From: Oceanispirochaeta crateris
GTDB taxonomy: Bacteria; Spirochaetota; Spirochaetia; DSM-2461
Length of the DNA stretch: 64,000 nucleotides
Assembly: GCF_008329965.1 (NCBI RefSeq)
Contig: NZ_CP036150.1
Coordinates: 496,001 to 560,000, forward strand
Direction of reading: 5' to 3'
The notes below the pieces were generated by a model, which worked only from the letters and a program-made list of their open reading frames with translations, ran no database searches and was not told the origin of the DNA. Made by a program: the position numbers and the translations under genes. Shown here piece after piece: positions 1 through 64,000 of this stretch (positions are counted from its first letter, which is position 1; every line of letters starts with the position of its first letter).

Positions 1-1
1 C

Positions 2-1081
2 TGGAGTTCTGCCTCTTTGACCCTGTTGGGAAGTTTGTCCTGGGAACTTTTGATGGAGACGGAGACTCCCTCAAAAAATGATTTGATTATAACGACTTTT
101 GGGGGAGTCACCTTCGGAGAGATGTTATTCCGAATTTCTGAATCTCTCCGCTACGGCGCGGAAGGGGATGAAAAGAGTCCGGGATTTTTCAGGAGATTAG
201 GAGCCAATATCATAAGTCCATTTTCCGGGATCAACGACTATTTTGTACCAGGGAAGAAAGCCAGGACCGTTCACATTGGTGGATATCAATCTGTAGGAGT
301 GGGACGGAGTTATTTTATTGTTCGGTTGAAACAAAGTCCGGAAGAAAGTTTTTCCAGTGATGGGGTAGACCTCATTTATCATTTAAACCTGATCTATGGA
401 GAACCAGTTACCGGACATAACACAGACCCTTTTGATTTTTTTACAATATCAACCGAGATCAATCTCTCTTATGGCAATGAGTCATTTTTGAGTTTTTTTA
501 CAGAAGGGCTGATCTATGACCGGGCCTTTTTTTCTGATGGAAATTTTAAACAAAGTTTGGGGCTCTACCTGAATTATGACTTTGTGAATAACAGAATTAT
601 TAATCTGAGTGCAAATGGAGCGGGAATCGGGTGGATAAGTGAATCATCCATTGGATCGAGCTGGTCCTACAATTCCTCAATATACATAAATTATATTTTT
701 ATGGGTGCCAGCAGCATCATATATCTAAAATACAATGACCTTTATCTGACAGCTCCTGAATATGAAAGGCGGAACTATAGCCTGAATACAGGATATAATG
801 TCAAAACAAGTTTTTCTTTGAGTTGGAAGGAGTCATTATTTTTTGATGCGTATTATGCCTTATACAATCTCTTTATCATTGATTCTTCTGTCCCGGAAGA
901 CGGTTCCAAAGGGAGTGAGTTTATAGGAATTATAGGTGCATCCTGTCGAAAAAAAATCTCTGATGACTTCTTTGTGGGAATTAAAGGTCAGATTTTTCAT
1001 AAAGAGAGTTTCTTTGAAAACCAAAAAGATGCGCATGAAATTGTTCCCGTTTATTCAATGTATTATGGCTTTGAATTTTAA
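2..1081 (+). CDS. DUF3943-like outer-membrane protein, 5' end cut by window
   Basis: The frame is open to the left edge, so the start lies outside the window; the TTG at 17 and the ATG at 53 are internal. The first visible part (GSLSWELLMETETPS, then NDLI, GGVTFGEMLFRISE) matches my memory of the DUF3943 signature, in which a Trp-Glu is followed by PSxNDL and a glycine-rich GE segment. The rest consists of alternating hydrophobic and polar strands rich in Tyr, Ser and Asn and ends in YSMYYGFEF, an aromatic C-terminal end typical of beta-barrel proteins. An outer-membrane location is inferred; the function of DUF3943 proteins is unknown. A long intergenic stretch separates it from arcA, so it is probably not co-transcribed. 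Confidence 0.6.
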   Translation, partial: WSSASLTLLGSLSWELLMETETPSKNDLIITTFGGVTFGEMLFRISESLRYGAEGDEKSPGFFRRLGANIISPFSGINDYFVPGKKARTVHIGGYQSVGVGRSYFIVRLKQSPEESFSSDGVDLIYHLNLIYGEPVTGHNTDPFDFFTISTEINLSYGNESFLSFFTEGLIYDRAFFSDGNFKQSLGLYLNYDFVNNRIINLSANGAGIGWISESSIGSSWSYNSSIYINYIFMGASSIIYLKYNDLYLTAPEYERRNYSLNTGYNVKTSFSLSWKESLFFDAYYALYNLFIIDSSVPEDGSKGSEFIGIIGASCRKKISDDFFVGIKGQIFHKESFFENQKDAHEIVPVYSMYYGFEF

Positions 1082-1166
1082 AATAATGTGGACGAATATC
1101 AGATCCTTTCATTGTATTTATTAGACCTTTCTCTGTGGGATTCCATTTTTAGAACTCCTATGTAAA

Positions 1167-1195
1167 TTGCATTTGTTCTTCAAGTACTATAAGAT
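1167..1195 (+). promoter_or_regulatory. Candidate arcA promoter with AGTAC inverted repeat
   Basis: TTGCAT at 1167-1172 and TAAGAT at 1190-1195 are 17 bases apart, a plausible sigma-70 pair 30 bases before the arcA start. The -10 region lies inside an inverted repeat, AGTAC-N8-GTACT (1184-1200), which could be an operator. The rest of the 143-base gap before arcA shows nothing else. Confidence 0.35.
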
Positions 1196-1224
1196 GTACT
1201 ATCCTTTTTACGAAGTAGGATTGC

Positions 1225-2463
1225 ATGACCACTCTACCTTTCTATAATGTAAATTCTGAAGTCGGGAAGCTGGAATCTGTCCTCCTTCACAGACCGGGAA
1301 AAGAACTTGAACGATTAACACCTCAATCCCTAGAAGAACTTCTTTTTGATGATATACCATGGCTGGGACGGATGCAGGAAGAGCATGATATGTTCGCAGA
1401 TGTGCTAAGGAGTCGGGGCTGCCAGGTTTTCTACTATGACAGACTACTGGAGAAGATCCTGGAAGATGAGTCTGTTAAAAAAGAGATGGTAGAGGAGCTT
1501 TCTGTTTTAACTGGTTTTGGACGATTAAAAGAAAAGGATGCCATCTTAGAACACCTTCTATCCAGAACCCCGGCGGCATTGACTGAGATCCTGATTGCCG
1601 GTCTTCATAAAAGCGAAATTTCCTATAAAGAGGACCATAGAAGCCTCTCTTACTATATTGCCGACGAGTATCCTTTTTATATCAATCCCCTCCCCAATTT
1701 ATACTTTACTAGAGATCCAGGTGCAGTGATCGGAAATGGTATCTCAATCAATTCCATGAAAACATCAGCCCGGAATCGGGAAACCATGATCCTTTCCTAT
1801 ATCAATCGTCATCATGAAAAGATCAATTGCCATGAAGTACCACAGTGGTATGGATATCATCAGAATGAGCCCATTGAAGGGGGGGATATACTTGTTCTGA
1901 GTAAGTCTGTTCTCGCCATCGGTTGCAGTGCCCGATCTTCAGCGGTGGCCATTGAAAAACTGGCGGAGAATCTATTTAAATCTAACTCTTCTATTGAAGA
2001 GGTTCTGGTGATTCAGATACCTTTTAAGAGGGCTTATATGCATCTGGATACTGTTTTTACCATGCTGGACCGGGATAAATTTACGATTTTTCCGGGAATC
2101 GAGAATGATATTAAGGTATTCAGTCTTAAAAACTCATTGAAGAAAGCTGGTTCTTTAAAGATTACTGCCCGTACTGATCTGAATAAAGCGCTTTGCAAGG
2201 CCTTGAAACTGAATCAGGTTCTGATTATTCCCAGTGGTGGGGGGGATAAAATTACAGCGGCTAGAGAACAATGGAATGATAGTACCAATACGCTGGCTAT
2301 TTCACCCGGAACTGTTGTAACATATCGGAGAAATACTGCTTCCAACGATTCTCTGCGTGAAAATGGTGTGGAAGTTGTTGAAATTGAAGGATCTGAACTT
2401 GTACGCGGACGGGGAGGTCCCCGTTGTATGAGCATGCCTTTGAGAAGAACTGATTTAGATTAA
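1225..2463 (+). CDS. arcA: Arginine deiminase
   Basis: Hydrolyses L-arginine to citrulline and ammonia, the first step of the arginine deiminase pathway. The 412-residue protein has the normal family length and all main motifs: FTRD at residues 161-164, EGGD in the middle, the catalytic HLDT with His273, and the C-terminal RGRGGPRCMSMPL containing nucleophile Cys401. The ATG at 1225 is preceded by GTAGGA and gives the usual N-terminus (NVNSEVGKLESVLLHRPG). The ornithine carbamoyltransferase gene follows after 33 bases, so the two are probably one operon. No carbamate kinase (arcC) or arginine/ornithine exchanger is in the window, so the ATP-forming step must be encoded elsewhere. Confidence 0.95.
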   Translation: MTTLPFYNVNSEVGKLESVLLHRPGKELERLTPQSLEELLFDDIPWLGRMQEEHDMFADVLRSRGCQVFYYDRLLEKILEDESVKKEMVEELSVLTGFGRLKEKDAILEHLLSRTPAALTEILIAGLHKSEISYKEDHRSLSYYIADEYPFYINPLPNLYFTRDPGAVIGNGISINSMKTSARNRETMILSYINRHHEKINCHEVPQWYGYHQNEPIEGGDILVLSKSVLAIGCSARSSAVAIEKLAENLFKSNSSIEEVLVIQIPFKRAYMHLDTVFTMLDRDKFTIFPGIENDIKVFSLKNSLKKAGSLKITARTDLNKALCKALKLNQVLIIPSGGGDKITAAREQWNDSTNTLAISPGTVVTYRRNTASNDSLRENGVEVVEIEGSELVRGRGGPRCMSMPLRRTDLD

Positions 2464-2496
2464 AATAATGTTTAAGACATGTTGAAGGAGAATCAT

Positions 2497-3489
2497 ATGG
2501 CTGTCAATTTAAGAGGAAGGCATCTACTTACACTGAAGGATTTTACTCCCGAAGAGTGCCGTTATCTTCTGGATCTGTCACTGGATCTTAAAAGAAAGAA
2601 AAGAGCCGGGATCAGAGGTAATCTTCTGGACGGTAGGAATATAGTTTTGCTTTTTGAAAAGGCCTCTACAAGAACCAGATGTGCCTTTGAAACCGCTGCA
2701 TTTGATGAAGGCGCTCAGGTGACCTTCCTAACCAATAGCCAGATGGGCAAAAAAGAGTCTATTGAAGACACGGCGAAGGTCCTGGGAAGATTCTATGACG
2801 GAATCGAGTTTCGGGGATTCAAACAGGACACAGTGGAAGATCTCGCGAAATATTCAGGCGTTCCTGTCTGGAACGGACTGACTGATCTGTATCATCCCAC
2901 CCAAATCCTTGCAGATTTTTTGACCGTGATGGAACACTGTAATAAACCTCTGAATAAGGTTAAATTTGTCTATGCCGGTGATGCCCGTAATAATATGGGA
3001 AACTCTCTGATGATTGGTGCTGCCAAGATGGGTATGCATTTTGTTGCCCTGGCTCCAAAAGAACTCTTTCCTTCAGAGGCACTGGTTGCCGAAATGAAAG
3101 AAATAGCCAAGGAAACCGGAGCTGTTATCGAATTGTCTGAAAGTCTGGACGCCGTGAAAGGGGCTGATGTCCTTTATACGGATGTCTGGGTATCCATGGG
3201 CGAAGAGGCCATGTTTGAAGAAAGGATCAAGCAGCTGAAACCCTATCAGGTCAATATGGAGATGGTTAAAAAAACAGGCAATGACGACGTACTGTTCATG
3301 CATTGTCTGCCGGCTTTTCATGATACAGAAACAGATATAGCCAAAGATGTGAAAGAAAAATTCGGACTGGATTCCATGGAAGTGACGGATGAGGTGTTCA
3401 GAAGCAAGCATTCTGTGGTTTTTGATGAAGCCGAAAATAGGATGCATACCATAAAAGCCGTTATGGTCGCAACCATAGGCAATGTCTGA
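2497..3489 (+). CDS. arcB: Ornithine carbamoyltransferase (catabolic, by context)
   Basis: Interconverts citrulline plus phosphate and ornithine plus carbamoyl phosphate. The 330-residue protein has the carbamoyl-phosphate motif STRTR (57-61), HPTQ (133-136) and the ornithine-side HCLP (269-272). I chose the ATG at 2497 because AAGGAG lies six bases before it; the in-frame ATG at 2479 has no such site. Position right after arcA suggests the catabolic role (ArcB), although an anabolic ArgF cannot be excluded from sequence alone. Confidence 0.93.
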
Positions 3490-3507
3490 CCCATCATGAA
3501 TTTACTA

Positions 3508-3533
3508 GCCCATAACCCGTCTTGGGTGTGGGC
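3508..3533 (+). terminator. Weak hairpin after arcB
   Basis: GCCCATAACCC and GGGTGTGGGC form an imperfect stem followed by TTATTA. It could be a weak terminator or processing site between arcB and alr; there is no long T run. Confidence 0.3.
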
Positions 3534-3570
3534 CTTATTAAGCCTATTAAGAAAGTGGAGGCACAGCTGA

Positions 3571-4704
3571 GTGCAGTCTGAAAATAAAAGGGCTACTAGA
3601 GCCGTAATCCATCTGGATCGCATAGTCCATAATCTGGATTGTATAAAATCATTGACATCAGGAAATCAAAAAATCTGTATTGCCGTAAAAGCGGATGCTT
3701 ACGGACATGGGGCTCTCCAGGTCTCCCGTAAGGCTCTGGAATGGGGGGTCGACTTTCTGGCTGTGGCAACCGTAAATGAGGGCCGGCTTCTGCGTGAAGG
3801 GGGAATCACCGCCCCAGTGCTCCTCTTTGGCTTTGCCTTAGATGAGGAAATCAACGATATCGTTAAGTATGATTTGACTCCCTTTGTGGGAGATGTGCAC
3901 TATGTTGAGAAACTCAATAAAGAAGCTCACAAGTTGGGAGTGGTCCTCAATGTGCATTTGAAAATAGATACAGGAATGGGCCGAATCGGAGTCACTCCCG
4001 ATGAAGCTCTTCCTTTGGCAGAACTCCTTGGGACAATGAAAAACTTGAAAATGGGAGGTATCTGTACGCATCTTCCGGTGTCTGATAGTTCTTCTACAGA
4101 CGATGTCCGCTTTACGCGGGAACAGATAAACCTCTTTGCGAAGACCGTTAAAACTCTCAAAAACAGCGGGATTGATCCCGGTATTGTTCACGCGGCTAAT
4201 TCGGGAGCCATCATTGCTTATCCCGAAGCTCATTTTGATATGGTCCGTCCTGGAATCTGCCTTTATGGATACTACCCTGATCCCGGAATGAAGAAGTCTG
4301 TAGAATTTAGACCTGTCATGGACTTTATTTCAAAACTGACTTTTTTGAAACGGGTTAAAAAGGGTACCGCAATCTCTTATGGCAGAACCTGGGAGGCGCC
4401 CCGGGATACTTGGATTGCCACCGTACCTGCAGGTTATGCCGACGGGTATAACCGAATGCTCTCGTCCCGCGGGAGGGTTCTGGTCAATGGTAAATCCTGC
4501 CCTGTGGCCGGTCGTGTCTGCATGGATCAATTTATGATTGATCTGGGCGATGAAACAGAGGCCGCTTTGTATGATGACGTATTACTTTTCGGCAGCCAGG
4601 AGGGGAGCCTGAGCGCCGCAGATATAGCAGCAATTGCCGGGACAATCCCTTATGAGATCACCTGTAATATTAACAAACGAGTTCCCCGGGACTACAAAGA
4701 GTAA
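3571..4704 (+). CDS. alr: Alanine racemase
   Basis: PLP enzyme that converts L-alanine to D-alanine for peptidoglycan. The 377 residues form the normal two-domain enzyme: the PLP lysine is Lys40 in AVKADAYGHG, and the catalytic tyrosine is Tyr270 in AISYGRTW. The C-terminal domain has VCMDQFMIDLGD. The start is a GTG at 3571, with GTGGAGG about nine bases upstream; no ATG fits the family N-terminus. It lies 81 bases after arcB on the same strand and may be partly co-transcribed through the weak hairpin there. Confidence 0.94.
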   Translation: MQSENKRATRAVIHLDRIVHNLDCIKSLTSGNQKICIAVKADAYGHGALQVSRKALEWGVDFLAVATVNEGRLLREGGITAPVLLFGFALDEEINDIVKYDLTPFVGDVHYVEKLNKEAHKLGVVLNVHLKIDTGMGRIGVTPDEALPLAELLGTMKNLKMGGICTHLPVSDSSSTDDVRFTREQINLFAKTVKTLKNSGIDPGIVHAANSGAIIAYPEAHFDMVRPGICLYGYYPDPGMKKSVEFRPVMDFISKLTFLKRVKKGTAISYGRTWEAPRDTWIATVPAGYADGYNRMLSSRGRVLVNGKSCPVAGRVCMDQFMIDLGDETEAALYDDVLLFGSQEGSLSAADIAAIAGTIPYEITCNINKRVPRDYKE

Positions 4705-4727
4705 TCCCTTTGTTCTATACATGATTC

Positions 4728-4748
4728 GAGCCGTCCTAAGGACGGCTC
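4728..4748. terminator. Hairpin between convergent alr and SulP gene
   Basis: GAGCCGTCC and GGACGGCTC form a perfect 9-bp stem with a TAA loop, between the 3' ends of two convergent genes. Neither side has a strong T run, but the position suggests a shared transcription end. Confidence 0.55.
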
Positions 4749-4787
4749 TGTCAAAGCAATACTACTTTCTATATCACCTCATGGGTT

Positions 4788-6449
4788 TCAAGAAGAAGAG
4801 TTGGATTTAACGGATTCTTCGGCAAAGGCCAGAGCCGATTGAATGTCTTTGAAGAGGCATGACTCATCGGCAATGTTCTGATTCAAAAACTTCTTGATGA
4901 TCATTTCATTCACACCCGAATAGAGTATTTTGACATCTTTTTTTTGAAGATTTCGGATGATGTTTTTGAGTTTATTTAAACCAGAAGCATCGACAATCGG
5001 AACGTAGCGAAATCTTAGAATCAGAATGGAATGATTTGGTTTTATTTCCTTATTGATGTTCAAAAGGTGATGGACCGAGCCGAAGAACATGGGGCCATTC
5101 AACTCATAAATGATGATATTCTCTGAGTGTTCACCCAATTCATTTGAGAAGAGTTTTCCATCTCCCGCTTTACTTGTTAGAAGGGGAGATATCTCGACTG
5201 AATCGGCCATCCTTTTCATAAAAAGTATTACGGCCATGATAAAACCGACGGGAATGGCAATGGTCAAATCAGTAAAGAGGGTAAGCAAGAAGGTCGCTAA
5301 CAGGACCAGGGCTTCATATCTATTGATTCTTATTATATTTGAAAACTCCTTGAACTCTCCCATATTCCAGGAAACAACAATGAGTATTCCTGCCAGGGTA
5401 GCCAGGGGGATGAATTTTACCACAGGCATGGCCACAACATAGATGACGAGGAGTGTCAGAGCATGGACAATTCCTGCAATGGGACTCCGTCCCCCGTTTT
5501 TGATATTAGCCGCAGTTCGGGCTATGGCTCCTGTTGCGGGTATGCCACCAAAAAAAGGTGTTACCACATTGGCGATTCCCTGAGCAATCAATTCAACATT
5601 GGAGCGGTGAGATCCACCAATCATCCCATCTGCTACAACAGCAGACAGCAGGGATTCCAGAGAACCCAAAATGGCGATAGAAAGAGCGGGCGTGACCAGG
5701 GCCCCTAGAGTCTGCATATCAAATTCTGGAAGCCCCGGCTTAATCATCTGAAAAGAAATATTGCCAAAGCGGGTATAGATGGTTTCGACTGGTATCTGTG
5801 CTAGTTTGACGACCGCCGTGGTGAGAATGATGGCTGTGATAGCCGGGGGTATCTTCTTTGTCAACTTGGGCAGTCCCATAAGGATGAAGATGGTTACCAG
5901 GCCGATAGACAGAGATGCAGGATTTATCTTTCCCAGGTTCCGAAAATAATACAACCATTTTGTCAGAAAGGGTTCGGGAATTCCTGGAACATCGATCCCT
6001 AGAAAGTCTTTGATCTGGGTTGTGAAAATTATAACGGCGATCCCGCTTGTAAATCCAGTGATGAGAGTTTGGGGGATGTATTTTAGGAGAGAACCCATTT
6101 TCAGTAGACCCATAAGGATCAAAAAAATCCCGGCCATGACTGTGGCGATGAGAAGTCCCTCTATGCCGTACTGGTGGATAATCCCCGCAACAATGACAAT
6201 GAAGGCCCCTGTTGGACCTCCTATTTGAACACGGCTTCCCCCCAGAAGGGAGATTATAAAACCGGCAATGATGGCGGTGATGATTCCCTTATCGGGTGAA
6301 ACACCCGAGGCAATGGCAAAAGCAATGGCCAGAGGCAGGGCAATGATCCCCACCAAAATACCCGAGATGACATCCTGTCTGGCCTGTTGCGGACTGATTC
6401 CTCCCTTTAAAAGGGAAAAAAACTTTGGTGTCCATTCTTCTTTGATCAT
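4788..6449 (-). CDS. SulP-family anion transporter with STAS domain
   Basis: Inner-membrane transporter of the SLC26/SulP family, which carries sulfate, bicarbonate or related anions. It has an N-terminal amphipathic stretch, then about 10-12 hydrophobic segments containing GILVGIIALPLAIAFAIASG and GGSRVQIGGPTGAF. A cytoplasmic STAS domain fills about residues 440-553 (VPIVDASGLNKL). I start it at the ATG at 6449, preceded by GTGGAGCG; an in-frame GTG at 6479 is less likely. It is the last gene of a six-gene minus-strand operon of ion transporters and EIIA/CBS regulators, 53 bases after the ArsB/NhaD gene. The substrate cannot be read from the sequence. Confidence 0.88.
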   Translation of the reverse strand: MIKEEWTPKFFSLLKGGISPQQARQDVISGILVGIIALPLAIAFAIASGVSPDKGIITAIIAGFIISLLGGSRVQIGGPTGAFIVIVAGIIHQYGIEGLLIATVMAGIFLILMGLLKMGSLLKYIPQTLITGFTSGIAVIIFTTQIKDFLGIDVPGIPEPFLTKWLYYFRNLGKINPASLSIGLVTIFILMGLPKLTKKIPPAITAIILTTAVVKLAQIPVETIYTRFGNISFQMIKPGLPEFDMQTLGALVTPALSIAILGSLESLLSAVVADGMIGGSHRSNVELIAQGIANVVTPFFGGIPATGAIARTAANIKNGGRSPIAGIVHALTLLVIYVVAMPVVKFIPLATLAGILIVVSWNMGEFKEFSNIIRINRYEALVLLATFLLTLFTDLTIAIPVGFIMAVILFMKRMADSVEISPLLTSKAGDGKLFSNELGEHSENIIIYELNGPMFFGSVHHLLNINKEIKPNHSILILRFRYVPIVDASGLNKLKNIIRNLQKKDVKILYSGVNEMIIKKFLNQNIADESCLFKDIQSALAFAEESVKSNSSS

Positions 6450-6502
6450 TATATAATACGCTCCACTTTGCTGTTTCACTTTGTTTTTAGATCACAGGAA
6501 CT

Positions 6503-7777
6503 CTATATCAGATATCTGAGATAAACATAAGTACTGGAGACAATCAGAGAACAGATCATGATGATCATCCCATACTTTGTAAACTCCAAAAAACTAATTT
6601 TATAACCGCTGCGTCCAGAAAGGCCTGCGCTCACCACATTGGCTGATGCACCAATGAGTGTTCCGTTTCCTCCCAGACAGGCTCCGATGGCTAGAGACCA
6701 CCAGACAGGATCGATATTGGTACCCATATCCTGGCTCAGACGCTCCACTAAGGGAATCATTGTAGCCACATAGGGAATATTGTCCAAGAAGGCGGATAAA
6801 AATCCGCTGACCCAAATGATCGATTCTGAGGTAATAAAGAGATCACCCTTGGTCAAGACAAGGTATTTTTCGGCCAGAAAGTTGATCACACCCAGATTGA
6901 CAAGTCCTCCAACCATAATAAACAATCCGATGAAAAAGAATATAGTGGACCATTCTACCTCATGGAAAAACTCTTCAACATCCTCGGATCCAACAATCAA
7001 CATGAGAACTGCCGCACCTCCCAGAGCTATGGTGGAGGGTTCCAGCCCGGTTATCCCATGGAGGAGAAAAAATAGGAGCACTAGAAACATGACAACCAAA
7101 CTCTTGATGAGCAGAGTTTTATCCTTAATGGATGCATTTTCGTCAAAGTCCATAATACGTGCTCGTCTTTCCATACTCACATTCAGATCTTTTTTGAAGA
7201 ACAGGAGGATCAAACAGGCATGCATGACCATGAGGATCAGGGCAAGAGGACCAAGGTTGACCAGAAAGTCCGTAAAACCGAGTCCGGCAGCACTGCCGAT
7301 CATGATATTGGGCGGATCTCCGATGAGGGTCGCCATTCCTCCAATATTGGAAGCCAGGGCAGAACTGATAATAAAGGGGATGGGATTCAGGCCAAGTTCC
7401 ACCGAAATCAGGATGATCACAGGTGTCAGGATAAGGACAGTGGTCACATTGTCCAGAAGAGCTGAAAGAACTGCTGTGATTATTGAAAAAAGGATCAGAA
7501 TCTTAACAGGATCACCGTGAACAGCCTTGGCAGATTTGATGGCTATATACTGAAACAGACCAGATTTCTTGGTGATGCCCACGATAACCATCATTCCTAT
7601 CAGAAGGAAGATAACATTCCAGTCAATCTCTTCATAGGCCATGTGTTCGTTGAGGATGCCCAATGCTATAAAAAGGACGGCTCCCAGGAGAGCCAGAATC
7701 GTTTTATTGATGACTTCCAGAGAAATCAGAATAAATATGAGTATAAAAAAAGATACTCCAAGAACTAATTGTATCAT
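6503..7777 (-). CDS. ArsB/NhaD (ion transporter superfamily) permease
   Basis: 424-residue inner-membrane protein with roughly 11-12 hydrophobic segments. It has the two repeated half-motifs of the ion transporter superfamily: SALLDNVTTVLILTP with NIGGMATLIGDPPNIMIG in the first half, and SAFLDNIPYVATMIPL with GGNGTLIGASANVVSAG in the second. Such proteins export arsenite, exchange Na+/H+ (NhaD) or carry anions (SLC13 relatives). Beside a CPA2 antiporter and EIIA/CBS proteins, Na+/H+ exchange is the more likely role, but this is inference. Its start lies one base after the stop codon of the EIIA-CBS gene, so translation is probably coupled. Confidence 0.85.
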   Translation of the reverse strand: MIQLVLGVSFFILIFILISLEVINKTILALLGAVLFIALGILNEHMAYEEIDWNVIFLLIGMMVIVGITKKSGLFQYIAIKSAKAVHGDPVKILILFSIITAVLSALLDNVTTVLILTPVIILISVELGLNPIPFIISSALASNIGGMATLIGDPPNIMIGSAAGLGFTDFLVNLGPLALILMVMHACLILLFFKKDLNVSMERRARIMDFDENASIKDKTLLIKSLVVMFLVLLFFLLHGITGLEPSTIALGGAAVLMLIVGSEDVEEFFHEVEWSTIFFFIGLFIMVGGLVNLGVINFLAEKYLVLTKGDLFITSESIIWVSGFLSAFLDNIPYVATMIPLVERLSQDMGTNIDPVWWSLAIGACLGGNGTLIGASANVVSAGLSGRSGYKISFLEFTKYGMIIMICSLIVSSTYVYLRYLI

Positions 7778-7778
7778 C

Positions 7779-8669
7779 TCAAGCCCTCAATACTTTTTTT
7801 AAAATGTCAGTCTCACAGACCATACCCACCAGTTTCTTGTCTTCTATTACGGGGATATGACGGACATCTTTTGTGGTTATCATCATCACGGCTTCGATGA
7901 TGGACGCCTCTTTGCTGATCTTTCTACTGGGGGGACGCATGATTTCCTGAACCAGAATTCTATCTTCCTCCCGCAACAAGGCCTCAAAGGGCTCCAGAGT
8001 TTTCAGGAAGCTCACATAGCCCAGCCTTTTGACATAGTCGGGAATCCCCCGGGAGAAAAGATCTTTGATTGTTACTTCTCCAATCTGAACATTGTTTTCA
8101 TCCACCACAGGGATATAACTGAGATTCTTTTGATAGAACAAGTCGGCGAGCTGAGCCAGAGTTGTCTGTTTGCTAATGGATACAGGATTGACGGTCATAA
8201 TGTCTTCGATGGTGATCTCTTTTTTTATATCCATCGTATTGAGAAGGTCATGGATTTGTTGAGCCGAGAGGCCAAGAAGGGAATCCAAAAACTCCTCTTT
8301 CCCGAAGTATTTACCAAGGGAGGAGAGCATGGGGAGGTAGAGGGATGAACCAGCCTTGGATGTTAGAAAAAACATCAGGACTTTTACATCTCCCTGATCC
8401 GTTTCCAGAGTCTTTGAGGGAATCCACATGCCAATTAAAATATCCTCATATCCGTCAATACGCCCGTGTGGAATGGCTATTCCAGGAGGAATTACAGTGC
8501 CTCCCAGACGTTCTCTTTCCAGAACGATCTCCTGAATCTTCTCCATAGAAACGGGAAACTTTTCATTTTTGGCAAAGATCTCAATGAGGGCATCAACGGC
8601 TTCCATAACAGATGAGTACTTATCTCCTGTCAGGATGTATTCTTTTTGAATCAATGAACCTAATTTCAT
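7779..8669 (-). CDS. PTS EIIA (PtsN-like) domain fused to a CBS-domain pair
   Basis: The protein of 296 residues has an N-terminal EIIA type-2 domain (about residues 1-150). It includes the phosphorylatable histidine in PPGIAIPHGRIDG. A CBS pair follows (about residues 160-296, with TIEDIMTVNPVSIS and VQEIMRPPSRKIS). This links phosphorelay input with adenine-nucleotide sensing in one chain and suggests a regulator, not a sugar transporter. I start at the ATG at 8669 because GGAGGAAG precedes it; 33 further in-frame upstream codons overlap the antiporter gene and lie before this site. It sits between two transporter genes in the operon and probably controls one or both. Confidence 0.85.
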   Translation of the reverse strand: MKLGSLIQKEYILTGDKYSSVMEAVDALIEIFAKNEKFPVSMEKIQEIVLERERLGGTVIPPGIAIPHGRIDGYEDILIGMWIPSKTLETDQGDVKVLMFFLTSKAGSSLYLPMLSSLGKYFGKEEFLDSLLGLSAQQIHDLLNTMDIKKEITIEDIMTVNPVSISKQTTLAQLADLFYQKNLSYIPVVDENNVQIGEVTIKDLFSRGIPDYVKRLGYVSFLKTLEPFEALLREEDRILVQEIMRPPSRKISKEASIIEAVMMITTKDVRHIPVIEDKKLVGMVCETDILKKVLRA

Positions 8670-8670
8670 G

Positions 8671-10359
8671 TCAGACTTCCTCCATTTGGACTGCTTTATG
8701 CTCGAATTCTGACAGTCTGCGAGAAATGAGCTGTTGTATTCGTCTGTATTCGATGATTCCCTCTGCATGACCCTCTTTGTCTACCAGAGGAACAGATGCG
8801 ATATGACTCTTTTTGAAAAAGTTATAAATTTCGGCAGCGCTTGTCTCCAGGGTGCACTTATAGACCACCTTATCCATGATATCATGAGCCAGTAAAAAGT
8901 CTGAGAATTCAGAGGATATAAAAGTATCCTTTAACTTATCAATTGAAAGGATTCCTGTTAAAATTCCTTCTTTATTGACAACGGGATAATATAAATTGTC
9001 TCTTTCTGCGAAGATCCTCAAAATGCCCTTGAGTGTTTCGTCTTCTCTGATCATCGGAATCTCTTTATCCGCCAGATCGCCGGCTTTACTCTGTAGAATC
9101 AAGTCTTCTTCGGTTACATTCAGGCCGGCTTCACCGCTCTTGGTGACTGCATATTTGACAAAGGCGGGACCGATGATCTGAACCACAAATGTGGTTGCGG
9201 TGATCACCAGAATAATTGTATCGCCAATGGGGCCCTTAAAGGTTTGTCCTGCCACAATGGAAAGTCCTATGGCGACACCTGCTTGGCTCAATAGGCAGAA
9301 GGGAAGATATTTTCTGACAGTTTTGGGAGCTTTGGAGAGGGATGAACCCAAGATGGCACCTATGGCTTTTCCGGCGATCCTACCGATGATATAGATCAGG
9401 GCAAGAATGACCGACATGAACGTTAAGCCGGTGACATCCAGTTTGGCTCCTACAAGGACAAAAAATAAAATGTATACCGGGGGAGTAAACTTCTCTACAA
9501 GGTGAAATGTTTTTTTACTCCTTTGGGGAATGTTGTTGGTCACAAAGAAACCAAGGGTCATGGAAGCCAGGATCATGTCGACCTTCAGGAGCTGGGCCGT
9601 CCCTATGATCAGGAGGATCGCACCCACTGTGAAGGCTAGAATCTTATCGTCATCCACAAATGATTTCATGGCTCTTTTGATCATTGTTCCCGCTAGAAGT
9701 CCCACCAGAATTGCGGCTCCTATTTCCCATACAAGTTCCATCAGACTGTAGCCCAGGCTGATGTCTCCCTGTCCTGTTAATAGACCTGCAACGCTGGAAG
9801 CCAGTGCAAAAAGTAGAAGGGCAAAGGCGTCATCCATGGCGACGATGCCGAGGACCATGGTTGTTAAAGGTCCTCTTGTCTTATTTTCCCACAGTACGTC
9901 TGTCGTGGCGGCCGGCGCCGTGGCAGACGAAATAGCTCCCATCAGCAAACCGAAAGAAATGGCAGTGGCTTTGTCTTCGAAAAACAACAGACCCATGCCG
10001 ATCATCAGGGCGGATACGATGAAAAAGGCTCCCAGAGATTCAAGGACGAGAATTGTAGAAAATTGTTTTCCAAATTTCTTCAGCGTACTGATTCTTAGCT
10101 CCCCACCGATCATGAATCCAATGAGGCCGAGGGCAAAAAAGTTGAACGGCTGCAGGGATTCTAGGGTATTGAGGCTAATGATGTTGAATCCTGTTTTTCC
10201 CAGGATGACTCCCAGACAGATATAACCCACAACCTGGGGTATTTTCCATTTCTGAAATAGGCGCCCTACATAGGTTCCTCCAAAGAGGATAATCCCCATA
10301 AGAAATATGAGGTTTAAGTGTTCAACGGTAACGTGTTCGATTATAAAGTCTATCATCAT
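8671..10359 (-). CDS. CPA2-type cation/proton antiporter with C-terminal CBS pair
   Basis: 562 residues: about 12-13 hydrophobic segments (residues 1-400) typical of the KefB/NapA antiporter family, including IPQVVGYICLGVILGKTGF and GAISSATAPAATTDVL. The C-terminal 140 residues contain two CBS units (IPMIREDETLKGILRIFAE and the HDIMDKVVYKC region) that could bind adenine nucleotides and gate transport. Na+/H+ or K+/H+ exchange is the expected activity. The start overlaps the stop of the upstream EIIA gene (ATGA type) and the stop is followed almost at once by the EIIA-CBS gene. Both neighbours are therefore probably made in fixed ratio with it. Confidence 0.87.
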   Translation of the reverse strand: MMIDFIIEHVTVEHLNLIFLMGIILFGGTYVGRLFQKWKIPQVVGYICLGVILGKTGFNIISLNTLESLQPFNFFALGLIGFMIGGELRISTLKKFGKQFSTILVLESLGAFFIVSALMIGMGLLFFEDKATAISFGLLMGAISSATAPAATTDVLWENKTRGPLTTMVLGIVAMDDAFALLLFALASSVAGLLTGQGDISLGYSLMELVWEIGAAILVGLLAGTMIKRAMKSFVDDDKILAFTVGAILLIIGTAQLLKVDMILASMTLGFFVTNNIPQRSKKTFHLVEKFTPPVYILFFVLVGAKLDVTGLTFMSVILALIYIIGRIAGKAIGAILGSSLSKAPKTVRKYLPFCLLSQAGVAIGLSIVAGQTFKGPIGDTIILVITATTFVVQIIGPAFVKYAVTKSGEAGLNVTEEDLILQSKAGDLADKEIPMIREDETLKGILRIFAERDNLYYPVVNKEGILTGILSIDKLKDTFISSEFSDFLLAHDIMDKVVYKCTLETSAAEIYNFFKKSHIASVPLVDKEGHAEGIIEYRRIQQLISRRLSEFEHKAVQMEEV

Positions 10360-10811
10360 TGTTCTGATCCAATAAAGGCTGTTTTAATTTCTTCGGGAGT
10401 TTCTGCCTCCAGAATTCTATTAATGCTGGATTCGTCTTTCAGACGGTTCACAAGGAGGGATAAAATCCTGAGATATTCCTTGTGCTGATCTGCTCCCACC
10501 AGGATCATGATAATAATCTTGACTGGCTGTTTATCCAGAGATTCATAGTCTTCAATTCCTTTAGGATTGATTCCAACTAGAATTTGAGGTTCTGTTATTC
10601 CTTCATACCGGATATGGGGAATTCCAAGGCCCTGGCCGATGCCGGTGCTCATGATCTGTTCTCTGTAGAAGATTTCTTTTTTGACGTTTTCTGTATCGCT
10701 GATGAGACCTTCAGATTCGATATACTCAAAAATCTCATGAAATGCTTCTGTTTTGGTTGTGCTTTTCAAAATGAAACATCTTTCTTTCTTAATTAAACTG
10801 TTTATGTTCAT
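10356..10811 (-). CDS. Stand-alone PTS EIIA (PtsN-like) protein
   Basis: 151-residue cytoplasmic protein that is only an EIIA type-2 domain. The phosphorylation site is His66 in GQGLGIPHIRYEG. It lacks any sugar-permease partner nearby, as with EIIA(Ntr)/PtsN, which regulates K+ and other transport by binding target proteins. It overlaps the antiporter start by four bases, which points to the antiporter as a possible partner. AAGGTGGA precedes the ATG at the right distance. Confidence 0.85.
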   Translation of the reverse strand: MNINSLIKKERCFILKSTTKTEAFHEIFEYIESEGLISDTENVKKEIFYREQIMSTGIGQGLGIPHIRYEGITEPQILVGINPKGIEDYESLDKQPVKIIIMILVGADQHKEYLRILSLLVNRLKDESSINRILEAETPEEIKTAFIGSEQ

Positions 10812-10862
10812 ATTTTTAATCCACCTTATGGAAAAGTATTTGCGACTTCTTACTGTATTATT

Positions 10863-11333
10863 CTAAACAACTTTTAGGAATTTACTACGTGATTTTTCTA
10901 CACAGTTATTTTTTGAGTTTAGAAAGGCTAATAGGCTGTTGATGGTGACTTCTCCTAGCAGTCTTCCATGGCTATCCACAACCGCCATTGCCTCATGGGA
11001 AGATGTGGTGAGATCCTGAAGGATTTCGGAGAGTGTATTCGTCAGACTCAAGGTCCTGAAATTTTGATCAATAAGATCTGAAAGAGAGATACTCTTTAGT
11101 TTTTCCATGAGAGATACCGTATGCTGTTCATCCAGCAGAGGCAGCATGGGGGCTATAAACTGGAGAACTGTCTTTTCGCTGAGTATTCCTTTGAGAGTAT
11201 TCTGGTGGTCTACAATATAGCAGTTAGCAGTCTTTTTTTCCTTCCTGGAGAGAAAGCTGTGTAATGAGTCGCTTTCGCTCAGACAATTGAGTTTTTCCCG
11301 GCTCATCATTTCATGGATCTGTTTCTTTATCAT
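10863..11333 (-). CDS. CBS-domain pair protein
   Basis: 156-residue soluble protein made of two CBS units (roughly 1-75 and 80-145; note NTLKGILSEKTVLQFI and GRLLGEVTINSLLAFL). It has no catalytic domain. It is the first gene of the EIIA/CBS/transporter operon, with GGGAG before the start. A role as an adenylate-sensing subunit for a downstream transporter is inferred from context only. Confidence 0.75.
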   Translation of the reverse strand: MIKKQIHEMMSREKLNCLSESDSLHSFLSRKEKKTANCYIVDHQNTLKGILSEKTVLQFIAPMLPLLDEQHTVSLMEKLKSISLSDLIDQNFRTLSLTNTLSEILQDLTTSSHEAMAVVDSHGRLLGEVTINSLLAFLNSKNNCVEKSRSKFLKVV

Positions 11334-11390
11334 TTCTGGAACTCCCTATTTGTTCATGCAATTTAGTCATTTAGTATCTGATATGAAATA

Positions 11391-11738
11391 TTACAAAGAA
11401 CAGAGAGGGGGAGCTCGAAGGGACTGTGAAAAAACAAGGTAAAGATCTTGTGTGAATATTGAGACTTTAGGGAGTTCTGTACTGGCAAGGAGCGGCCCAT
11501 ATATCTCTTTGCCCAATATAGAGAGAAGAATCGTTTGAACTCTTGTTCTCCCTTCCATTTCTTCAGTATCCTCACTGAGGAGACCAATTCCTTCTTCTCC
11601 GGGGGATTGGTCGTATCCGTTTCCGGACAGCTCAAGGCTGTCCAGGATGACACAGTTATCCTGTGTGAGGATCTCTGTGCCCGCTGTGCTTGCGAAGATA
11701 AATAAAAATAGACTTGTCAGTATGACAGCTTTTCTCAT
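11391..11738 (-). CDS. Small exported protein of unknown function
   Basis: A predicted signal peptide (MRKAVILTSLFLFIFASTAG) starts a 115-residue protein with no domain I recognise. The in-frame ATG at 11759 has no ribosome site; the start at 11738 follows AAGGA closely and gives a proper signal peptide. It lies upstream of the CBS-gene operon on the same strand, but the gap of about 57 bases leaves co-transcription open. Confidence 0.5.
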   Translation of the reverse strand: MRKAVILTSLFLFIFASTAGTEILTQDNCVILDSLELSGNGYDQSPGEEGIGLLSEDTEEMEGRTRVQTILLSILGKEIYGPLLASTELPKVSIFTQDLYLVFSQSLRAPPLCSL

Positions 11739-11857
11739 ATTCCTTATATGTAGTCCCATTTGAGAAACAAGTCAATATTAATCATCAATTACTATGGAAT
11801 ATAAAGGAAAATAAAGGAACTTAGGGGAATTATGCTACCATTTCGCACTCCTGTGTT

Positions 11858-12496
11858 TCAGTTTGAAGGGTGAAGTTCTATGATTAAACTCTCTTCTGTA
11901 AACATAAGCAGGATCAGGGGAATCTCTATGAGTAGAGATGAACCGTAGCGATTAGAGCTTATTTGATTCGTGAGTTCCATATTTGAGTCCTCAAAGCGTA
12001 TTTTGGGATAGGGATATTTTCTAAGATCACCTGATAAATCCAAAAGCAAACGGTATTTTGCGCCGGAGAGAAAGGCAGCTCCAAACTCATCTGTTTCTTC
12101 ATCTGCTTTCCCCATACCAGGAATCCTGATCTCATACATATGATTCTTATAGACAGGAATGTATTCTATTTCATTGTCCAATGACCGGGCCATGTCTTTC
12201 ATTGAGCCCGCTATGTTTAATGCAGCCCCTATCTCATATTCTGTGTCTATAGAGCTGATGGTCCCGTTGATCTCTTCAAATTGATCAAAAATATCGATTC
12301 CTTCATTCAGCAAGTCTTCATAATCTGTTTCTTCTCCTGAAAATGAGGCACCCATTTCCAAAATGGCTTTCTGGATTGTGAATTTCATTGTCATTTTGAC
12401 TTGGCCTTTGTCCAGGGAAACGGACTGAAAAATATCAATACAACCGGTCATCAGGAAAGTGCAGAATAGGAGGAGCAAGGTTAATTTAATTTTCAA
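11858..12496 (-). CDS. Putative lipoprotein of unknown function
   Basis: 212 residues beginning with a lipoprotein signal peptide whose lipobox is LMTGC (Cys18 region). The rest is soluble and acidic with no family I can name. The start is a TTG at 12496 with AAGGAAA upstream. A final hydrophobic stretch (LLIEIPLILLMF) lies near the C-terminus. It sits divergently from the thioredoxin-like gene across a 148-base AT-rich gap. Confidence 0.65.
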   Translation of the reverse strand: MKIKLTLLLLFCTFLMTGCIDIFQSVSLDKGQVKMTMKFTIQKAILEMGASFSGEETDYEDLLNEGIDIFDQFEEINGTISSIDTEYEIGAALNIAGSMKDMARSLDNEIEYIPVYKNHMYEIRIPGMGKADEETDEFGAAFLSGAKYRLLLDLSGDLRKYPYPKIRFEDSNMELTNQISSNRYGSSLLIEIPLILLMFTEESLIIELHPSN

Positions 12497-12588
12497 TTTG
12501 GGTTTCCTTTATGCAAGTTACTTCATATTAGTATTAAAATTATAATATAATAATAGGTCATTCTTGAATTTCTTCTATTATTATTCTT

Positions 12589-12618
12589 TTGACAAATGTA
12601 TGTATAAAATAGTATATT
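12589..12618 (+). promoter_or_regulatory. Promoter of the thioredoxin-like gene
   Basis: TTGACA (12589-12594) and TATATT (12613-12618) with an 18-base spacer, about 30 bases before the ATG, form a near-consensus sigma-70 promoter in an AT-rich divergent gap. Confidence 0.6.
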
Positions 12619-12644
12619 GATTAAAAACTATATAGGGAGAAAAA

Positions 12645-13046
12645 ATGAACAATATATTGATGACTGTGTTTATCCTCATTCTGGCTTTCTTTGGCTTCCA
12701 GTATTTTATGGTCTTCAAGATGAAACTCAAAAAAGGAAAATCTGCCCCAGAATTATCAGGTCCCTATGGAAAAGCCATAAAGAATAAAAAAACCGCTCTC
12801 TTCTATTTTTATAGCCCCTCCTGTGGTGCCTGCAAAAGCATGACTCCCATAGTTTCAGGGTATACGAAAAACAATTCCCGTTGTTTCAAGGTAGACATCA
12901 GCAAGGATATGGAAACTGCCCGTGCTTTCGGTGTGATGGGGACTCCTTCTACTGTTCTCGTTGAAGATGGAATTATAAAAGAATTTATAGTAGGGCCTAA
13001 ACCGGCTAGTGAGTTCACCCAACTTTTAGAGCAAACTAGGGGCTGA
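12645..13046 (+). CDS. Membrane-anchored thioredoxin-like protein
   Basis: 133 residues: one N-terminal membrane helix (residues 4-24), then a thioredoxin fold with the active site CGAC (Cys60, Cys63) and cis-proline in GTPSTVLVEDG. The basic residues just after the helix suggest the inside-positive rule, which would put the domain in the cytoplasm, but a periplasmic face cannot be excluded. It is monocistronic, with its own promoter and a short GC stem with T8 right after the stop codon. The partner is unknown. Confidence 0.8.
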   Translation: MNNILMTVFILILAFFGFQYFMVFKMKLKKGKSAPELSGPYGKAIKNKKTALFYFYSPSCGACKSMTPIVSGYTKNNSRCFKVDISKDMETARAFGVMGTPSTVLVEDGIIKEFIVGPKPASEFTQLLEQTRG

Positions 13047-13113
13047 GCCTTTTTTTTCAACCTGGGACATGTTTTCCTAAACCATAGGGTCTGTTTGTGT
13101 ACCAGGTGGAAAG

Positions 13114-13761
13114 TCATTCGATCAGATGCTTGTTGTATCCCTCTTGGATGAGATATTTGTAAGCTGACATGACAGTTTCTGGAATCTGCTGGGAAATCTG
13201 AAATCCTCTTGCAGGGTATTCGATGATTCTCTGCATGTCGCCGACCATGAGGTGTATCATCTCCTCTCTGCTTATCTCCTCGTTGGGATAATCCTCCAGT
13301 GAGAGAGGAGGAGAGGTGACCAGCAGTTCTTTCTCCGGCCAGTTTACTTGTAATGTTGCCAAGGCACGCCGTTCCATATAGGGCTTCTGCACAGCCAGAA
13401 TTTTGTCAAAAAGGATATGTCTCTCATTGAGTAGCTTTTCAGTGAAGCGGATATTCTCAGCAGTATTGCTTGCCCTGCATTCCAATATCATCTTTTCACG
13501 GGGAACCCCTGCCTCTGCCGCTACCTTTGCGAAAGTTTCTGCTTCACTCAGAGGCCAACCCGTTTCAAGAAGATCGCCCTGATGGGCATGTCCTCCTGAG
13601 AAGACGATCCAGGGAGCCAGTCCTTTTAAGAAAAGGGAGGCTCCATACTCTGCTACCCTCAGGTCATGACTTCCTAGGACAAATATAATGTCAGATTTTT
13701 GAGGGCTCAGGTTTAATTGGTGGTAGTTCCACAGCAGTCTGACTGCTTTTTCTAAGGACAT
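13114..13761 (-). CDS. YdcF-like (DUF218) protein
   Basis: 215 residues with the DUF218 layout: DIIFVLGSHD at the start, IVFSGGHAHQGD in the middle and ECRASNTAENIRF, whose Asn/Glu residues are conserved in YdcF/SanA-type proteins. No membrane anchor is visible, so it is YdcF-like (cytoplasmic), not SanA-like. E. coli YdcF binds S-adenosylmethionine, but the role is not established here. It is convergent with the thioredoxin-like gene. Confidence 0.75.
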   Translation of the reverse strand: MSLEKAVRLLWNYHQLNLSPQKSDIIFVLGSHDLRVAEYGASLFLKGLAPWIVFSGGHAHQGDLLETGWPLSEAETFAKVAAEAGVPREKMILECRASNTAENIRFTEKLLNERHILFDKILAVQKPYMERRALATLQVNWPEKELLVTSPPLSLEDYPNEEISREEMIHLMVGDMQRIIEYPARGFQISQQIPETVMSAYKYLIQEGYNKHLIE

Positions 13762-13993
13762 TTATTCTTCAAACCTGCCTTGGTTCGCAGTTTTTCCTGT
13801 ACAACTGTAATTCATGCATCCTACCTTGTTTCATTTAGTTTCGGACTAATCCTCATGAAAGAGTATAAATCGCCATAGCAACCCTAGGGGTAGAATACCC
13901 TATTCAGGGGTTCTATATCCACATTATGATTTCAGAATCCTTACAGAGGATTGTAGAGATCTCATTTTCTTGGTTCTTTGTAGAAAAAAACTC
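13762..13993. other. Non-coding gap with nested inverted repeat
   Basis: No gene is visible. AACCCT (13880-13885) pairs with AGGGGTT (13906-13912) around an inner hairpin GGGTA-GAA-TACCC (13888-13900). There is no T run, so this could be a protein site or RNA structure upstream of the repressor promoter. The purpose is unknown. Confidence 0.3.
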
Positions 13994-14050
13994 TTTACAT
14001 CTGTGGTTTGTGGGACTACAATCTTTATTGTACTATAGAGCTAGTACAAT
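13994..14050 (+). promoter_or_regulatory. Promoter and operator of the YtrA-like regulator operon
   Basis: TTTACA (13994-13999) and TACAAT (14017-14022) with a 17-base spacer form a strong sigma-70 promoter. Directly after it, over the expected transcription start, is a perfect inverted repeat: ATTGTACTA (14027-14035), six bases, TAGTACAAT (14042-14050). A palindrome of this kind at +1 before a GntR-family gene is typical of an autoregulatory operator. The binding protein is most likely the regulator encoded 14 bases downstream. Confidence 0.8.
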
Positions 14051-14064
14051 GGAGCATTGAGACA

Positions 14065-14502
14065 ATGGCTTTGAAAGAAGTGGCAATCAGAAAACTGGAC
14101 TTTACTTTAGACCCTAAAAGCGGGGTGCCTTACTACAAACAGATCATCATGCAGGTGGAGCTGGCTATTATTGACGGTCGTCTTGAAAAGGGAGAGCAGC
14201 TACCAACAGTTCGGGCTTTGGCTGTGGATTTGAGAATCAATCCAAATACAGTGGGCCGAGCCTATAACGAGATGGAAATCAGGGGTATTGTCACAACCCA
14301 GCAGGGAATGGGGACTTTTGTAAGTAATAAGAAAATCAAAATGGATGATCTTGAACGGGAAAGGATTTTGGCCCAAATCGTTAGATCTTTTATTATCAAA
14401 GCCGGTTCCTACGGTTTTGCTGTGGCTGACATTGTAGAGTATCTGCAGCAGATGAACGGTAAGATGGCGAACCCTTCAAATGAGGAAGGGGAGGAGACAT
14501 AA
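14065..14502 (+). CDS. GntR-family repressor, YtrA subfamily
   Basis: 145 residues: a winged-helix DNA-binding domain (about 15-85, with YYKQIIMQVELAI, LPTVRALAVDL and NTVGRAYNEMEIRG), then a short helical tail, as in YtrA-type regulators that lack a ligand-binding domain. The start at 14065 follows GGAG and gives the usual distance to the first helix; upstream in-frame codons overlap the operator. It precedes an ABC-transporter operon without a gap, the usual YtrA arrangement, so it probably represses this operon until an envelope stress or substrate signal appears. Confidence 0.88.
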   Translation: MALKEVAIRKLDFTLDPKSGVPYYKQIIMQVELAIIDGRLEKGEQLPTVRALAVDLRINPNTVGRAYNEMEIRGIVTTQQGMGTFVSNKKIKMDDLERERILAQIVRSFIIKAGSYGFAVADIVEYLQQMNGKMANPSNEEGEET

Positions 14503-15588
14503 ATGAATATTTTTCAACAAAAACTGGAACGTGTTAAAAATCAGGGAAAGCCTATTCTTAAGAGAGACTACAGTTATAATGCTTTTTCTTTTCTTATCCT
14601 GGGAGGCTTTCTTGCCTTGGGGACCCTGGGACAGTTTCTCTGGGGGGCTGAATTTGACTTGGAAAATATAGTTCAATATTCAGCAGGCATTCTGTTTGGA
14701 GGAATTGTACTGATTCTGTTTCCTCTGTGGGTGATGAATCTCCTCATAATCATAGCCTCATGGATGTATTTACCATTGGAATTGTCCACAGCTTACTATC
14801 CTCTGGCTCTTTTTTCATCTGTAGGAATTTTGCTTTCAGCCTCCATTGAACTGATCTACCATTGGGACAAGGTGGTTGTCCTCAGGATGGGCCGATTCCG
14901 TTCTGTTCATGGGCCGGGAATTTTTATTCTTTTACCCTTAATTGACCGGGTGGCAGCCTGCGTGGATACAAGAATCCGGGTTACCGATTTCAGTGCGGAG
15001 AGGGCCATCACGAAAGATACGGTTCCCGTGCATGTGGATGCCCTGTGCTTCTGGATGGTATGGGATGCCAAGCAGGCTATCTTGGAGGTCGAAAACTTTG
15101 AGGAGGCTATCAGTCTCTCATCTCAAACGGCCTTAAGAGATGCTATCGGCCGCAATGACCTTTCCACTTTGTTGTCCGGACGGGAGCAGCTGGGGCATGA
15201 AATCCAACAGGTTCTGGATGCCAAAACCAACCCCTGGGGGGTGTCGATCATGTCCATTGAGTTCACCGATGTCATCATCCCCAGAGAACTGGAAGATGCC
15301 ATGAGCAAGAAGGCACAGGCTGAACGGGAAAAACAGTCCAGGATCATCCTAAGTGAAGCGGAGAAAGAGGTGGCAAAACAGTTCCGCCAAGCGTCTGAGA
15401 TTTATGGGGATAATCAGGATGCCCTTCAACTGAGAGCCATGAATATGGTTTACGAGGGAATCCGTCATAAGAGTTCTTTGATGGTGCTGCCTTCATCGGC
15501 TCTGGACAGCATGAATCTCGGCACTACCATGGGGATGGCTTCCATGCATCAAAAGAATGTCAAAGAGAGTGAAGGAACACAGGAATGA
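14503..15588 (+). CDS. SPFH/band-7 (slipin-like) membrane protein
   Basis: 361 residues: three or four N-terminal membrane segments (residues 28-115) are followed by a band-7 domain (about 125-300, beginning HWDKVVVLRMGRFRSVHGPG). The C-terminal helix is rich in Glu, Lys and Ala (AMSKKAQAEREKQSR). SPFH proteins form membrane scaffolds that control proteases or transporters. The start follows the regulator stop directly and the stop overlaps the ABC ATPase start (ATGA), so it belongs to the operon. Several membrane segments before an SPFH domain is a less common layout. Confidence 0.85.
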   Translation: MNIFQQKLERVKNQGKPILKRDYSYNAFSFLILGGFLALGTLGQFLWGAEFDLENIVQYSAGILFGGIVLILFPLWVMNLLIIIASWMYLPLELSTAYYPLALFSSVGILLSASIELIYHWDKVVVLRMGRFRSVHGPGIFILLPLIDRVAACVDTRIRVTDFSAERAITKDTVPVHVDALCFWMVWDAKQAILEVENFEEAISLSSQTALRDAIGRNDLSTLLSGREQLGHEIQQVLDAKTNPWGVSIMSIEFTDVIIPRELEDAMSKKAQAEREKQSRIILSEAEKEVAKQFRQASEIYGDNQDALQLRAMNMVYEGIRHKSSLMVLPSSALDSMNLGTTMGMASMHQKNVKESEGTQE

Positions 15589-16265
15589 TCGAAATTCAAG
15601 GTGTGAAAAAGACATACAAGGCTGGTGATACAACTGTGAGAGCCCTCAGGGGAGTCGATCTCGCCATTGATAAGGGAGACTTTCTATCCATTGCCGGACC
15701 TTCGGGTTCCGGGAAAACAACCTTGCTTAACCTCATAGGATGTATCGATAATGTGGATGAAGGGTCCATTTCAATCGATGGTCTGGAGGTCTCAACACTT
15801 CCCAAGAATGAGAGAACCAGCTTCCGAAGAGAATCTTTAGGCTTTATTTTTCAAAGCTATAATCTGATTCCCGTGTTGACTGCCTATGAAAATGTGGCTT
15901 TTTCTCTGCAGCTCCTCGGTTTGAAAGAATCGGAAGTCAAGGAACGAACCATGAAGATTTTGAAAGAAGTGGGGCTGGAAGGAATGGAAAGCAGAAGACC
16001 TTCCAGACTTTCAGGGGGACAGCAGCAGAGGGTTGCTGTTGCCAGGGCTCTGGTGAAGAATCCCCTCATCGTCTTGGCTGATGAACCGACGGCAAATCTG
16101 GATTCACACACAGGAGAGGAAATCCTGAAGTTAATGAAGACCATGAATGAAAAACACGGCACCACTTTTATCTTCTCTACCCATGACAATATGGTCATGG
16201 AATATGCTCAACGGCTTGTTGAAATCCATGACGGAGAGATCGTTTCAGACGAGAGGAGAGGATGA
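15585..16265 (+). CDS. ABC transporter ATPase, LolD/MacB type
   Basis: 226 residues with the complete ATPase motif set: Walker A GPSGSGKTT (38-46), Q-loop in FIFQSYNLIPVLTAYENV, signature LSGGQQQR and Walker B VLADEPTANLD. Sequence style and length match LolD/MacB/FtsE ATPases, which drive mechanotransmission in the periplasm instead of substrate translocation through the membrane. It overlaps both neighbours by four bases and energises the two FtsX-like permeases that follow. Confidence 0.93.
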   Translation: MIEIQGVKKTYKAGDTTVRALRGVDLAIDKGDFLSIAGPSGSGKTTLLNLIGCIDNVDEGSISIDGLEVSTLPKNERTSFRRESLGFIFQSYNLIPVLTAYENVAFSLQLLGLKESEVKERTMKILKEVGLEGMESRRPSRLSGGQQQRVAVARALVKNPLIVLADEPTANLDSHTGEEILKLMKTMNEKHGTTFIFSTHDNMVMEYAQRLVEIHDGEIVSDERRG

Positions 16266-17509
16266 TGATCTTCTTACCCCGCATGGCCCTTAAAAATCTA
16301 TTCCGATACGGTCGCCGAACCCTGATTACGTCTACGGCCATTGCCATTGGTATTATGGCCTTTATCATTGTCGACTCTCTGCTCAAGGGAATCAATGATG
16401 ACTCGGAAAGGAATTTGATCTGGTATGAAACGGGATCGGCCGCGTTTTTTAATCCCGAATACTGGGGAGATAAGGATTACCTCCCCCTGGACCGTCCTGT
16501 GAAAGAGTCTCAGTCTCTCATAGAAAATTTGAGGAGCAGGAATATTGAGGCATCTCCCCGCATCGATTTCGGGGGAGATCTTATTCTGTATAAAGATCCC
16601 TTCCCCGAAGACGGGAATCTGCAGGTCCATCTCACCGCCATCGATGTGGACCACGACAGCGATGTCTTTAAAATCAAAAGCAATGTGGCCCGGGGCAGGT
16701 ATCTGGAAGCAGGAGAAGATGGGCTTTTGATGGGGCAGTGGCTGGCCAAAGATCTAGGAGCAGAAGTGGGCTATGATGTCACCGTTGTGACCAGAACCTC
16801 CGGGGGATATTTTCAAACTCTGGATCTGACCATTGTGGGAATCCTGGAGAGTGATAATCCCGTTGTAAATCGGTATGGCATGTATCTTCCTCTGGATACG
16901 GCACGGTATGCCCTGGATATGGAGGACATGGCCACGGGAATTTATATTTCATTGCCCCGTGGATCGGCTGAAACAAAAACCCTGGCTGAACTGGCTCCTT
17001 TGGCAGAGGAGCTGGATCTGTCACTATTGGACTGGAGGGTCATGGGTGCCGATTTTATTTCCCTGGCAGAAACAAAAGAATCAGGCAGTTCCATTATTCT
17101 GTTTCTTGTTTTTTTGATTGCCGCAGTGGGTATTTCCAATACTCTCCTCATGTCAATTTTTGAGAGAGTTCGTGAACTGGGAATGATGAGGGCTTTGGGC
17201 ATGAAAGACGGGTCCATCAGAGCCCTCTTTCTTATGGAGGCCGCTGGTATCGGTCTTCTGGGTTCTTTTGGAGGAGTCGCTCTGGGAGGACTCATAAATA
17301 TCCCCTTGGTCAACAAGGGGATCGATTATTCACAAATCATGGAGCAGGGGGATATGGGGTACCGAATTTCTGGGATCATGTATGGAACATGGGACTTTTC
17401 TACTTTTGTGACAGCCTTTTTTATAGGAATTTTCATGGCAGTCCTTGTTGCCTGGCTGCCCACTAGACGGGCCCTCAAACTGGAAATTCCCGATTGTCTC
17501 AGATTTTAA
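16262..17509 (+). CDS. FtsX/MacB-type ABC permease (first)
   Basis: 415 residues in the type VII ABC layout: one N-terminal membrane helix (about 20-40), a periplasmic domain of about 250 residues and three C-terminal helices, with the FtsX signature ERVRELGMMRALGMKDGSI. Such permeases, usually in pairs (LolC/LolE), extract lipoproteins or export envelope substrates. It begins within the ATPase gene's stop codon overlap. The second permease follows after 81 bases. Confidence 0.9.
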   Translation: MMIFLPRMALKNLFRYGRRTLITSTAIAIGIMAFIIVDSLLKGINDDSERNLIWYETGSAAFFNPEYWGDKDYLPLDRPVKESQSLIENLRSRNIEASPRIDFGGDLILYKDPFPEDGNLQVHLTAIDVDHDSDVFKIKSNVARGRYLEAGEDGLLMGQWLAKDLGAEVGYDVTVVTRTSGGYFQTLDLTIVGILESDNPVVNRYGMYLPLDTARYALDMEDMATGIYISLPRGSAETKTLAELAPLAEELDLSLLDWRVMGADFISLAETKESGSSIILFLVFLIAAVGISNTLLMSIFERVRELGMMRALGMKDGSIRALFLMEAAGIGLLGSFGGVALGGLINIPLVNKGIDYSQIMEQGDMGYRISGIMYGTWDFSTFVTAFFIGIFMAVLVAWLPTRRALKLEIPDCLRF

Positions 17510-17590
17510 TAGGATCTGTGACTGATGATTTTTAAATCCTTGTCCCATTGTTCCTTAGGTTCCTGTAGAATCTGAGAGGAAGGAGATTTT

Positions 17591-18820
17591 ATGAAGCTGG
17601 GATCTTTAGCGTTCCGCAATATATTCCGTAATTTCAGAAGAAGCCTGTTGTCTGCCACAGCCATAGCGGTGGCGTCGATGAGCATTGTTTTGCTCTACTC
17701 TCTCTTGGGGGGGATGGAGCAGGATATGAAGTACAATCTGCAAACCTACAGTACGGGAGCCATCCGCATCCGAAATCTGGAGTTTACAAAATATGAGCGT
17801 CTTAATCCTATGCATCTAACTGTGGAAAATCCTGAGACTCTGGGTCAGACGCTCTATAAGATCAATGGTGTCTCGGCCATAAGCCCCCGCATCGGATTTC
17901 CTGCCCGGATCTACAAAGGAGACGCCACATTCAATGCCATGGGGCTGGGGGTCAACTTTGAAACCGAGGGGAATTTTCAGGATCTTGGTGACGCTGTTGT
18001 TCAAACAGGCCGTCTCCCCAGAGAGGGGCAGAATGAAGCTCTACTGGGATATAAATTAGCACAGGAGATTGGCGTAACTGTGGGTGATAAGCTGACTATT
18101 CTGTCTACCACCGCAGTCCGGGGGACCAATGCCATCACACTGACTATTAGCGGTGTGGCTGTGTTTCCCTTTCCGGCCTTGAATGAGAAGACATTTTATG
18201 CCCCCTTGGATCGAGTCCAATATTTTCTGAAGATGCCCAATCAGGTTCAGGAAATATTAATCAAGACAAATGAAGCTGCTTCAGCTTCCCAAATCGCCGA
18301 AATCATGAGGGGATGGCCTGGAATGAGCGCCGAGCTTGAAATTATGGATTGGAAGTCTATAGACAGCAGTTATTCCATGATAGAAATGGCTTCTACCGTC
18401 TACGGGATCATGGCTTTGTTCTTTTTCCTCCTGGGGTCCACTGTTATCCTCAATACGACCATTATGATTATTTATGAACGGATGAAAGAGATTGGTACTC
18501 TGGGTGCCATGGGAATGTCGGGGAGGCAGCTGGTGACTCTCTTCTTTCTGGAGTCTCTGTATATTTCCATCATTGCTTCTTTTTTAGGAGTCGCTTTGGG
18601 GATGATCATTACAGTTATTCTGCAAAAGACGGGTATCGATCTGACCGCTTCCATGGAAGGGGTAGACATAGACATTTCTTCCGTACTCTATCCGCAGCTG
18701 AGTCTAAAATCTACGGTTTTAGTTTTCTTTTATTCCGTCATTGTCGCATCTATCACATCGCTTATACCCTCAAGACGGGTCCGCCGGATCGAACCGGTAG
18801 AAGCCTTGAGGTCTGTTTAA
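17591..18820 (+). CDS. FtsX/MacB-type ABC permease (second)
   Basis: 409 residues with the same layout as the first permease: N-terminal helix, a periplasmic domain and three C-terminal helices carrying ERMKEIGTLGAMGMSGRQL. The two are clearly paralogous but diverged, which fits a LolC/LolE-like heterodimer. AGGAG precedes the ATG at a good distance. The LolA-like gene starts 13 bases after its stop, which supports a lipoprotein-handling role, but direct evidence for the substrate is absent. Confidence 0.9.
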   Translation: MKLGSLAFRNIFRNFRRSLLSATAIAVASMSIVLLYSLLGGMEQDMKYNLQTYSTGAIRIRNLEFTKYERLNPMHLTVENPETLGQTLYKINGVSAISPRIGFPARIYKGDATFNAMGLGVNFETEGNFQDLGDAVVQTGRLPREGQNEALLGYKLAQEIGVTVGDKLTILSTTAVRGTNAITLTISGVAVFPFPALNEKTFYAPLDRVQYFLKMPNQVQEILIKTNEAASASQIAEIMRGWPGMSAELEIMDWKSIDSSYSMIEMASTVYGIMALFFFLLGSTVILNTTIMIIYERMKEIGTLGAMGMSGRQLVTLFFLESLYISIIASFLGVALGMIITVILQKTGIDLTASMEGVDIDISSVLYPQLSLKSTVLVFFYSVIVASITSLIPSRRVRRIEPVEALRSV

Positions 18821-18833
18821 CAGGAGGTCCATC

Positions 18834-19586
18834 ATGTTACCGCTTTATAAAAAACATACAGTCGTCCTGATTCTGGGTACATTATTGCTGATTCCCAGGA
18901 TTCTTAGTGCTCAATCTGCGGAATCGATCATACAAAAAATGGATGAATTGCAGAGTTTTGATTCGTTAAAGAGTACAGGATCACTCATCACAAAGGATCG
19001 ATTTGGAACCAAGACCGTTACCTTTATCAGTTGGTCCGAAGGGAGTGATTCTTCTCTCATCGAGTTTACAAGTGCCGCTGAAGCGGGACAGAAAATATTG
19101 AGGACATCCGAAGAGCTTTTTCTCTACTTTCCTGATGCGGAAGAGGTCATCCGTCTCCAGGGAGCGGCCCTCCGTCAATCCATGATGGGGTCGGACATCT
19201 CCTATGAGGATATGACCGATGGGAAGGATACGCTCGATAAGTATGAGGTTGAACTATTGGGTGAGGAGCTGGTGGAGGGACAGAACTGTTATGTCATCGA
19301 GATGACTGCTAAGAGCAGAAGAGTACCCTATCCAAAGCAGACCGTATGGGTTCTCAAGGAAAGCTTTATTCCTCAAAAAGTTGAGTATTTTTCGAAGTCG
19401 GGTAAGCTTTTGAAGGAGATGCGAGTCCTCGAAGTGATGGACATGGACGATAAAATGATTATTTCCAGGATGGTCCTGGAAGATAAACTAAAGAAAAACT
19501 CCAGTACGGAGATGATTTTGGAAACAATTGAAGTTGATGTTTCACTGCCGTCAAATTTCTTCTCCCTGGATCAGCTCTCCTGGTAG
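18834..19586 (+). CDS. LolA-like outer-membrane lipoprotein-sorting protein
   Basis: 250 residues with an N-terminal signal peptide (cleavage near LSAQSAE) and the LolA/LppX-like fold signature: an unclosed barrel of long strands, with YFPDAEEVIRLQG and GQNCYVIEMTAK. It resembles the LolA-like family that is often paired with FtsX permeases. It would shuttle a lipid or lipoprotein across the periplasm. A strong AGGAGG site precedes the start. It sits between the permeases and a beta-barrel protein, which gives a plausible inner-to-outer membrane path. Confidence 0.8.
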   Translation: MLPLYKKHTVVLILGTLLLIPRILSAQSAESIIQKMDELQSFDSLKSTGSLITKDRFGTKTVTFISWSEGSDSSLIEFTSAAEAGQKILRTSEELFLYFPDAEEVIRLQGAALRQSMMGSDISYEDMTDGKDTLDKYEVELLGEELVEGQNCYVIEMTAKSRRVPYPKQTVWVLKESFIPQKVEYFSKSGKLLKEMRVLEVMDMDDKMIISRMVLEDKLKKNSSTEMILETIEVDVSLPSNFFSLDQLSW

Positions 19587-19619
19587 GATTCTTCTCCAGG
19601 ATTAATAAGGAGTATTATT

Positions 19620-20786
19620 ATGCGAAAAAAAATTGTTCCGGTTCTGATTCGTCTCCTATTCCTTCCCATGCTGTCCCTGTCAGCCGAGAGTCAGATTCTA
19701 TCGGATATGGAGTTGTTCAATAGCGTATACAGGGGGAGTGATGACTGGTATTACGCCGGTTCCGGGAATGCGTCTGTAACCATCCGTTCTCCCAGGGACC
19801 CCCATGTTTTGGGTCAGACGGAACTCGAGTTTTACCCTGTAGATATCAAGAATACCGCATCCACCGGGATGACAACCCTCTATGTTAAAAAAGCCTATAT
19901 CAGAACAAGGATGCCCGGTTTCAAGCTGACCATGGGGAAAACCAGGCTGGCTTGGGGACAGGGCTCTGTTTTTAATGCAGGAGATGTCATTTTTGCCAGC
20001 CTGAATCCGGTTCTGGATCTTTCCCAGTCCGAGCTCCGTTCCGATACAGCCTGGCTCACATCGGTGAATATACCTCTGGGAAATTTTTCATTTATAGAAG
20101 CCGTGGCCCTTCCTCCTGCCCTGGATGCAGAAACCGGTAGCATCGGAGGATTGAACCGGTCTTCCATTGGTGGTCGGGGATACTTTCTAGCCAAGGGGAT
20201 CAAATTCGAGGGGGGATATCTCTATAAGGGAGAGACCAAGGGGACGGGAGACAGATTGGGACATCATCCCTACATCAGCCTGCAGGGGAATTGGGGACCC
20301 GACTGGTATCTAGCCAGCTCTCTGGCTGTACCGACAGAAGCCCAAAAGGAGAATGATGCGATTTCTGACAATTGGAAAGAGAGTTGGATAATTTCCTTTG
20401 GTTTGTATCATAAACAAGAAATCAACAGAAACCACACGATCGACTTCAGGTTGGAAACTCTCTGGTTCCCCTACCAAAACTGGGAAGACAGAGAGCAAAG
20501 AGATACCATTTACGGTGTCTACTTTTACCCCGAAATCCTCTGGGCAAGTTCCAGTAGTACGTTTTTCAGTCTCCAATCAGTCCTCTCGCCTTTGGATGCT
20601 TCATCCATGATCACAGGCGGGGCTGGGTGGAATATCTATCAGGGATTGACTCTGTTGGCATACTGTACATTTTATCTGGGAAATGAAACATCCACATTTT
20701 CTTGGGACAGGAAAGATCTCTGGGAGGCCGATAGAGATGGGATACAGGGATTTTCAATGATGACAGGGCTCCGATATAGTTTTTAA
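19620..20786 (+). CDS. Beta-barrel outer-membrane protein
   Basis: 388 residues with a signal peptide (MLSLSAES) and many amphipathic strands. It contains MGKTRLAWGQGSVFNAGDV, a stretch common in porin-like barrels of the DUF1302/alginate-export style. It ends in GLRYSF, an aromatic C-terminal end for outer-membrane insertion. It is the last gene of the YtrA-regulated operon, so it may be the outer-membrane partner or end point of the transport route. I do not recognise an exact family. Confidence 0.7.
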   Translation: MRKKIVPVLIRLLFLPMLSLSAESQILSDMELFNSVYRGSDDWYYAGSGNASVTIRSPRDPHVLGQTELEFYPVDIKNTASTGMTTLYVKKAYIRTRMPGFKLTMGKTRLAWGQGSVFNAGDVIFASLNPVLDLSQSELRSDTAWLTSVNIPLGNFSFIEAVALPPALDAETGSIGGLNRSSIGGRGYFLAKGIKFEGGYLYKGETKGTGDRLGHHPYISLQGNWGPDWYLASSLAVPTEAQKENDAISDNWKESWIISFGLYHKQEINRNHTIDFRLETLWFPYQNWEDREQRDTIYGVYFYPEILWASSSSTFFSLQSVLSPLDASSMITGGAGWNIYQGLTLLAYCTFYLGNETSTFSWDRKDLWEADRDGIQGFSMMTGLRYSF

Positions 20787-20817
20787 AAAAAGCGGGAGTT
20801 CTTAGCTGAACTCCCGC
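20786..20817 (-). terminator. Terminator of serA
   Basis: GCGGGAGTTC (20792-20801) and GAACTCCCGC (20808-20817) form a perfect 10-bp stem. On the minus strand it is followed by a run of seven T, so it is a strong terminator for serA. It probably also blocks plus-strand transcription from the barrel-protein operon. Confidence 0.85.
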
Positions 20818-20864
20818 CTGGAGATGCCTCCTGATTGATAATGGTTTTTTTTACTCGTTTTAAC

Positions 20865-22052
20865 CTATTTTAGAACGGCCTGAATGAGATTTTCGATGGA
20901 TCTGATTTTTGACATGACAGCCTCATCGGGTTTGTCGTCCAGTTTCAAGGTACAGACGGCTGCTCTGCCGCCGGAAAAAATAGAATTTTCCATCTCTTCA
21001 ATGTTGATACTGGCACTTCTTAGAACTCCAAGAACGGAGGCCAGAACACCTACCTTATTATAATGGCGCACAACCAGGTTGAAATGAGCCTGACTCTTCT
21101 CCTGACTATTTACCTGATGAAGAGGTTTTCCACTATCTCTATAGGCCTCTACAATTCTGACTACTTCGGATGCGATGGCTTCGGATGCCTGATCTGTGGA
21201 GGCACCGATATGGTGAGTTCCCGTGATCATTGCGGCTAGATCCGCATCCTTGAAATCTTTCTCTGTGGCTCCCGGTTCATTTTCATAGACATCCAGTCCG
21301 GCTTTGATTCCCTTGGATTTAATGGCCTCTTTCAGAGCAGCAGTGTCAACAACTTCTCCTCTGGATGTGTTCACTAAGATGGCTCCATTTTTCATGGAAT
21401 CAAAAACTTTCTTACCTATGAGATGAGTTGTGTCTTTGCCTGCCGCCAGATGTATGGATAGAACGTCCGCTATGGAGGCCGCTTTTTCTATGGAAGAACA
21501 GTAAACCACGCCCCATTCCTTGGCTTTTTCCTCGGTCAGGCTGCGGGACCATGCTGCGACTCTCATGCCGAGAGCCTTGCCTATCTCCGCTGTGGCCCGG
21601 CCAATGGATCCCATACCAATGATGGTCAGTGTTCTTCCTTTTAATCCCGAAGCACTTCCATAGAGCTTTTTATTCCACACGCCCTGTCTCAGATCCATTG
21701 TTCCGTCTGCAATTCTTCTATCTGCGGCAATAATCAGACCAATGGCCAGTTCTGCCACGGCATCCGCATTCTTTCCGGGACAGTTGGCAACATGAATCCC
21801 CCTGGAAGAGGCTTCTTCCAGATCAATGGTGTTTACTCCAGCTCCGGCGCGAATGATAAGAGAGAGATTCTCGCCTCTCTTGATGGTGTCAGCGCTTACT
21901 TTTGTAGATCTGACTATCAGAATCTCTGCATCAGAAACGGCATCGGGTAAATCCTTTGCAGTCAGTCCCGGTTCAAATCGAATACTGGCCCCTAGGGCCT
22001 TCAGATCCGTCAAGGCGGAATCTGATAATTTATCGGCTATTAGTACATTCAT
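20865..22052 (-). CDS. serA: D-3-phosphoglycerate dehydrogenase
   Basis: Oxidises 3-phosphoglycerate to 3-phosphohydroxypyruvate, the first step of serine synthesis. The 395 residues contain the NAD-binding TLTIIGMGSIGRATAEIGKALGM, the Arg of NTSRGEVVD, the Glu and His of the catalytic relay in GTHHIGAST, and a C-terminal ACT domain (about 320-395). The length fits the short type of SerA with one ACT domain. Other 2-hydroxyacid dehydrogenases are close relatives, but the ACT domain favours SerA and possible serine feedback. It is monocistronic, with its own terminator. Confidence 0.9.
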   Translation of the reverse strand: MNVLIADKLSDSALTDLKALGASIRFEPGLTAKDLPDAVSDAEILIVRSTKVSADTIKRGENLSLIIRAGAGVNTIDLEEASSRGIHVANCPGKNADAVAELAIGLIIAADRRIADGTMDLRQGVWNKKLYGSASGLKGRTLTIIGMGSIGRATAEIGKALGMRVAAWSRSLTEEKAKEWGVVYCSSIEKAASIADVLSIHLAAGKDTTHLIGKKVFDSMKNGAILVNTSRGEVVDTAALKEAIKSKGIKAGLDVYENEPGATEKDFKDADLAAMITGTHHIGASTDQASEAIASEVVRIVEAYRDSGKPLHQVNSQEKSQAHFNLVVRHYNKVGVLASVLGVLRSASINIEEMENSIFSGGRAAVCTLKLDDKPDEAVMSKIRSIENLIQAVLK

Positions 22053-22093
22053 GGAACTAGAATAATCCCGATTTTATCAGAAGTAAAGTTATT

Positions 22094-22105
22094 AATTGAT
22101 CAATT
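22094..22105. promoter_or_regulatory. Palindrome AATTGATCAATT upstream of serA
   Basis: A perfect 12-base palindrome, overlapping a TTGACC-like promoter element on the minus strand. Its 10-base core ATTGATCAAT is repeated at 22589-22598, so both may be sites for one regulator. Confidence 0.35.
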
Positions 22106-22167
22106 GGTCAATATCAAATTGAGAATTCTATATATCTATAAATTGACCCAGAACAGGCGTTTATATT

Positions 22168-22488
22168 TTATTCTACTGTTTCTCTGAAGATCATCAGAGC
22201 GGACATCATCCTGGGAAATCCGGCACTGGGAGCAGTCAACAGGATGGTATGCTCAATCTCTTCGGGGGTACAGCCCGCCTGCAAGGCGCGTTCTATATGA
22301 GTTTGGAGGGCATATTCAAACTGAGATGCTGCCGAAACGGCAATTTTCACGAGCCATCTAGTTTTCTCGTCCAGAGGACCTCCTGTTTCATGAAGAGAGG
22401 AGCCAAAGTTCTGGTAGGCTTCAAAAACATTAGGATGCTTCTCCTTAAAGTATTTTAGATTTTGTTTTCGTTTCTTTTTCATGTCCAT
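22168..22488 (-). CDS. AhpD-fold (CMD family) protein without active-site cysteines
   Basis: 106 residues with the carboxymuconolactone decarboxylase/AhpD layout: LDEKTRWLVKIAVSAA, then FEYALQTHIERALQAG and TPEEIEHTILL. In redox members the segment reads CxxC plus His; here both cysteines are replaced (Phe and Ala) while the His is kept. A peroxidase role is therefore unlikely. I chose the ATG at 22488, preceded by GGAG; the longer in-frame start at 22530 has no good site. Confidence 0.75.
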   Translation of the reverse strand: MDMKKKRKQNLKYFKEKHPNVFEAYQNFGSSLHETGGPLDEKTRWLVKIAVSAASQFEYALQTHIERALQAGCTPEEIEHTILLTAPSAGFPRMMSALMIFRETVE

Positions 22489-22587
22489 GTTTTCTCTCCA
22501 TATGCGGCAGCTCAAGGATTTGTGAGTCATGCCTTCAGTGTCATAGAACCTCTTTGCTGTTGGATCACAATCCTTTCGTCATTTATG

Positions 22588-22599
22588 GATTGATCAATC
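22588..22599. promoter_or_regulatory. Palindrome GATTGATCAATC between divergent genes
   Basis: A perfect 12-base palindrome that shares the core ATTGATCAAT with the site at 22094. It lies in the gap between the AhpD-fold gene and the divergent Arn-like operon, about 60 bases before the latter's start. Confidence 0.35.
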
Positions 22600-22660
22600 T
22601 CATTTTTTTAAGATCCCATATCGATATTATAGGCCAATCATGGTAAGATTACCCGGATAA

Positions 22661-23026
22661 ATGAAGAAGCAAAATCAGATAAAAATTATGACTCTCTTTG
22701 CCTTGTTTTTCTGTTTTCAATGGTTTGCCCAATTGGCCGTAAAGAAACTATCAGGAGGGGAGAGTCCTTTTTACCTTCTGATTGTCTATGGTGGCTTTTT
22801 TCTCCGGTCTCTGATCTGGGTGGAGCTTTTAAGAGATTTAAAACTGATCACCGCCTATAGTATCAGCAGTCTTTCCTATCTGATTATTCCCCTCTTATCC
22901 TGGTTTGTTCTGGGAGAAACTTATGATCTCAATTTTTTTATAGGGGGAGTCCTGATCTTAACGGGGATTAGTCTCTTTTCTGTTGGGGATCAAAAAGAGA
23001 CACTCTATATGGAAGAGGTTCATTAA
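22661..23026 (+). CDS. Small EmrE/ArnE-like membrane protein (first half)
   Basis: 121 residues with four membrane segments, the size of small multidrug-resistance proteins and of ArnE/ArnF, which flip undecaprenyl-phosphate-linked sugar. Segments include WFAQLAVKKLSGG, FFLRSLIWVELL and SLSYLIIPLLSWFVLGE. A second, related half-size gene follows after one base, so the pair probably forms a heterodimer. Neighbouring ArnC-like and GT-C genes support a lipid-sugar flipping role over drug export. The operon begins here. Confidence 0.7.
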   Translation: MKKQNQIKIMTLFALFFCFQWFAQLAVKKLSGGESPFYLLIVYGGFFLRSLIWVELLRDLKLITAYSISSLSYLIIPLLSWFVLGETYDLNFFIGGVLILTGISLFSVGDQKETLYMEEVH

Positions 23027-23027
23027 G

Positions 23028-23366
23028 ATGGCCTACATCCTTATGGTTTTTATTCTTCTCATGGTCGCCGCAGGACAAACTCTCCTTAAAAAAGGAGTCC
23101 AGGCGGGGCAGGCCCGGGGTAAGAGCCGTATCGCCTCATTATTTCATCCCTTTGTGGTTACCTCTTTTATTCTAGTGGGAGCATCGCCTTTATTGTATGT
23201 ACGGGTTGTGGCTTCTCTCGGCTTGAGCAATGCCTTTGGCCTCAATGCCCTGAACTATCCTCTCATATTCATACTTTCCCGTCTGTTCCTTTCAGAAAAA
23301 TCCAATTCCTGGCACTGGTCAGGTCTCACACTCATTACTCTGGGAGTTTTCATCTGGTCGCTCTGA
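23028..23366 (+). CDS. Small EmrE/ArnF-like membrane protein (second half)
   Basis: 112 residues with four membrane segments: MAYILMVFILLMVAAGQTLL, then VVTSFILVGASPLLYVR, LNALNYPLIFILSRLF and a final SGLTLITLGVFIWSL. I start it at the ATG at 23028, directly after the first half's stop, with GGAAGAGG upstream; in-frame codons further upstream overlap the previous gene and lack a site. It likely pairs with the first half as an ArnE/F-like flippase. Confidence 0.7.
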   Translation: MAYILMVFILLMVAAGQTLLKKGVQAGQARGKSRIASLFHPFVVTSFILVGASPLLYVRVVASLGLSNAFGLNALNYPLIFILSRLFLSEKSNSWHWSGLTLITLGVFIWSL

Positions 23367-23368
23367 CG

Positions 23369-24112
23369 GTGGTTATACCAATTTATAAAGCATCCATGCA
23401 TATTGATAAACTCTGGGAATCTCTGATTCCTGTTCTGCAGAGCTTACATCTCTCCTGGGAAATCCTCTTTGTCGACGATGGGAGTCTCGATGATACAGTT
23501 GAGAAGATCCTTACACTTAGGACGGATCTGATTGAAAAATCAGGAGCCTTGAATCGTGTCAGAATCATTCGTCTGAACGGCCATTTCGGGCAGCAGAGTG
23601 CCGTTTATTGCGGTCTGGAACAGAGCCATGGAGATAGAATCTTAACCATGGACGATGATTTGCAGCATCCCCCCCAGTTTATTCCCCAGTTCCTGTCAGC
23701 TTCTCAGGAACTGGATGTCCTTTTTGCACTGCCTCAAAGGGATGAACGGAGTCACACACTTCGCTGGGGGAGTAAGATGCGGGACAGAGTGTTTCGACTC
23801 CTGTTGAAGGCTCCTCGGGGAATAAAGCCGGGCAGTTTCAGAGTCTTCAATAGAAAATCTGTAGACCTAATCAAAGGTTCCAAAGGACCTTTTGTCTATG
23901 TGTCTGCTCTTTTATTTCGAAGGGGCGGGAGTCTTAAAATGGGAAATATTGACTATGAGACGCCTCCAGCACAGGAGGCTAAGTCCCGGTTTACCCAAAC
24001 TTCCAGAATCGTTCTTACCCTGAAGCTCATGTGGTATTATGTTTTCATCCCGCTCTTCATAAAAAACCATGAAGAGGATCAAAAACCCTATATAATGAGA
24101 GAAGAATTATGA
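23369..24112 (+). CDS. ArnC-like family 2 glycosyltransferase
   Basis: 247 residues with the GT2 fold: VVIPIYKAS at the start, ILFVDDGSLDDT, and the metal-binding DDDLQHPPQF, which is typical of dolichol/undecaprenyl-phosphate sugar transferases. ArnC and DPM1 relatives have extra membrane helices at the C-terminus; this protein ends in one hydrophobic segment (LKLMWYYVFIPLFI). The start is a GTG at 23369; a CTG six bases earlier would give LTVVIP, closer to homologues. It probably attaches a sugar to a lipid carrier that the EmrE-like pair flips. Confidence 0.85.
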   Translation: MVIPIYKASMHIDKLWESLIPVLQSLHLSWEILFVDDGSLDDTVEKILTLRTDLIEKSGALNRVRIIRLNGHFGQQSAVYCGLEQSHGDRILTMDDDLQHPPQFIPQFLSASQELDVLFALPQRDERSHTLRWGSKMRDRVFRLLLKAPRGIKPGSFRVFNRKSVDLIKGSKGPFVYVSALLFRRGGSLKMGNIDYETPPAQEAKSRFTQTSRIVLTLKLMWYYVFIPLFIKNHEEDQKPYIMREEL

Positions 24113-25359
24113 TCTTGCACGTTTTGGGCGCTGGTCCAGCTCAGTTGAATCTGATCAAGAGAATAAAGGAGATGGGCCATGAGGTGGCTGTTTCCGATAT
24201 GAATCCCCGGGCACCCGGGCTGGCTCTGGCAGATTATCCGTCTGTGGCCAGTAGCTTTGATCCCGAGGCTATCAAAGAGGCTGCCCTGGAGGCCCGATCA
24301 GATCGATTGCTGACCATGGGGACTGATCAACCTGTTTTAACAGCCGCATTGGTGTCGGAACAACTGGGACTTCCCTATTTTCTGACAGCAGAACAGGCGA
24401 CCCTTGTGACGAACAAAAAAGTGATGAAAGAGATGTTTTTGCAGCGACAGATCCCCACGGCACCCTTCAGATTCCTGTCTTCCAGCTTTGATGATTCTGA
24501 ACTGGAGGGGCTCCATTTCCCTCTGGTTATTAAGCCACTTGACAGCCAGGGGCAAAGGGGAGTCCTCAAGGTGCAAAATATATCAGAAATAAGAGTCCGA
24601 ATGGATGAGGTCCTTGGCTTTTCCAGAGAAAATCAGATTTTGGTAGAAGAATACTATCCCAGTGAAGAAGTGACTGTAAGCGGCTGGGTCTGTGATAAAA
24701 AGGTTCATCTGTTTTCAATCACAGACCGCGTCACCATTGAGAACGATCCCTATATGGGAGTCTGTGTCTCTCACCGTTATCCTTCGCTGTTTCATAGAGA
24801 CTGGAAGGAGCTGGAAGATCTCACCCGTAAGATTTGCCATTCTGTGGACATAAAAGAAGGTCCGATTTATTTCCAGATTCTGGGTGGTGACCAGGGATTC
24901 CGGGTCAATGAGATTGCCTGCCGTCTCGGCGGAGCCTATGAAGATGAGTTCTTACCGGCACTTTGTGGAGTGGATCCTTTGACTCTTTTAATCGAGGAGA
25001 GCCTCGGTTCAAGCTGTGAGGACCATTCCCTTGAAGCCATGACTACCCGTCGGGAGAGCCTGTATTGTTCACTCCAGATGTTCTTCTGCCGTCCCGGGAT
25101 AATCTGCAGCCAAACTGGAATGGACTCTCTTTCCTCGATTCCGGGCTTTGGAGCCGGCCGGTTTCTTCTCTCTAATGGAACTCAGATCCTCAATAGAGAA
25201 AACTCGACTCAAAGGGCCGGGTATTTTTTCTTTTATGGGAACTCTGCTGAAGATTTGAACAAGAAAGTCGGTAGAGCCTATGATGCCTTGAGTATTTTGG
25301 ATGAGAACGGAAAGGAGATGATAGAACGAAGTGAAAAGGAACAATTCCCAGATGAGTAG
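24109..25359 (+). CDS. ATP-grasp ligase of unknown substrate
   Basis: 416 residues with a PurK/carbamoyl-phosphate-synthase-like ATP-grasp layout: an N-terminal Rossmann-like domain (MILHVLGAGPAQLNLIKR), then VTNKKVMKEMF, PLVIKPLDSQGQRGV and the metal-ligand region FRVNEIACRLGGAYEDE. Such enzymes join a carboxylate to an amine or a similar nucleophile. It overlaps the glycosyltransferase stop (ATGA) and the lipoprotein gene start, so it is made together with both. The substrate cannot be named; coupling an imported acid to a lipid-linked sugar or amine is a guess. Confidence 0.8.
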   Translation: MILHVLGAGPAQLNLIKRIKEMGHEVAVSDMNPRAPGLALADYPSVASSFDPEAIKEAALEARSDRLLTMGTDQPVLTAALVSEQLGLPYFLTAEQATLVTNKKVMKEMFLQRQIPTAPFRFLSSSFDDSELEGLHFPLVIKPLDSQGQRGVLKVQNISEIRVRMDEVLGFSRENQILVEEYYPSEEVTVSGWVCDKKVHLFSITDRVTIENDPYMGVCVSHRYPSLFHRDWKELEDLTRKICHSVDIKEGPIYFQILGGDQGFRVNEIACRLGGAYEDEFLPALCGVDPLTLLIEESLGSSCEDHSLEAMTTRRESLYCSLQMFFCRPGIICSQTGMDSLSSIPGFGAGRFLLSNGTQILNRENSTQRAGYFFFYGNSAEDLNKKVGRAYDALSILDENGKEMIERSEKEQFPDE

Positions 25360-26287
25360 ACCTCAGAGAAATGCCATATTGTTTCTTATGTTAGGAGTCC
25401 TCCTCCTGTTCAATTCTTGTACCAGGACAAAAAATTCAGTTGTTATTGCTCAACAGTATGGTCTGGCCTACGCGCCTGTTCAGATTATGAAGGATTTGGA
25501 ACTCCTTGAAAAAGAGATGCCCGAATATACGGTCAAGTGGGTTCAATTGTCCAATACCGCTGCTATCCGTGAAGCAGCCCTGGCAGGAGATATGGATGCC
25601 GGATTCATAGGGATTCCCCCCTTCTTGATTTCCCGGGATCAAGGGATGCCCTGGAAACTCCTTTGCGGCTTGTGCCAGGCGCCTTCCGGTCTGGTTGTTC
25701 CCGCCGGACGGTATGATTCTTTGAACAGTATTCCCGAAGACGCCCGCATCGCTCTGCCTCAACCGGGAAGTATTCAGCATATACTTCTGGGGATGGCTCT
25801 GAAACGAGAGGTCGGTCAGGCGGATTTTCTGGATGATCATCTGATCTCTCTTAAGCATCCCGACGGCTTGAATGCCCTTCTTTCGGGATCGGTAGACGGA
25901 CACTTTACCTCTCCTCCCTATTTGTTTCAGGAGTCTGATTTACCCGGGTTTGAAGTCCTCTTATCCGGTGAGGCGGCCATGGGCCTTCCCTTTACATTTA
26001 TTGCCTCTGTGGTCACTGAAAAAGCAGTTGCAACGAATCCTCTTTTTTTGCAGGCCCTGAAAACGGCTCTGGAAAAGTCCATTCTCTATATGAAGGAAAA
26101 CCCCGAAGAATCTCTTCTTCTGCTTTCTGAGTCCTATGATCTGGAGAAGGAACTCCTTCGGGACTATTTGGGTCGTTCCGGTTTGATTTTTGAAACTGAA
26201 TTGAGGGGGGTTGAGCAGTTTTCCGCATTTATGGTCGAAGAAAGATACCTTAAAAACCCAGAGGACATGGGAGGACTCGTATTCTGA
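25352..26287 (+). CDS. ABC substrate-binding lipoprotein, SsuA/TauA (NMT1) type
   Basis: 311 residues with a lipoprotein signal (LLLFNSC) and the bilobal fold of NMT1/SsuA-like binding proteins (VVIAQQYGLAYAPVQIMKDL, DAGFIGIPPFL, ALPQPGSIQHILLGMALKR). Such proteins bind sulfonates, nitrate, thiamine precursors or similar small compounds. I start at the ATG at 25352, which has AAGGA upstream; an in-frame GTG at 25331 lacks a site. It overlaps the ATP-grasp gene by eight bases. A substrate other than sulfonate is possible, since nothing else here handles sulfonates. Confidence 0.85.
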   Translation: MSRPQRNAILFLMLGVLLLFNSCTRTKNSVVIAQQYGLAYAPVQIMKDLELLEKEMPEYTVKWVQLSNTAAIREAALAGDMDAGFIGIPPFLISRDQGMPWKLLCGLCQAPSGLVVPAGRYDSLNSIPEDARIALPQPGSIQHILLGMALKREVGQADFLDDHLISLKHPDGLNALLSGSVDGHFTSPPYLFQESDLPGFEVLLSGEAAMGLPFTFIASVVTEKAVATNPLFLQALKTALEKSILYMKENPEESLLLLSESYDLEKELLRDYLGRSGLIFETELRGVEQFSAFMVEERYLKNPEDMGGLVF

Positions 26288-27063
26288 TGAAAAAGTTAAA
26301 ACCCGCCTTGACCGGTGTTTTGCTGGTTCTTCTCATGGCTTTACTCTGGGAGGGTCTGTATTATAGCGGGCTTTTTCACCCCCTTGTATTTCCATCTCTT
26401 CAGGATATTTTAAAGACGACAGCCAGAGATTTCTTATCGGGAGAACTGACCCTTTCCATTGTGACATCCATCCTGCTTATTCTTTTTTCATTTATTCCGG
26501 CGGTCCTGGTCGCCCTGATATTGACAGCTCTGGGACTGCATTCTGCAATTTTGAGGAGTGGAATTCAAACTCTATCCAATCTGGCACATCCTTTGCCCGG
26601 AGTCGCCCTCTTGCCGATCCTTATTCTATGGACAGGGCTGGGGCAGCATATCATTCTTTTAGTAGTCATTCATTCGGTTCTTTGGCCTCTGGTGATTAAC
26701 CTTCAAAGCGGCATAGATGAGACTCCCGAACTGTGGTTGAACCTGGGCCGGAATAACTGTTTGAGCCGGAAAGAAGTTTTTTTGACAATCCTTCTCCCAG
26801 GTTCCTATCCCTATCTTCTGGCGGGTCTAAAAATCGGGTGGGCCAGAGCCTGGAGAGCAGTCATATCCTCTGAGATGATATTTGGAACAATCAGCGGAGG
26901 AGGAGGATTGGGCTGGTACATCTTCAATAAGAGAATCTTCATGGACAGCCCGGGAATGTTTGCGGGAATCATTGTGCTTATGATCCTGGGTGTTCTGGTG
27001 GATCAGGTTCTCTTTTCTCCTCTGGAAAAGGGGATGAATAGACGCCGGGGGAAGAGTGTATGA
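26287..27063 (+). CDS. ABC permease, SsuC/TauC type
   Basis: 258 residues with six hydrophobic segments and the ATPase-contact EAA-like loop (ELWLNLGRNNCLSRKEVFLTILLPG). It overlaps the binding protein's stop by one base and the ATPase start by four bases, so the three form one importer. Confidence 0.9.
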   Translation: MKKLKPALTGVLLVLLMALLWEGLYYSGLFHPLVFPSLQDILKTTARDFLSGELTLSIVTSILLILFSFIPAVLVALILTALGLHSAILRSGIQTLSNLAHPLPGVALLPILILWTGLGQHIILLVVIHSVLWPLVINLQSGIDETPELWLNLGRNNCLSRKEVFLTILLPGSYPYLLAGLKIGWARAWRAVISSEMIFGTISGGGGLGWYIFNKRIFMDSPGMFAGIIVLMILGVLVDQVLFSPLEKGMNRRRGKSV

Positions 27064-27839
27064 GTTTGCTGAGAGCCGATCAGATTCACTATTCCTATCT
27101 CCTTCAGGGAAACAACAGGCTGGATATTCTTAAAGATCTCAGCATGAGCCTCAATCATGGGGAAATCCTGACTCTTCTGGGTCCTTCAGGTTGCGGTAAA
27201 AGCACTTTGCTGAAGCTCTTATCCGGATTCCTTACTCCCCATAAGGGCCGTATTTTTCATGATGAAAATCTTCTTATAAATCCTTTTTCTCAAGGACAGA
27301 TGATTTTTCAGGATAGCACACAGCTGCTGCCCTGGTTGACCGTATCAGAGAATATTCTATTTCCTGTTTGTCGGTCACTTCTTCCCGGATTGAAACCTCG
27401 CCCGGACAGTGTTCAGAAAGATATGTTACAAGATATCCTGAAGAGAGTAGGGTTGGAGCCATTCAAAGATTATCATCCCGGACGGCTCTCAGGAGGGATG
27501 AAGCAGCGCTGTGTTTTGGGGCGGGCTCTCATGGCGGAGCCGGAGATCCTCTTTATGGATGAGCCCTTTGGGTCTTTAGATTCACCATCAAGAAAGGAAC
27601 TGCAGGATCTCCTTCTTAAGCTATGGGTAGAGCGTCATTTTTCAATTCTCTTTGTGACTCATGATATTGCCGAAGCCCTCTCTCTTTCCGATAGGATTCT
27701 CCTTTTCAGTGGATTGACCGAGCCGGTTCAGGAACTCACAGTGAATCTACCCAGACCCCGTGACAGAATGAGCCCCGCATTCAGGACTCTTGAATGGGAG
27801 CTTTACTCTTCACTGGCTGCTTCCGGAAGTATTTTGTAG
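27060..27839 (+). CDS. ABC ATPase, SsuB/TauB type
   Basis: 259 residues: Walker A GPSGCGKST, signature LSGGMKQRC, Walker B ILFMDEPFGSLDS and the H-loop VTHDIAEA. This is the type found in nitrate/sulfonate importers. It is the last gene of the plus-strand operon and its 3' end overlaps the convergent GT-C gene by 37 bases. Confidence 0.92.
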   Translation: MSLLRADQIHYSYLLQGNNRLDILKDLSMSLNHGEILTLLGPSGCGKSTLLKLLSGFLTPHKGRIFHDENLLINPFSQGQMIFQDSTQLLPWLTVSENILFPVCRSLLPGLKPRPDSVQKDMLQDILKRVGLEPFKDYHPGRLSGGMKQRCVLGRALMAEPEILFMDEPFGSLDSPSRKELQDLLLKLWVERHFSILFVTHDIAEALSLSDRILLFSGLTEPVQELTVNLPRPRDRMSPAFRTLEWELYSSLAASGSIL

Positions 27840-29341
27840 ATTTTAAGGGTCCACATCCTCGTATATTTGTAGGCCTGAATTCTCATGGCATATCCTGGAC
27901 TGTTCACTGTTTTCATAAGGACCGTATGGTCTTTAATAAAGTTTTGGAGCTGGGGATACCATTTGCCAGGATTTCCATAGAGCACATTCCAAACGGGTCT
28001 GTTTTCATAAATAAAATCCAATTCTTCAGGGTACAAAATATATTCAATTTGCCGCTCTTTCAGATAATTTTCAAGAGACTTCTCTTTCTCAACCGGGAGA
28101 AGACTCAAATTTCTAAAATCAAAAAGATGACCAACTTCAAAGGCATATTCTGTATTGAGACTCGCAAGTATAATCCCTTCGGACGGGATCTGTTCCTGAA
28201 TCGCTGCCAGGAATTCAGCATAACTCTCCCGCTCTTCATGGGGTAGAATCTCTTCTCTAATATTTCCAACTGTGACAAAAATATTAAGAAACAGAAATAG
28301 AACTCCTGCTAAAAAAATCTGTAGGGGATGGAGATCCTTGAGTATTGTAAACATGGAGAGATACAACAGGGGGAAGAGGAATACTATTGAAAGAGGGCTG
28401 TATTTTCCCAGGATGGCAATGCCCATGAGAAGGCCTGCTGTTGAGCTTAGGATGATATTCCTATTTTTTTTCATTAGCCCTGTTAATACCAAAAATAGAG
28501 GAAACAGAATCATCTGCACCCGAATATCAGGCAGGTAGTAGGTACCTCCAATGCGGAGAAATAACTGTTTCAGAAACAAAGGCAGCTGTCTGAATTTTGT
28601 ATCCGGGCTCCTGGTTACACCTAAAGGAGTTCCATATGCCAGATAATCCTGGATAAATTCCGGATTGAAAAAGAGGCTTAACAGGGCAAAAAAGACGCCC
28701 CCACCCATTAGTCCCAATAGATAATAGAGGCCCATGGAAAAACTCTTTCTTTTGCCCATAATATCAATGAGAAACAGCATTCCCAGAGGGACAGACAGGA
28801 TGAAGGCATTGGGGTGAATCCCGAAGGAGAGTCCTATCATGAGGCCCGATAGAAAAGCCTGGTTCGTTTTGTGAATACCCAGGTAGTAATAGAGAGCCAG
28901 TATAAGAATCAGAACCAGGAGTATTTCCTGCCGGGCCGTATGGGACGCATAAATAAACTGGATGTCTGTTGATAGAAGACATGTGATCAGCAGGGCTGTA
29001 TTCTTGTCCTTTTCCTGTCCCATCCGCAGCAAAAGTTTGTAAAACCAGTAAAGGCAAACCACAGCAACTGTTAGACTGAGAAGACGAACAGAGGAAAGAG
29101 AGTATCCTCCAATCAGAATAAAGGGCATTTGGAGCAGATGAAAGAGAATCTTCAAGGCATGGGGATGACGGGGATAGAGGTCAAAAAAGGGTTCAGTTAC
29201 ATCCAGTCGTTTTTCACTCATCATCTGTCTGGTCAAACCGCTCAACCATGGCTCATCGGTATGGGCAAAAGGAAATTTGACCAGGAAGAAAAGATTCACA
29301 AAAAACCAGAAACTCAGAAAAATGAGTAATTGATTTTCCAT
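27803..29341 (-). CDS. ArnT-like GT-C membrane glycosyltransferase
   Basis: 512 residues with about 11 membrane segments and a C-terminal soluble domain. The first periplasmic loop has the acidic AHTDEPWLSG, typical of GT39/83 family enzymes (ArnT and PMT relatives), which transfer a sugar from a lipid carrier on the outer face of the inner membrane. It could use the donor made by the ArnC-like enzyme and flipped by the EmrE-like pair. I start at the ATG at 29341, before the first membrane helix; a TTG at 29380 lies in the upstream terminator region. Acceptor and sugar are unknown. Confidence 0.75.
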   Translation of the reverse strand: MENQLLIFLSFWFFVNLFFLVKFPFAHTDEPWLSGLTRQMMSEKRLDVTEPFFDLYPRHPHALKILFHLLQMPFILIGGYSLSSVRLLSLTVAVVCLYWFYKLLLRMGQEKDKNTALLITCLLSTDIQFIYASHTARQEILLVLILILALYYYLGIHKTNQAFLSGLMIGLSFGIHPNAFILSVPLGMLFLIDIMGKRKSFSMGLYYLLGLMGGGVFFALLSLFFNPEFIQDYLAYGTPLGVTRSPDTKFRQLPLFLKQLFLRIGGTYYLPDIRVQMILFPLFLVLTGLMKKNRNIILSSTAGLLMGIAILGKYSPLSIVFLFPLLYLSMFTILKDLHPLQIFLAGVLFLFLNIFVTVGNIREEILPHEERESYAEFLAAIQEQIPSEGIILASLNTEYAFEVGHLFDFRNLSLLPVEKEKSLENYLKERQIEYILYPEELDFIYENRPVWNVLYGNPGKWYPQLQNFIKDHTVLMKTVNSPGYAMRIQAYKYTRMWTLKIYKILPEAASEE

Positions 29342-29377
29342 AGTGATTTTCTTCAAGTGTTTCAAAACATCTCCAGA

Positions 29378-29420
29378 CAAAAAAAATCCTGACAGCCTTT
29401 TTAAAAATTGGCTTGCCAGG
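29378..29420 (-). terminator. Terminator of the sulfur operon
   Basis: GGCTTGCCAGG (29410-29420) pairs with CCTGACAGCC (29388-29397) as a stem with one bulge. On the minus strand an A-T8 run follows. It ends transcription after the rhodanese gene at 29444 and lies just upstream of the GT-C gene. Confidence 0.7.
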
Positions 29421-29443
29421 AATTATTGTATCATAGGATTGGA

Positions 29444-30337
29444 TTATTTAACGACGGGAAGTCCTTCGTTGATCCAACCTCTGGCAGCAGTAGCGCCTGT
29501 TCCCGTACCGCTATTCAGAGAAGCCGCATCGTAACCCATCATTCTAAGGACACCGACTGTCTGACCTGCTGTTTGTCCGGAGTAGCAGTAGACGATGACT
29601 TTTTTGCCTTGGGGTATCTTATCAAAGGAGGCCTGCATATTTTCTCCGAAAGGAATGTTGATGGCTCCGGAAATATGTCCCTTGGCAAAATCTTCGGGAG
29701 TACGAACTGAAACAATAACCAATGGATCTTCGGCATCCATCTTTTCTTTCAGCGTTGCTGCTGGAATGATGTTGCTTGGAGTTTCAGCATCTGTTTTGAT
29801 ATTGTTGAAATAGTCCATAGCTGCAGTCTTTACAGCGGGGACCACTGTCACGCCCGAGGAGGCAGGAGTCTTATTGGCTGCGGTTTCTACATAGCTTTCA
29901 AAACCCTCAGTATTGGTTATACCACGATTCCAACCATATTTGATGGATGATACTTGAAAACCGGCAATGTTCAGTACCGCTGTAGCCTGACCTGCGGTCT
30001 GACCTGAGTAACAGCTGATATAAACCGGTTTATCATCGGGCAACCAGTTGAGAGTCTCGGCTAGAGCAGGAGATCCCCATGCTGCATTGACAGCTCCTTT
30101 GAGGTGGCCTTTGGCGTAGTCTTCGGCACTTCTTATATCCACAATAAGGATATCTGCATTTGCATCAATCTCTTCAAAAACTTTGCTTGCAGGAACAATT
30201 CTGGAACCGGGATAATCTGCAAAATAGGACTGGGCTGCAGCTGCAACGGGGTTAGACCCTGTTTCACCCTGACCCTCGGCAAAAAGAGCGGCGGGCAGTA
30301 CGAAAAGGATCATAAGGAACACAAGAATCTTCTTCAT
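29444..30337 (-). CDS. Exported tandem rhodanese
   Basis: 297 residues with a signal peptide (LPAALFAEGQ) and two rhodanese domains (about 45-150 and 185-297). Each has an active-site loop CYSGQTAGQ, so both cysteines are kept, unlike most tandem rhodaneses, where only one is active. It acts in the periplasm on thiosulfate or other sulfane sulfur. It is the last gene of the sulfur operon, with GAGGAG before the start, and the repeated loops suggest recent internal duplication. Confidence 0.88.
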   Translation of the reverse strand: MKKILVFLMILFVLPAALFAEGQGETGSNPVAAAAQSYFADYPGSRIVPASKVFEEIDANADILIVDIRSAEDYAKGHLKGAVNAAWGSPALAETLNWLPDDKPVYISCYSGQTAGQATAVLNIAGFQVSSIKYGWNRGITNTEGFESYVETAANKTPASSGVTVVPAVKTAAMDYFNNIKTDAETPSNIIPAATLKEKMDAEDPLVIVSVRTPEDFAKGHISGAINIPFGENMQASFDKIPQGKKVIVYCYSGQTAGQTVGVLRMMGYDAASLNSGTGTGATAARGWINEGLPVVK

Positions 30338-30392
30338 TTATTTCTCCTCGAAAATATGTCAGTAAAAAAATACTGATTTGCTTTTTAATAAA

Positions 30393-30412
30393 GGTCCTGC
30401 ATACGCAGAACC
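30393..30412 (-). terminator. Weak intercistronic hairpin
   Basis: GGTCCTGC and GCAGAACC form an 8-bp stem with one mismatch and a 4-base loop; TTTATT follows on the minus strand. It may reduce readthrough into the distal rhodanese gene. Confidence 0.4.
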
Positions 30413-30442
30413 TAGGGCTATTACATGTTTAGCCTGTTTGTA

Positions 30443-31345
30443 TCAGGAATTATCCTGGGCACTGACAGAAACCATTTCCTCTTTTTGAGGTGTATAAATC
30501 CTATTCCCCGAGGCTTCCCAACCCAGCCAGGCTGAATCGTATACTTTTAAATTCCTGTAACCGGCATTGTACAGGGCTGCATAGGTGTTGGCTGCTCTGA
30601 TTGATGTCTTACAGTACATGATGATAGAATCTTCTGGCATAATTCCGTAATCTTTGTACAGGATTCTAATCTGTTGAACCGGCCGGAATGTTGCATCTTT
30701 AAAATTGTTGTTTTCATAATTAATATGTACAGATCCTGGGATTGTACCGGCATAATACTCATCATCGGTTCTGACATCAATGATAAATGTATTTGTCGGG
30801 GCAGCTTCTACCAGAGTTGCCAGGTCTGCAGTATCAATGATCATGTCAGAGGCTGTGGCACCGGTCTTATAGTTTTTGGCTGTGCTGGTTACTTCTGCCT
30901 TGCTGAGCTTAAATCCCTCTTTTTCGAGGGCTGTCATCCCGCCGGATACGACCTTGATATCTCCCCCGTGGCCGTAGTATTTGAACGTCCAGTACAATCG
31001 TGACGAATCCATATTGGAGTTGCTGTCATAGATGACTAAATTATCTGTTTCACCGATACCGGCTTCACCGGCAGCCGCGGCTACTGTTGCGGCAGCTGCT
31101 ATGGAGTTGGGCACTGGTTCGTTTACAGTCACCATGGCTCTTTCTATGTTGACCGCACCCTCAATATGATTCTTTGTATATGAGGTTGTTTTTTGAGCAT
31201 CAACGAGTATATATCCCTCATTCATAAGGTCTTTCACATCATCAGCTTCTACGATCAAGGTACCTGATTCGGCATAATCTGCAGAGCAGCTTCCAAATAG
31301 GAGAACAACAGGAAGGAGTATTACGAATAAATATTTATATTTCAT
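30443..31345 (-). CDS. Thiosulfate sulfurtransferase-like lipoprotein
   Basis: 300 residues with lipobox LLFGSC, then two rhodanese domains. The N-terminal one has no active cysteine (VIYDSNSNMDSSRLYW), and the C-terminal one has the loop CKTSIRA. This one-active-site layout is the usual TST/SseA type. The start is the ATG at 31345, with AGGTG upstream, overlapping the TrxR stop. As a lipoprotein it faces the periplasm and could supply sulfane sulfur to the transporter halves or process thiosulfate. Confidence 0.85.
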   Translation of the reverse strand: MKYKYLFVILLPVVLLFGSCSADYAESGTLIVEADDVKDLMNEGYILVDAQKTTSYTKNHIEGAVNIERAMVTVNEPVPNSIAAAATVAAAAGEAGIGETDNLVIYDSNSNMDSSRLYWTFKYYGHGGDIKVVSGGMTALEKEGFKLSKAEVTSTAKNYKTGATASDMIIDTADLATLVEAAPTNTFIIDVRTDDEYYAGTIPGSVHINYENNNFKDATFRPVQQIRILYKDYGIMPEDSIIMYCKTSIRAANTYAALYNAGYRNLKVYDSAWLGWEASGNRIYTPQKEEMVSVSAQDNS

Positions 31346-31346
31346 A

Positions 31347-32576
31347 TTAAGCACCTACAAACATGTTCACAACGGACTCATAGGTGAACCCGTCTTTGAG
31401 AATGGCAGTGACCTGTCCATCTTTTACGATAGCCAGCCTGGGGAACTCATAAATACCCAATTTACTGGATATTCCTTTGGACTTGTAAACGTCTACCCTC
31501 GTCATTGAAAATCGGCCGCCGGCCATTTCTTCTATGATTTCCATATCAGCTAAAAGATCATGACAATCACAGTCTGAGGCGTCGTAAACAAAAACAACTC
31601 CATCCCGCCCCAGGATCTGGGTTCTTACCATTTCTGATTCTGCGATGAATCTTTCGGCGGCAACACCGGCAATGGCGCCATCACCAACGGCTGTAGATAC
31701 CTGTTTCAAGAATTTTTCCGTAACATCACCAACGGCATAGACACCGTCTACTCCAGTCTCTTTCATTTCATTGACCAGAATATATCCTCTTTCGTTGATA
31801 TTGACCTGATCTTGAAATATTTCTGTATTGGGAAGATAACCAATAAATTCAAAACAGGTGGGGACATCCACAGGAATTTCTTCGTCTGTCTTGAGATTTC
31901 TAAGAACAACTCTTTCCAAATGTTCATCGCCTTCAAAGCGCTTGACAACAGAGTTCCAGATAAATTCCATTTTAGGGTTTTCCATGGCTTCTGCCTTGGC
32001 AATCTCATTACAGTCCATTTTTCCTTCATCATGAATGACAGAAACATAGACTTTATTAGCAAACTTTGTCAGGAACATTCCTTCTTCAATGGCTGCATCT
32101 CCGCTTCCGATGATCAGTACATTTTTGCCTGTATTTGAGGCCGCATCACAGGTGGCACAGAAGGATATTCCCTTGTCAAATAGGAATTTCTCTTCGTTTT
32201 CTCCACCGGTGACACGGGGACGGCCTCCGGAGGCAATGATGACTGTTTTTGCTTTGTAGGTTGTTCTAAAGGTTTCTACTGTCTTAATTTCACCCTTTAG
32301 ATCTACAGATTTGACATCAGTACCCTTGAATTGGACGCCGAATTTTTTAGCCTGTTTCTGGAAGAGTTCCATCAGACCTAAACCGCTTGTTCCTTCGGGG
32401 AATCCGGGATAATTCTCAATTTCATTTGTATAGGTAGCCAATCCGCCCACCAGTGCTTTTTCAATGAGCAGCGTTTTAAGACGGGCCCTTCCGCAGTAGA
32501 TTCCGGCGGTCAGTCCACCGGCCCCTCCGCCTATAATCACTACATCAAATTCTTCTATTTTTTTTTCTCTCGCCAT
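31347..32576 (-). CDS. Thioredoxin reductase fused to a thioredoxin-like domain with a CxC motif
   Basis: 409 residues. The first 310 are a thioredoxin reductase-like flavoprotein: FAD motif VVIIGGGAGGLTAGIY, active-site disulfide CATC (Cys140, Cys143), NAD(P) motif VLIIGSGDAAIEEG and C-terminal GVYAVGDV. The last 90 residues resemble a thioredoxin fold but carry CDC (Cys336, Cys338) where CxxC is expected, with a cis-proline in YEFPRLAIVKDG. No signal peptide, so cytoplasmic. It sits between a YeeE/YedE half and two rhodaneses. It probably reduces sulfur carried by TusA or a persulfide; this is inferred. Confidence 0.85.
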   Translation of the reverse strand: MAREKKIEEFDVVIIGGGAGGLTAGIYCGRARLKTLLIEKALVGGLATYTNEIENYPGFPEGTSGLGLMELFQKQAKKFGVQFKGTDVKSVDLKGEIKTVETFRTTYKAKTVIIASGGRPRVTGGENEEKFLFDKGISFCATCDAASNTGKNVLIIGSGDAAIEEGMFLTKFANKVYVSVIHDEGKMDCNEIAKAEAMENPKMEFIWNSVVKRFEGDEHLERVVLRNLKTDEEIPVDVPTCFEFIGYLPNTEIFQDQVNINERGYILVNEMKETGVDGVYAVGDVTEKFLKQVSTAVGDGAIAGVAAERFIAESEMVRTQILGRDGVVFVYDASDCDCHDLLADMEIIEEMAGGRFSMTRVDVYKSKGISSKLGIYEFPRLAIVKDGQVTAILKDGFTYESVVNMFVGA

Positions 32577-32594
32577 TGTCTTTCCCTTCTAAAA

Positions 32595-32616
32595 TACCCC
32601 GAAATGATCCGGGGTA
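32595..32616 (-). terminator. Intercistronic hairpin in the sulfur operon
   Basis: TACCCCG and CGGGGTA form a 7-bp stem with an 8-base loop; TATTTTAG follows on the minus strand. It may partly end transcription or stabilise the upstream message between the YeeE-like and TrxR genes. Confidence 0.4.
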
Positions 32617-32625
32617 ACGGATGTC

Positions 32626-33159
32626 TTACATGAAATACTTTACTAAGAGTTTACTACCGGCCCAAGCTCCTAAAAACAGGAATATTGCATAGACCCAACC
32701 GGAGACCGAGAAGGAGGCAATTCCGCTAAACAGGGCACCGATATTACATCCAAAGCCGATCCGGGCGCCGTAGCCCATGAGTAATCCACCCAGGATCGCT
32801 GCGAAAATCTGTTTGGTAGACTTAAGCTTTTTTATCTTAAACTGTGAAGCCATCAGTGAAGCAAAGAATGCTCCGAATATTATTCCTACATTCCTATATG
32901 TACCAGGGTGCTTTAAAATTCCGGCATCAAGTGTTTTTTGAGCCCCTTCGGAAGCAAAGTAGTACCATTTGTCTACATTTCCGCCCACAAGCTGATAGAG
33001 CCATGCGCCCCAATTTGCCAATACTCCTGAAACACCCCAGGGATTTCCTGTTGAGGCCAGAGTCACAATCTGAAACAGGGACAGTAGGACTGCACCTGTT
33101 AGATAGGGCCAGGCGTCCTTAAACCACATCTTATAAAATTTATTATCTTTCAGAGCCAT
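32626..33159 (-). CDS. YeeE/YedE-type transporter half (C-terminal-like)
   Basis: 177 residues with about five hydrophobic segments and the conserved RIGFGCNIGALFSGIA, in which the Cys matches one of the thiosulfate-path cysteines of TsuA. Full-length TsuA is about twice this size; here the protein is one half of a split transporter. Spirochaeta thermophila TsuA is the structurally studied thiosulfate importer, so a thiosulfate or related sulfur role is likely. AGAGGG precedes the start. Confidence 0.82.
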   Translation of the reverse strand: MALKDNKFYKMWFKDAWPYLTGAVLLSLFQIVTLASTGNPWGVSGVLANWGAWLYQLVGGNVDKWYYFASEGAQKTLDAGILKHPGTYRNVGIIFGAFFASLMASQFKIKKLKSTKQIFAAILGGLLMGYGARIGFGCNIGALFSGIASFSVSGWVYAIFLFLGAWAGSKLLVKYFM

Positions 33160-33174
33160 ATTTTTTCCCTCTGA

Positions 33175-33402
33175 TTATTTACATTTCTCGATGACACATT
33201 CCCACTCGCCGTCATCTACTTCTTCAATCTCTACGTTATGACCCTCTTTTCTGGCCCATTCGGGAACATTTTTCATAGCACAGCTGTGATCGATTAGAAC
33301 GATAACAACATCACCAACTTCCATTTCTTTTAGCTTCTTTTCTGCCTTAACCAGGGGTAGGGGGCAAGCTTCTCCAAGACAATCCAGTTCATATTCAGCC
33401 AT
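33175..33402 (-). CDS. TusA-family sulfur carrier protein
   Basis: 75 residues with the TusA signature LGEACPLPLVKAEKKL, active-site Cys13, and two more cysteines near the C-terminus. TusA-like proteins accept persulfide sulfur; the TsuB partner of TsuA belongs to this family. It lies between the two transporter halves, so it may accept the imported sulfur on the cytoplasmic side. A clear AAGGAG site precedes it. Confidence 0.9.
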   Translation of the reverse strand: MAEYELDCLGEACPLPLVKAEKKLKEMEVGDVVIVLIDHSCAMKNVPEWARKEGHNVEIEEVDDGEWECVIEKCK

Positions 33403-33442
33403 AATAAGTTCTCCTTTTACTGAGGGGTTGTTCCCTCTTGTT

Positions 33443-34135
33443 TTAATTTTCGTTTTTTCTGTGTTCCCATTTGTCTGCGGCTATAAAAAGCAGGACAATA
33501 ATGAGAAGTTGTACAACAATGGCGCCACCCCATCCGAATACATCGGGCATGAAAATAGCTTTGCCATTAGAAATGACATTTAATTTCCACCATCCAAAAT
33601 CATGAGCACCCCATAGAGATCCAATGATGAAGAATAGAAGGGACAGAACCTGCATGTGAAATCCTTCTCCCACACGCATCAGAGTACCAGATGCACATCC
33701 TCCGGCTATAACCATTCCAATACCGAACATAAATGCGCCTATGGCAGTGGCAAGACTGACTGGAACGACATAGGACTGTCCCGGTATGGGAAGACCATTG
33801 ATGTGAGCACCGTACTTGATGGCCCAGAATCCAATGGATGTGATTGCAAAAGCGATCAAAACTGCTCTTGTTACCGATGTACTGCCGGTTAGCAGGGGAT
33901 CACGCATGGATGCTGTAAAACAAAAGCGAGCCTTTTGTAAGATAAACCCGAAAATGATTCCAGTAACCCAGAATAAGCCCAGATTCTGATCGATCAATGA
34001 AATAATAACCGCCAGTCCTGCTAGAATGATTCCCGTGATTATTCCGACAGGAACCTGATTCTTCTTTTTCCGTCTGGTCCTGGTGGAAGAGCGGCTTGAC
34101 CGTTTGATAGCACCGCTTGTTTCCGCCTCACTCAT
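33443..34135 (-). CDS. YeeE/YedE-type transporter half (N-terminal-like)
   Basis: 230 residues. A basic, Ser/Arg-rich cytoplasmic tail (SSRSSTRTRRKKK) is followed by five or six hydrophobic segments. They contain QKARFCFTASMRDPLLTG and MVIAGGCASGTLMRVGEG, whose cysteines correspond to the conserved TsuA cysteines. It is the first gene of the operon. Start at the ATG at 34135 with AAGGAGGAG upstream; a TTG two codons earlier is less likely. It should assemble with the 177-residue half. Confidence 0.83.
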   Translation of the reverse strand: MSEAETSGAIKRSSRSSTRTRRKKKNQVPVGIITGIILAGLAVIISLIDQNLGLFWVTGIIFGFILQKARFCFTASMRDPLLTGSTSVTRAVLIAFAITSIGFWAIKYGAHINGLPIPGQSYVVPVSLATAIGAFMFGIGMVIAGGCASGTLMRVGEGFHMQVLSLLFFIIGSLWGAHDFGWWKLNVISNGKAIFMPDVFGWGGAIVVQLLIIVLLFIAADKWEHRKNEN

Positions 34136-34424
34136 ATGCAAGCTCCTCCTTAGATAATTTTTTATTTATTTGTACACACAGCCTAACTTTGAATTACATG
34201 CTATGTCAACTAAATTTTGATAAATCTTTTAATAGAAAACAAATGCCTACTATAGAGTGTTTATTCAAAAAATTGAATATTTGGTTAAATTGTTAAAATA
34301 AAATGAAATATAATAAGATAAAAAATTATACAATAGAATAATGCTAGGGTTTTAAAGTAAACAGGAATATACTATATATTGAAGGAATTGCTCTCTTCAT
34401 GCTTAGTAAATAGTCGAAAATATA
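34136..34424. other. AT-rich gap upstream of the sulfur operon
   Basis: No gene is visible. On the minus strand TTGACA (34202-34207) could be the -35 element of the sulfur operon, but I see no convincing -10 box. The stretch 34250-34400 is very AT-rich. Confidence 0.3.
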
Positions 34425-34448
34425 AGGAGCCGTCTGTTCCGACGGCTC
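34425..34448 (-). terminator. Terminator of lacZ
   Basis: GGAGCCGTC and GACGGCTCC form a 9-bp stem with a 6-base loop; TTATATTTT follows on the minus strand. The stem shares GAGCCGTC with the hairpin at 4728-4748. Confidence 0.7.
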
Positions 34449-34470
34449 CTGAAGGTTCCATTTTTTTAAA

Positions 34471-37605
<3,135 letters not shown>

Positions 37606-37737
37606 CTAAAGGGATAATAATCATTTTTAAAAGGAAAAAATTGACCTCAATAATTGGTTTATCATGGCTGTTAACAGGACAAAATGGGATTTCTGGTATA
37701 TATAATGTGTATTATGGTATTTCCTGGAATTGAAAAT

Positions 37738-38589
37738 ATGAAGGAACAACTGATCTTCCGTTCTCTGGGAGATCCTCTAAAAAGACAACGCATTGGCTGC
37801 GGTTTTATGAACAAAAAGGGGATTCATACGGATCAGTTTCATTCGCAGTTTTCCACCTATGCCCTTGTCTATGTCATAAAGGGACATGGGTATTATGAGA
37901 TTGATGAAGGACCGGATAAAGGCTTGAAAATTCCCCTTGAACCGGGTTGCCTGTTTCAGAGATTTCCGGGTGTGGCCCATTCAACGATTCTTGATCCTGA
38001 AAGTGATTGGTGGGAGTGCTTTTTGGATTTAGGAGAAGATATTTTTAGGGCCTTAGTTTCTATGCGTGTTGTTATCCCCACTGAACCTGTGTATTGGACA
38101 CCACCTTATAGTGGAGTAGAAGAGGGTATCTTTAAAATTTTGAAGTCTCTTGAGTCTACTTTGGAGCGGGACCTGCCTCGCATCAGCATGGAAATCCTGC
38201 AATTTTGTGCCTCTCTTCTAGACCGAGTCCGGGAAGGGGATGACTCTCTATGGAAGCGGATTGAAATGAGTTGTCAGGATTTTACGAGTATGATTCAACA
38301 AAGAATTGATCTGCAGGAATACTGCCGATCCAAAGGGTGGGGATATGAGTCTTTCCGCAAGGCTTTTGTTAAGAAAATGGGAGTCTCTCCCGGGCAGTAT
38401 ATCATACAACGCCGAATGGACGAGGCCTGCCGTTTGTTAAGAGCTGGGCGCTTCAGTGTGAAAGAAACGGCAATGGCATTGGGGTATAAAAGCCCTTATG
38501 AGTTTTCTGCCCAGTTCCGCAGAATCACTGGTTGGTCTCCCCGGGACTACAGGGGAGCCAGTAGGAATCAGGCTTTGGATATGTTGTAG
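37738..38589 (+). CDS. AraC-family transcriptional regulator
   Basis: 283 residues: an N-terminal cupin-like sensing domain (about 10-110, with YALVYVIKGHGYYEIDEG and PLEPGCLFQRFPGVAHSTI), and two C-terminal helix-turn-helix motifs (RKAFVKKMGVSPGQYIIQRRMDEACRLL and ETAMALGYKSPYEFSAQFRRITGWSPRDYR, given here in pieces). It is read away from lacZ across a 153-base gap and probably controls it in response to a sugar. The start is placed at 37738 (MKEQLIFRSLG); upstream codons encode an unlikely hydrophobic lead and no site favours them. Confidence 0.85.
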   Translation: MKEQLIFRSLGDPLKRQRIGCGFMNKKGIHTDQFHSQFSTYALVYVIKGHGYYEIDEGPDKGLKIPLEPGCLFQRFPGVAHSTILDPESDWWECFLDLGEDIFRALVSMRVVIPTEPVYWTPPYSGVEEGIFKILKSLESTLERDLPRISMEILQFCASLLDRVREGDDSLWKRIEMSCQDFTSMIQQRIDLQEYCRSKGWGYESFRKAFVKKMGVSPGQYIIQRRMDEACRLLRAGRFSVKETAMALGYKSPYEFSAQFRRITGWSPRDYRGASRNQALDML

Positions 38590-38795
38590 TCCCGAATGAG
38601 TTTGATGATCAGAAGGACAGTTGGTACAAAGTGGTAAAATAGATCAAATATATCAATCGCCTTTTTGAGGGTTCCTTCCCTGAGCATGATCAGTTTTTCA
38701 ACAACATGGGGCATGGGTGTAAAAGGGGCCAAGAGCATCAGAACAGATGCCATGATCAGCAAAGGGTATTCAATTTTATCCAAAAATGAAAACAT
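38568..38795 (-). CDS. Small membrane protein of unknown function
   Basis: 75 residues with two hydrophobic segments (YPLLIMASVLMLLAP and FVPTVLLIIKLI). AAGGAG lies at a good distance before the ATG, which supports a real gene. Its 3' end overlaps the convergent AraC gene by 22 bases. I recognise no function. Confidence 0.6.
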   Translation of the reverse strand: MFSFLDKIEYPLLIMASVLMLLAPFTPMPHVVEKLIMLREGTLKKAIDIFDLFYHFVPTVLLIIKLIRDYNISKA

Positions 38796-38832
38796 ATATT
38801 CTCCTTGTATATCGTCTCTTATTCAATTGTCA

Positions 38833-39207
38833 TTAAGATGCGTTGTGCACCGGAAATACGTCATTCAAAAAACGTCCTGCATGGAGAACGCAACCGTTAC
38901 AGTTCAGTTTTTTACCTTTTCTTATTTCTTTGCATACCCTCGAACCAGCTTCCTTGGTGAACCAGGTATCAAAGTCTTCCATTTTATCTGGTTTGTGTGT
39001 TTCTAGAAGAAAGGATGCGGCAAAATAGGCGCCGCAGTACTTCTGGGGAGCTTTTCCGTGGCCGTATTGCTTAAATTCCTGAACCAGTTCACTTTCCAGC
39101 TCCAGTCCGGTGGGATGGTAGGTCTTTAAGATGGCCTGGGCACAATTGACCCTGACTTTACGGTTTTTGTGAGTAAAATGTTCTAATGCTTCATCTTCCC
39201 TATTCAC
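38833..39207 (-). CDS. C-GCAxxG-C-C (redox, Cys-rich) family protein
   Basis: 124 residues with the pattern of the C_GCAxxG_C_C family: an early Cys22 in VNCAQAIL, CGAYFAASFLL in the middle and two late cysteines in LNCNGC with another in VCKEIRKGKK. Such proteins are thought to bind metal or a redox cofactor, but the function is unknown. I chose the GTG at 39207 because AGGAGAG precedes it; an ATG at 39306 would add an unlikely hydrophobic stretch. The following gene on this strand starts 96 bases upstream. Confidence 0.65.
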   Translation of the reverse strand: MNREDEALEHFTHKNRKVRVNCAQAILKTYHPTGLELESELVQEFKQYGHGKAPQKYCGAYFAASFLLETHKPDKMEDFDTWFTKEAGSRVCKEIRKGKKLNCNGCVLHAGRFLNDVFPVHNAS

Positions 39208-39302
39208 TAAAAGCTCTCCTGATTCGTTTTGGTTATTCAGAATATATATGAAAAAACATATGTTGTCAATATAGAAGTAAATTGCTGAGGTATGCCTTTG
39301 AT

Positions 39303-39953
39303 TCAAAGGGATGAGAAATCTGATAATTTATGCTTGTTCTTATAGTCTGAAATAAACTGGTGATAAAGTTCTTTCCATATTTCAGTATTAAAAGATGAAC
39401 CTCTGGGACTGTCTATTTCAGCAATCTGACATTCATTGCTACCAATGGTCAGTATCCAGGTTCTCATATTTATCCCCTGCCAGGTGTATGTTGGTCCTGT
39501 TCTACCGCCCAGAGTGGGCATGTTGTTGAATACATCATTTCCAACCATCACCACGATATCGGGTTGAAGGGAAGTCAGAACTTCCCTGTAAAACTCCTGT
39601 CCCTGTTTCCATATGTTTTTATTAATGGGGGAGAAACCGTCTTCCAGTATTCCCTGGATAAATTGATGATAACAGAAACTGTTCCAGAATTTTTTCCTAT
39701 CCAGCTTTAGTCCTCCCAGACCCGACTTCCAGTGATTTCTTTCTGATAGAACAATTTCCAGAGCGGTAAAATAGGGGTCGTTGACTTTGTTTCTGGTCAG
39801 ATCAGTTATGTACTGCTCTATTGTCTTGTCCCTATACCGGGCATCATAATAGCTTCGCCCAACTATGAGTTTCCTCAATTTTTCTTTTGCCCCGTAATGT
39901 CTGCCGATCCAGGGTGGGTAATTCAGGGCATTCGTAAAGTTTACTCTTCCCAT
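39303..39953 (-). CDS. Uracil-DNA glycosylase-like fold protein
   Basis: 216 residues. The layout resembles the UDG superfamily: a start strand KLIVGRSYYD, the FWNSFCYHQFIQGILEDGFSP segment (in pieces FWNSFCYHQFIQ, then GILED), and a late PDIVVMVGNDVFNNMP. The catalytic Asp/His motifs of proven UDGs are not clear, so I call it a UDG-like fold only. GGAG precedes the ATG. It may process nucleic acid or be a defence-related nuclease; neither is shown. Confidence 0.5.
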   Translation of the reverse strand: MGRVNFTNALNYPPWIGRHYGAKEKLRKLIVGRSYYDARYRDKTIEQYITDLTRNKVNDPYFTALEIVLSERNHWKSGLGGLKLDRKKFWNSFCYHQFIQGILEDGFSPINKNIWKQGQEFYREVLTSLQPDIVVMVGNDVFNNMPTLGGRTGPTYTWQGINMRTWILTIGSNECQIAEIDSPRGSSFNTEIWKELYHQFISDYKNKHKLSDFSSL

Positions 39954-40039
39954 ATGCTGCTCCGATACAGATCAGAATCAATTTCACTCATGATTAACTT
40001 AAAGTCTAACAGAATACAGGAATATTACAATTTAAAAAT

Positions 40040-40078
40040 AAGACTGTTTATGAACTCAGAACAGTCATAAACAGTCTT
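40040..40078 (-). terminator. Long-stem terminator after the 134-residue protein gene
   Basis: AAGACTGTTTATGA and TCATAAACAGTCTT form a perfect 14-bp stem with an 11-base loop; ATTTTTAAA follows on the minus strand. Confidence 0.75.
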
Positions 40079-40084
40079 GTTGCT

Positions 40085-40489
40085 TTACCTTTCTTCGCCC
40101 ACTATCCACAAAGAGAGAAGGATTACAAGTTGAGGTGCCAATGCTCCCAACCATCTTATCAAATCGGGTTCCATAAGGTTTGACACAAAGAAATTCATCA
40201 CAATGCTGATGGCCCAGAGAATACAGATAGCAAGATGAATTATCCTGAAAATTCCGGAATCTATATCAATGAAGAGTTTCACAATCAATAGAGCTCCGGC
40301 TGCAAGCTGTACGATACCAAAAATAATAGGAAATAGATTGTTTGATTTTCCGAATACTTTATTTAATCCCCTCATGACTTCCTGTCCAGTCGAATTGTAA
40401 CCGTTCAGCGCCATGATACCAAATACAAAGAGAGAGATTCCGAGGAAGAACTGCAGAAAATATACAGCGTCTAATTGTCTTCTAGCCAT
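40085..40489 (-). CDS. Small multi-pass membrane protein, unknown
   Basis: 134 residues with four hydrophobic segments (FFLGISLFVFGIMAL, NLFPIIFGIVQLAAGALLIVK in pieces, LAICILWAISIVMNFFV and APQLVILLSLWIV). AAGGA precedes the ATG. It is monocistronic, with a strong terminator, and divergent from lemA. No function recognised. Confidence 0.65.
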   Translation of the reverse strand: MARRQLDAVYFLQFFLGISLFVFGIMALNGYNSTGQEVMRGLNKVFGKSNNLFPIIFGIVQLAAGALLIVKLFIDIDSGIFRIIHLAICILWAISIVMNFFVSNLMEPDLIRWLGALAPQLVILLSLWIVGEER

Positions 40490-40591
40490 GATTTATCCTT
40501 AAAAATAATATTGTTGTATTTGAATTTAAAAATTCATTATATAGTAATATAGTTCATTATTGATATGAGAACCATTCTTTCTGTAAAAAGA

Positions 40592-40641
40592 AAGTAGAAG
40601 GGTATCCACTTTTTTGATAGACCATATTCATCCTTCTACTT
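40592..40641. promoter_or_regulatory. 10-bp inverted repeat upstream of lemA
   Basis: AAGTAGAAGG (40592-40601) and CCTTCTACTT (40632-40641) are perfect inverted copies 30 bases apart. They lie just before the lemA start and could be a regulator site or an RNA stem in the leader. Confidence 0.35.
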
Positions 40642-40663
40642 ATATTGTTAATGGAGGATACAA

Positions 40664-41275
40664 ATGAATAAGAAAATAAAAACCGGCTGGATCATTTTGG
40701 CCGTTATTCTGGTTCTGATATTGATGGGTTATGGATCATTCAAGGGAACATATAATAACATGGTTGTGCTTGATGAATCAGTCTCTGCATCCTGGAGCCA
40801 GGTAGAAAATGTGTATCAGAGGCGGATGGATTTAATCCCGAATCTGGTCAATACAGTTCAAGGGTATGCTTCTCATGAAAAAGAGACCTTTGCCCTTGTA
40901 ACAGAAGCCAGATCTAAAGCGGGAGGGACCCTACAGGTCTCGGATGACATTCTGAATAACCCGGAAAGCTTTCAGCGTTTTCAGCAGGCACAGAGTGAGC
41001 TGGGAAGCGCCCTTCAGAGGTTGATGGTCATCTCCGAGAATTATCCCGAACTCAAGGCAGACCAGAATTTTCTTGCACTTCAGGACCAGCTCGAAGGTAC
41101 GGAAAATAGAATCACCGTGGAACGCAAGAGGTTTAATGAGTCGGTGCAGCAATTCAATATGTACATTCGCCAATTTCCCAGGGTCATGATTGCTAATATG
41201 ATGGGATTTGATGAGAAAACCTATTTTCAGTCCTCTCAGGGCGCAGATCAGGCTCCTGTCGTATCATTTGAATAA
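40664..41275 (+). CDS. lemA: LemA family protein
   Basis: 203 residues: one N-terminal membrane helix (residues 8-28) followed by a long four-helix bundle typical of LemA (DESVSASWSQVENVYQRRMDLIPNL in parts, and ENRITVERKRFNESVQQFN). The function of LemA is not established; it is often found with TPM-domain proteins, as here. GGAGG precedes the ATG. It is the first gene of a three-gene operon. Confidence 0.9.
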   Translation: MNKKIKTGWIILAVILVLILMGYGSFKGTYNNMVVLDESVSASWSQVENVYQRRMDLIPNLVNTVQGYASHEKETFALVTEARSKAGGTLQVSDDILNNPESFQRFQQAQSELGSALQRLMVISENYPELKADQNFLALQDQLEGTENRITVERKRFNESVQQFNMYIRQFPRVMIANMMGFDEKTYFQSSQGADQAPVVSFE

Positions 41276-41286
41276 AGGATGCCATT

Positions 41287-41961
41287 ATGAAAAAAACTAT
41301 TCTCTCTCAGGAAGAAATGTCTTCCATTGCCGCTGCAGTTAAAAAGGCGGAATCGTCTACTTCAGGAGAAATCTCAACGGCATTGATTCAGGAAAGTTCG
41401 GATTATGCTTTTTATGAACTGAGGGCTTCCGTCTTTTTTGGAGTCCTTGTCTATATGATTCAGCTTCTGTTTTTTGATTCCATTAGTTCCATGGCATCCT
41501 CATTGAGCTGGAATGCTCCATTTTGGTATGTTCCTGTGTTTATGGGAGGCCTCAGTTTTGTTTCAGGAGGCTTATTCTATTTTTTCAGCAATATTCCCGC
41601 AGTAGACCGGATCATCATTCCCCGGACTGTCATGAACAAATGCGTACGGGCCAGAGCCTTGCAGCATTTTACCGAATCGGATGTTTATTCGACCAAAGAT
41701 GGTACGGGTATTCTCATTTTTATCTCTTTGATGGAACGCCGAGTAGAATTGATAGCCGACAAGGGGATTCATTCGAAAATCTCCGGAAATGAATGGCAGG
41801 ACATTGTTCGGGACCTCAGCGAGAGCCTTTCAAAACGAGATCTATCCAATGGTCTGCAAAATGCTGTTCTTCGATGCGGAGATATTTTGAAAGCTCAATT
41901 TCCCGTCTCGGAAAATGATGTTAACGAACTGAGTGACGGCATCGTCATTCTGGAGGAATAA
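41287..41961 (+). CDS. TPM-domain membrane protein (TLP18.3/Psb32-like)
   Basis: 224 residues with a TPM (DUF477) domain: an N-terminal part (EMSSIAAAVKKAESSTSGEI), two membrane segments in the middle (about 45-105), and a C-terminal part with ELIADKGIHSKISGNEWQDI. It lies between lemA and a second TPM gene; 11 bases separate it from lemA and two bases from the next gene. Confidence 0.8.
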   Translation: MKKTILSQEEMSSIAAAVKKAESSTSGEISTALIQESSDYAFYELRASVFFGVLVYMIQLLFFDSISSMASSLSWNAPFWYVPVFMGGLSFVSGGLFYFFSNIPAVDRIIIPRTVMNKCVRARALQHFTESDVYSTKDGTGILIFISLMERRVELIADKGIHSKISGNEWQDIVRDLSESLSKRDLSNGLQNAVLRCGDILKAQFPVSENDVNELSDGIVILEE

Positions 41962-41963
41962 AA

Positions 41964-42764
41964 ATGAAGCATAGATTGACAGCGTTCTTCTTGGTCGCCC
42001 TTCTTCTTCCCAACTCTATTATGGCTTTAGACGTTCCTTCTCTGAGTGGGAGGGTCAATGATGAAGCCGGGATTTTCTCCACTTCCCAGGTTCAGGAACT
42101 TGACGCCACTCTTTCGGCTCTGGAGAGTCAGACAGGAATCCAAATGGCAGTCCTCACAATCCCGGGATTGGAAGGCGAAGACCTTGAAGAGTTTTCTATT
42201 CGCACAGTAGACAAATGGAAGCTTGGCAAGGCCGGTAATGATAACGGGATTCTTCTATTATTGGCCCTGGCAGACAGGAAGGTACGTCTGGAAGTGGGTT
42301 ATGGTCTGGAAGGGGAGCTGACAGATGCAAAAAGCGGCTATATCGTCCGAGAAGTGATGATTCCCTACTTTACAAAAGGGGATTTTGCCAGTGGAATCCT
42401 TGCCGGCACAGAGGTCGTTGCCAATGTGGTAAAAGGAGATGTGGATATCAGTGCTGAGGCTCTCAGTAAGTCCCAGACAAGCCAGAGTCGTTCCTCAGGG
42501 GGTGCTCTACCCATACAGTTTATTTTGATCCTTTTTGTGGTGATCTTTAATTCCTTCGGACGCATGGGGGGAAGACGCAGAGGTGGACTTTTTCAGCTTC
42601 TGATTTTGAATTCCCTCCTGGGTTCTTCCCGTCGGGGAGGTTTTACCAGCGGTGGCAGCAGTTTCCGTAGTGGTGGCTTCGGAGGCGGAGGAGGATTCGG
42701 GGGCGGAGGTTTCAGCGGTGGCGGCGGTGGTTTTGGAGGCGGTGGTGCCTCCGGAGGCTGGTAG
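41964..42764 (+). CDS. YgcG-like TPM-domain protein with Gly-rich tail
   Basis: 266 residues: a signal peptide (LLLPNSIMALD), a TPM domain (about 25-150, VNDEAGIFSTSQVQELDATL and DNGILLLLALADRKVRLEVG), a membrane helix (about 175-195) and a Gly/Phe/Ser-rich tail (about 220-266). The tail ends in a conserved-looking GGW. This is the YgcG type. GGAGG precedes the ATG. Its last codons form half of a hairpin shared with the convergent Nudix gene. Confidence 0.85.
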   Translation: MKHRLTAFFLVALLLPNSIMALDVPSLSGRVNDEAGIFSTSQVQELDATLSALESQTGIQMAVLTIPGLEGEDLEEFSIRTVDKWKLGKAGNDNGILLLLALADRKVRLEVGYGLEGELTDAKSGYIVREVMIPYFTKGDFASGILAGTEVVANVVKGDVDISAEALSKSQTSQSRSSGGALPIQFILILFVVIFNSFGRMGGRRRGGLFQLLILNSLLGSSRRGGFTSGGSSFRSGGFGGGGGFGGGGFSGGGGGFGGGGASGGW

Positions 42765-42778
42765 ATCTTTTACCAGCC
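42756..42778. terminator. Bidirectional hairpin made from two convergent gene ends
   Basis: GGCTGGTA (42756-42763) and TACCAGCC (42771-42778) form an 8-bp stem with a 7-base loop. The left arm contains the last codons of the YgcG-like gene and the right arm those of the Nudix gene, so both reading frames end in Trp-stop inside the stem. Confidence 0.55.
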
Positions 42779-43201
42779 ATATTCACTATAAAAGACTCCC
42801 TTTTGTATGTGATCCAGTGCCTCTTTTATGTAAGGTATTGTGTTCTTAGGAAGATCCTCTAAGGGGAACCAGGATAGATCGGAGCATTTATCGGGTTCCC
42901 TGTTCTGTATTTCACCCTTCCAACGGCTGGATGTAAAGAACGCATCCAGGCGGACCGAATCATCGGAGTTTCTATGCATAATATGGACGGTTTGAATGTC
43001 TGCAGGATCAAGGATGATCCCCGCTTCTTCTCTGGCCTCTCTAAGCAAAGCCTGACTGAAAGACTCTCCCTCTTCTGCATGTCCCGCAATGAGGCTGTAA
43101 TCTCCGTCTCTGTATCCAGTATTCTTCCTTTGGAGGAGCAGGATCTTCTCATTTTGGATCAGGACCAGGTAACTGGCCGGTATATTGGTTGTTCTGCTCA
43201 A
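42770..43201 (-). CDS. Nudix hydrolase
   Basis: 143 residues with a complete Nudix box, GHAEEGESFSQALLREAREEAGI (in two pieces GHAEEGESFSQ and ALLREAREEAGI), which binds Mg2+ and cleaves nucleoside diphosphates linked to another group. Start choice is uncertain: a TTG at 43201 overlaps the chrA stop and fits the family N-terminus (SYLVLIQNEKILLLQRK); an in-frame start at 43261 would add 20 residues that overlap chrA. The substrate is unknown. It is the last gene of the chrA operon. Confidence 0.8.
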   Translation of the reverse strand: MSRTTNIPASYLVLIQNEKILLLQRKNTGYRDGDYSLIAGHAEEGESFSQALLREAREEAGIILDPADIQTVHIMHRNSDDSVRLDAFFTSSRWKGEIQNREPDKCSDLSWFPLEDLPKNTIPYIKEALDHIQKGVFYSEYGW

Positions 43202-43758
43202 AACAGGATCATTCCGGCCAGGGCTGCCCCGGCGATATAAAATATGGGATGAGCTTTCCATTTTGCGTATGTTACAGCAATGGTCACAAAGAGAAGAATT
43301 GTGACCGGATCAAACAAGTCTCCCCAAAGTCCGCTCTCTAAGAAATTCTGGAGGGGAAAAACAGCTACTGTCAATACATTGTAAGCGGCTGTGGCTATCA
43401 GCCCTGTCACTGCGGGTCTGAGTCCTGATAGTGCCGACTGGACCAGGGGTTTTTCATTGATATGAAAAAAGTATCTGGCTACAATGACGATGATGATGAC
43501 AGACGGGGTTACCAGCCCGAAGGTGGCTGCAAGAGATCCGAGTAAGCCCGCATTTTCCCATCCCACATAGGTAGCCATATTGACACCAATGGGACCCGGG
43601 GTCGATTCGGAAACCGCAACCATGTGGAAAAACTCTGCCTGGCTGAACCAATTGCGTCTGAGTGCTTCATTTTGGAGGAGGGGAAGAGCCGCCAAACCTC
43701 CGCCGATGGTAAAGAGGCCTATTTTAAAAAATATAAGATAGAGGGAGAGTATATTCAT
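43198..43758 (-). CDS. Chromate transporter family protein, second half
   Basis: 186 residues in the short-chain ChrA layout: LYLIFFKIGLFTIGGGLAALPLL at the start (given as LYLIFFKIGLFTIGGG), then MVAVSESTPGPIGVNMATYVGW and five or six membrane segments. ChrA pairs work together to export chromate or carry other anions. The ATG at 43758 fits the family; in-frame codons further upstream belong to the overlapping first half. It overlaps the first half by four bases. Confidence 0.88.
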   Translation of the reverse strand: MNILSLYLIFFKIGLFTIGGGLAALPLLQNEALRRNWFSQAEFFHMVAVSESTPGPIGVNMATYVGWENAGLLGSLAATFGLVTPSVIIIVIVARYFFHINEKPLVQSALSGLRPAVTGLIATAAYNVLTVAVFPLQNFLESGLWGDLFDPVTILLFVTIAVTYAKWKAHPIFYIAGAALAGMILF

Positions 43759-44308
43759 CTCTTGTTCTTTCCTATCAGAAATCGGAGGATACCTGCCCCT
43801 GCGGATAAAGCAACAACGGGTATGGGTGAGATTCCACCAAATCCTACGGCTATAAAGGCAGCAAGGCAGAGTAGAACACCCATGATGTCTTTCAGGGTCT
43901 TTTGGGAAAATTTCCAAACAGATGAAATCAAAAGAACAGAGACGGCGATATTCACACCCTTTAAGGCTTTCTGCATCAAGGGAGCTTCGGCAAAGTTTCC
44001 CAGAAACAGGGCAATCAGGATAATGATGACCAATGAAGGACTGATCATCCCCAGAGTGGCTGCTATGGCACCGGGAATTCCGGCCTTCTTGAAGCCTACA
44101 AATGTTGCTGTATTGATGGCTATGATCCCGGGGGTCGATTGTCCTATGGCATAATAATCCATGAGTTCTTCTTCAGTAACCCACTTTCTTTTTTCAACCA
44201 ATTCTCTGTCCAGGATGGGGAGCATGGCATATCCCCCCCAAAGGTAACCGAACCGATTCTCAAAAATATGATGTACAATTCTCTTAGAAGAGACATATCT
44301 CTGCTCAT
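43755..44308 (-). pseudogene. Chromate transporter family protein, first half, frameshifted in a G7 run
   Basis: The normal ChrA N-terminus is readable on the minus strand from the ATG at 44308: MSRDMSLLRELYIIFLRIG, then SVTFGG. The family continuation GYAMLPILDRELVEKRKW appears only in another frame. The switch lies at seven C on the plus strand (44233-44239). Eight would restore a full protein of about 184 residues with STPGIIAINTATFVGF and the usual membrane segments. It may be a real frameshift, slipped-strand switching, or a sequencing error. GGAA lies before the ATG. Confidence 0.75.
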
Positions 44309-44342
44309 TAGATTTCCAGTTTAAGTATATTTTGTGTTTTTT

Positions 44343-44370
44343 AAAAAAATGCCGGCTTTGAAACCGGCAG
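44343..44370 (-). terminator. Terminator of the outer-membrane protein gene
   Basis: TGCCGGTTT and AAAGCCGGCA pair on the minus strand in a tight stem, followed by seven T. It lies eight bases after the stop of the upstream gene. Confidence 0.8.
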
Positions 44371-44377
44371 AATGACA

Positions 44378-45409
44378 TTAAAATTTATGCTTGTAGGCCA
44401 GTGCAATCCGATGGATCTTAACGTAGGTAGATTCATAGTTCCGAGTTGCATAATAGTTGTCGTGAATGGAATCATCACTGTACAGCCTGTCTGTCTTGAA
44501 TTGAAGTAGAGCTGTGACACTGTTCTTTTCATCAAAGGTCACGTTGGCAAGGGGGCCAAATTTGACTTCTACAAAATCTGATCCCCAACCATTTGAAGCC
44601 ATTGTAGATTTATCCTTCACATCTCCAATATATTGTTCTGTTTCAACCATGAAACCTATCATATCCACCTGCAGGGGCATCTGGTATCCCAGAACATAGG
44701 TTCCTAAAAACATATTCCCATTGAAATTTTCACCATCATCGGCTTTCCATTGCCAGGCATCATCGCTACCCGCAGCAGTGAAATACATATTCTTGAATTT
44801 ACCATTGGCCACAACAACCACATGATTCCACTTTCCTGGGCGGACGGCAGCCATATCGAATTGAAAGGTTCCACTCATCCATGTTTCCATGACAGCACCG
44901 GGAAAAGGATCACTTTCGGGGATACCCGTTCCATCATTATTCAGTCCAATGCCGTTAAATCCCAATCCAGACCATCCTGAACCAATAGAATATCCAAGTT
45001 CAAAATTTAAAAAGGCAATCGGTGTGATCACTGCTTTGGTTTGTACATAGGCTACTACGGGAGCCAGAGATCCTCTGAAACCAAATTTGATATTGTTGTC
45101 TTTTGTTAAAGGGCTTGTTCCCTGTAAGAAGGGTACTGTTATGGTATGATCAATATAAAGTTGAAGCTCTACAGAACCCCATCCGCTTCCCAGTTCTCTT
45201 CCTTCATCGGAACCAATAGGGTAGGTATCAGGAACTTCTACAGGAGAATAACTGGGCCAGGCGAATCCGTTGTCGCTATTCTTTCCTTTGTTATCATCCA
45301 GATAATAGGCAAAATCGACACCCCAGCTGGTTTGATGCTGAGTCTCCCCTGCCGTCAGAAAGGATACAGACAGGATTAAAAGTAAAAGTACCACAAATTG
45401 CTTTTTCAA
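44378..45409 (-). CDS. Probable beta-barrel outer-membrane protein
   Basis: 344 residues with a signal peptide (LLLLILSVSFLTAGE) and repeated amphipathic strands; it ends in KIHRIALAYKHKF, an aromatic final residue as in barrel proteins. I recognise no exact family; it looks like a spirochaete-specific barrel. The start is a TTG at 45409 with AAGGAG eight bases before it; codons before it are upstream of the ribosome site. It has its own terminator and is monocistronic. Confidence 0.65.
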   Translation of the reverse strand: MKKQFVVLLLLILSVSFLTAGETQHQTSWGVDFAYYLDDNKGKNSDNGFAWPSYSPVEVPDTYPIGSDEGRELGSGWGSVELQLYIDHTITVPFLQGTSPLTKDNNIKFGFRGSLAPVVAYVQTKAVITPIAFLNFELGYSIGSGWSGLGFNGIGLNNDGTGIPESDPFPGAVMETWMSGTFQFDMAAVRPGKWNHVVVVANGKFKNMYFTAAGSDDAWQWKADDGENFNGNMFLGTYVLGYQMPLQVDMIGFMVETEQYIGDVKDKSTMASNGWGSDFVEVKFGPLANVTFDEKNSVTALLQFKTDRLYSDDSIHDNYYATRNYESTYVKIHRIALAYKHKF

Positions 45410-45508
45410 TTGAATTTCTCCTTGGATCGTCAATGATAAACATCATATACCGAATGCACTTTGTGGTAAATGTCATTTTTAAAACAATTGGGTTGAGAAT
45501 CCTCTGTT

Positions 45509-45673
45509 TCAATCCTTCCAATCAACCAGGATTTTTTCATCTCCCAGTCTTTCTTTTGCCATTGCCGCCAGATTTAGGAGTTCTTTCTTGCAGCAATCCA
45601 CGGTCTGTCCAGCCTTTAAACGTCTTGTCAATTCATCTGCAAATTCTTTTACTGTGATTCTTTTTTCTGACAT
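45509..45673 (-). CDS. Small protein with Cys-Cys, unknown
   Basis: 54 residues (start MSEKRITVKEF, end ILVDWKD) with a clear AAGGAAGG site seven bases before the ATG. It is helical, charged and has a CC pair in the middle (VDCCKKELL). No known family is recognised. It is separate from its neighbours by 99 and 122 bases. Confidence 0.55.
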   Translation of the reverse strand: MSEKRITVKEFADELTRRLKAGQTVDCCKKELLNLAAMAKERLGDEKILVDWKD

Positions 45674-45795
45674 AAATAAACCTTCCTTGCCTCATATTCA
45701 ATTTTCATTTTAATTCAACTGAAGAAAGCTGTCCAATTATTTACATGAAAACATGAGCTGATGTATTTGTTTGCCGGTCTGATAACGGTCGGGTC

Positions 45796-46566
45796 CTAAG
45801 TCTTCATTCCCGGGGATGCCTGGTCGCAGTAGGTCCTGATCAATTTAATCTTATCTTTTCCTTCGCTTAGGCCTAGAACTGTGCATCCAGCCATGGGATT
45901 CCCTTGATTTTTCCCCCAGCTTTGACAAACAAACTCCATACAAATATGTCTGTTCTCCTGCATACACATAGATTGTGAAATAACCGGAGGACCTTCTGAT
46001 AGAATACCCTCAAAAAACTGTTTACACTCCCTCAATCCTCTGTGGATGAAGTTGATGCCTCTTGATTCCTGAATCACAATATCATCAGTGCACAAAGACA
46101 TCACCTTTTCAAGATCACCATTGGTCATCCCTTTTAGATAATCATCCACTATTTTAGGATTGGTCTGTTGTTGCGGCCATAAAATCGTCTCTCTATGTTT
46201 GTAGTTGCCATGAATGGGTATCGTGCTATGGTAGATCCGTATCTTCTCAAAAAGCCCTTCACGGATGTCTCCAATGAGGATGACAGGAAGATCTATTTTT
46301 TCACCATTTATCTTCATCATCAGTTGCAGTTCTACTACAATCCTATTTTCACTCTTCAGGGGAGTTATTAACTCAACGGAAATAAGGTGCCTGCGTAACC
46401 AGGACCCTTCATTATCCATTAATATATTGAGTCCCTCTTCATCCTTGAGAGATCCGGAAAGGGGTGTATTTACATTCAGAGCCCCATTGAACATTTTATT
46501 TATTGAGGAAATGTTGCCGTCTGTAAGATATTTGTAGAACCTGCTGAGAGAAACCATTGAATCCAT
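45796..46566 (-). CDS. Tandem SnoaL/NTF2-like protein, unknown
   Basis: 256 residues that appear to be two NTF2-like domains. The N-terminal part (about 1-125) starts with SLSRFYKYLTDGNISSI. The second (about 135-256) begins NPKIVDDYLKGMTNGDLEKV and continues with CTDDIVIQES, which is typical of SnoaL-type ketosteroid isomerase folds. No catalytic motif can be named. GAGGAG precedes the ATG. Confidence 0.6.
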   Translation of the reverse strand: MDSMVSLSRFYKYLTDGNISSINKMFNGALNVNTPLSGSLKDEEGLNILMDNEGSWLRRHLISVELITPLKSENRIVVELQLMMKINGEKIDLPVILIGDIREGLFEKIRIYHSTIPIHGNYKHRETILWPQQQTNPKIVDDYLKGMTNGDLEKVMSLCTDDIVIQESRGINFIHRGLRECKQFFEGILSEGPPVISQSMCMQENRHICMEFVCQSWGKNQGNPMAGCTVLGLSEGKDKIKLIRTYCDQASPGMKT

Positions 46567-46620
46567 ACTTTTCTCCTCATTCTTCTAAATTCCGTATGAG
46601 AACATTGTACACTATTCTTT

Positions 46621-47241
46621 TCAGGCAATATAGCTGACAGGCTTCTGCATGTCATTATGGGTATGAATTACTTCCTGGATGTAGGTTTTTTTGTCTTTAT
46701 GAAGGACTAGTATTGTCCCTGGATGCAGGTAAGGGGCGTCCCAAAGTTTTGCCAGGGGTCTTGATTCAAGAATCTTAAGCATCATCTTTATAATGACCGT
46801 ATGGGTTATGATCAAAATCGGGCCTTCTTTCTTATTCAGGTCGGTTAAAAATGATTGAACCCTCTTCTCCAGATCGACCATAGTTTCGCCGCCGTCAATA
46901 TCAAAGTTTTCGGGGTCTGACCAGAAAGTATGTTGGGCGATTTTTTCTTGTTCAGATAATTCCTGGTGGGTCTTTCCCTGGAGAGCCCCCAGGCAAATCT
47001 CCATTAATCTTGCATCATATATGACCTCTCCGGAGCAGGGTTTCAGAATATTCATGGTAGAGCGGGTACGCCCCAGGGGACTGCAATAGACCGTTTTGAA
47101 ATATATACCCTGTATCTTGTCTTTTTGAAGGAGAGTCCCTTGTTTTCCAAATTCGGTTAAATCCGAATCCATTTGACCCTGATACCGCTTCTCACTGTTC
47201 CATTCTGTTTCGCCATGGCGCATAATATACAGTTCGTTCAT
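46621..47241 (-). CDS. Histidine phosphatase (phosphoglycerate mutase-like) family protein
   Basis: 206 residues with the RHGE motif (Arg8-His9-Gly10-Glu11), an YCSPLGRTRST motif and a late HTVIIKMML that holds the second catalytic His. This is the cofactor-dependent phosphatase branch; similar proteins act on alpha-ribazole phosphate, phosphoglycerate or others. The substrate cannot be read here. Confidence 0.82.
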   Translation of the reverse strand: MNELYIMRHGETEWNSEKRYQGQMDSDLTEFGKQGTLLQKDKIQGIYFKTVYCSPLGRTRSTMNILKPCSGEVIYDARLMEICLGALQGKTHQELSEQEKIAQHTFWSDPENFDIDGGETMVDLEKRVQSFLTDLNKKEGPILIITHTVIIKMMLKILESRPLAKLWDAPYLHPGTILVLHKDKKTYIQEVIHTHNDMQKPVSYIA

Positions 47242-47326
47242 AACTTAGATATTATATTGAAAAAAATTAAAAAAATACCAGTATTTTTTTCTTGTTTGAT
47301 GTGGTTTGTGACCCGACTATTATACT

Positions 47327-48454
47327 ATGAAGCGATTTTTTAAAATTCATAGCCTTGAGATTCCAGAATATCTACAAGATTCCTGTCGTGAAGAACAAAA
47401 TGTTTACAATTTCAGGCAGATCAGAAGTCTTGCCATGTTTTTAATCCTGATATCTTTTGTTTACATTGGTCAGATAGAATTATTCCCCCTGGTAGATATG
47501 GATGACAGCTTCATCCGTACTTACATCGTGTTGTTTTCCAGCATCATTGGTATTTGCCTGATCTATCTTTTGCCCTTTGCCTTTATTGTGAAGATCAAAT
47601 CAGAATCTGTGAAAAAATATTTTCTCCTCTCGTTTCTTTCCCTGATTGCCGCTGGGATGATTCTTCTCACTTATCTGGACCTTCACTTCAGCTCTGATCT
47701 ATCAGCCTTTATCATTGTTCTTATGTATTCCTGTTCCATCCTTTGGTTTTTCCCCCGGGATTATGCGCTCTTGTCGGGAGGGTATCTGCTTTTGATGATT
47801 ATTTCATTGCTAGTCTTGAATGAGGGCGAAAGTTGTGATGTTTCAATCGTGGTTCAGGTCTTTGTGTTCTATGGTCTTAGCTGGATTCTGTATCTCAGTC
47901 TCTACCAAATGAGGAGTGAAAATTTTTTAAACCGTATTCATCGGGAAGAACAGTATAGGATGCTGGAGACAGAAAGTGCCACTGATCCGCTGACTGGATT
48001 ATACAATCGAAGGCATATGAAAGAAGAGCTTTCAAAAGAATTGGCCCGGAGTGAACGGACTGAGAGTCCCTTTTGTATTGCCGCTCTGGATGTTGATCAT
48101 TTTAAGAATGTGAATGACCGTTATGGACATGTTACGGGAGATGAAGTCCTTTGTGAGATGGCTGTGATTCTCAGAAACTCGATTCGTCTTTCAGATAAGG
48201 TCTTTCGATTTAACGGAGAGAAATTTGTCATATTACTTCCGGAAACCACAAGCAGTGCTGCCTGTATTTTAGGAGAGAGAATTCGAACAACCATTGAATC
48301 CTTTTCTTTCAGCGGTGTTCGAAAACCAATTACCATCAGTATAGGGATTTCTCAGAGCCAGAAAGGTCTTTCCATGGATCTGCTCATGACCAAGGCAGAC
48401 AAGAGACTGCTTTTGGCAAAAACTTCGGGAAGGAACCGAGTCATTTGTGACTAA
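47327..48454 (+). CDS. Membrane GGDEF-domain protein with degenerate active site
   Basis: 375 residues: six membrane segments (about 30-200), a short coiled linker, then a GGDEF domain (about 215-375, with TDPLTGLYNRRHMKEEL, ALDVDHFKNVNDRYGH). In place of GG(D/E)EF the signature reads NGEKF (residues 296-300). The second acidic residue is replaced by Lys, so diguanylate cyclase activity is doubtful; the domain may bind GTP or c-di-GMP or be inactive. No ribosome site is clear. Confidence 0.82.
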   Translation: MKRFFKIHSLEIPEYLQDSCREEQNVYNFRQIRSLAMFLILISFVYIGQIELFPLVDMDDSFIRTYIVLFSSIIGICLIYLLPFAFIVKIKSESVKKYFLLSFLSLIAAGMILLTYLDLHFSSDLSAFIIVLMYSCSILWFFPRDYALLSGGYLLLMIISLLVLNEGESCDVSIVVQVFVFYGLSWILYLSLYQMRSENFLNRIHREEQYRMLETESATDPLTGLYNRRHMKEELSKELARSERTESPFCIAALDVDHFKNVNDRYGHVTGDEVLCEMAVILRNSIRLSDKVFRFNGEKFVILLPETTSSAACILGERIRTTIESFSFSGVRKPITISIGISQSQKGLSMDLLMTKADKRLLLAKTSGRNRVICD

Positions 48455-48456
48455 GA

Positions 48457-49677
48457 TTATTCTGCTCGTTGTTTTTCTAAAAGTTTTTTAATGGCATTGA
48501 ATACCTCATGATCAGCCGGGTAAACCTGTGAGAATTCCTTCCGGGCGAGTTCAAAGGACGCGAGAGCCTGGTCATCTAAGCCCTGGTATTGGGCGGCTAC
48601 GGCCTGATGAAAATAAAGGTTTCCGAGAACAGCAGGATCTCCAGTATATTTTTTTAACTGTTCTTCGAAAAATAACGGAGTTTCATCCAATTTGTCATGA
48701 TTGAAGAAATACTGAATGATTGTCGTCAATGTTGCTGGATTTTCTGGATACAGGCCGAATAGATCAGCTGCGGATGATCTGGCTTCCACATAGTTTTCCT
48801 GAGTGAGAAACAGGCGTATCAGACGATCGGGAAAACGGTAATCATCTGGGGAGAGGTCAAATCCCATTTTAAGGTAATCTGCTGCAGACTCTGTTCTGGA
48901 TCGGTATAAAGCAATTGTTGAGGCCAGGAAGCAGGTATCGGCTTTATAATAGGGATCATCATACAGTCCAATGGCCATTTCAGCATTGACCTCCGCCTGA
49001 GCCAAGAGGTTCATATTCAGTTGGGCAAGGGCAAGATTCTGATAATAAGCCCCATCCTCTCTGTCGTAACTGAGTGCACTGTTCAAATGTTCTGAGGCTT
49101 TTTCCCATTGGCCCATCAGCAATTCCGCATGTGCCAATTTGGAGTATAGATCTTCGGTTTCCATTCCCAGGGTCAGGGCTTTTTCTAAATTCTCCTGGAC
49201 ATGTTGAATGAGTTCCTCCTTGGTTTCATGCCAGCTGTTACCATAGAATGACAGGACCTCATTGTAAAATTCTCCCAACCAGTAGTAAAGATCTGCCCTT
49301 TGTGGATACATCTCAAGGGCCATTGAAAGGCCACCTTTAGGATCAAAGAGTTTTAAGTCATAATTTCCCTGTCTTTTTCTTAGATCAATGAGTTCTTCAC
49401 CATTTTCAAGATCAGTAAAAGCAAACATTTCATGATTGTTTGTCAAAACAAAGTAGTGGAGGCTCAATTCCGTTTTTTTGACCATAAAATCGGCGAAGTC
49501 AAGGGATTCGGCATGTTCATGAAGAAGTGTCCATGCCGATTCATATTTTTTATCTGCTATCAAATCATCTACTCTGGCGAGAACTGATTCAGATGAAAGA
49601 GCCATATCTGTAGCATAAATACTCATACTCATTAAAAACAATGTGAAGATGAAGAGGGCTTTTTTGATTGGAATCAT
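48457..49677 (-). CDS. Exported TPR-repeat protein
   Basis: 406 residues with a signal peptide (LFIFTLFLMSMSIYA) and TPR-like helices throughout (for example ADLYYWLGEFYNEVLSF, EKASEHLNSALSYDREDGAYYQNLALAQLNM in part, and NPATLTTIIQYFF). It is a periplasmic or surface scaffold, with no enzyme domain. AAGGA precedes the ATG. It is convergent with the GGDEF gene, with two bases between their stops. Confidence 0.8.
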   Translation of the reverse strand: MIPIKKALFIFTLFLMSMSIYATDMALSSESVLARVDDLIADKKYESAWTLLHEHAESLDFADFMVKKTELSLHYFVLTNNHEMFAFTDLENGEELIDLRKRQGNYDLKLFDPKGGLSMALEMYPQRADLYYWLGEFYNEVLSFYGNSWHETKEELIQHVQENLEKALTLGMETEDLYSKLAHAELLMGQWEKASEHLNSALSYDREDGAYYQNLALAQLNMNLLAQAEVNAEMAIGLYDDPYYKADTCFLASTIALYRSRTESAADYLKMGFDLSPDDYRFPDRLIRLFLTQENYVEARSSAADLFGLYPENPATLTTIIQYFFNHDKLDETPLFFEEQLKKYTGDPAVLGNLYFHQAVAAQYQGLDDQALASFELARKEFSQVYPADHEVFNAIKKLLEKQRAE

Positions 49678-49838
49678 GTCATGTCCTTAGTGCAGAATGC
49701 CTTCAGTATATCCTTTCTCATTTTTCTTGATAAGATCCGTTTCTAACTCAACGTGACCCTTTGCAAGAAAGTATATTCCAATATTAAATTGCCTTGACAA
49801 GTCCTTTCATTCTGGTCAAAGATTTAGTTATTAAAAAC

Positions 49839-50834
49839 ATGTCTATAAGGACGAGTGGTAAATTGAGAGCTTTGCAGAAGAAAATCAGTCTTTATAAGAC
49901 GAGGGATGAAGAAGAGATCAAGCAGATTCTTTGCCTCAATTCTGATGTTTATGTTCTGCTCTTATATAACTCTGCTCAACAATTATGGATTTTGGTCGAT
50001 TACAAAGAGGGACAGGAGCAAGGCAGACTGATCCTTAAAAATCTAAATCCAGGTTCTTCTGATAGAATCACCAACAGACCAGTAGTCCTTTTTGCTTCAA
50101 CCATTCTGTCCTTTGGAATCCTAGCCGGCGATGAAATCCATTTATGGAAGACTTTTAAGAGCAAACCCATTAAAGAGAAGATCAGGATGGACTCTCAGGA
50201 TGATCGTCTCTTCTTTGATGCTAATCCGGTGACTTTCATTCGTTCTATGCCCAACGGGTCCCTCCTGATGGCACATAAGTCGGTATTTTCTGAAGCCTAT
50301 TTCTTTTCCATCGCCGTTCAGAGGCTAGAGGGGTATTCTTTTTCAAAACATCCAACTCCTCTGGCTTCAGAGGATTATAGGCATTTGGCCCATATTGCCT
50401 CTGTCCCTTGCATTCTGGATATGCTCCCTTATGGGGATGATTTTTTCATTCATACACCGGGTAGTTGCAGGGATTGGCTGATCTATCCGGCGGAAACATC
50501 CATTCTCATCAAAATGAATCAAAACGGACAGGTCATGAAGTCCCGGGTGGTCGAGAAAGGGAGGGGAGTCTTTTCCCAGGATGGTAATTGCCTGATGATC
50601 AAACCCTTTGAAAATGATTCCATGCTGTATTTTTATGATTTAAATGATGAAAAATCCGCTCAGTTTACTCTGGATGAAAATACCCTATGGACACCGGGAA
50701 CTGGAGATACGCGGTATATTGTCACAGATAAAAGAATCGCCGCATGGGATTCAAATACACTGATCTTATCCGCCCTTTACAATATGCCTGAATGGTGTTT
50801 TACGGCTCTATCCAGTTCAAAGAATGTTGGCTAA
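49839..50834 (+). CDS. Unknown protein, possible beta-rich fold
   Basis: About 331 residues with many beta strands and no membrane segment or signal (examples: VYVLLLYNSAQQLWILVDY, RPVVLFASTILSFGILAGDEIHLW, DTRYIVTDKRIAAWD). The pattern of paired hydrophobic strands is reminiscent of a beta-propeller, but I cannot name a family. The start is uncertain: 49839 (MSIRTSGKLRAL) or an in-frame TTG at 49794, neither with a good ribosome site. It overlaps the kinase gene start by 11 bases. Confidence 0.45.
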   Translation: MSIRTSGKLRALQKKISLYKTRDEEEIKQILCLNSDVYVLLLYNSAQQLWILVDYKEGQEQGRLILKNLNPGSSDRITNRPVVLFASTILSFGILAGDEIHLWKTFKSKPIKEKIRMDSQDDRLFFDANPVTFIRSMPNGSLLMAHKSVFSEAYFFSIAVQRLEGYSFSKHPTPLASEDYRHLAHIASVPCILDMLPYGDDFFIHTPGSCRDWLIYPAETSILIKMNQNGQVMKSRVVEKGRGVFSQDGNCLMIKPFENDSMLYFYDLNDEKSAQFTLDENTLWTPGTGDTRYIVTDKRIAAWDSNTLILSALYNMPEWCFTALSSSKNVG

Positions 50835-51837
50835 TCATAGTATGTCCCATGAAGCTCCAAAAACTGGTGATTTTGACTCTTTGACTCCTCAGCTCATCAT
50901 AGAGAGTGTTGAAGAACAAACAGATTTGTCTCTTATTCCACTGGTACAGCAACTTCCCAGTTATATTAACCGGGTCTATGAGCTTCGGGATGAAGAGGAT
51001 GACCGGTATGTTGTCAAATTCTACCGGCCCGGCCGATGGTCCGATGAAGCGATCCTGGAAGAACATGACTTTATGGAAGATTGTGGTGAAATGGATATTC
51101 CACTTGCTCTTCCTGAGTATCTGAAGCAAGATGAAACATTAGGAAAAACAGCCGATGGCATCAGATTTTCTCTATTCCCATACAAGAGTGGGAGACTCTG
51201 GGAATTTAAAGAAGACGATGATCAATGGTATCGCCTGGGTCAGCTCATAGGGAGAATGCATTGTGCCGGTGATCGTTGCAAGGCCCTTCATCGACCCCGA
51301 ATACATCCTTTGGGAACCTTTTCGAAAGACTGTCAGGACCTGATGAAGCATATACCCTCCAGTTTGGCTGGACGGTTTGAATCTGTTGTTGGAAATATTC
51401 GCCAAACGATTACTCCCCTTTTTGACGGGGTGGAAGAAATCCGTATTCATGGAGATTTTCATTGCGGGAATATTCTGGACAGAATGGATGACGGTCTCAT
51501 GATTATCGATTTTGATGACATGGCCATGGGCCCGGCTGTTCAGGATTTTTGGCTTCTTCTGCCTGGTCATGCCGCATCCTGCCGGAAGGAATTTTTTATG
51601 CTCCTCGAAGGGTATCAGGAATTCCGACCTCTAAACCCTTCCTCCTTGGGGCTTGTAGAACCCTTAAGAGCCATGCGAATGGTCTATTTTCTGGCTTGGT
51701 GTGCCAGACAAAAAGAGGATTTCAGTTTCAGAAAAAGTTTTCCTAACTGGGGAAGTGATGGGTTCTGGGAAAATGAGATCAGAGATCTTCAAAACCAATA
51801 TCAGGAAATCGTTGATTTTATTGAAAAGGTAATATGA
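50824..51837 (+). CDS. srkA: SrkA (YihE)-family stress-response kinase
   Basis: 337 residues in the aminoglycoside-phosphotransferase-like kinase fold. It has VKFYRPGRWSDEAILEEHDF (Lys and Glu of the ATP site), the catalytic loop IHGDFHCGNIL with His209, and the metal motif IDFDDMAMGPAVQDFW. This pattern is that of SrkA/YihE, a Ser/Thr kinase linked to envelope stress and antagonism of toxin-like death in E. coli. It follows the unknown gene with an overlap, so the two may be linked. Confidence 0.88.
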   Translation: MLANHSMSHEAPKTGDFDSLTPQLIIESVEEQTDLSLIPLVQQLPSYINRVYELRDEEDDRYVVKFYRPGRWSDEAILEEHDFMEDCGEMDIPLALPEYLKQDETLGKTADGIRFSLFPYKSGRLWEFKEDDDQWYRLGQLIGRMHCAGDRCKALHRPRIHPLGTFSKDCQDLMKHIPSSLAGRFESVVGNIRQTITPLFDGVEEIRIHGDFHCGNILDRMDDGLMIIDFDDMAMGPAVQDFWLLLPGHAASCRKEFFMLLEGYQEFRPLNPSSLGLVEPLRAMRMVYFLAWCARQKEDFSFRKSFPNWGSDGFWENEIRDLQNQYQEIVDFIEKVI

Positions 51838-51843
51838 GATTCA

Positions 51844-51872
51844 TTGACATTTTCCCGGTCATTTATCATATT
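51844..51872 (+). promoter_or_regulatory. Promoter of the thrS T-box leader
   Basis: TTGACA (51844-51849) and CATATT (51867-51872) with a 17-base spacer, about 12 bases before the T-box RNA's first stem. Confidence 0.55.
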
Positions 51873-51883
51873 TAATTGAAAGG

Positions 51884-52206
51884 CATAGACGGAGACGAGT
51901 AACTGTACCCCGGGTCAAGAGAGAAGCGGTTCATAGGCTGGAAGGCCGCTGGCTCAAGAGCAGAGAAAACCCCTCCCGAGCTGCTTCCCGAAAGGACCTC
52001 CCCTGTAGTGAGGAGGAATCCGATTAGATGAAGACGAAATCCCGCGTTAAGGGAGAGCTGAGAGCGCCTTGTGCAGACACACTGGCAAAGGCGAAATAAG
52101 GTGGTACCGCGGAGAGCCCTTTTGTTCTTCGTCCTTATACTGAAATTTGTTTTTTAGTGACAGGACGGAGCATGAAAGGGTTTTTTATGCCGTTCTGGAA
52201 CGGAGG
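51884..52206 (+). ncRNA. T-box riboswitch upstream of thrS
   Basis: The T-box core AAGGTGGTACCGCGG is at 52098-52112, with the downstream partner CCTT (52133-52136). Upstream is a Stem I-like region: GAGTA (51896-51900), the apical AGAGA and GGCTGGAAGG elements between the stem halves AGCGG and CCGCT, and a possible threonine specifier ACC at 51969-51971. CTTCGTCCT (52127-52135) can pair with AGGACGGAG (52162-52170) as an alternative stem, and a run of six T follows at 52181-52186. A further hairpin, CCGTT-CTGG-AACGG (52190-52203), touches the GGAGG ribosome site at 52202-52206. Uncharged tRNA-Thr would favour the antiterminator and allow thrS expression. Confidence 0.88.
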
Positions 52207-52214
52207 TACAGAAA

Positions 52215-53969
52215 ATGACAAGTAAAGAACAGAAAAAGCTGGAAAAGCTCCAGAAGCTACGTCACTCCATGGCTCATGTAATGGCTGGAGCCGTCTTAAA
52301 ATTGATGCCCGAAGCAAAGTTTGCTATCGGACCTGCCATCGAAAACGGATTTTATTATGACTTTGACCTTCCCCGGAAACTCACAAATGAAGATCTTGCA
52401 ACCATTGAAAGCGGTATGCAGGACATCATCAAAGATAAGGTCAGCTTTGAAAAGGAAATCCTTACCAGGGCAGAAGCCTTGGAGATGTTTAAAGATCAAC
52501 CTTATAAAGTAGAACTCATAAGTGAATTACCTGAAGATGAAGAGATTTCCATCTTCAAGATGGGCGATCATTTTACCGATTTATGTCGGGGCCCCCATGT
52601 GGAGGACACCAGCCGCTTAAACGCTCAGGGATTTAAATTATTATCCATCGCCGGAGCTTACTGGCGGGGTGATGAAAAACGTCCTATGCTGCAGAGAATA
52701 TACGCCACGGCTTTCGGTGATGCCAAGGCTTTAAAGGCGCATCTGGAATTTCTGGAAGAGATGGAAAAACGGGATCATCGGCGTGTGGGTAAAGAGTTAG
52801 ATCTTTTCAGCCTTCAGGAAGAAGCCGGGCCGGGCCTTGTATACTGGCATCCAAAGGGAGCCCGTATGAGGGTTACCATCGAAGATTTCTGGAGAAAAGA
52901 GCATTACAAAAACGGGTATGAAATGGTGTTCACACCCCATGTTGGTAAATCGTGGCTCTGGGAAACTTCGGGGCACCTTGATTTCTACAAAGAGGGTATG
53001 TATCCCAATATGGTCATGGATAACGTCGATTACTATGCCAAACCCATGAACTGCCCCTTTCATATAATGATTTATAACAATGGAAAGCACTCCTACAAGG
53101 AACTTCCATTCCGTTGGGCAGAGTTGGGAACAGTCTACCGCTACGAACGCTCTGGAACTCTCCATGGATTGCTCCGAGTCCGCGGGTTTACTCAGGATGA
53201 CGCCCATTTGTTTTGTACCCCAGATCAAATGCAGGACGAAGTTTCAGAAGTCTTGAGGTTTAGTCTCTCCATGCTGCGGGCCTTCGGTTTTAAGGATATC
53301 CAGGCATATCTGTCCACCCGCCCCGAGAAGGCTGTGGGGGAACAAAGCCGGTGGGATGCCGCTCAGGAATCACTGAAAAAGTCCATAGAAGCCGAAGGGT
53401 TGGAGTATCAGGTCGACGAGGGAGGCGGTGCATTTTATGGTCCTAAGATTGACCTGAAAGTCAAGGATGCCATTGGACGCTCCTGGCAGTTGTCCACCAT
53501 TCAGTTCGATTTTAATGAACCCGAGCGGTTTAATATGACTTTTGTCGATAAGGACGGTCAGGAAAAACGACCTTATATGATACACCGGGCTCTCTTGGGA
53601 TCTCTGGAAAGATTTTATGGTGTCTTAATCGAAAACTATGGCGGGGCATTTCCCGTCTGGCTATCTCCCCTACAGGTGAAAGTGATTCCTGTGAGTGACA
53701 AGTTTGATGATTATGCAAAAGAGATTGAGAAAAATTTGAGAGCTGCAGACATTCTGGTCGATTCTGACTTGAGTGATGATAGAATGAACGCAAAGATCAG
53801 GAATGCCCAAAATCAAAAGATTCCCTACATGCTTGTATTGGGAGAAAAAGAAATGAATGAAAAAACTGTGAGCATTCGTGTCAGAACGGGGGAGCAGATG
53901 AATGGACTCCCCCTGGATGAAGCCATTAAACTGATACAGGATAAAATCAAAAACAGAGAAATGCCCTAA
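52215..53969 (+). CDS. thrS: Threonyl-tRNA synthetase without TGS domain
   Basis: 584 residues; typical ThrRS has about 640. The editing domain starts at once (LRHSMAHVMAGAVLKLMPEA), followed by the class II catalytic core with MNCPFHIMIYNN, RYERSGTLHGLLRVRGFTQDDAHLF (in parts) and IHRALLGSLERF, and the C-terminal anticodon-binding domain (VKVIPVSDKFDDYAKEI). The N-terminal TGS domain is missing. GGAGG precedes the ATG at 52215. It is controlled by the T-box RNA directly upstream and ends in a strong terminator. Confidence 0.95.
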   Translation: MTSKEQKKLEKLQKLRHSMAHVMAGAVLKLMPEAKFAIGPAIENGFYYDFDLPRKLTNEDLATIESGMQDIIKDKVSFEKEILTRAEALEMFKDQPYKVELISELPEDEEISIFKMGDHFTDLCRGPHVEDTSRLNAQGFKLLSIAGAYWRGDEKRPMLQRIYATAFGDAKALKAHLEFLEEMEKRDHRRVGKELDLFSLQEEAGPGLVYWHPKGARMRVTIEDFWRKEHYKNGYEMVFTPHVGKSWLWETSGHLDFYKEGMYPNMVMDNVDYYAKPMNCPFHIMIYNNGKHSYKELPFRWAELGTVYRYERSGTLHGLLRVRGFTQDDAHLFCTPDQMQDEVSEVLRFSLSMLRAFGFKDIQAYLSTRPEKAVGEQSRWDAAQESLKKSIEAEGLEYQVDEGGGAFYGPKIDLKVKDAIGRSWQLSTIQFDFNEPERFNMTFVDKDGQEKRPYMIHRALLGSLERFYGVLIENYGGAFPVWLSPLQVKVIPVSDKFDDYAKEIEKNLRAADILVDSDLSDDRMNAKIRNAQNQKIPYMLVLGEKEMNEKTVSIRVRTGEQMNGLPLDEAIKLIQDKIKNREMP

Positions 53970-53996
53970 TCGGTTCTCTTTTTAAAGTTTAAGAGT

Positions 53997-54026
53997 AAGA
54001 AGCCTTCGGGCTTCTTATTTTTTTTT
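53997..54026 (+). terminator. Terminator of thrS
   Basis: AAGAAGCC and GGCTTCTT form an 8-bp stem capped by a TTCG tetraloop; a run of T follows (54018-54026). Confidence 0.92.
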
Positions 54027-54045
54027 ATTGATAAACAAATACTGA

Positions 54046-54073
54046 TTGACAGGCATGATTAAATGATTATTAT
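54046..54073 (+). promoter_or_regulatory. Promoter of the NDH-2 gene
   Basis: TTGACA (54046-54051) and TATTAT (54068-54073) with a 16-base spacer, about 40 bases before the ATG. Confidence 0.6.
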
Positions 54074-54114
54074 GGTTGTGTAAAGAAAGTATATGAAAAT
54101 GATAGGGGTTTGAT

Positions 54115-56184
54115 ATGAGCAAAATAGTTATATTAGGTGGTGGATATGCCGGTATCCACGCGGGTAAATTGCTGCATAAAGCATTTAAGAAAGATAAGGA
54201 TATGGAAATTACCCTTATTGATAAGAACCCTTATCACACCTTAATGACAGAACTGCATGAAATTGCCGGTGGAAGAGTCGATAATCACGGTTGTGTTAAA
54301 ATTTCTTTTGATAGAATATTCTCTGGAAAAATTGTAAATGTGGTACAAGACTGTATCACCGGTCTGGATCCTGTGAAACAGGTGCTTAGTTCAGACACCG
54401 CAAGTTATGAATATGATTATCTCATCATGGGTACAGGTGCCGAATCAACAGATTTCGGTATTCCAGGAGTAAAAGAGCACTCTTTTCCTCTGTGGAGCTA
54501 TCAGGATGCCCTGGATATCAAAGATCATATCCGGGAGATGTTTAGAGCCGCTTCTTACGAAAAAGATCCGGAAGTTCGGAAAACACTGATGACTTTTGCG
54601 GTGGCTGGTGCTGGATTTACTGGAGTAGAAATGGTTGGTGAGCTCATTGAAAAGCTCCCCATCATGTGCCGTGAGTATAAGATCGATCCATCAGAAGTTT
54701 CACTGATCAATGTGGAAGGTCTTGGAAATATACTCAATATGATTCCTGAAAAACCAAGGATGAAAGCTCAGAAGTATATGGAAAAGAAGGGTGTGAAGAT
54801 CATGCTCAACGCCCTAATTACCAAGGCGGAAGCAAACTCCTTTACTTTAAAGGATGGGACTCAGATCAATTGCGGCACCCTCATCTGGACCTGTGGTATC
54901 AAAGGTGGTCAGTTTGGAGTTGATACGGGTCTTAAAGTCGGACACGTAGATAGGCTCCAAGTCAAAGAAACTATGCAGAGTGCAGACTACGAAAACTTGT
55001 TTATCGTAGGGGATGCTCAATGGTTTCTTGAGAATGAAAGACCTATTCCCCAGATTGTAGAAGCCGCCGAGCAGACAGCTTCCGTTGCAGTCCATAATAT
55101 TGTCTCCAAAATCAAAGGAGAGGATAAAAAATATACTTTCAAATCTAATTTTCATGGATTCATGGTTTCCATCGGTGGACGCTATGCTGTCTCTCATACA
55201 GGAGGCATTTCACTTTCAGGTATTCCTGCAATGGCATTGAAGCACCTTGTCAATGTTCTTTATTTGCATTCAGTAAGTGGCTTGAACGCCTGGTGGAAGT
55301 ACATTCAGCATGAAATTTTTGACATGAAGGAAGGCCGGACTCTCGTCGGCGGTATCATCAGTAACCATATTCAATCTCTTTGGGCATTTCCTCTCCGACT
55401 CTGGTTGGGTCTCATGTGGCTTATCGAAGGATTGAATAAAATCGGCGAGGGCTGGCTCAAGTTTGACCTAGGTTCCAAATCGGGATGGATGTTCAGTCGC
55501 GGTATCGTTCAAGCCGGATTTGGCACACCCGCCAGTTATCAGCCCGTAGCCTCTGCTGCCGCAAGCGGTGGAGCAGACACTATGGCAGCCGCCAGTGATA
55601 TGGCAGAAGCGGCAGCGCCTGTTGTTGCAGACACTGTAGCCGCCGCCAGTGATATGGTCGAGGCTGCGGCCCCTGTTGTGGCAGACACAGTAGCCGCCGC
55701 CAGTGGTATGGCAGATGAAATTGTAAACTCCGCAGCAAATGTAACACATACGGCAACTCATGCCCTTGGTAAGCTTTGGGATACAAGCGGACTTGTTCTG
55801 AAACCTGACAGCCTAGTGGTTACCTGGTTTAGGGAAACATTTATGGACTCCATGGCTGTCTATATTCCCTACGAGATTTTCCAGTCTATGATCATCTCCG
55901 TAGAAGTTCTGATTGGTTTGGCTCTCATTGGTGGATTATTTGTATTCCCCGCTGCCGGTGTCTCCATTATCATGTGTTTCGTATTTATCTTTTCAGGATT
56001 TTTTAGCTGGGGTCAGATCTGGTTTATTTTCGCAGCGGTCATCATGCTGGGAGGAGCCGGAAGAGTTCTTGGTTTGGATTATTGGGTAATGCCCTGGTTG
56101 AAAAGATGGTGGAATGGCACAACTCTGGCCCATAAGACTTATCTCTATTTTGGAGAACCCCGGAATAAGAAAAGGAAAAAATAG
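54115..56184 (+). CDS. ndh: Type II NADH dehydrogenase fused to a DoxX-like membrane domain
   Basis: 689 residues. About residues 1-400 form an NDH-2-type flavoprotein: ILGGGYAGIHAGKLLHKAF (FAD), PYHTLMTELHEIAGGRVD, AVAGAGFTGVEMVGELIEKL (NAD(P)H) and LFIVGDAQWFLEN. The remaining part has membrane segments (LWAFPLRLWLGLMWLIEGL, then from about 580 SMIISVEVLIGLALIGGLFV) resembling DoxX. Between them lies an Ala-rich linker made of a 54-bp tandem repeat (about 488-535). NDH-2 enzymes pass electrons from NADH to quinone without proton pumping. A polyprenyl synthase gene follows directly, consistent with quinone use. Confidence 0.85.
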   Translation: MSKIVILGGGYAGIHAGKLLHKAFKKDKDMEITLIDKNPYHTLMTELHEIAGGRVDNHGCVKISFDRIFSGKIVNVVQDCITGLDPVKQVLSSDTASYEYDYLIMGTGAESTDFGIPGVKEHSFPLWSYQDALDIKDHIREMFRAASYEKDPEVRKTLMTFAVAGAGFTGVEMVGELIEKLPIMCREYKIDPSEVSLINVEGLGNILNMIPEKPRMKAQKYMEKKGVKIMLNALITKAEANSFTLKDGTQINCGTLIWTCGIKGGQFGVDTGLKVGHVDRLQVKETMQSADYENLFIVGDAQWFLENERPIPQIVEAAEQTASVAVHNIVSKIKGEDKKYTFKSNFHGFMVSIGGRYAVSHTGGISLSGIPAMALKHLVNVLYLHSVSGLNAWWKYIQHEIFDMKEGRTLVGGIISNHIQSLWAFPLRLWLGLMWLIEGLNKIGEGWLKFDLGSKSGWMFSRGIVQAGFGTPASYQPVASAAASGGADTMAAASDMAEAAAPVVADTVAAASDMVEAAAPVVADTVAAASGMADEIVNSAANVTHTATHALGKLWDTSGLVLKPDSLVVTWFRETFMDSMAVYIPYEIFQSMIISVEVLIGLALIGGLFVFPAAGVSIIMCFVFIFSGFFSWGQIWFIFAAVIMLGGAGRVLGLDYWVMPWLKRWWNGTTLAHKTYLYFGEPRNKKRKK
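55576..55719 (+). repeat. 54-bp tandem repeat inside the NDH-2 fusion gene
   Basis: Units begin at 55576, 55630 and 55684 (third incomplete), each starting with GCAGACAC-like bases and encoding Asp-Thr, then Ala-Ala-Ala-Ser and an Ala-rich end. The period is exactly 54 bases, so the frame is kept; the copies differ at several sites, mostly third bases. Confidence 0.85.
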
Positions 56185-57156
56185 TTGAGCCGTTCATTTA
56201 CATATCTTGGAGAAGGGGCCGCTTTGAAGGCCTCTCTTCAACAGGTTATTCAAAAAATAAATGAACTGGTACAGGAAAGTCCCTCTCTTATTCGCGGTGA
56301 TTTGGAAGTTCTGACCCAGAGAACTGGTAAGCTCCTGAGGCCTGCTTTATTCCTTTTATGTGCAGATGGCGGTGAAGGTAAAAATGACGATCTTATTACC
56401 GTTGCCGCCTCTATAGAACTCTTGCATATAGCCACATTGGCTCATGACGATGTTCTAGATAAGGCGCTTAAGAGACGTGGCAATGTCACACTGTATAGTA
56501 AGGAAGGAGCCAAAAGGGCTATATTGGCGGGAGACTATCTTCTTTCGCTTTCCCTCAGGCTTTCCTCTACTTTTTTTGATGTGTCTCTGGTTCCATCCAT
56601 GACATCAAGCCTCGAGCGTCTTTGCCTCAGTGAGATTGATCAGGATTCTGGATTCGGGAATTTTCATATAAACCGGGATCAGTATTTTGAAAGAATCCGA
56701 GGGAAAACAGCAGAACTGTTTGGCCTTTCCTGTAGGTCTGGAGCTGTTCTGGGCGGTAAGAGTCTTGAAGTTCAGAATGAACTCTATAATATGGGAATTG
56801 ATTTCGGAATGGCTTTTCAGATTCGAGATGATGTTCTGGATTATACCGGTGAATCTCGTAAGATGGGTAAGCCCGCAGGTAATGATTTGCGGGAAGGAAT
56901 TCCAACTCTGCCTCTGATTTTAGCTGTGGAAGATAAACTTTCCGGTCTTGAATTTCTCTTGAGAAAGCCTTTCTGGAGGGTCAATGCAGGGCTGATTAGA
57001 AATCGTATTCTATCTGCTGGATATTCTCAAAAAGCCGATGAAATTTCAGGTCAGTATATCCAAAATTCCTTGGTTCTGGCAGAGAAATCTCTTTCAAAAG
57101 AGGCTTTTGAGCAGTACCGGCACATCTTGGATAGTTTGCGCAAAATCCCTCAATAA
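56185..57156 (+). CDS. Polyprenyl diphosphate synthase
   Basis: 323 residues with both Asp-rich motifs of trans-prenyl transferases: DDVLD (88-92) and DDVLD (215-219), and GKLLRPALFLLCADGG near the start. Such enzymes extend isoprenoid chains for quinones or lipid carriers; chain length cannot be read directly. The start is a TTG right after the NDH-2 stop, with AAGGA before it, so it is co-expressed. That context favours a respiratory quinone side chain. Confidence 0.9.
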   Translation: MSRSFTYLGEGAALKASLQQVIQKINELVQESPSLIRGDLEVLTQRTGKLLRPALFLLCADGGEGKNDDLITVAASIELLHIATLAHDDVLDKALKRRGNVTLYSKEGAKRAILAGDYLLSLSLRLSSTFFDVSLVPSMTSSLERLCLSEIDQDSGFGNFHINRDQYFERIRGKTAELFGLSCRSGAVLGGKSLEVQNELYNMGIDFGMAFQIRDDVLDYTGESRKMGKPAGNDLREGIPTLPLILAVEDKLSGLEFLLRKPFWRVNAGLIRNRILSAGYSQKADEISGQYIQNSLVLAEKSLSKEAFEQYRHILDSLRKIPQ

Positions 57157-57212
57157 TAGCTGCTGTGGAGAACTTCTTTTCAAAAAAACTATTCTGATGG
57201 ATAATAGAAATC

Positions 57213-58697
57213 ATGAAATCAGATTCAGTCATTCTTGAAATCAGGAAAAAAGAACAAACCATCAAAGACCTTGAGCATATCCTCGCTCTCTTAAGCTGGG
57301 ACCAGGAAACGGGTATGCCCGGGGCAGCCGCTAGTGGCAGAGCCCGGCAGATGGGTTTGATTCAGGATCAACTGACAGAACATTTACGGGATGAACGTTG
57401 GCCGCATTGGTTGGAAGTCCTGCAAAGTATCCAGAATATTGAAGTTCAAAGATGGGGACAGCTCCTCCAGCGTCGATACCGAGAATATCAGCTTTTGCCA
57501 CCGGATTTCATGACGCGCTTTGTAGAATCATCTTCTATGGCCAGAGATAGCTGGTTGAAGTCGAGAGAAGCCGATGATTTCGGGCTTTTTGCACCAGACC
57601 TTAAGCAACTAGTATTTTTATTAAAAGAACGTTGTGAGTGTTTGGGTTATGAGGATGAACCTTATGATGCTCTGCTCGATCTTTATGAACCGGGCATGAA
57701 GGCCTCTGTACTCGAAAAATTATTCGATCAACTGCAAAAAGAACTCTCTTCACTTATTGATAAGGCAATTCGTCCTTTTGAACACACAGACTGCTTTAGT
57801 GGAAATAGAATACCCATAGATATTCAAAAAAAGATAAGCCTACGAGTCCTTCAGGATATGGGATATGATTTCAAGGCGGGACGGCTGGATTATTCAGTTC
57901 ATCCTTTTACTTCAACCCTGGGGGCTTATGATATTAGAGTCACAACTGCTTTTGATGAGAATGACTTCTTTAACGGACTGTTTAGCACGATTCATGAGGG
58001 AGGTCATGGTCTGTATGAGCAAAATCTACCGCCACAATGGCATGGGACAGTTGTCAGTGAGGCCTGTTCTTTGGGGTTCCATGAGTCACAGTCTAGGCTC
58101 TGGGAGAATATCATCGGCCGTTCCAGGCCATTCTGTTTGTATTTGAAGAATCTTATAAATCAGGAAATGCCAGATCTGGATGTCCATGAAGATAGGATGT
58201 TTCATCAAATGAACAAGGTGGAAAGGAGCCTCATTCGGGTCGATGCTGATGAGATGACTTATAATTTACATATTATTCTGAGATTCCGCCTAGAAAGGGC
58301 ACTTATTAACGGGGAAATACAGGTGGAAAATCTCCCAGAACTGTGGAATCAGGAATTATTTAATCTATTGGGTCTTAAAAATGAAAGTGATCGACTGGGT
58401 GTACTTCAGGATATCCACTGGTCCTGCGGTGATATGGGGTACTTTCCTACCTACACTTTGGGGAATATGTTTTCAGCACAGATTTGGAAACAAGTAAAAC
58501 ACGACATTCATGATGTGGATCAGCTGATTGAAAAAGGACAGTTTCAAGAGATACAATGCTGGCTCAAAGATCATGTTCATTCAAGAGCTGCACTTCTTAC
58601 ATCCACAGAAATGATGCATGAATTAAGCGGTTCTGATCCGGATACCTCATTCTTTATTGACTATCTCAAAGACAAACAACGGCAATTAAATGGTTGA
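57213..58697 (+). CDS. Carboxypeptidase Taq (M32 family)
   Basis: 494 residues, the normal M32 length, with zinc-binding HEGGH (His261-Glu262, His265) and the typical ALLSWDQETGMPGAAASGRA segment near the start. It removes C-terminal residues from peptides in the cytoplasm. The ribosome site before the ATG is weak. Its 3' end overlaps the next gene by eight bases. Confidence 0.93.
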   Translation: MKSDSVILEIRKKEQTIKDLEHILALLSWDQETGMPGAAASGRARQMGLIQDQLTEHLRDERWPHWLEVLQSIQNIEVQRWGQLLQRRYREYQLLPPDFMTRFVESSSMARDSWLKSREADDFGLFAPDLKQLVFLLKERCECLGYEDEPYDALLDLYEPGMKASVLEKLFDQLQKELSSLIDKAIRPFEHTDCFSGNRIPIDIQKKISLRVLQDMGYDFKAGRLDYSVHPFTSTLGAYDIRVTTAFDENDFFNGLFSTIHEGGHGLYEQNLPPQWHGTVVSEACSLGFHESQSRLWENIIGRSRPFCLYLKNLINQEMPDLDVHEDRMFHQMNKVERSLIRVDADEMTYNLHIILRFRLERALINGEIQVENLPELWNQELFNLLGLKNESDRLGVLQDIHWSCGDMGYFPTYTLGNMFSAQIWKQVKHDIHDVDQLIEKGQFQEIQCWLKDHVHSRAALLTSTEMMHELSGSDPDTSFFIDYLKDKQRQLNG

Positions 58698-59409
58698 AGA
58701 CTACCGTTTCTGGAGTGCGCTGGTTCTATATTTTCTGGCTTCATGTATGAGTTCTTTTCTTTCTAGTCTGTATCGAAAGAAAAGGATTGTACCGGCCATG
58801 ATTTTTCTCTCATTGATGCTTTTTTGTCTTATTGGACTTTGGATGACCATAACAGATGGCGTTAGTGTTTCAAGTTTTGTTAATAAAGCAAATGGAATCG
58901 TCTTTTTCTTGGGCGTAATAGGCGGTATTTTTCCCTTTTCTTTACCCCTGCTATTGATCATACCCTATATCTTTTCATTTTTTTTGAATGTCCCTGTGAG
59001 AGGATTGAGGGGTAACGAAGATAAAAGTTTGGGAGAACTACATTTTTATCCATCCAATGAAGGAGTCATGTCCCTGGAATGGCGTGGAGAGGATGGCACG
59101 TATCATATTCTCCAGTTGGAAGGTGAAAAAGTAGCCCTTGCCTTCGTTCGGCATACTGTTTCTGGAGAATTCTTCTTTCTCGAATCGGGGATTGAACCTC
59201 TTGGAATCGTTTCAGGCGGCCTTACTATTCCTGTCTCTGATCTGCCTGAAGAAAGTACCCCCTGGTTCTACTCTTTGAGAAGTGCTTCGTTCCAGGATTC
59301 CATCCTCTATCAGAATACTTATCCGGCATTAAAATATCTGTCTCCGGGCTATTTCAGTGTCTGGTCATACAAAGACATCGATGGCCAGCTTAGAATTATC
59401 AGGAAATAA
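58690..59409 (+). CDS. Membrane protein of unknown function
   Basis: 239 residues: three hydrophobic segments in the first 100 residues (LVLYFLASCMSSFLSS, AMIFLSLMLFCLIGLWM, IVFFLGVIGGIFPFSLPLLL in part), then a soluble C-terminal domain of about 130 residues rich in strands (GVMSLEWRGEDGTYHILQL). It overlaps the M32 gene start codon region, so it is probably co-translated. I recognise no family. Confidence 0.6.
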   Translation: MVEDYRFWSALVLYFLASCMSSFLSSLYRKKRIVPAMIFLSLMLFCLIGLWMTITDGVSVSSFVNKANGIVFFLGVIGGIFPFSLPLLLIIPYIFSFFLNVPVRGLRGNEDKSLGELHFYPSNEGVMSLEWRGEDGTYHILQLEGEKVALAFVRHTVSGEFFFLESGIEPLGIVSGGLTIPVSDLPEESTPWFYSLRSASFQDSILYQNTYPALKYLSPGYFSVWSYKDIDGQLRIIRK

Positions 59410-59487
59410 GACTTCACTTATGGATTCATGAAATAATTCTTTCCCTTAAGAGTTGACATCACAAGAGGCTCAAAATACTATGAACCC

Positions 59488-60081
59488 ATGACATTACCAA
59501 ATAAACTAACAGTGGGGCGGATGATCCTGTCTCCAATATTTTTTATTCTGTATGTATTCACCGTTCGAAGTGAATCCATTCTACTTCAAGGCATGGTTGC
59601 CTTGTGGGTTATTCAGATCATCAGCGAAGTTTCAGACGTACTTGATGGACATGTGGCCAGGAAATACAATCTTGTATCGGATATGGGTAAGATTATGGAT
59701 CCTTTTTCTGATGTTATAAGCAGGGTCACCTATTTCGTGTGCTTTACATATACGGGGTTGATGCCTCTTTGGGCTCTTATGATTATTCTCTGGAGGGAGT
59801 TTAGCATTATGTTCATCCGCATGGTTCTGGCCAAGGAAGGAACAGCGCTCGCTGCAAAATGGGGGGGTAAGGCTAAAGCCGTCTTTTATTTTATATCAGG
59901 AATCTTTGGTCTTTTTGTTTTAACCATGAAATCCCTGGGCAGTCTTGCATATATGGCCGAATTGACGATGATCTCCCGTATTCTGTTTATTTTAGCGGCT
60001 CTCAGTTCGCTCCTCTCATTTATAGAATACTTTGTACTCTTCCTTAAAACAGACACGATGAAGCAATTCATTAGAGAGTAG
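59488..60081 (+). CDS. pgsA: CDP-alcohol phosphatidyltransferase (PgsA-like)
   Basis: 197 residues with the exact family motif D-x2-D-G-x2-A-R-x8-G-x3-D-x3-D (Asp50, Asp53, Gly54, Arg58, Gly67, Asp71, Asp75) and about five or six membrane segments. It transfers a phosphatidyl group from CDP-diacylglycerol to an alcohol; glycerol-3-phosphate (PgsA) is the usual partner of this size class, but phosphatidylserine synthase or similar cannot be ruled out. The ribosome site is weak. It ends 39 bases before the rRNA promoter. Confidence 0.85.
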   Translation: MTLPNKLTVGRMILSPIFFILYVFTVRSESILLQGMVALWVIQIISEVSDVLDGHVARKYNLVSDMGKIMDPFSDVISRVTYFVCFTYTGLMPLWALMIILWREFSIMFIRMVLAKEGTALAAKWGGKAKAVFYFISGIFGLFVLTMKSLGSLAYMAELTMISRILFILAALSSLLSFIEYFVLFLKTDTMKQFIRE

Positions 60082-60120
60082 GATTTTAATAAAAAAATAA
60101 ATATTTTTTCAGAATATCTG

Positions 60121-60150
60121 TTGACAAAAAAAGGGTATTAACGGTATATT
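60121..60150 (+). promoter_or_regulatory. rRNA operon promoter
   Basis: TTGACA (60121-60126) and TATATT (60145-60150) with an 18-base spacer, followed by a GC-richer start region. It is the only convincing promoter between pgsA and the 16S gene. Confidence 0.7.
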
Positions 60151-60500
60151 CACGGAGCGTTCGGGCAAACAGCCTGAATCGCACAGAACTAAAGCGGACT
60201 TGCTGAATAAGCGAACTGCTTTTTAAATGTTCTTTTACAAAGGAATTAGAGAAGGGAAATTGAAGTATTTGACGAGAGTCAAGCACTGGTAGTACGAAAA
60301 TAGAATCGTGCCAAAAGCCTTATGGTTTAGGTACGGTCCGAACGTTAGTTTTCTTTTAAGCACAGTGGGTTTTTCCGAAAGGGGAGGCGCACTGCATAAA
60401 GGGACTCTGACTCACTTTAAAGCAGATCAGGATGAATACATTCGCTAGGATCTGTTTTGAGGCATTGATAGAAAATTATCCACTTCGGTGGATAAACTAT
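60151..60500 (+). other. rRNA leader with boxA-like motif and hairpin
   Basis: No gene is visible in this 350-base leader. TGTTCTTTTACA (60229-60240) resembles the boxA antitermination element. A perfect hairpin, TTATCCAC-TTCG-GTGGATAA (60476-60495), lies just before the 16S start and may be a processing or folding element; no T run follows it. Confidence 0.6.

Positions 60501-64000
<3,500 letters not shown>

Follow-up and report, generated by a model that had tools for sequence, protein, structure and literature searches.

Within the window, the whole 64,000-nucleotide stretch of Oceanispirochaeta crateris DNA that was analysed, positions 4788 to 11333 carry six open reading frames on the minus strand, in the order CBS, EIIA, CPA2-CBS, EIIA-CBS, CitMHS (ArsB/NhaD type) and SulP. 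All six belong to the families assigned to them by an earlier sequence-only reading. The 5' boundary of the operon, however, lies about 0.4 kb beyond these genes, as the first gene is a leader ORF, with pairing to the adjoining Shine-Dalgarno, that was missing from the earlier list. The features are as follows.

11391-11738, minus strand: leader ORF, 115 aa, MRKAVILTSLFLF...SQSLRAPPLCSL*, candidate ribosome-arrest peptide with a predicted export signal
11406-11417, minus strand: RAPP codons CGA GCT CCC CCT, predicted stall site with the first Pro in the P-site
11334-11417, minus strand: mRNA stem, predicted pairing of the RAPP-to-stop segment with the Shine-Dalgarno of the CBS gene (GGGAG, 11342-11346)
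10863-11333, minus strand: CBS-pair protein, 156 aa (profile matches)
10356-10811, minus strand: stand-alone EIIA (PTS_EIIA_2), 151 aa, His66 (Pfam match)
8671-10359, minus strand: CPA2 Na_H_Exchanger antiporter with a C-terminal CBS pair, 562 aa (profile matches)
7779-8669, minus strand: fusion of EIIA and a CBS pair, 296 aa, His68/Arg52 (profile matches and orthologue alignment)
6503-7777, minus strand: CitMHS (PF03600) permease, ArsB/NhaD type (ArsB profile also matched)
4788-6479, minus strand: SulP transporter with STAS domain, co-directional, not a conserved member

The leader ORF ends in SLRAPPLCSL* at 57 nt upstream of the CBS gene, and its mechanical ORF reaches 11759. The start of EIIA-CBS was set at 8669 instead of the 8768 of the mechanical ORF because its orthologues begin there. 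Junctions described earlier as mostly overlapping or of one base are so in three of five cases (a 4-nt overlap of EIIA and CPA2, and 1-nt gaps for CPA2/EIIA-CBS and EIIA-CBS/CitMHS), whereas CBS and EIIA are separated by 51 nt and CitMHS and SulP by 23 nt.

Gene order was found to be kept across spirochaete genera and families, and the earlier idea of a joint system therefore survives the comparison with relatives that could have overturned it. At 31 of the 33 orthologous loci, the EIIA-CBS gene is followed directly by CitMHS, the intergenic distance ranging from -142 to +9 nt, and the same adjacency is seen in further families. The core EIIA>CPA2-CBS>EIIA-CBS>CitMHS is also present in six other genomes (G004, G007, G011, G012, G016 and G097), its last three genes are present in G002, and a CBS gene upstream of EIIA-CBS occurs also in G001, G005, G009, G014, G018, G218 and G290. 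The co-occurrence of the operon genes is far beyond chance. A scan of named genomes for distribution outside the spirochaetes returned six MAGs of spirochaetes, and two weak matches confined to CBS. The proposal that three ion transporters form one system is unsupported because SulP is adjacent in intact form only at this locus, with an 85-aa remnant in G002 and a convergent gene in G016; SulP was thus rejected as a conserved member and is regarded as a passenger.

Both operon EIIA proteins score above the Pfam cut-off for PTS_EIIA_2, and both miss the PtsN equivalog cut-offs (41 and 60 bits against 138.7 for TIGR01419; 33 and 66 bits against 221 for NF008145). The phosphorylatable His that had been noted in both domains is confirmed: the catalytic His68 of EIIA-CBS, the equivalent of His66 in the stand-alone EIIA, is invariant at 33/33 orthologous loci, and Arg is kept too (Arg52 at 32/33, the remaining one being an alignment gap). 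The second active-site His is replaced by Tyr in both, and is His in the genome's other five EIIAs. Relay genes of the kind sought earlier (ptsP/ptsO-like) are encoded in the same genome, comprising three EI N-domain genes, one HPr and one HPr kinase, with a GAF-EI of the EI-Ntr type at L095. A search restricted to PF02378 (PTS_EIIC) among the EIIC families gave no match in the genome, which agrees with the earlier statement that no sugar-permease part is present, and a sugar PTS role was rejected on this ground. Furthermore, five of the genome's seven EIIA domains are found in or next to ion pumps or antiporters, the contexts outside this operon being a fusion to a CPA2 antiporter, a position beside Mrp antiporter subunits and a PII-like protein, and a position beside V-ATPase genes.

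In E. coli, EIIA-Ntr (PtsN) acts on TrkA, KdpD and YcgO, and unphosphorylated PtsN binds the antiporter YcgO and inhibits it (PMC11808508). The proteins of this operon share with PtsN the PTS_EIIA_2 fold and a predicted phospho-His, as well as a relay devoid of a sugar permease and a cation antiporter as the target proposed here. Unlike PtsN, one EIIA is fused to a CBS pair, and the EIIAs are encoded beside dedicated antiporters and fall below the PtsN cut-offs. A literature search returned no paper combining EIIA, PtsN, CBS domain and antiporter. Control of ion transport by the PTS through these EIIA proteins is a well-supported proposal. Conserved order, His/Arg retention, the relay genes and the lack of PTS_EIIC all favour the earlier suggestion of ion homeostasis through PTS phosphorylation, although phosphorylation, transporter binding and the ions transported are what we infer from them. 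If correct, EIIA-CBS/CitMHS would provide a strictly paired and widespread case for testing PTS control of ion transport outside proteobacteria.

Sensing of adenylate charge by all three CBS modules, as had also been suggested, is weakly indicated, since by inspection the usual ribose-binding [ST]xxD motifs are kept in EIIA-CBS but not in the other two modules. The small CBS protein was rejected as a CbpB-type c-di-AMP receptor, scoring 33 of the 125 bits of the cut-off. The predicted CPA2 antiporter matches the Na_H_Exchanger domain at 6.4e-33, above the cut-off. The likeness of the operon transporters to characterised ArsB/NhaD/MamN-type CitMHS permeases and CPA2 antiporters is at the family level of sequence, and every NCBIfam equivalog cut-off was missed, including those of ArsB (123/457 bits) and NhaD (42/80 bits) by the CitMHS permease.

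It may be argued that the EIIA proteins owe their whole regulatory effect to CBS partners that bind nucleotides or c-di-AMP, the PTS His being vestigial. The replacement of the second His by Tyr and the c-di-AMP cyclases in the genome, one of them an EIIA-DAC fusion, are in keeping with this, but His68 and Arg52 are retained (Arg52 with the single gap) while most other columns vary, and the relay is complete, which makes this reading improbable. It is less probable still that the neighbours are only co-transcribed, functionally uncoupled stress genes; SulP is clearly a passenger, but near-invariant adjacency over many families and the EIIA-CPA2 antiporter fusion in the same genome argue against it.

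RAPP-ending ORFs with a predicted signal peptide were found at 10 loci in four spirochaete families, all directly upstream of this operon, whereas eight control motifs gave zero such ORFs in 706 kb; a chance ORF was rejected on positional recurrence and these controls. LRAPP is present at 9 of the 10, the loci having been collected through the RAPP motif itself, and a RAPP leader occurs at 7/7 of the g1/g5 loci with the upstream region covered. Many relatives lack the leader at this position, and in the closest one (G002) this region is missing from the assembly. The seven closest peptides are 111-121 aa long, with a positive N-terminus and a hydrophobic core (Kyte-Doolittle 2.4-2.8) that predict an export signal. 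Genes directly 3' of the leaders encode CBS, HTH or EIIA-CBS proteins, and no Sec/YidC component is directly downstream. A scan requiring Leu before RAPP gave four more L-[RS]-A-P-P codon-pattern matches elsewhere in the genome; none of the three read in frame is a small exported ORF, and the last has Ser (AGT) instead of Arg.

The leader 3' end pairs with the Shine-Dalgarno of the next gene at P<0.03 in 8/10 loci, L039 and L129 being not significant; the combined Fisher P is about 2e-7, although CCUCC (the Pro-Pro codons) resembles the anti-Shine-Dalgarno and part of the pairing could therefore be a by-product. Five loci, however, pair through codons 3' of RAPP. At this locus the stem has a fold z of -2.95 and pairing P values of 0.008 and 0.004, and at L040 modelled stalling frees the Shine-Dalgarno only partly.

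The mechanism of ribosome stalling by RAPP has been solved (PMC10951233), but RAPP is insufficient for arrest, and efficient stalling was not seen with most of the RAPP-like sequences from E. coli and B. subtilis that were assayed (PMC10987492). Known RAPP leaders serve Sec components, and others have been reported ahead of copper, TonB and DsbA-like genes; antiporters and PTS regulators were not named as targets in the RAPP and arrest-peptide literature searched. Judged by its sequence, the leader has the anatomy of SecM and VemP on such an unnamed target type: SecM, VemP, ApdA/ApdP and other RQH peptides fall with it in the 80-200 aa range and share its predicted N-terminal export signal, its C-terminal RAPP and the hiding of the next gene's Shine-Dalgarno by the leader 3' end. 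Unlike the secA, secDF or yidC targets of SecM-type leaders, CBS, EIIA and ion-transporter genes lie here, and arrest is a candidate property.

Taken together, the locus is probably a conserved spirochaete ion-homeostasis operon with a translational layer and an activity layer of control. In the former, the leader would be an arrest peptide exported co-translationally. Free export would allow it to be completed and released, its ORF end then masking the next Shine-Dalgarno; on faltering export, the ribosome held at RAPP would cover the pairing strand, free the Shine-Dalgarno and permit translation of the operon. In the latter, the EIIA proteins would be terminal phospho-acceptors of a regulatory PTS devoid of sugar permease, and their His phosphorylation state, together with nucleotides bound by the CBS pair in EIIA-CBS, would switch the transporters, CPA2-CBS being the partner of EIIA and the CitMHS permease that of EIIA-CBS. 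The RAPP motif and the RNA pairing potential are observed; both the arrest and the signal sensed we infer.

As to that signal, the seven closest peptides carry a net charge of -3 to -10 at 44-62 residues before the P-site, and the acidic profile peaks at 51-57 residues (circular-shift P 1e-4, the window having been picked after the data were seen). A tentative refinement, short of being favoured, is that the leader monitors Sec export driven by membrane potential, delta-psi pulling the acidic cluster outward with the ribosome at RAPP, so that low potential would prolong arrest and turn the antiporters on. In SecYEG, acidic residues are pulled by delta-psi, which also releases SecM arrest (review PMC6028853), and VemP is a sensor of Na+-driven export (PMC5449182); on the other hand, the distance window is post hoc, the L116 and L126 leaders carry no cluster, and the targets are not Sec genes. 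Membrane-potential sensing is speculative. Rather unlikely is a leader that responds to a particular cation or metal outside the cytoplasm by way of acidic or Cys residues. Acidic clusters are able to bind cations, and CruR (RAPP) and CutF, also exported proline-motif leaders, are proposed to control whether metal-handling genes are translated; however, these are proposed copper sensors, whereas an acidic cluster and antiporter targets are present here, and the seven-peptide alignment has no conserved metal-ligand pattern. The fullest version of the membrane-potential reading, somewhat doubtful as a whole, makes the leader a natural sensor whose acidic cluster would sit in the Sec translocon at RAPP, a de-energised membrane turning the antiporter operon on; with PTS-EIIA control added, ion-motive force would be read at the level of translation and PEP status at that of protein activity. 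If true, it would connect the sensing of force on a nascent chain with ion homeostasis, and reporters could be used directly to ask if a stalled ribosome lets bacteria read their membrane potential.

The operon, which the sequence-only reading had begun at the CBS gene, is preceded by a further ORF overlooked there:

11738-11391, minus strand: leader ORF of 115 aa, running from MRKAVILTSLFLFIFASTAGTE to SQSLRAPPLCSL before the stop, directly upstream of the CBS gene.

Equivalents stand ahead of the operon in six compared genomes (G001, G004, G005, G009, G014 and G018); they are 111-121 aa long with a positive N-terminus and a hydrophobic core and are otherwise diverged, while LRAPP is invariant in the closest leaders, 3-7 residues before the C-terminal end. 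Three more leaders precede EIIA-CBS or CBS in other families (G185, G183, G218), and G290 bears HSPP instead of RAPP in an ORF at the leader position. In ∼706 kb of fetched sequence, mostly neighbourhoods of this operon, so that the background is local and not genome-wide, eight small signal-bearing ORFs carry RAPP within 10 residues of the end, all at the leader position, against no hits for eight control motifs; further loci raised the RAPP-ending leaders to 10. A scan of the whole own genome for the LRAPP codon pattern found the leader as the only small exported ORF. Upstream positional ORFs at L120:3730-4083 and L119:9302-9613 end in HSPP and in a final Pro before the stop, respectively, possibly variant arrest motifs. 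Upstream of the leader lies a putative lipoprotein ORF (window 11858-12496) without a Pfam match.

RAPP is reported to halt peptide-bond formation (PMC10951233), and export force relieves the arrest of SecM and VemP (VemP: PMC5449182). Among RAPP-like sequences assayed in E. coli and B. subtilis, the majority did not stall efficiently (PMC10987492); RAPP alone is thus insufficient as proof, and the leader is a candidate arrest peptide. The seven closest leaders carry a net charge of −3 to −10 at 44-62 residues ahead of the P-site, peaking at 51-57 (circular-shift P 1e-4, for a window picked after inspection); charge at a matching distance is found in G218 (net −3) and the G290 variant (net −5), and G185 and G183 do not fit. 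The pull of membrane potential on acidic residues is strongest 47-49 residues from the P-site. As reviewed for SecM force experiments, arrest is released when this potential draws acidic residues through the SecYEG translocon (PMC6028853). Were the leader to respond likewise, loss of membrane energisation would keep it arrested and turn the antiporters on.

The leader mRNA, from the RAPP codons to just beyond the stop, is computed to pair with the next gene's Shine-Dalgarno region. Pairing is stronger than with dinucleotide-shuffled leader sides (P<0.03) at 8 of 10 loci, L039 and L129 failing. Combined P values, which serve as guides because related sequences are not independent, are 1.8e-7 (Fisher) for leader-side and 5e-9 for Shine-Dalgarno-side shuffles, or 6e-6 and 6e-8 with a single member of the G009/G014/G018 group. 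Part of the pairing may come free, since Pro-Pro codons resemble the anti-Shine-Dalgarno; L040 and L051-L054 pair via codons past RAPP. The pairing letters vary among loci (CUCCC/GGGAG here, CUAUUCC/GGAAUAG in L051, ACCUCCAU/AUGGAGGU in L126), as a conserved structure would lead one to expect. In L126 a short ORF separates leader and EIIA-CBS, and the paired Shine-Dalgarno is that ORF's own. When a ribosome stalled at RAPP was modelled by masking, Shine-Dalgarno accessibility rose in 6 of 7 loci, not in L039, and from 0.34 to 0.64 at the own locus, where the element has a fold z of −2.95.

ORF and family searches confirmed the positions and families of the six genes. With EIIA-CBS starting at 8669, not 8768, 1-nt gaps separate it from CPA2-CBS and CitMHS, and EIIA overlaps CPA2-CBS by 4 nt; the tight junctions described earlier hold at these three but not before EIIA (51 nt) or SulP (23 nt). 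EIIA-CBS was used to search 41 relatives, the permease 148 genomes of the class, and an EIIA-CBS profile 296 genomes of the phylum; gene neighbourhoods were then read. Of the 33 loci where CitMHS has a close orthologue (>300 bits to a family profile), 31 place EIIA-CBS directly upstream of CitMHS, with gaps of −142 to +9 nt, the −142 nt values (L048, L080) being a product of mechanical start choice; a stand-alone CPA2 antiporter takes its place at L089 and L090. Loci were fetched partly via EIIA-CBS and partly via the permease, and the adjacency is no search artefact because it is equally strict in the permease-fetched set. The gene-order search proposed earlier recovered the core EIIA, CPA2-CBS, EIIA-CBS, CitMHS in further spirochaetes (G004, G007, G011, G012, G016 and, from another family, G097). 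Shorter forms are CBS, EIIA-CBS, CitMHS (G001, G005, G009, G014, G018, G218, G290) and the bare EIIA-CBS/CitMHS pair; in G073 that pair is accompanied by CPA2-CBS and an HTH-EIIA running divergently from it. SulP, formerly counted as a third transporter of the system, adjoins the operon only here, being an 85-aa remnant in the closest relative (G002) and convergent in G016, and is best left out. A separate HTH protein replaces the CBS gene in G004, and in one family of the relatives a conserved membrane protein of 87-88 aa is encoded next upstream of EIIA-CBS (L121:9489-9752, L122:8286-8552 and L123:7915-8178).

In EIIA-CBS, the phospho-His H68 and the Pro before it are invariant in 33 sequences; all but one of these, which has a gap there, keep the active-site Arg R52 (32 of 33). 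Both operon EIIAs carry Tyr at a site that is a second His in the genome's other five, which may alter onward phosphotransfer. The AlphaFold2 model of EIIA-CBS (mean pLDDT 80.2, pTM 0.56) comprises a PtsN-like domain and a CBS pair, with PtsN 3urr and AMP/ADP-bound AcuB 9s4v as best PDB matches. By inspection, this pair retains the [ST]xxD ribose motifs (D203 in 31/33, D288 in 25/33; lost in the distant G005/G009/G014/G018 clade), which are absent from the CPA2-CBS tail and the small CBS protein; of the adenylate sensing earlier ascribed to all three modules, that by EIIA-CBS is therefore the better founded.

The proposed look for ptsP/ptsO-like genes elsewhere showed, in the 4.01-Mb, one-contig genome, three EI N-domains (an ordinary EI and two long forms, of which one has a recognised GAF domain), a single HPr and an HPr kinase adjoining it; PTS_EIIC has zero matches genome-wide, in agreement with the missing sugar-permease part. 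Two of the seven EIIA_2 domains are in the operon, the others being:

L055:2309-7278: EIIA flanked on one side by a PII-like protein and on the other by Mrp-type antiporter subunits
L056:6296-8452: CPA2 antiporter of 718 aa that ends in an EIIA domain
L057:5615-6560: genes for Usp and EIIA, immediately following those for V-type ATPase subunits
L058:6237-6947: HTH_17-EIIA fusion
L059:6000-7382 (G000:C1 about 2793999-2795378): EIIA-DAC (diadenylate cyclase) fusion, 460 aa

Five of the seven thus adjoin or sit inside ion pumps or antiporters. In E. coli, PtsN that lacks the phosphoryl group binds the K+/H+ antiporter YcgO and inhibits it (PMC11808508), and TrkA and KdpD are further targets (PMC13104625). 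This context and these precedents therefore make PTS control of the operon's two transporters the best reading, as we infer. HTH_17-EIIA also occurs at L050:2494-3171, L078:11638-12357 and L079:2626-3324, and such proteins of relatives adjoin EIIA-CBS or CPA2-CBS. EIIA-DAC keeps the PTS-type His motif KGIAFPHS, which suggests a PTS input to c-di-AMP synthesis; within the class, 44 of 148 genomes hold a match to it (E≤1e-25), and a literature search found no description of the fusion.

RAPP leaders are reported ahead of Sec genes, TonB receptors, copper genes and DsbA-like genes (PMC10987492); the main texts examined on such leaders do not contain 'antiporter' and give only a proteome statistic for spirochaetes. 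The leader is built like Sec/YidC monitoring substrates but lies outside that group, whose target is by definition a Sec/YidC gene; leader and operon combine known kinds in a new variation. Elsewhere in the window, 51877-52139 is a T-box leader (96.8 against an Rfam gathering score of 93), a class that is, to our knowledge, unusual outside Firmicutes and allies.
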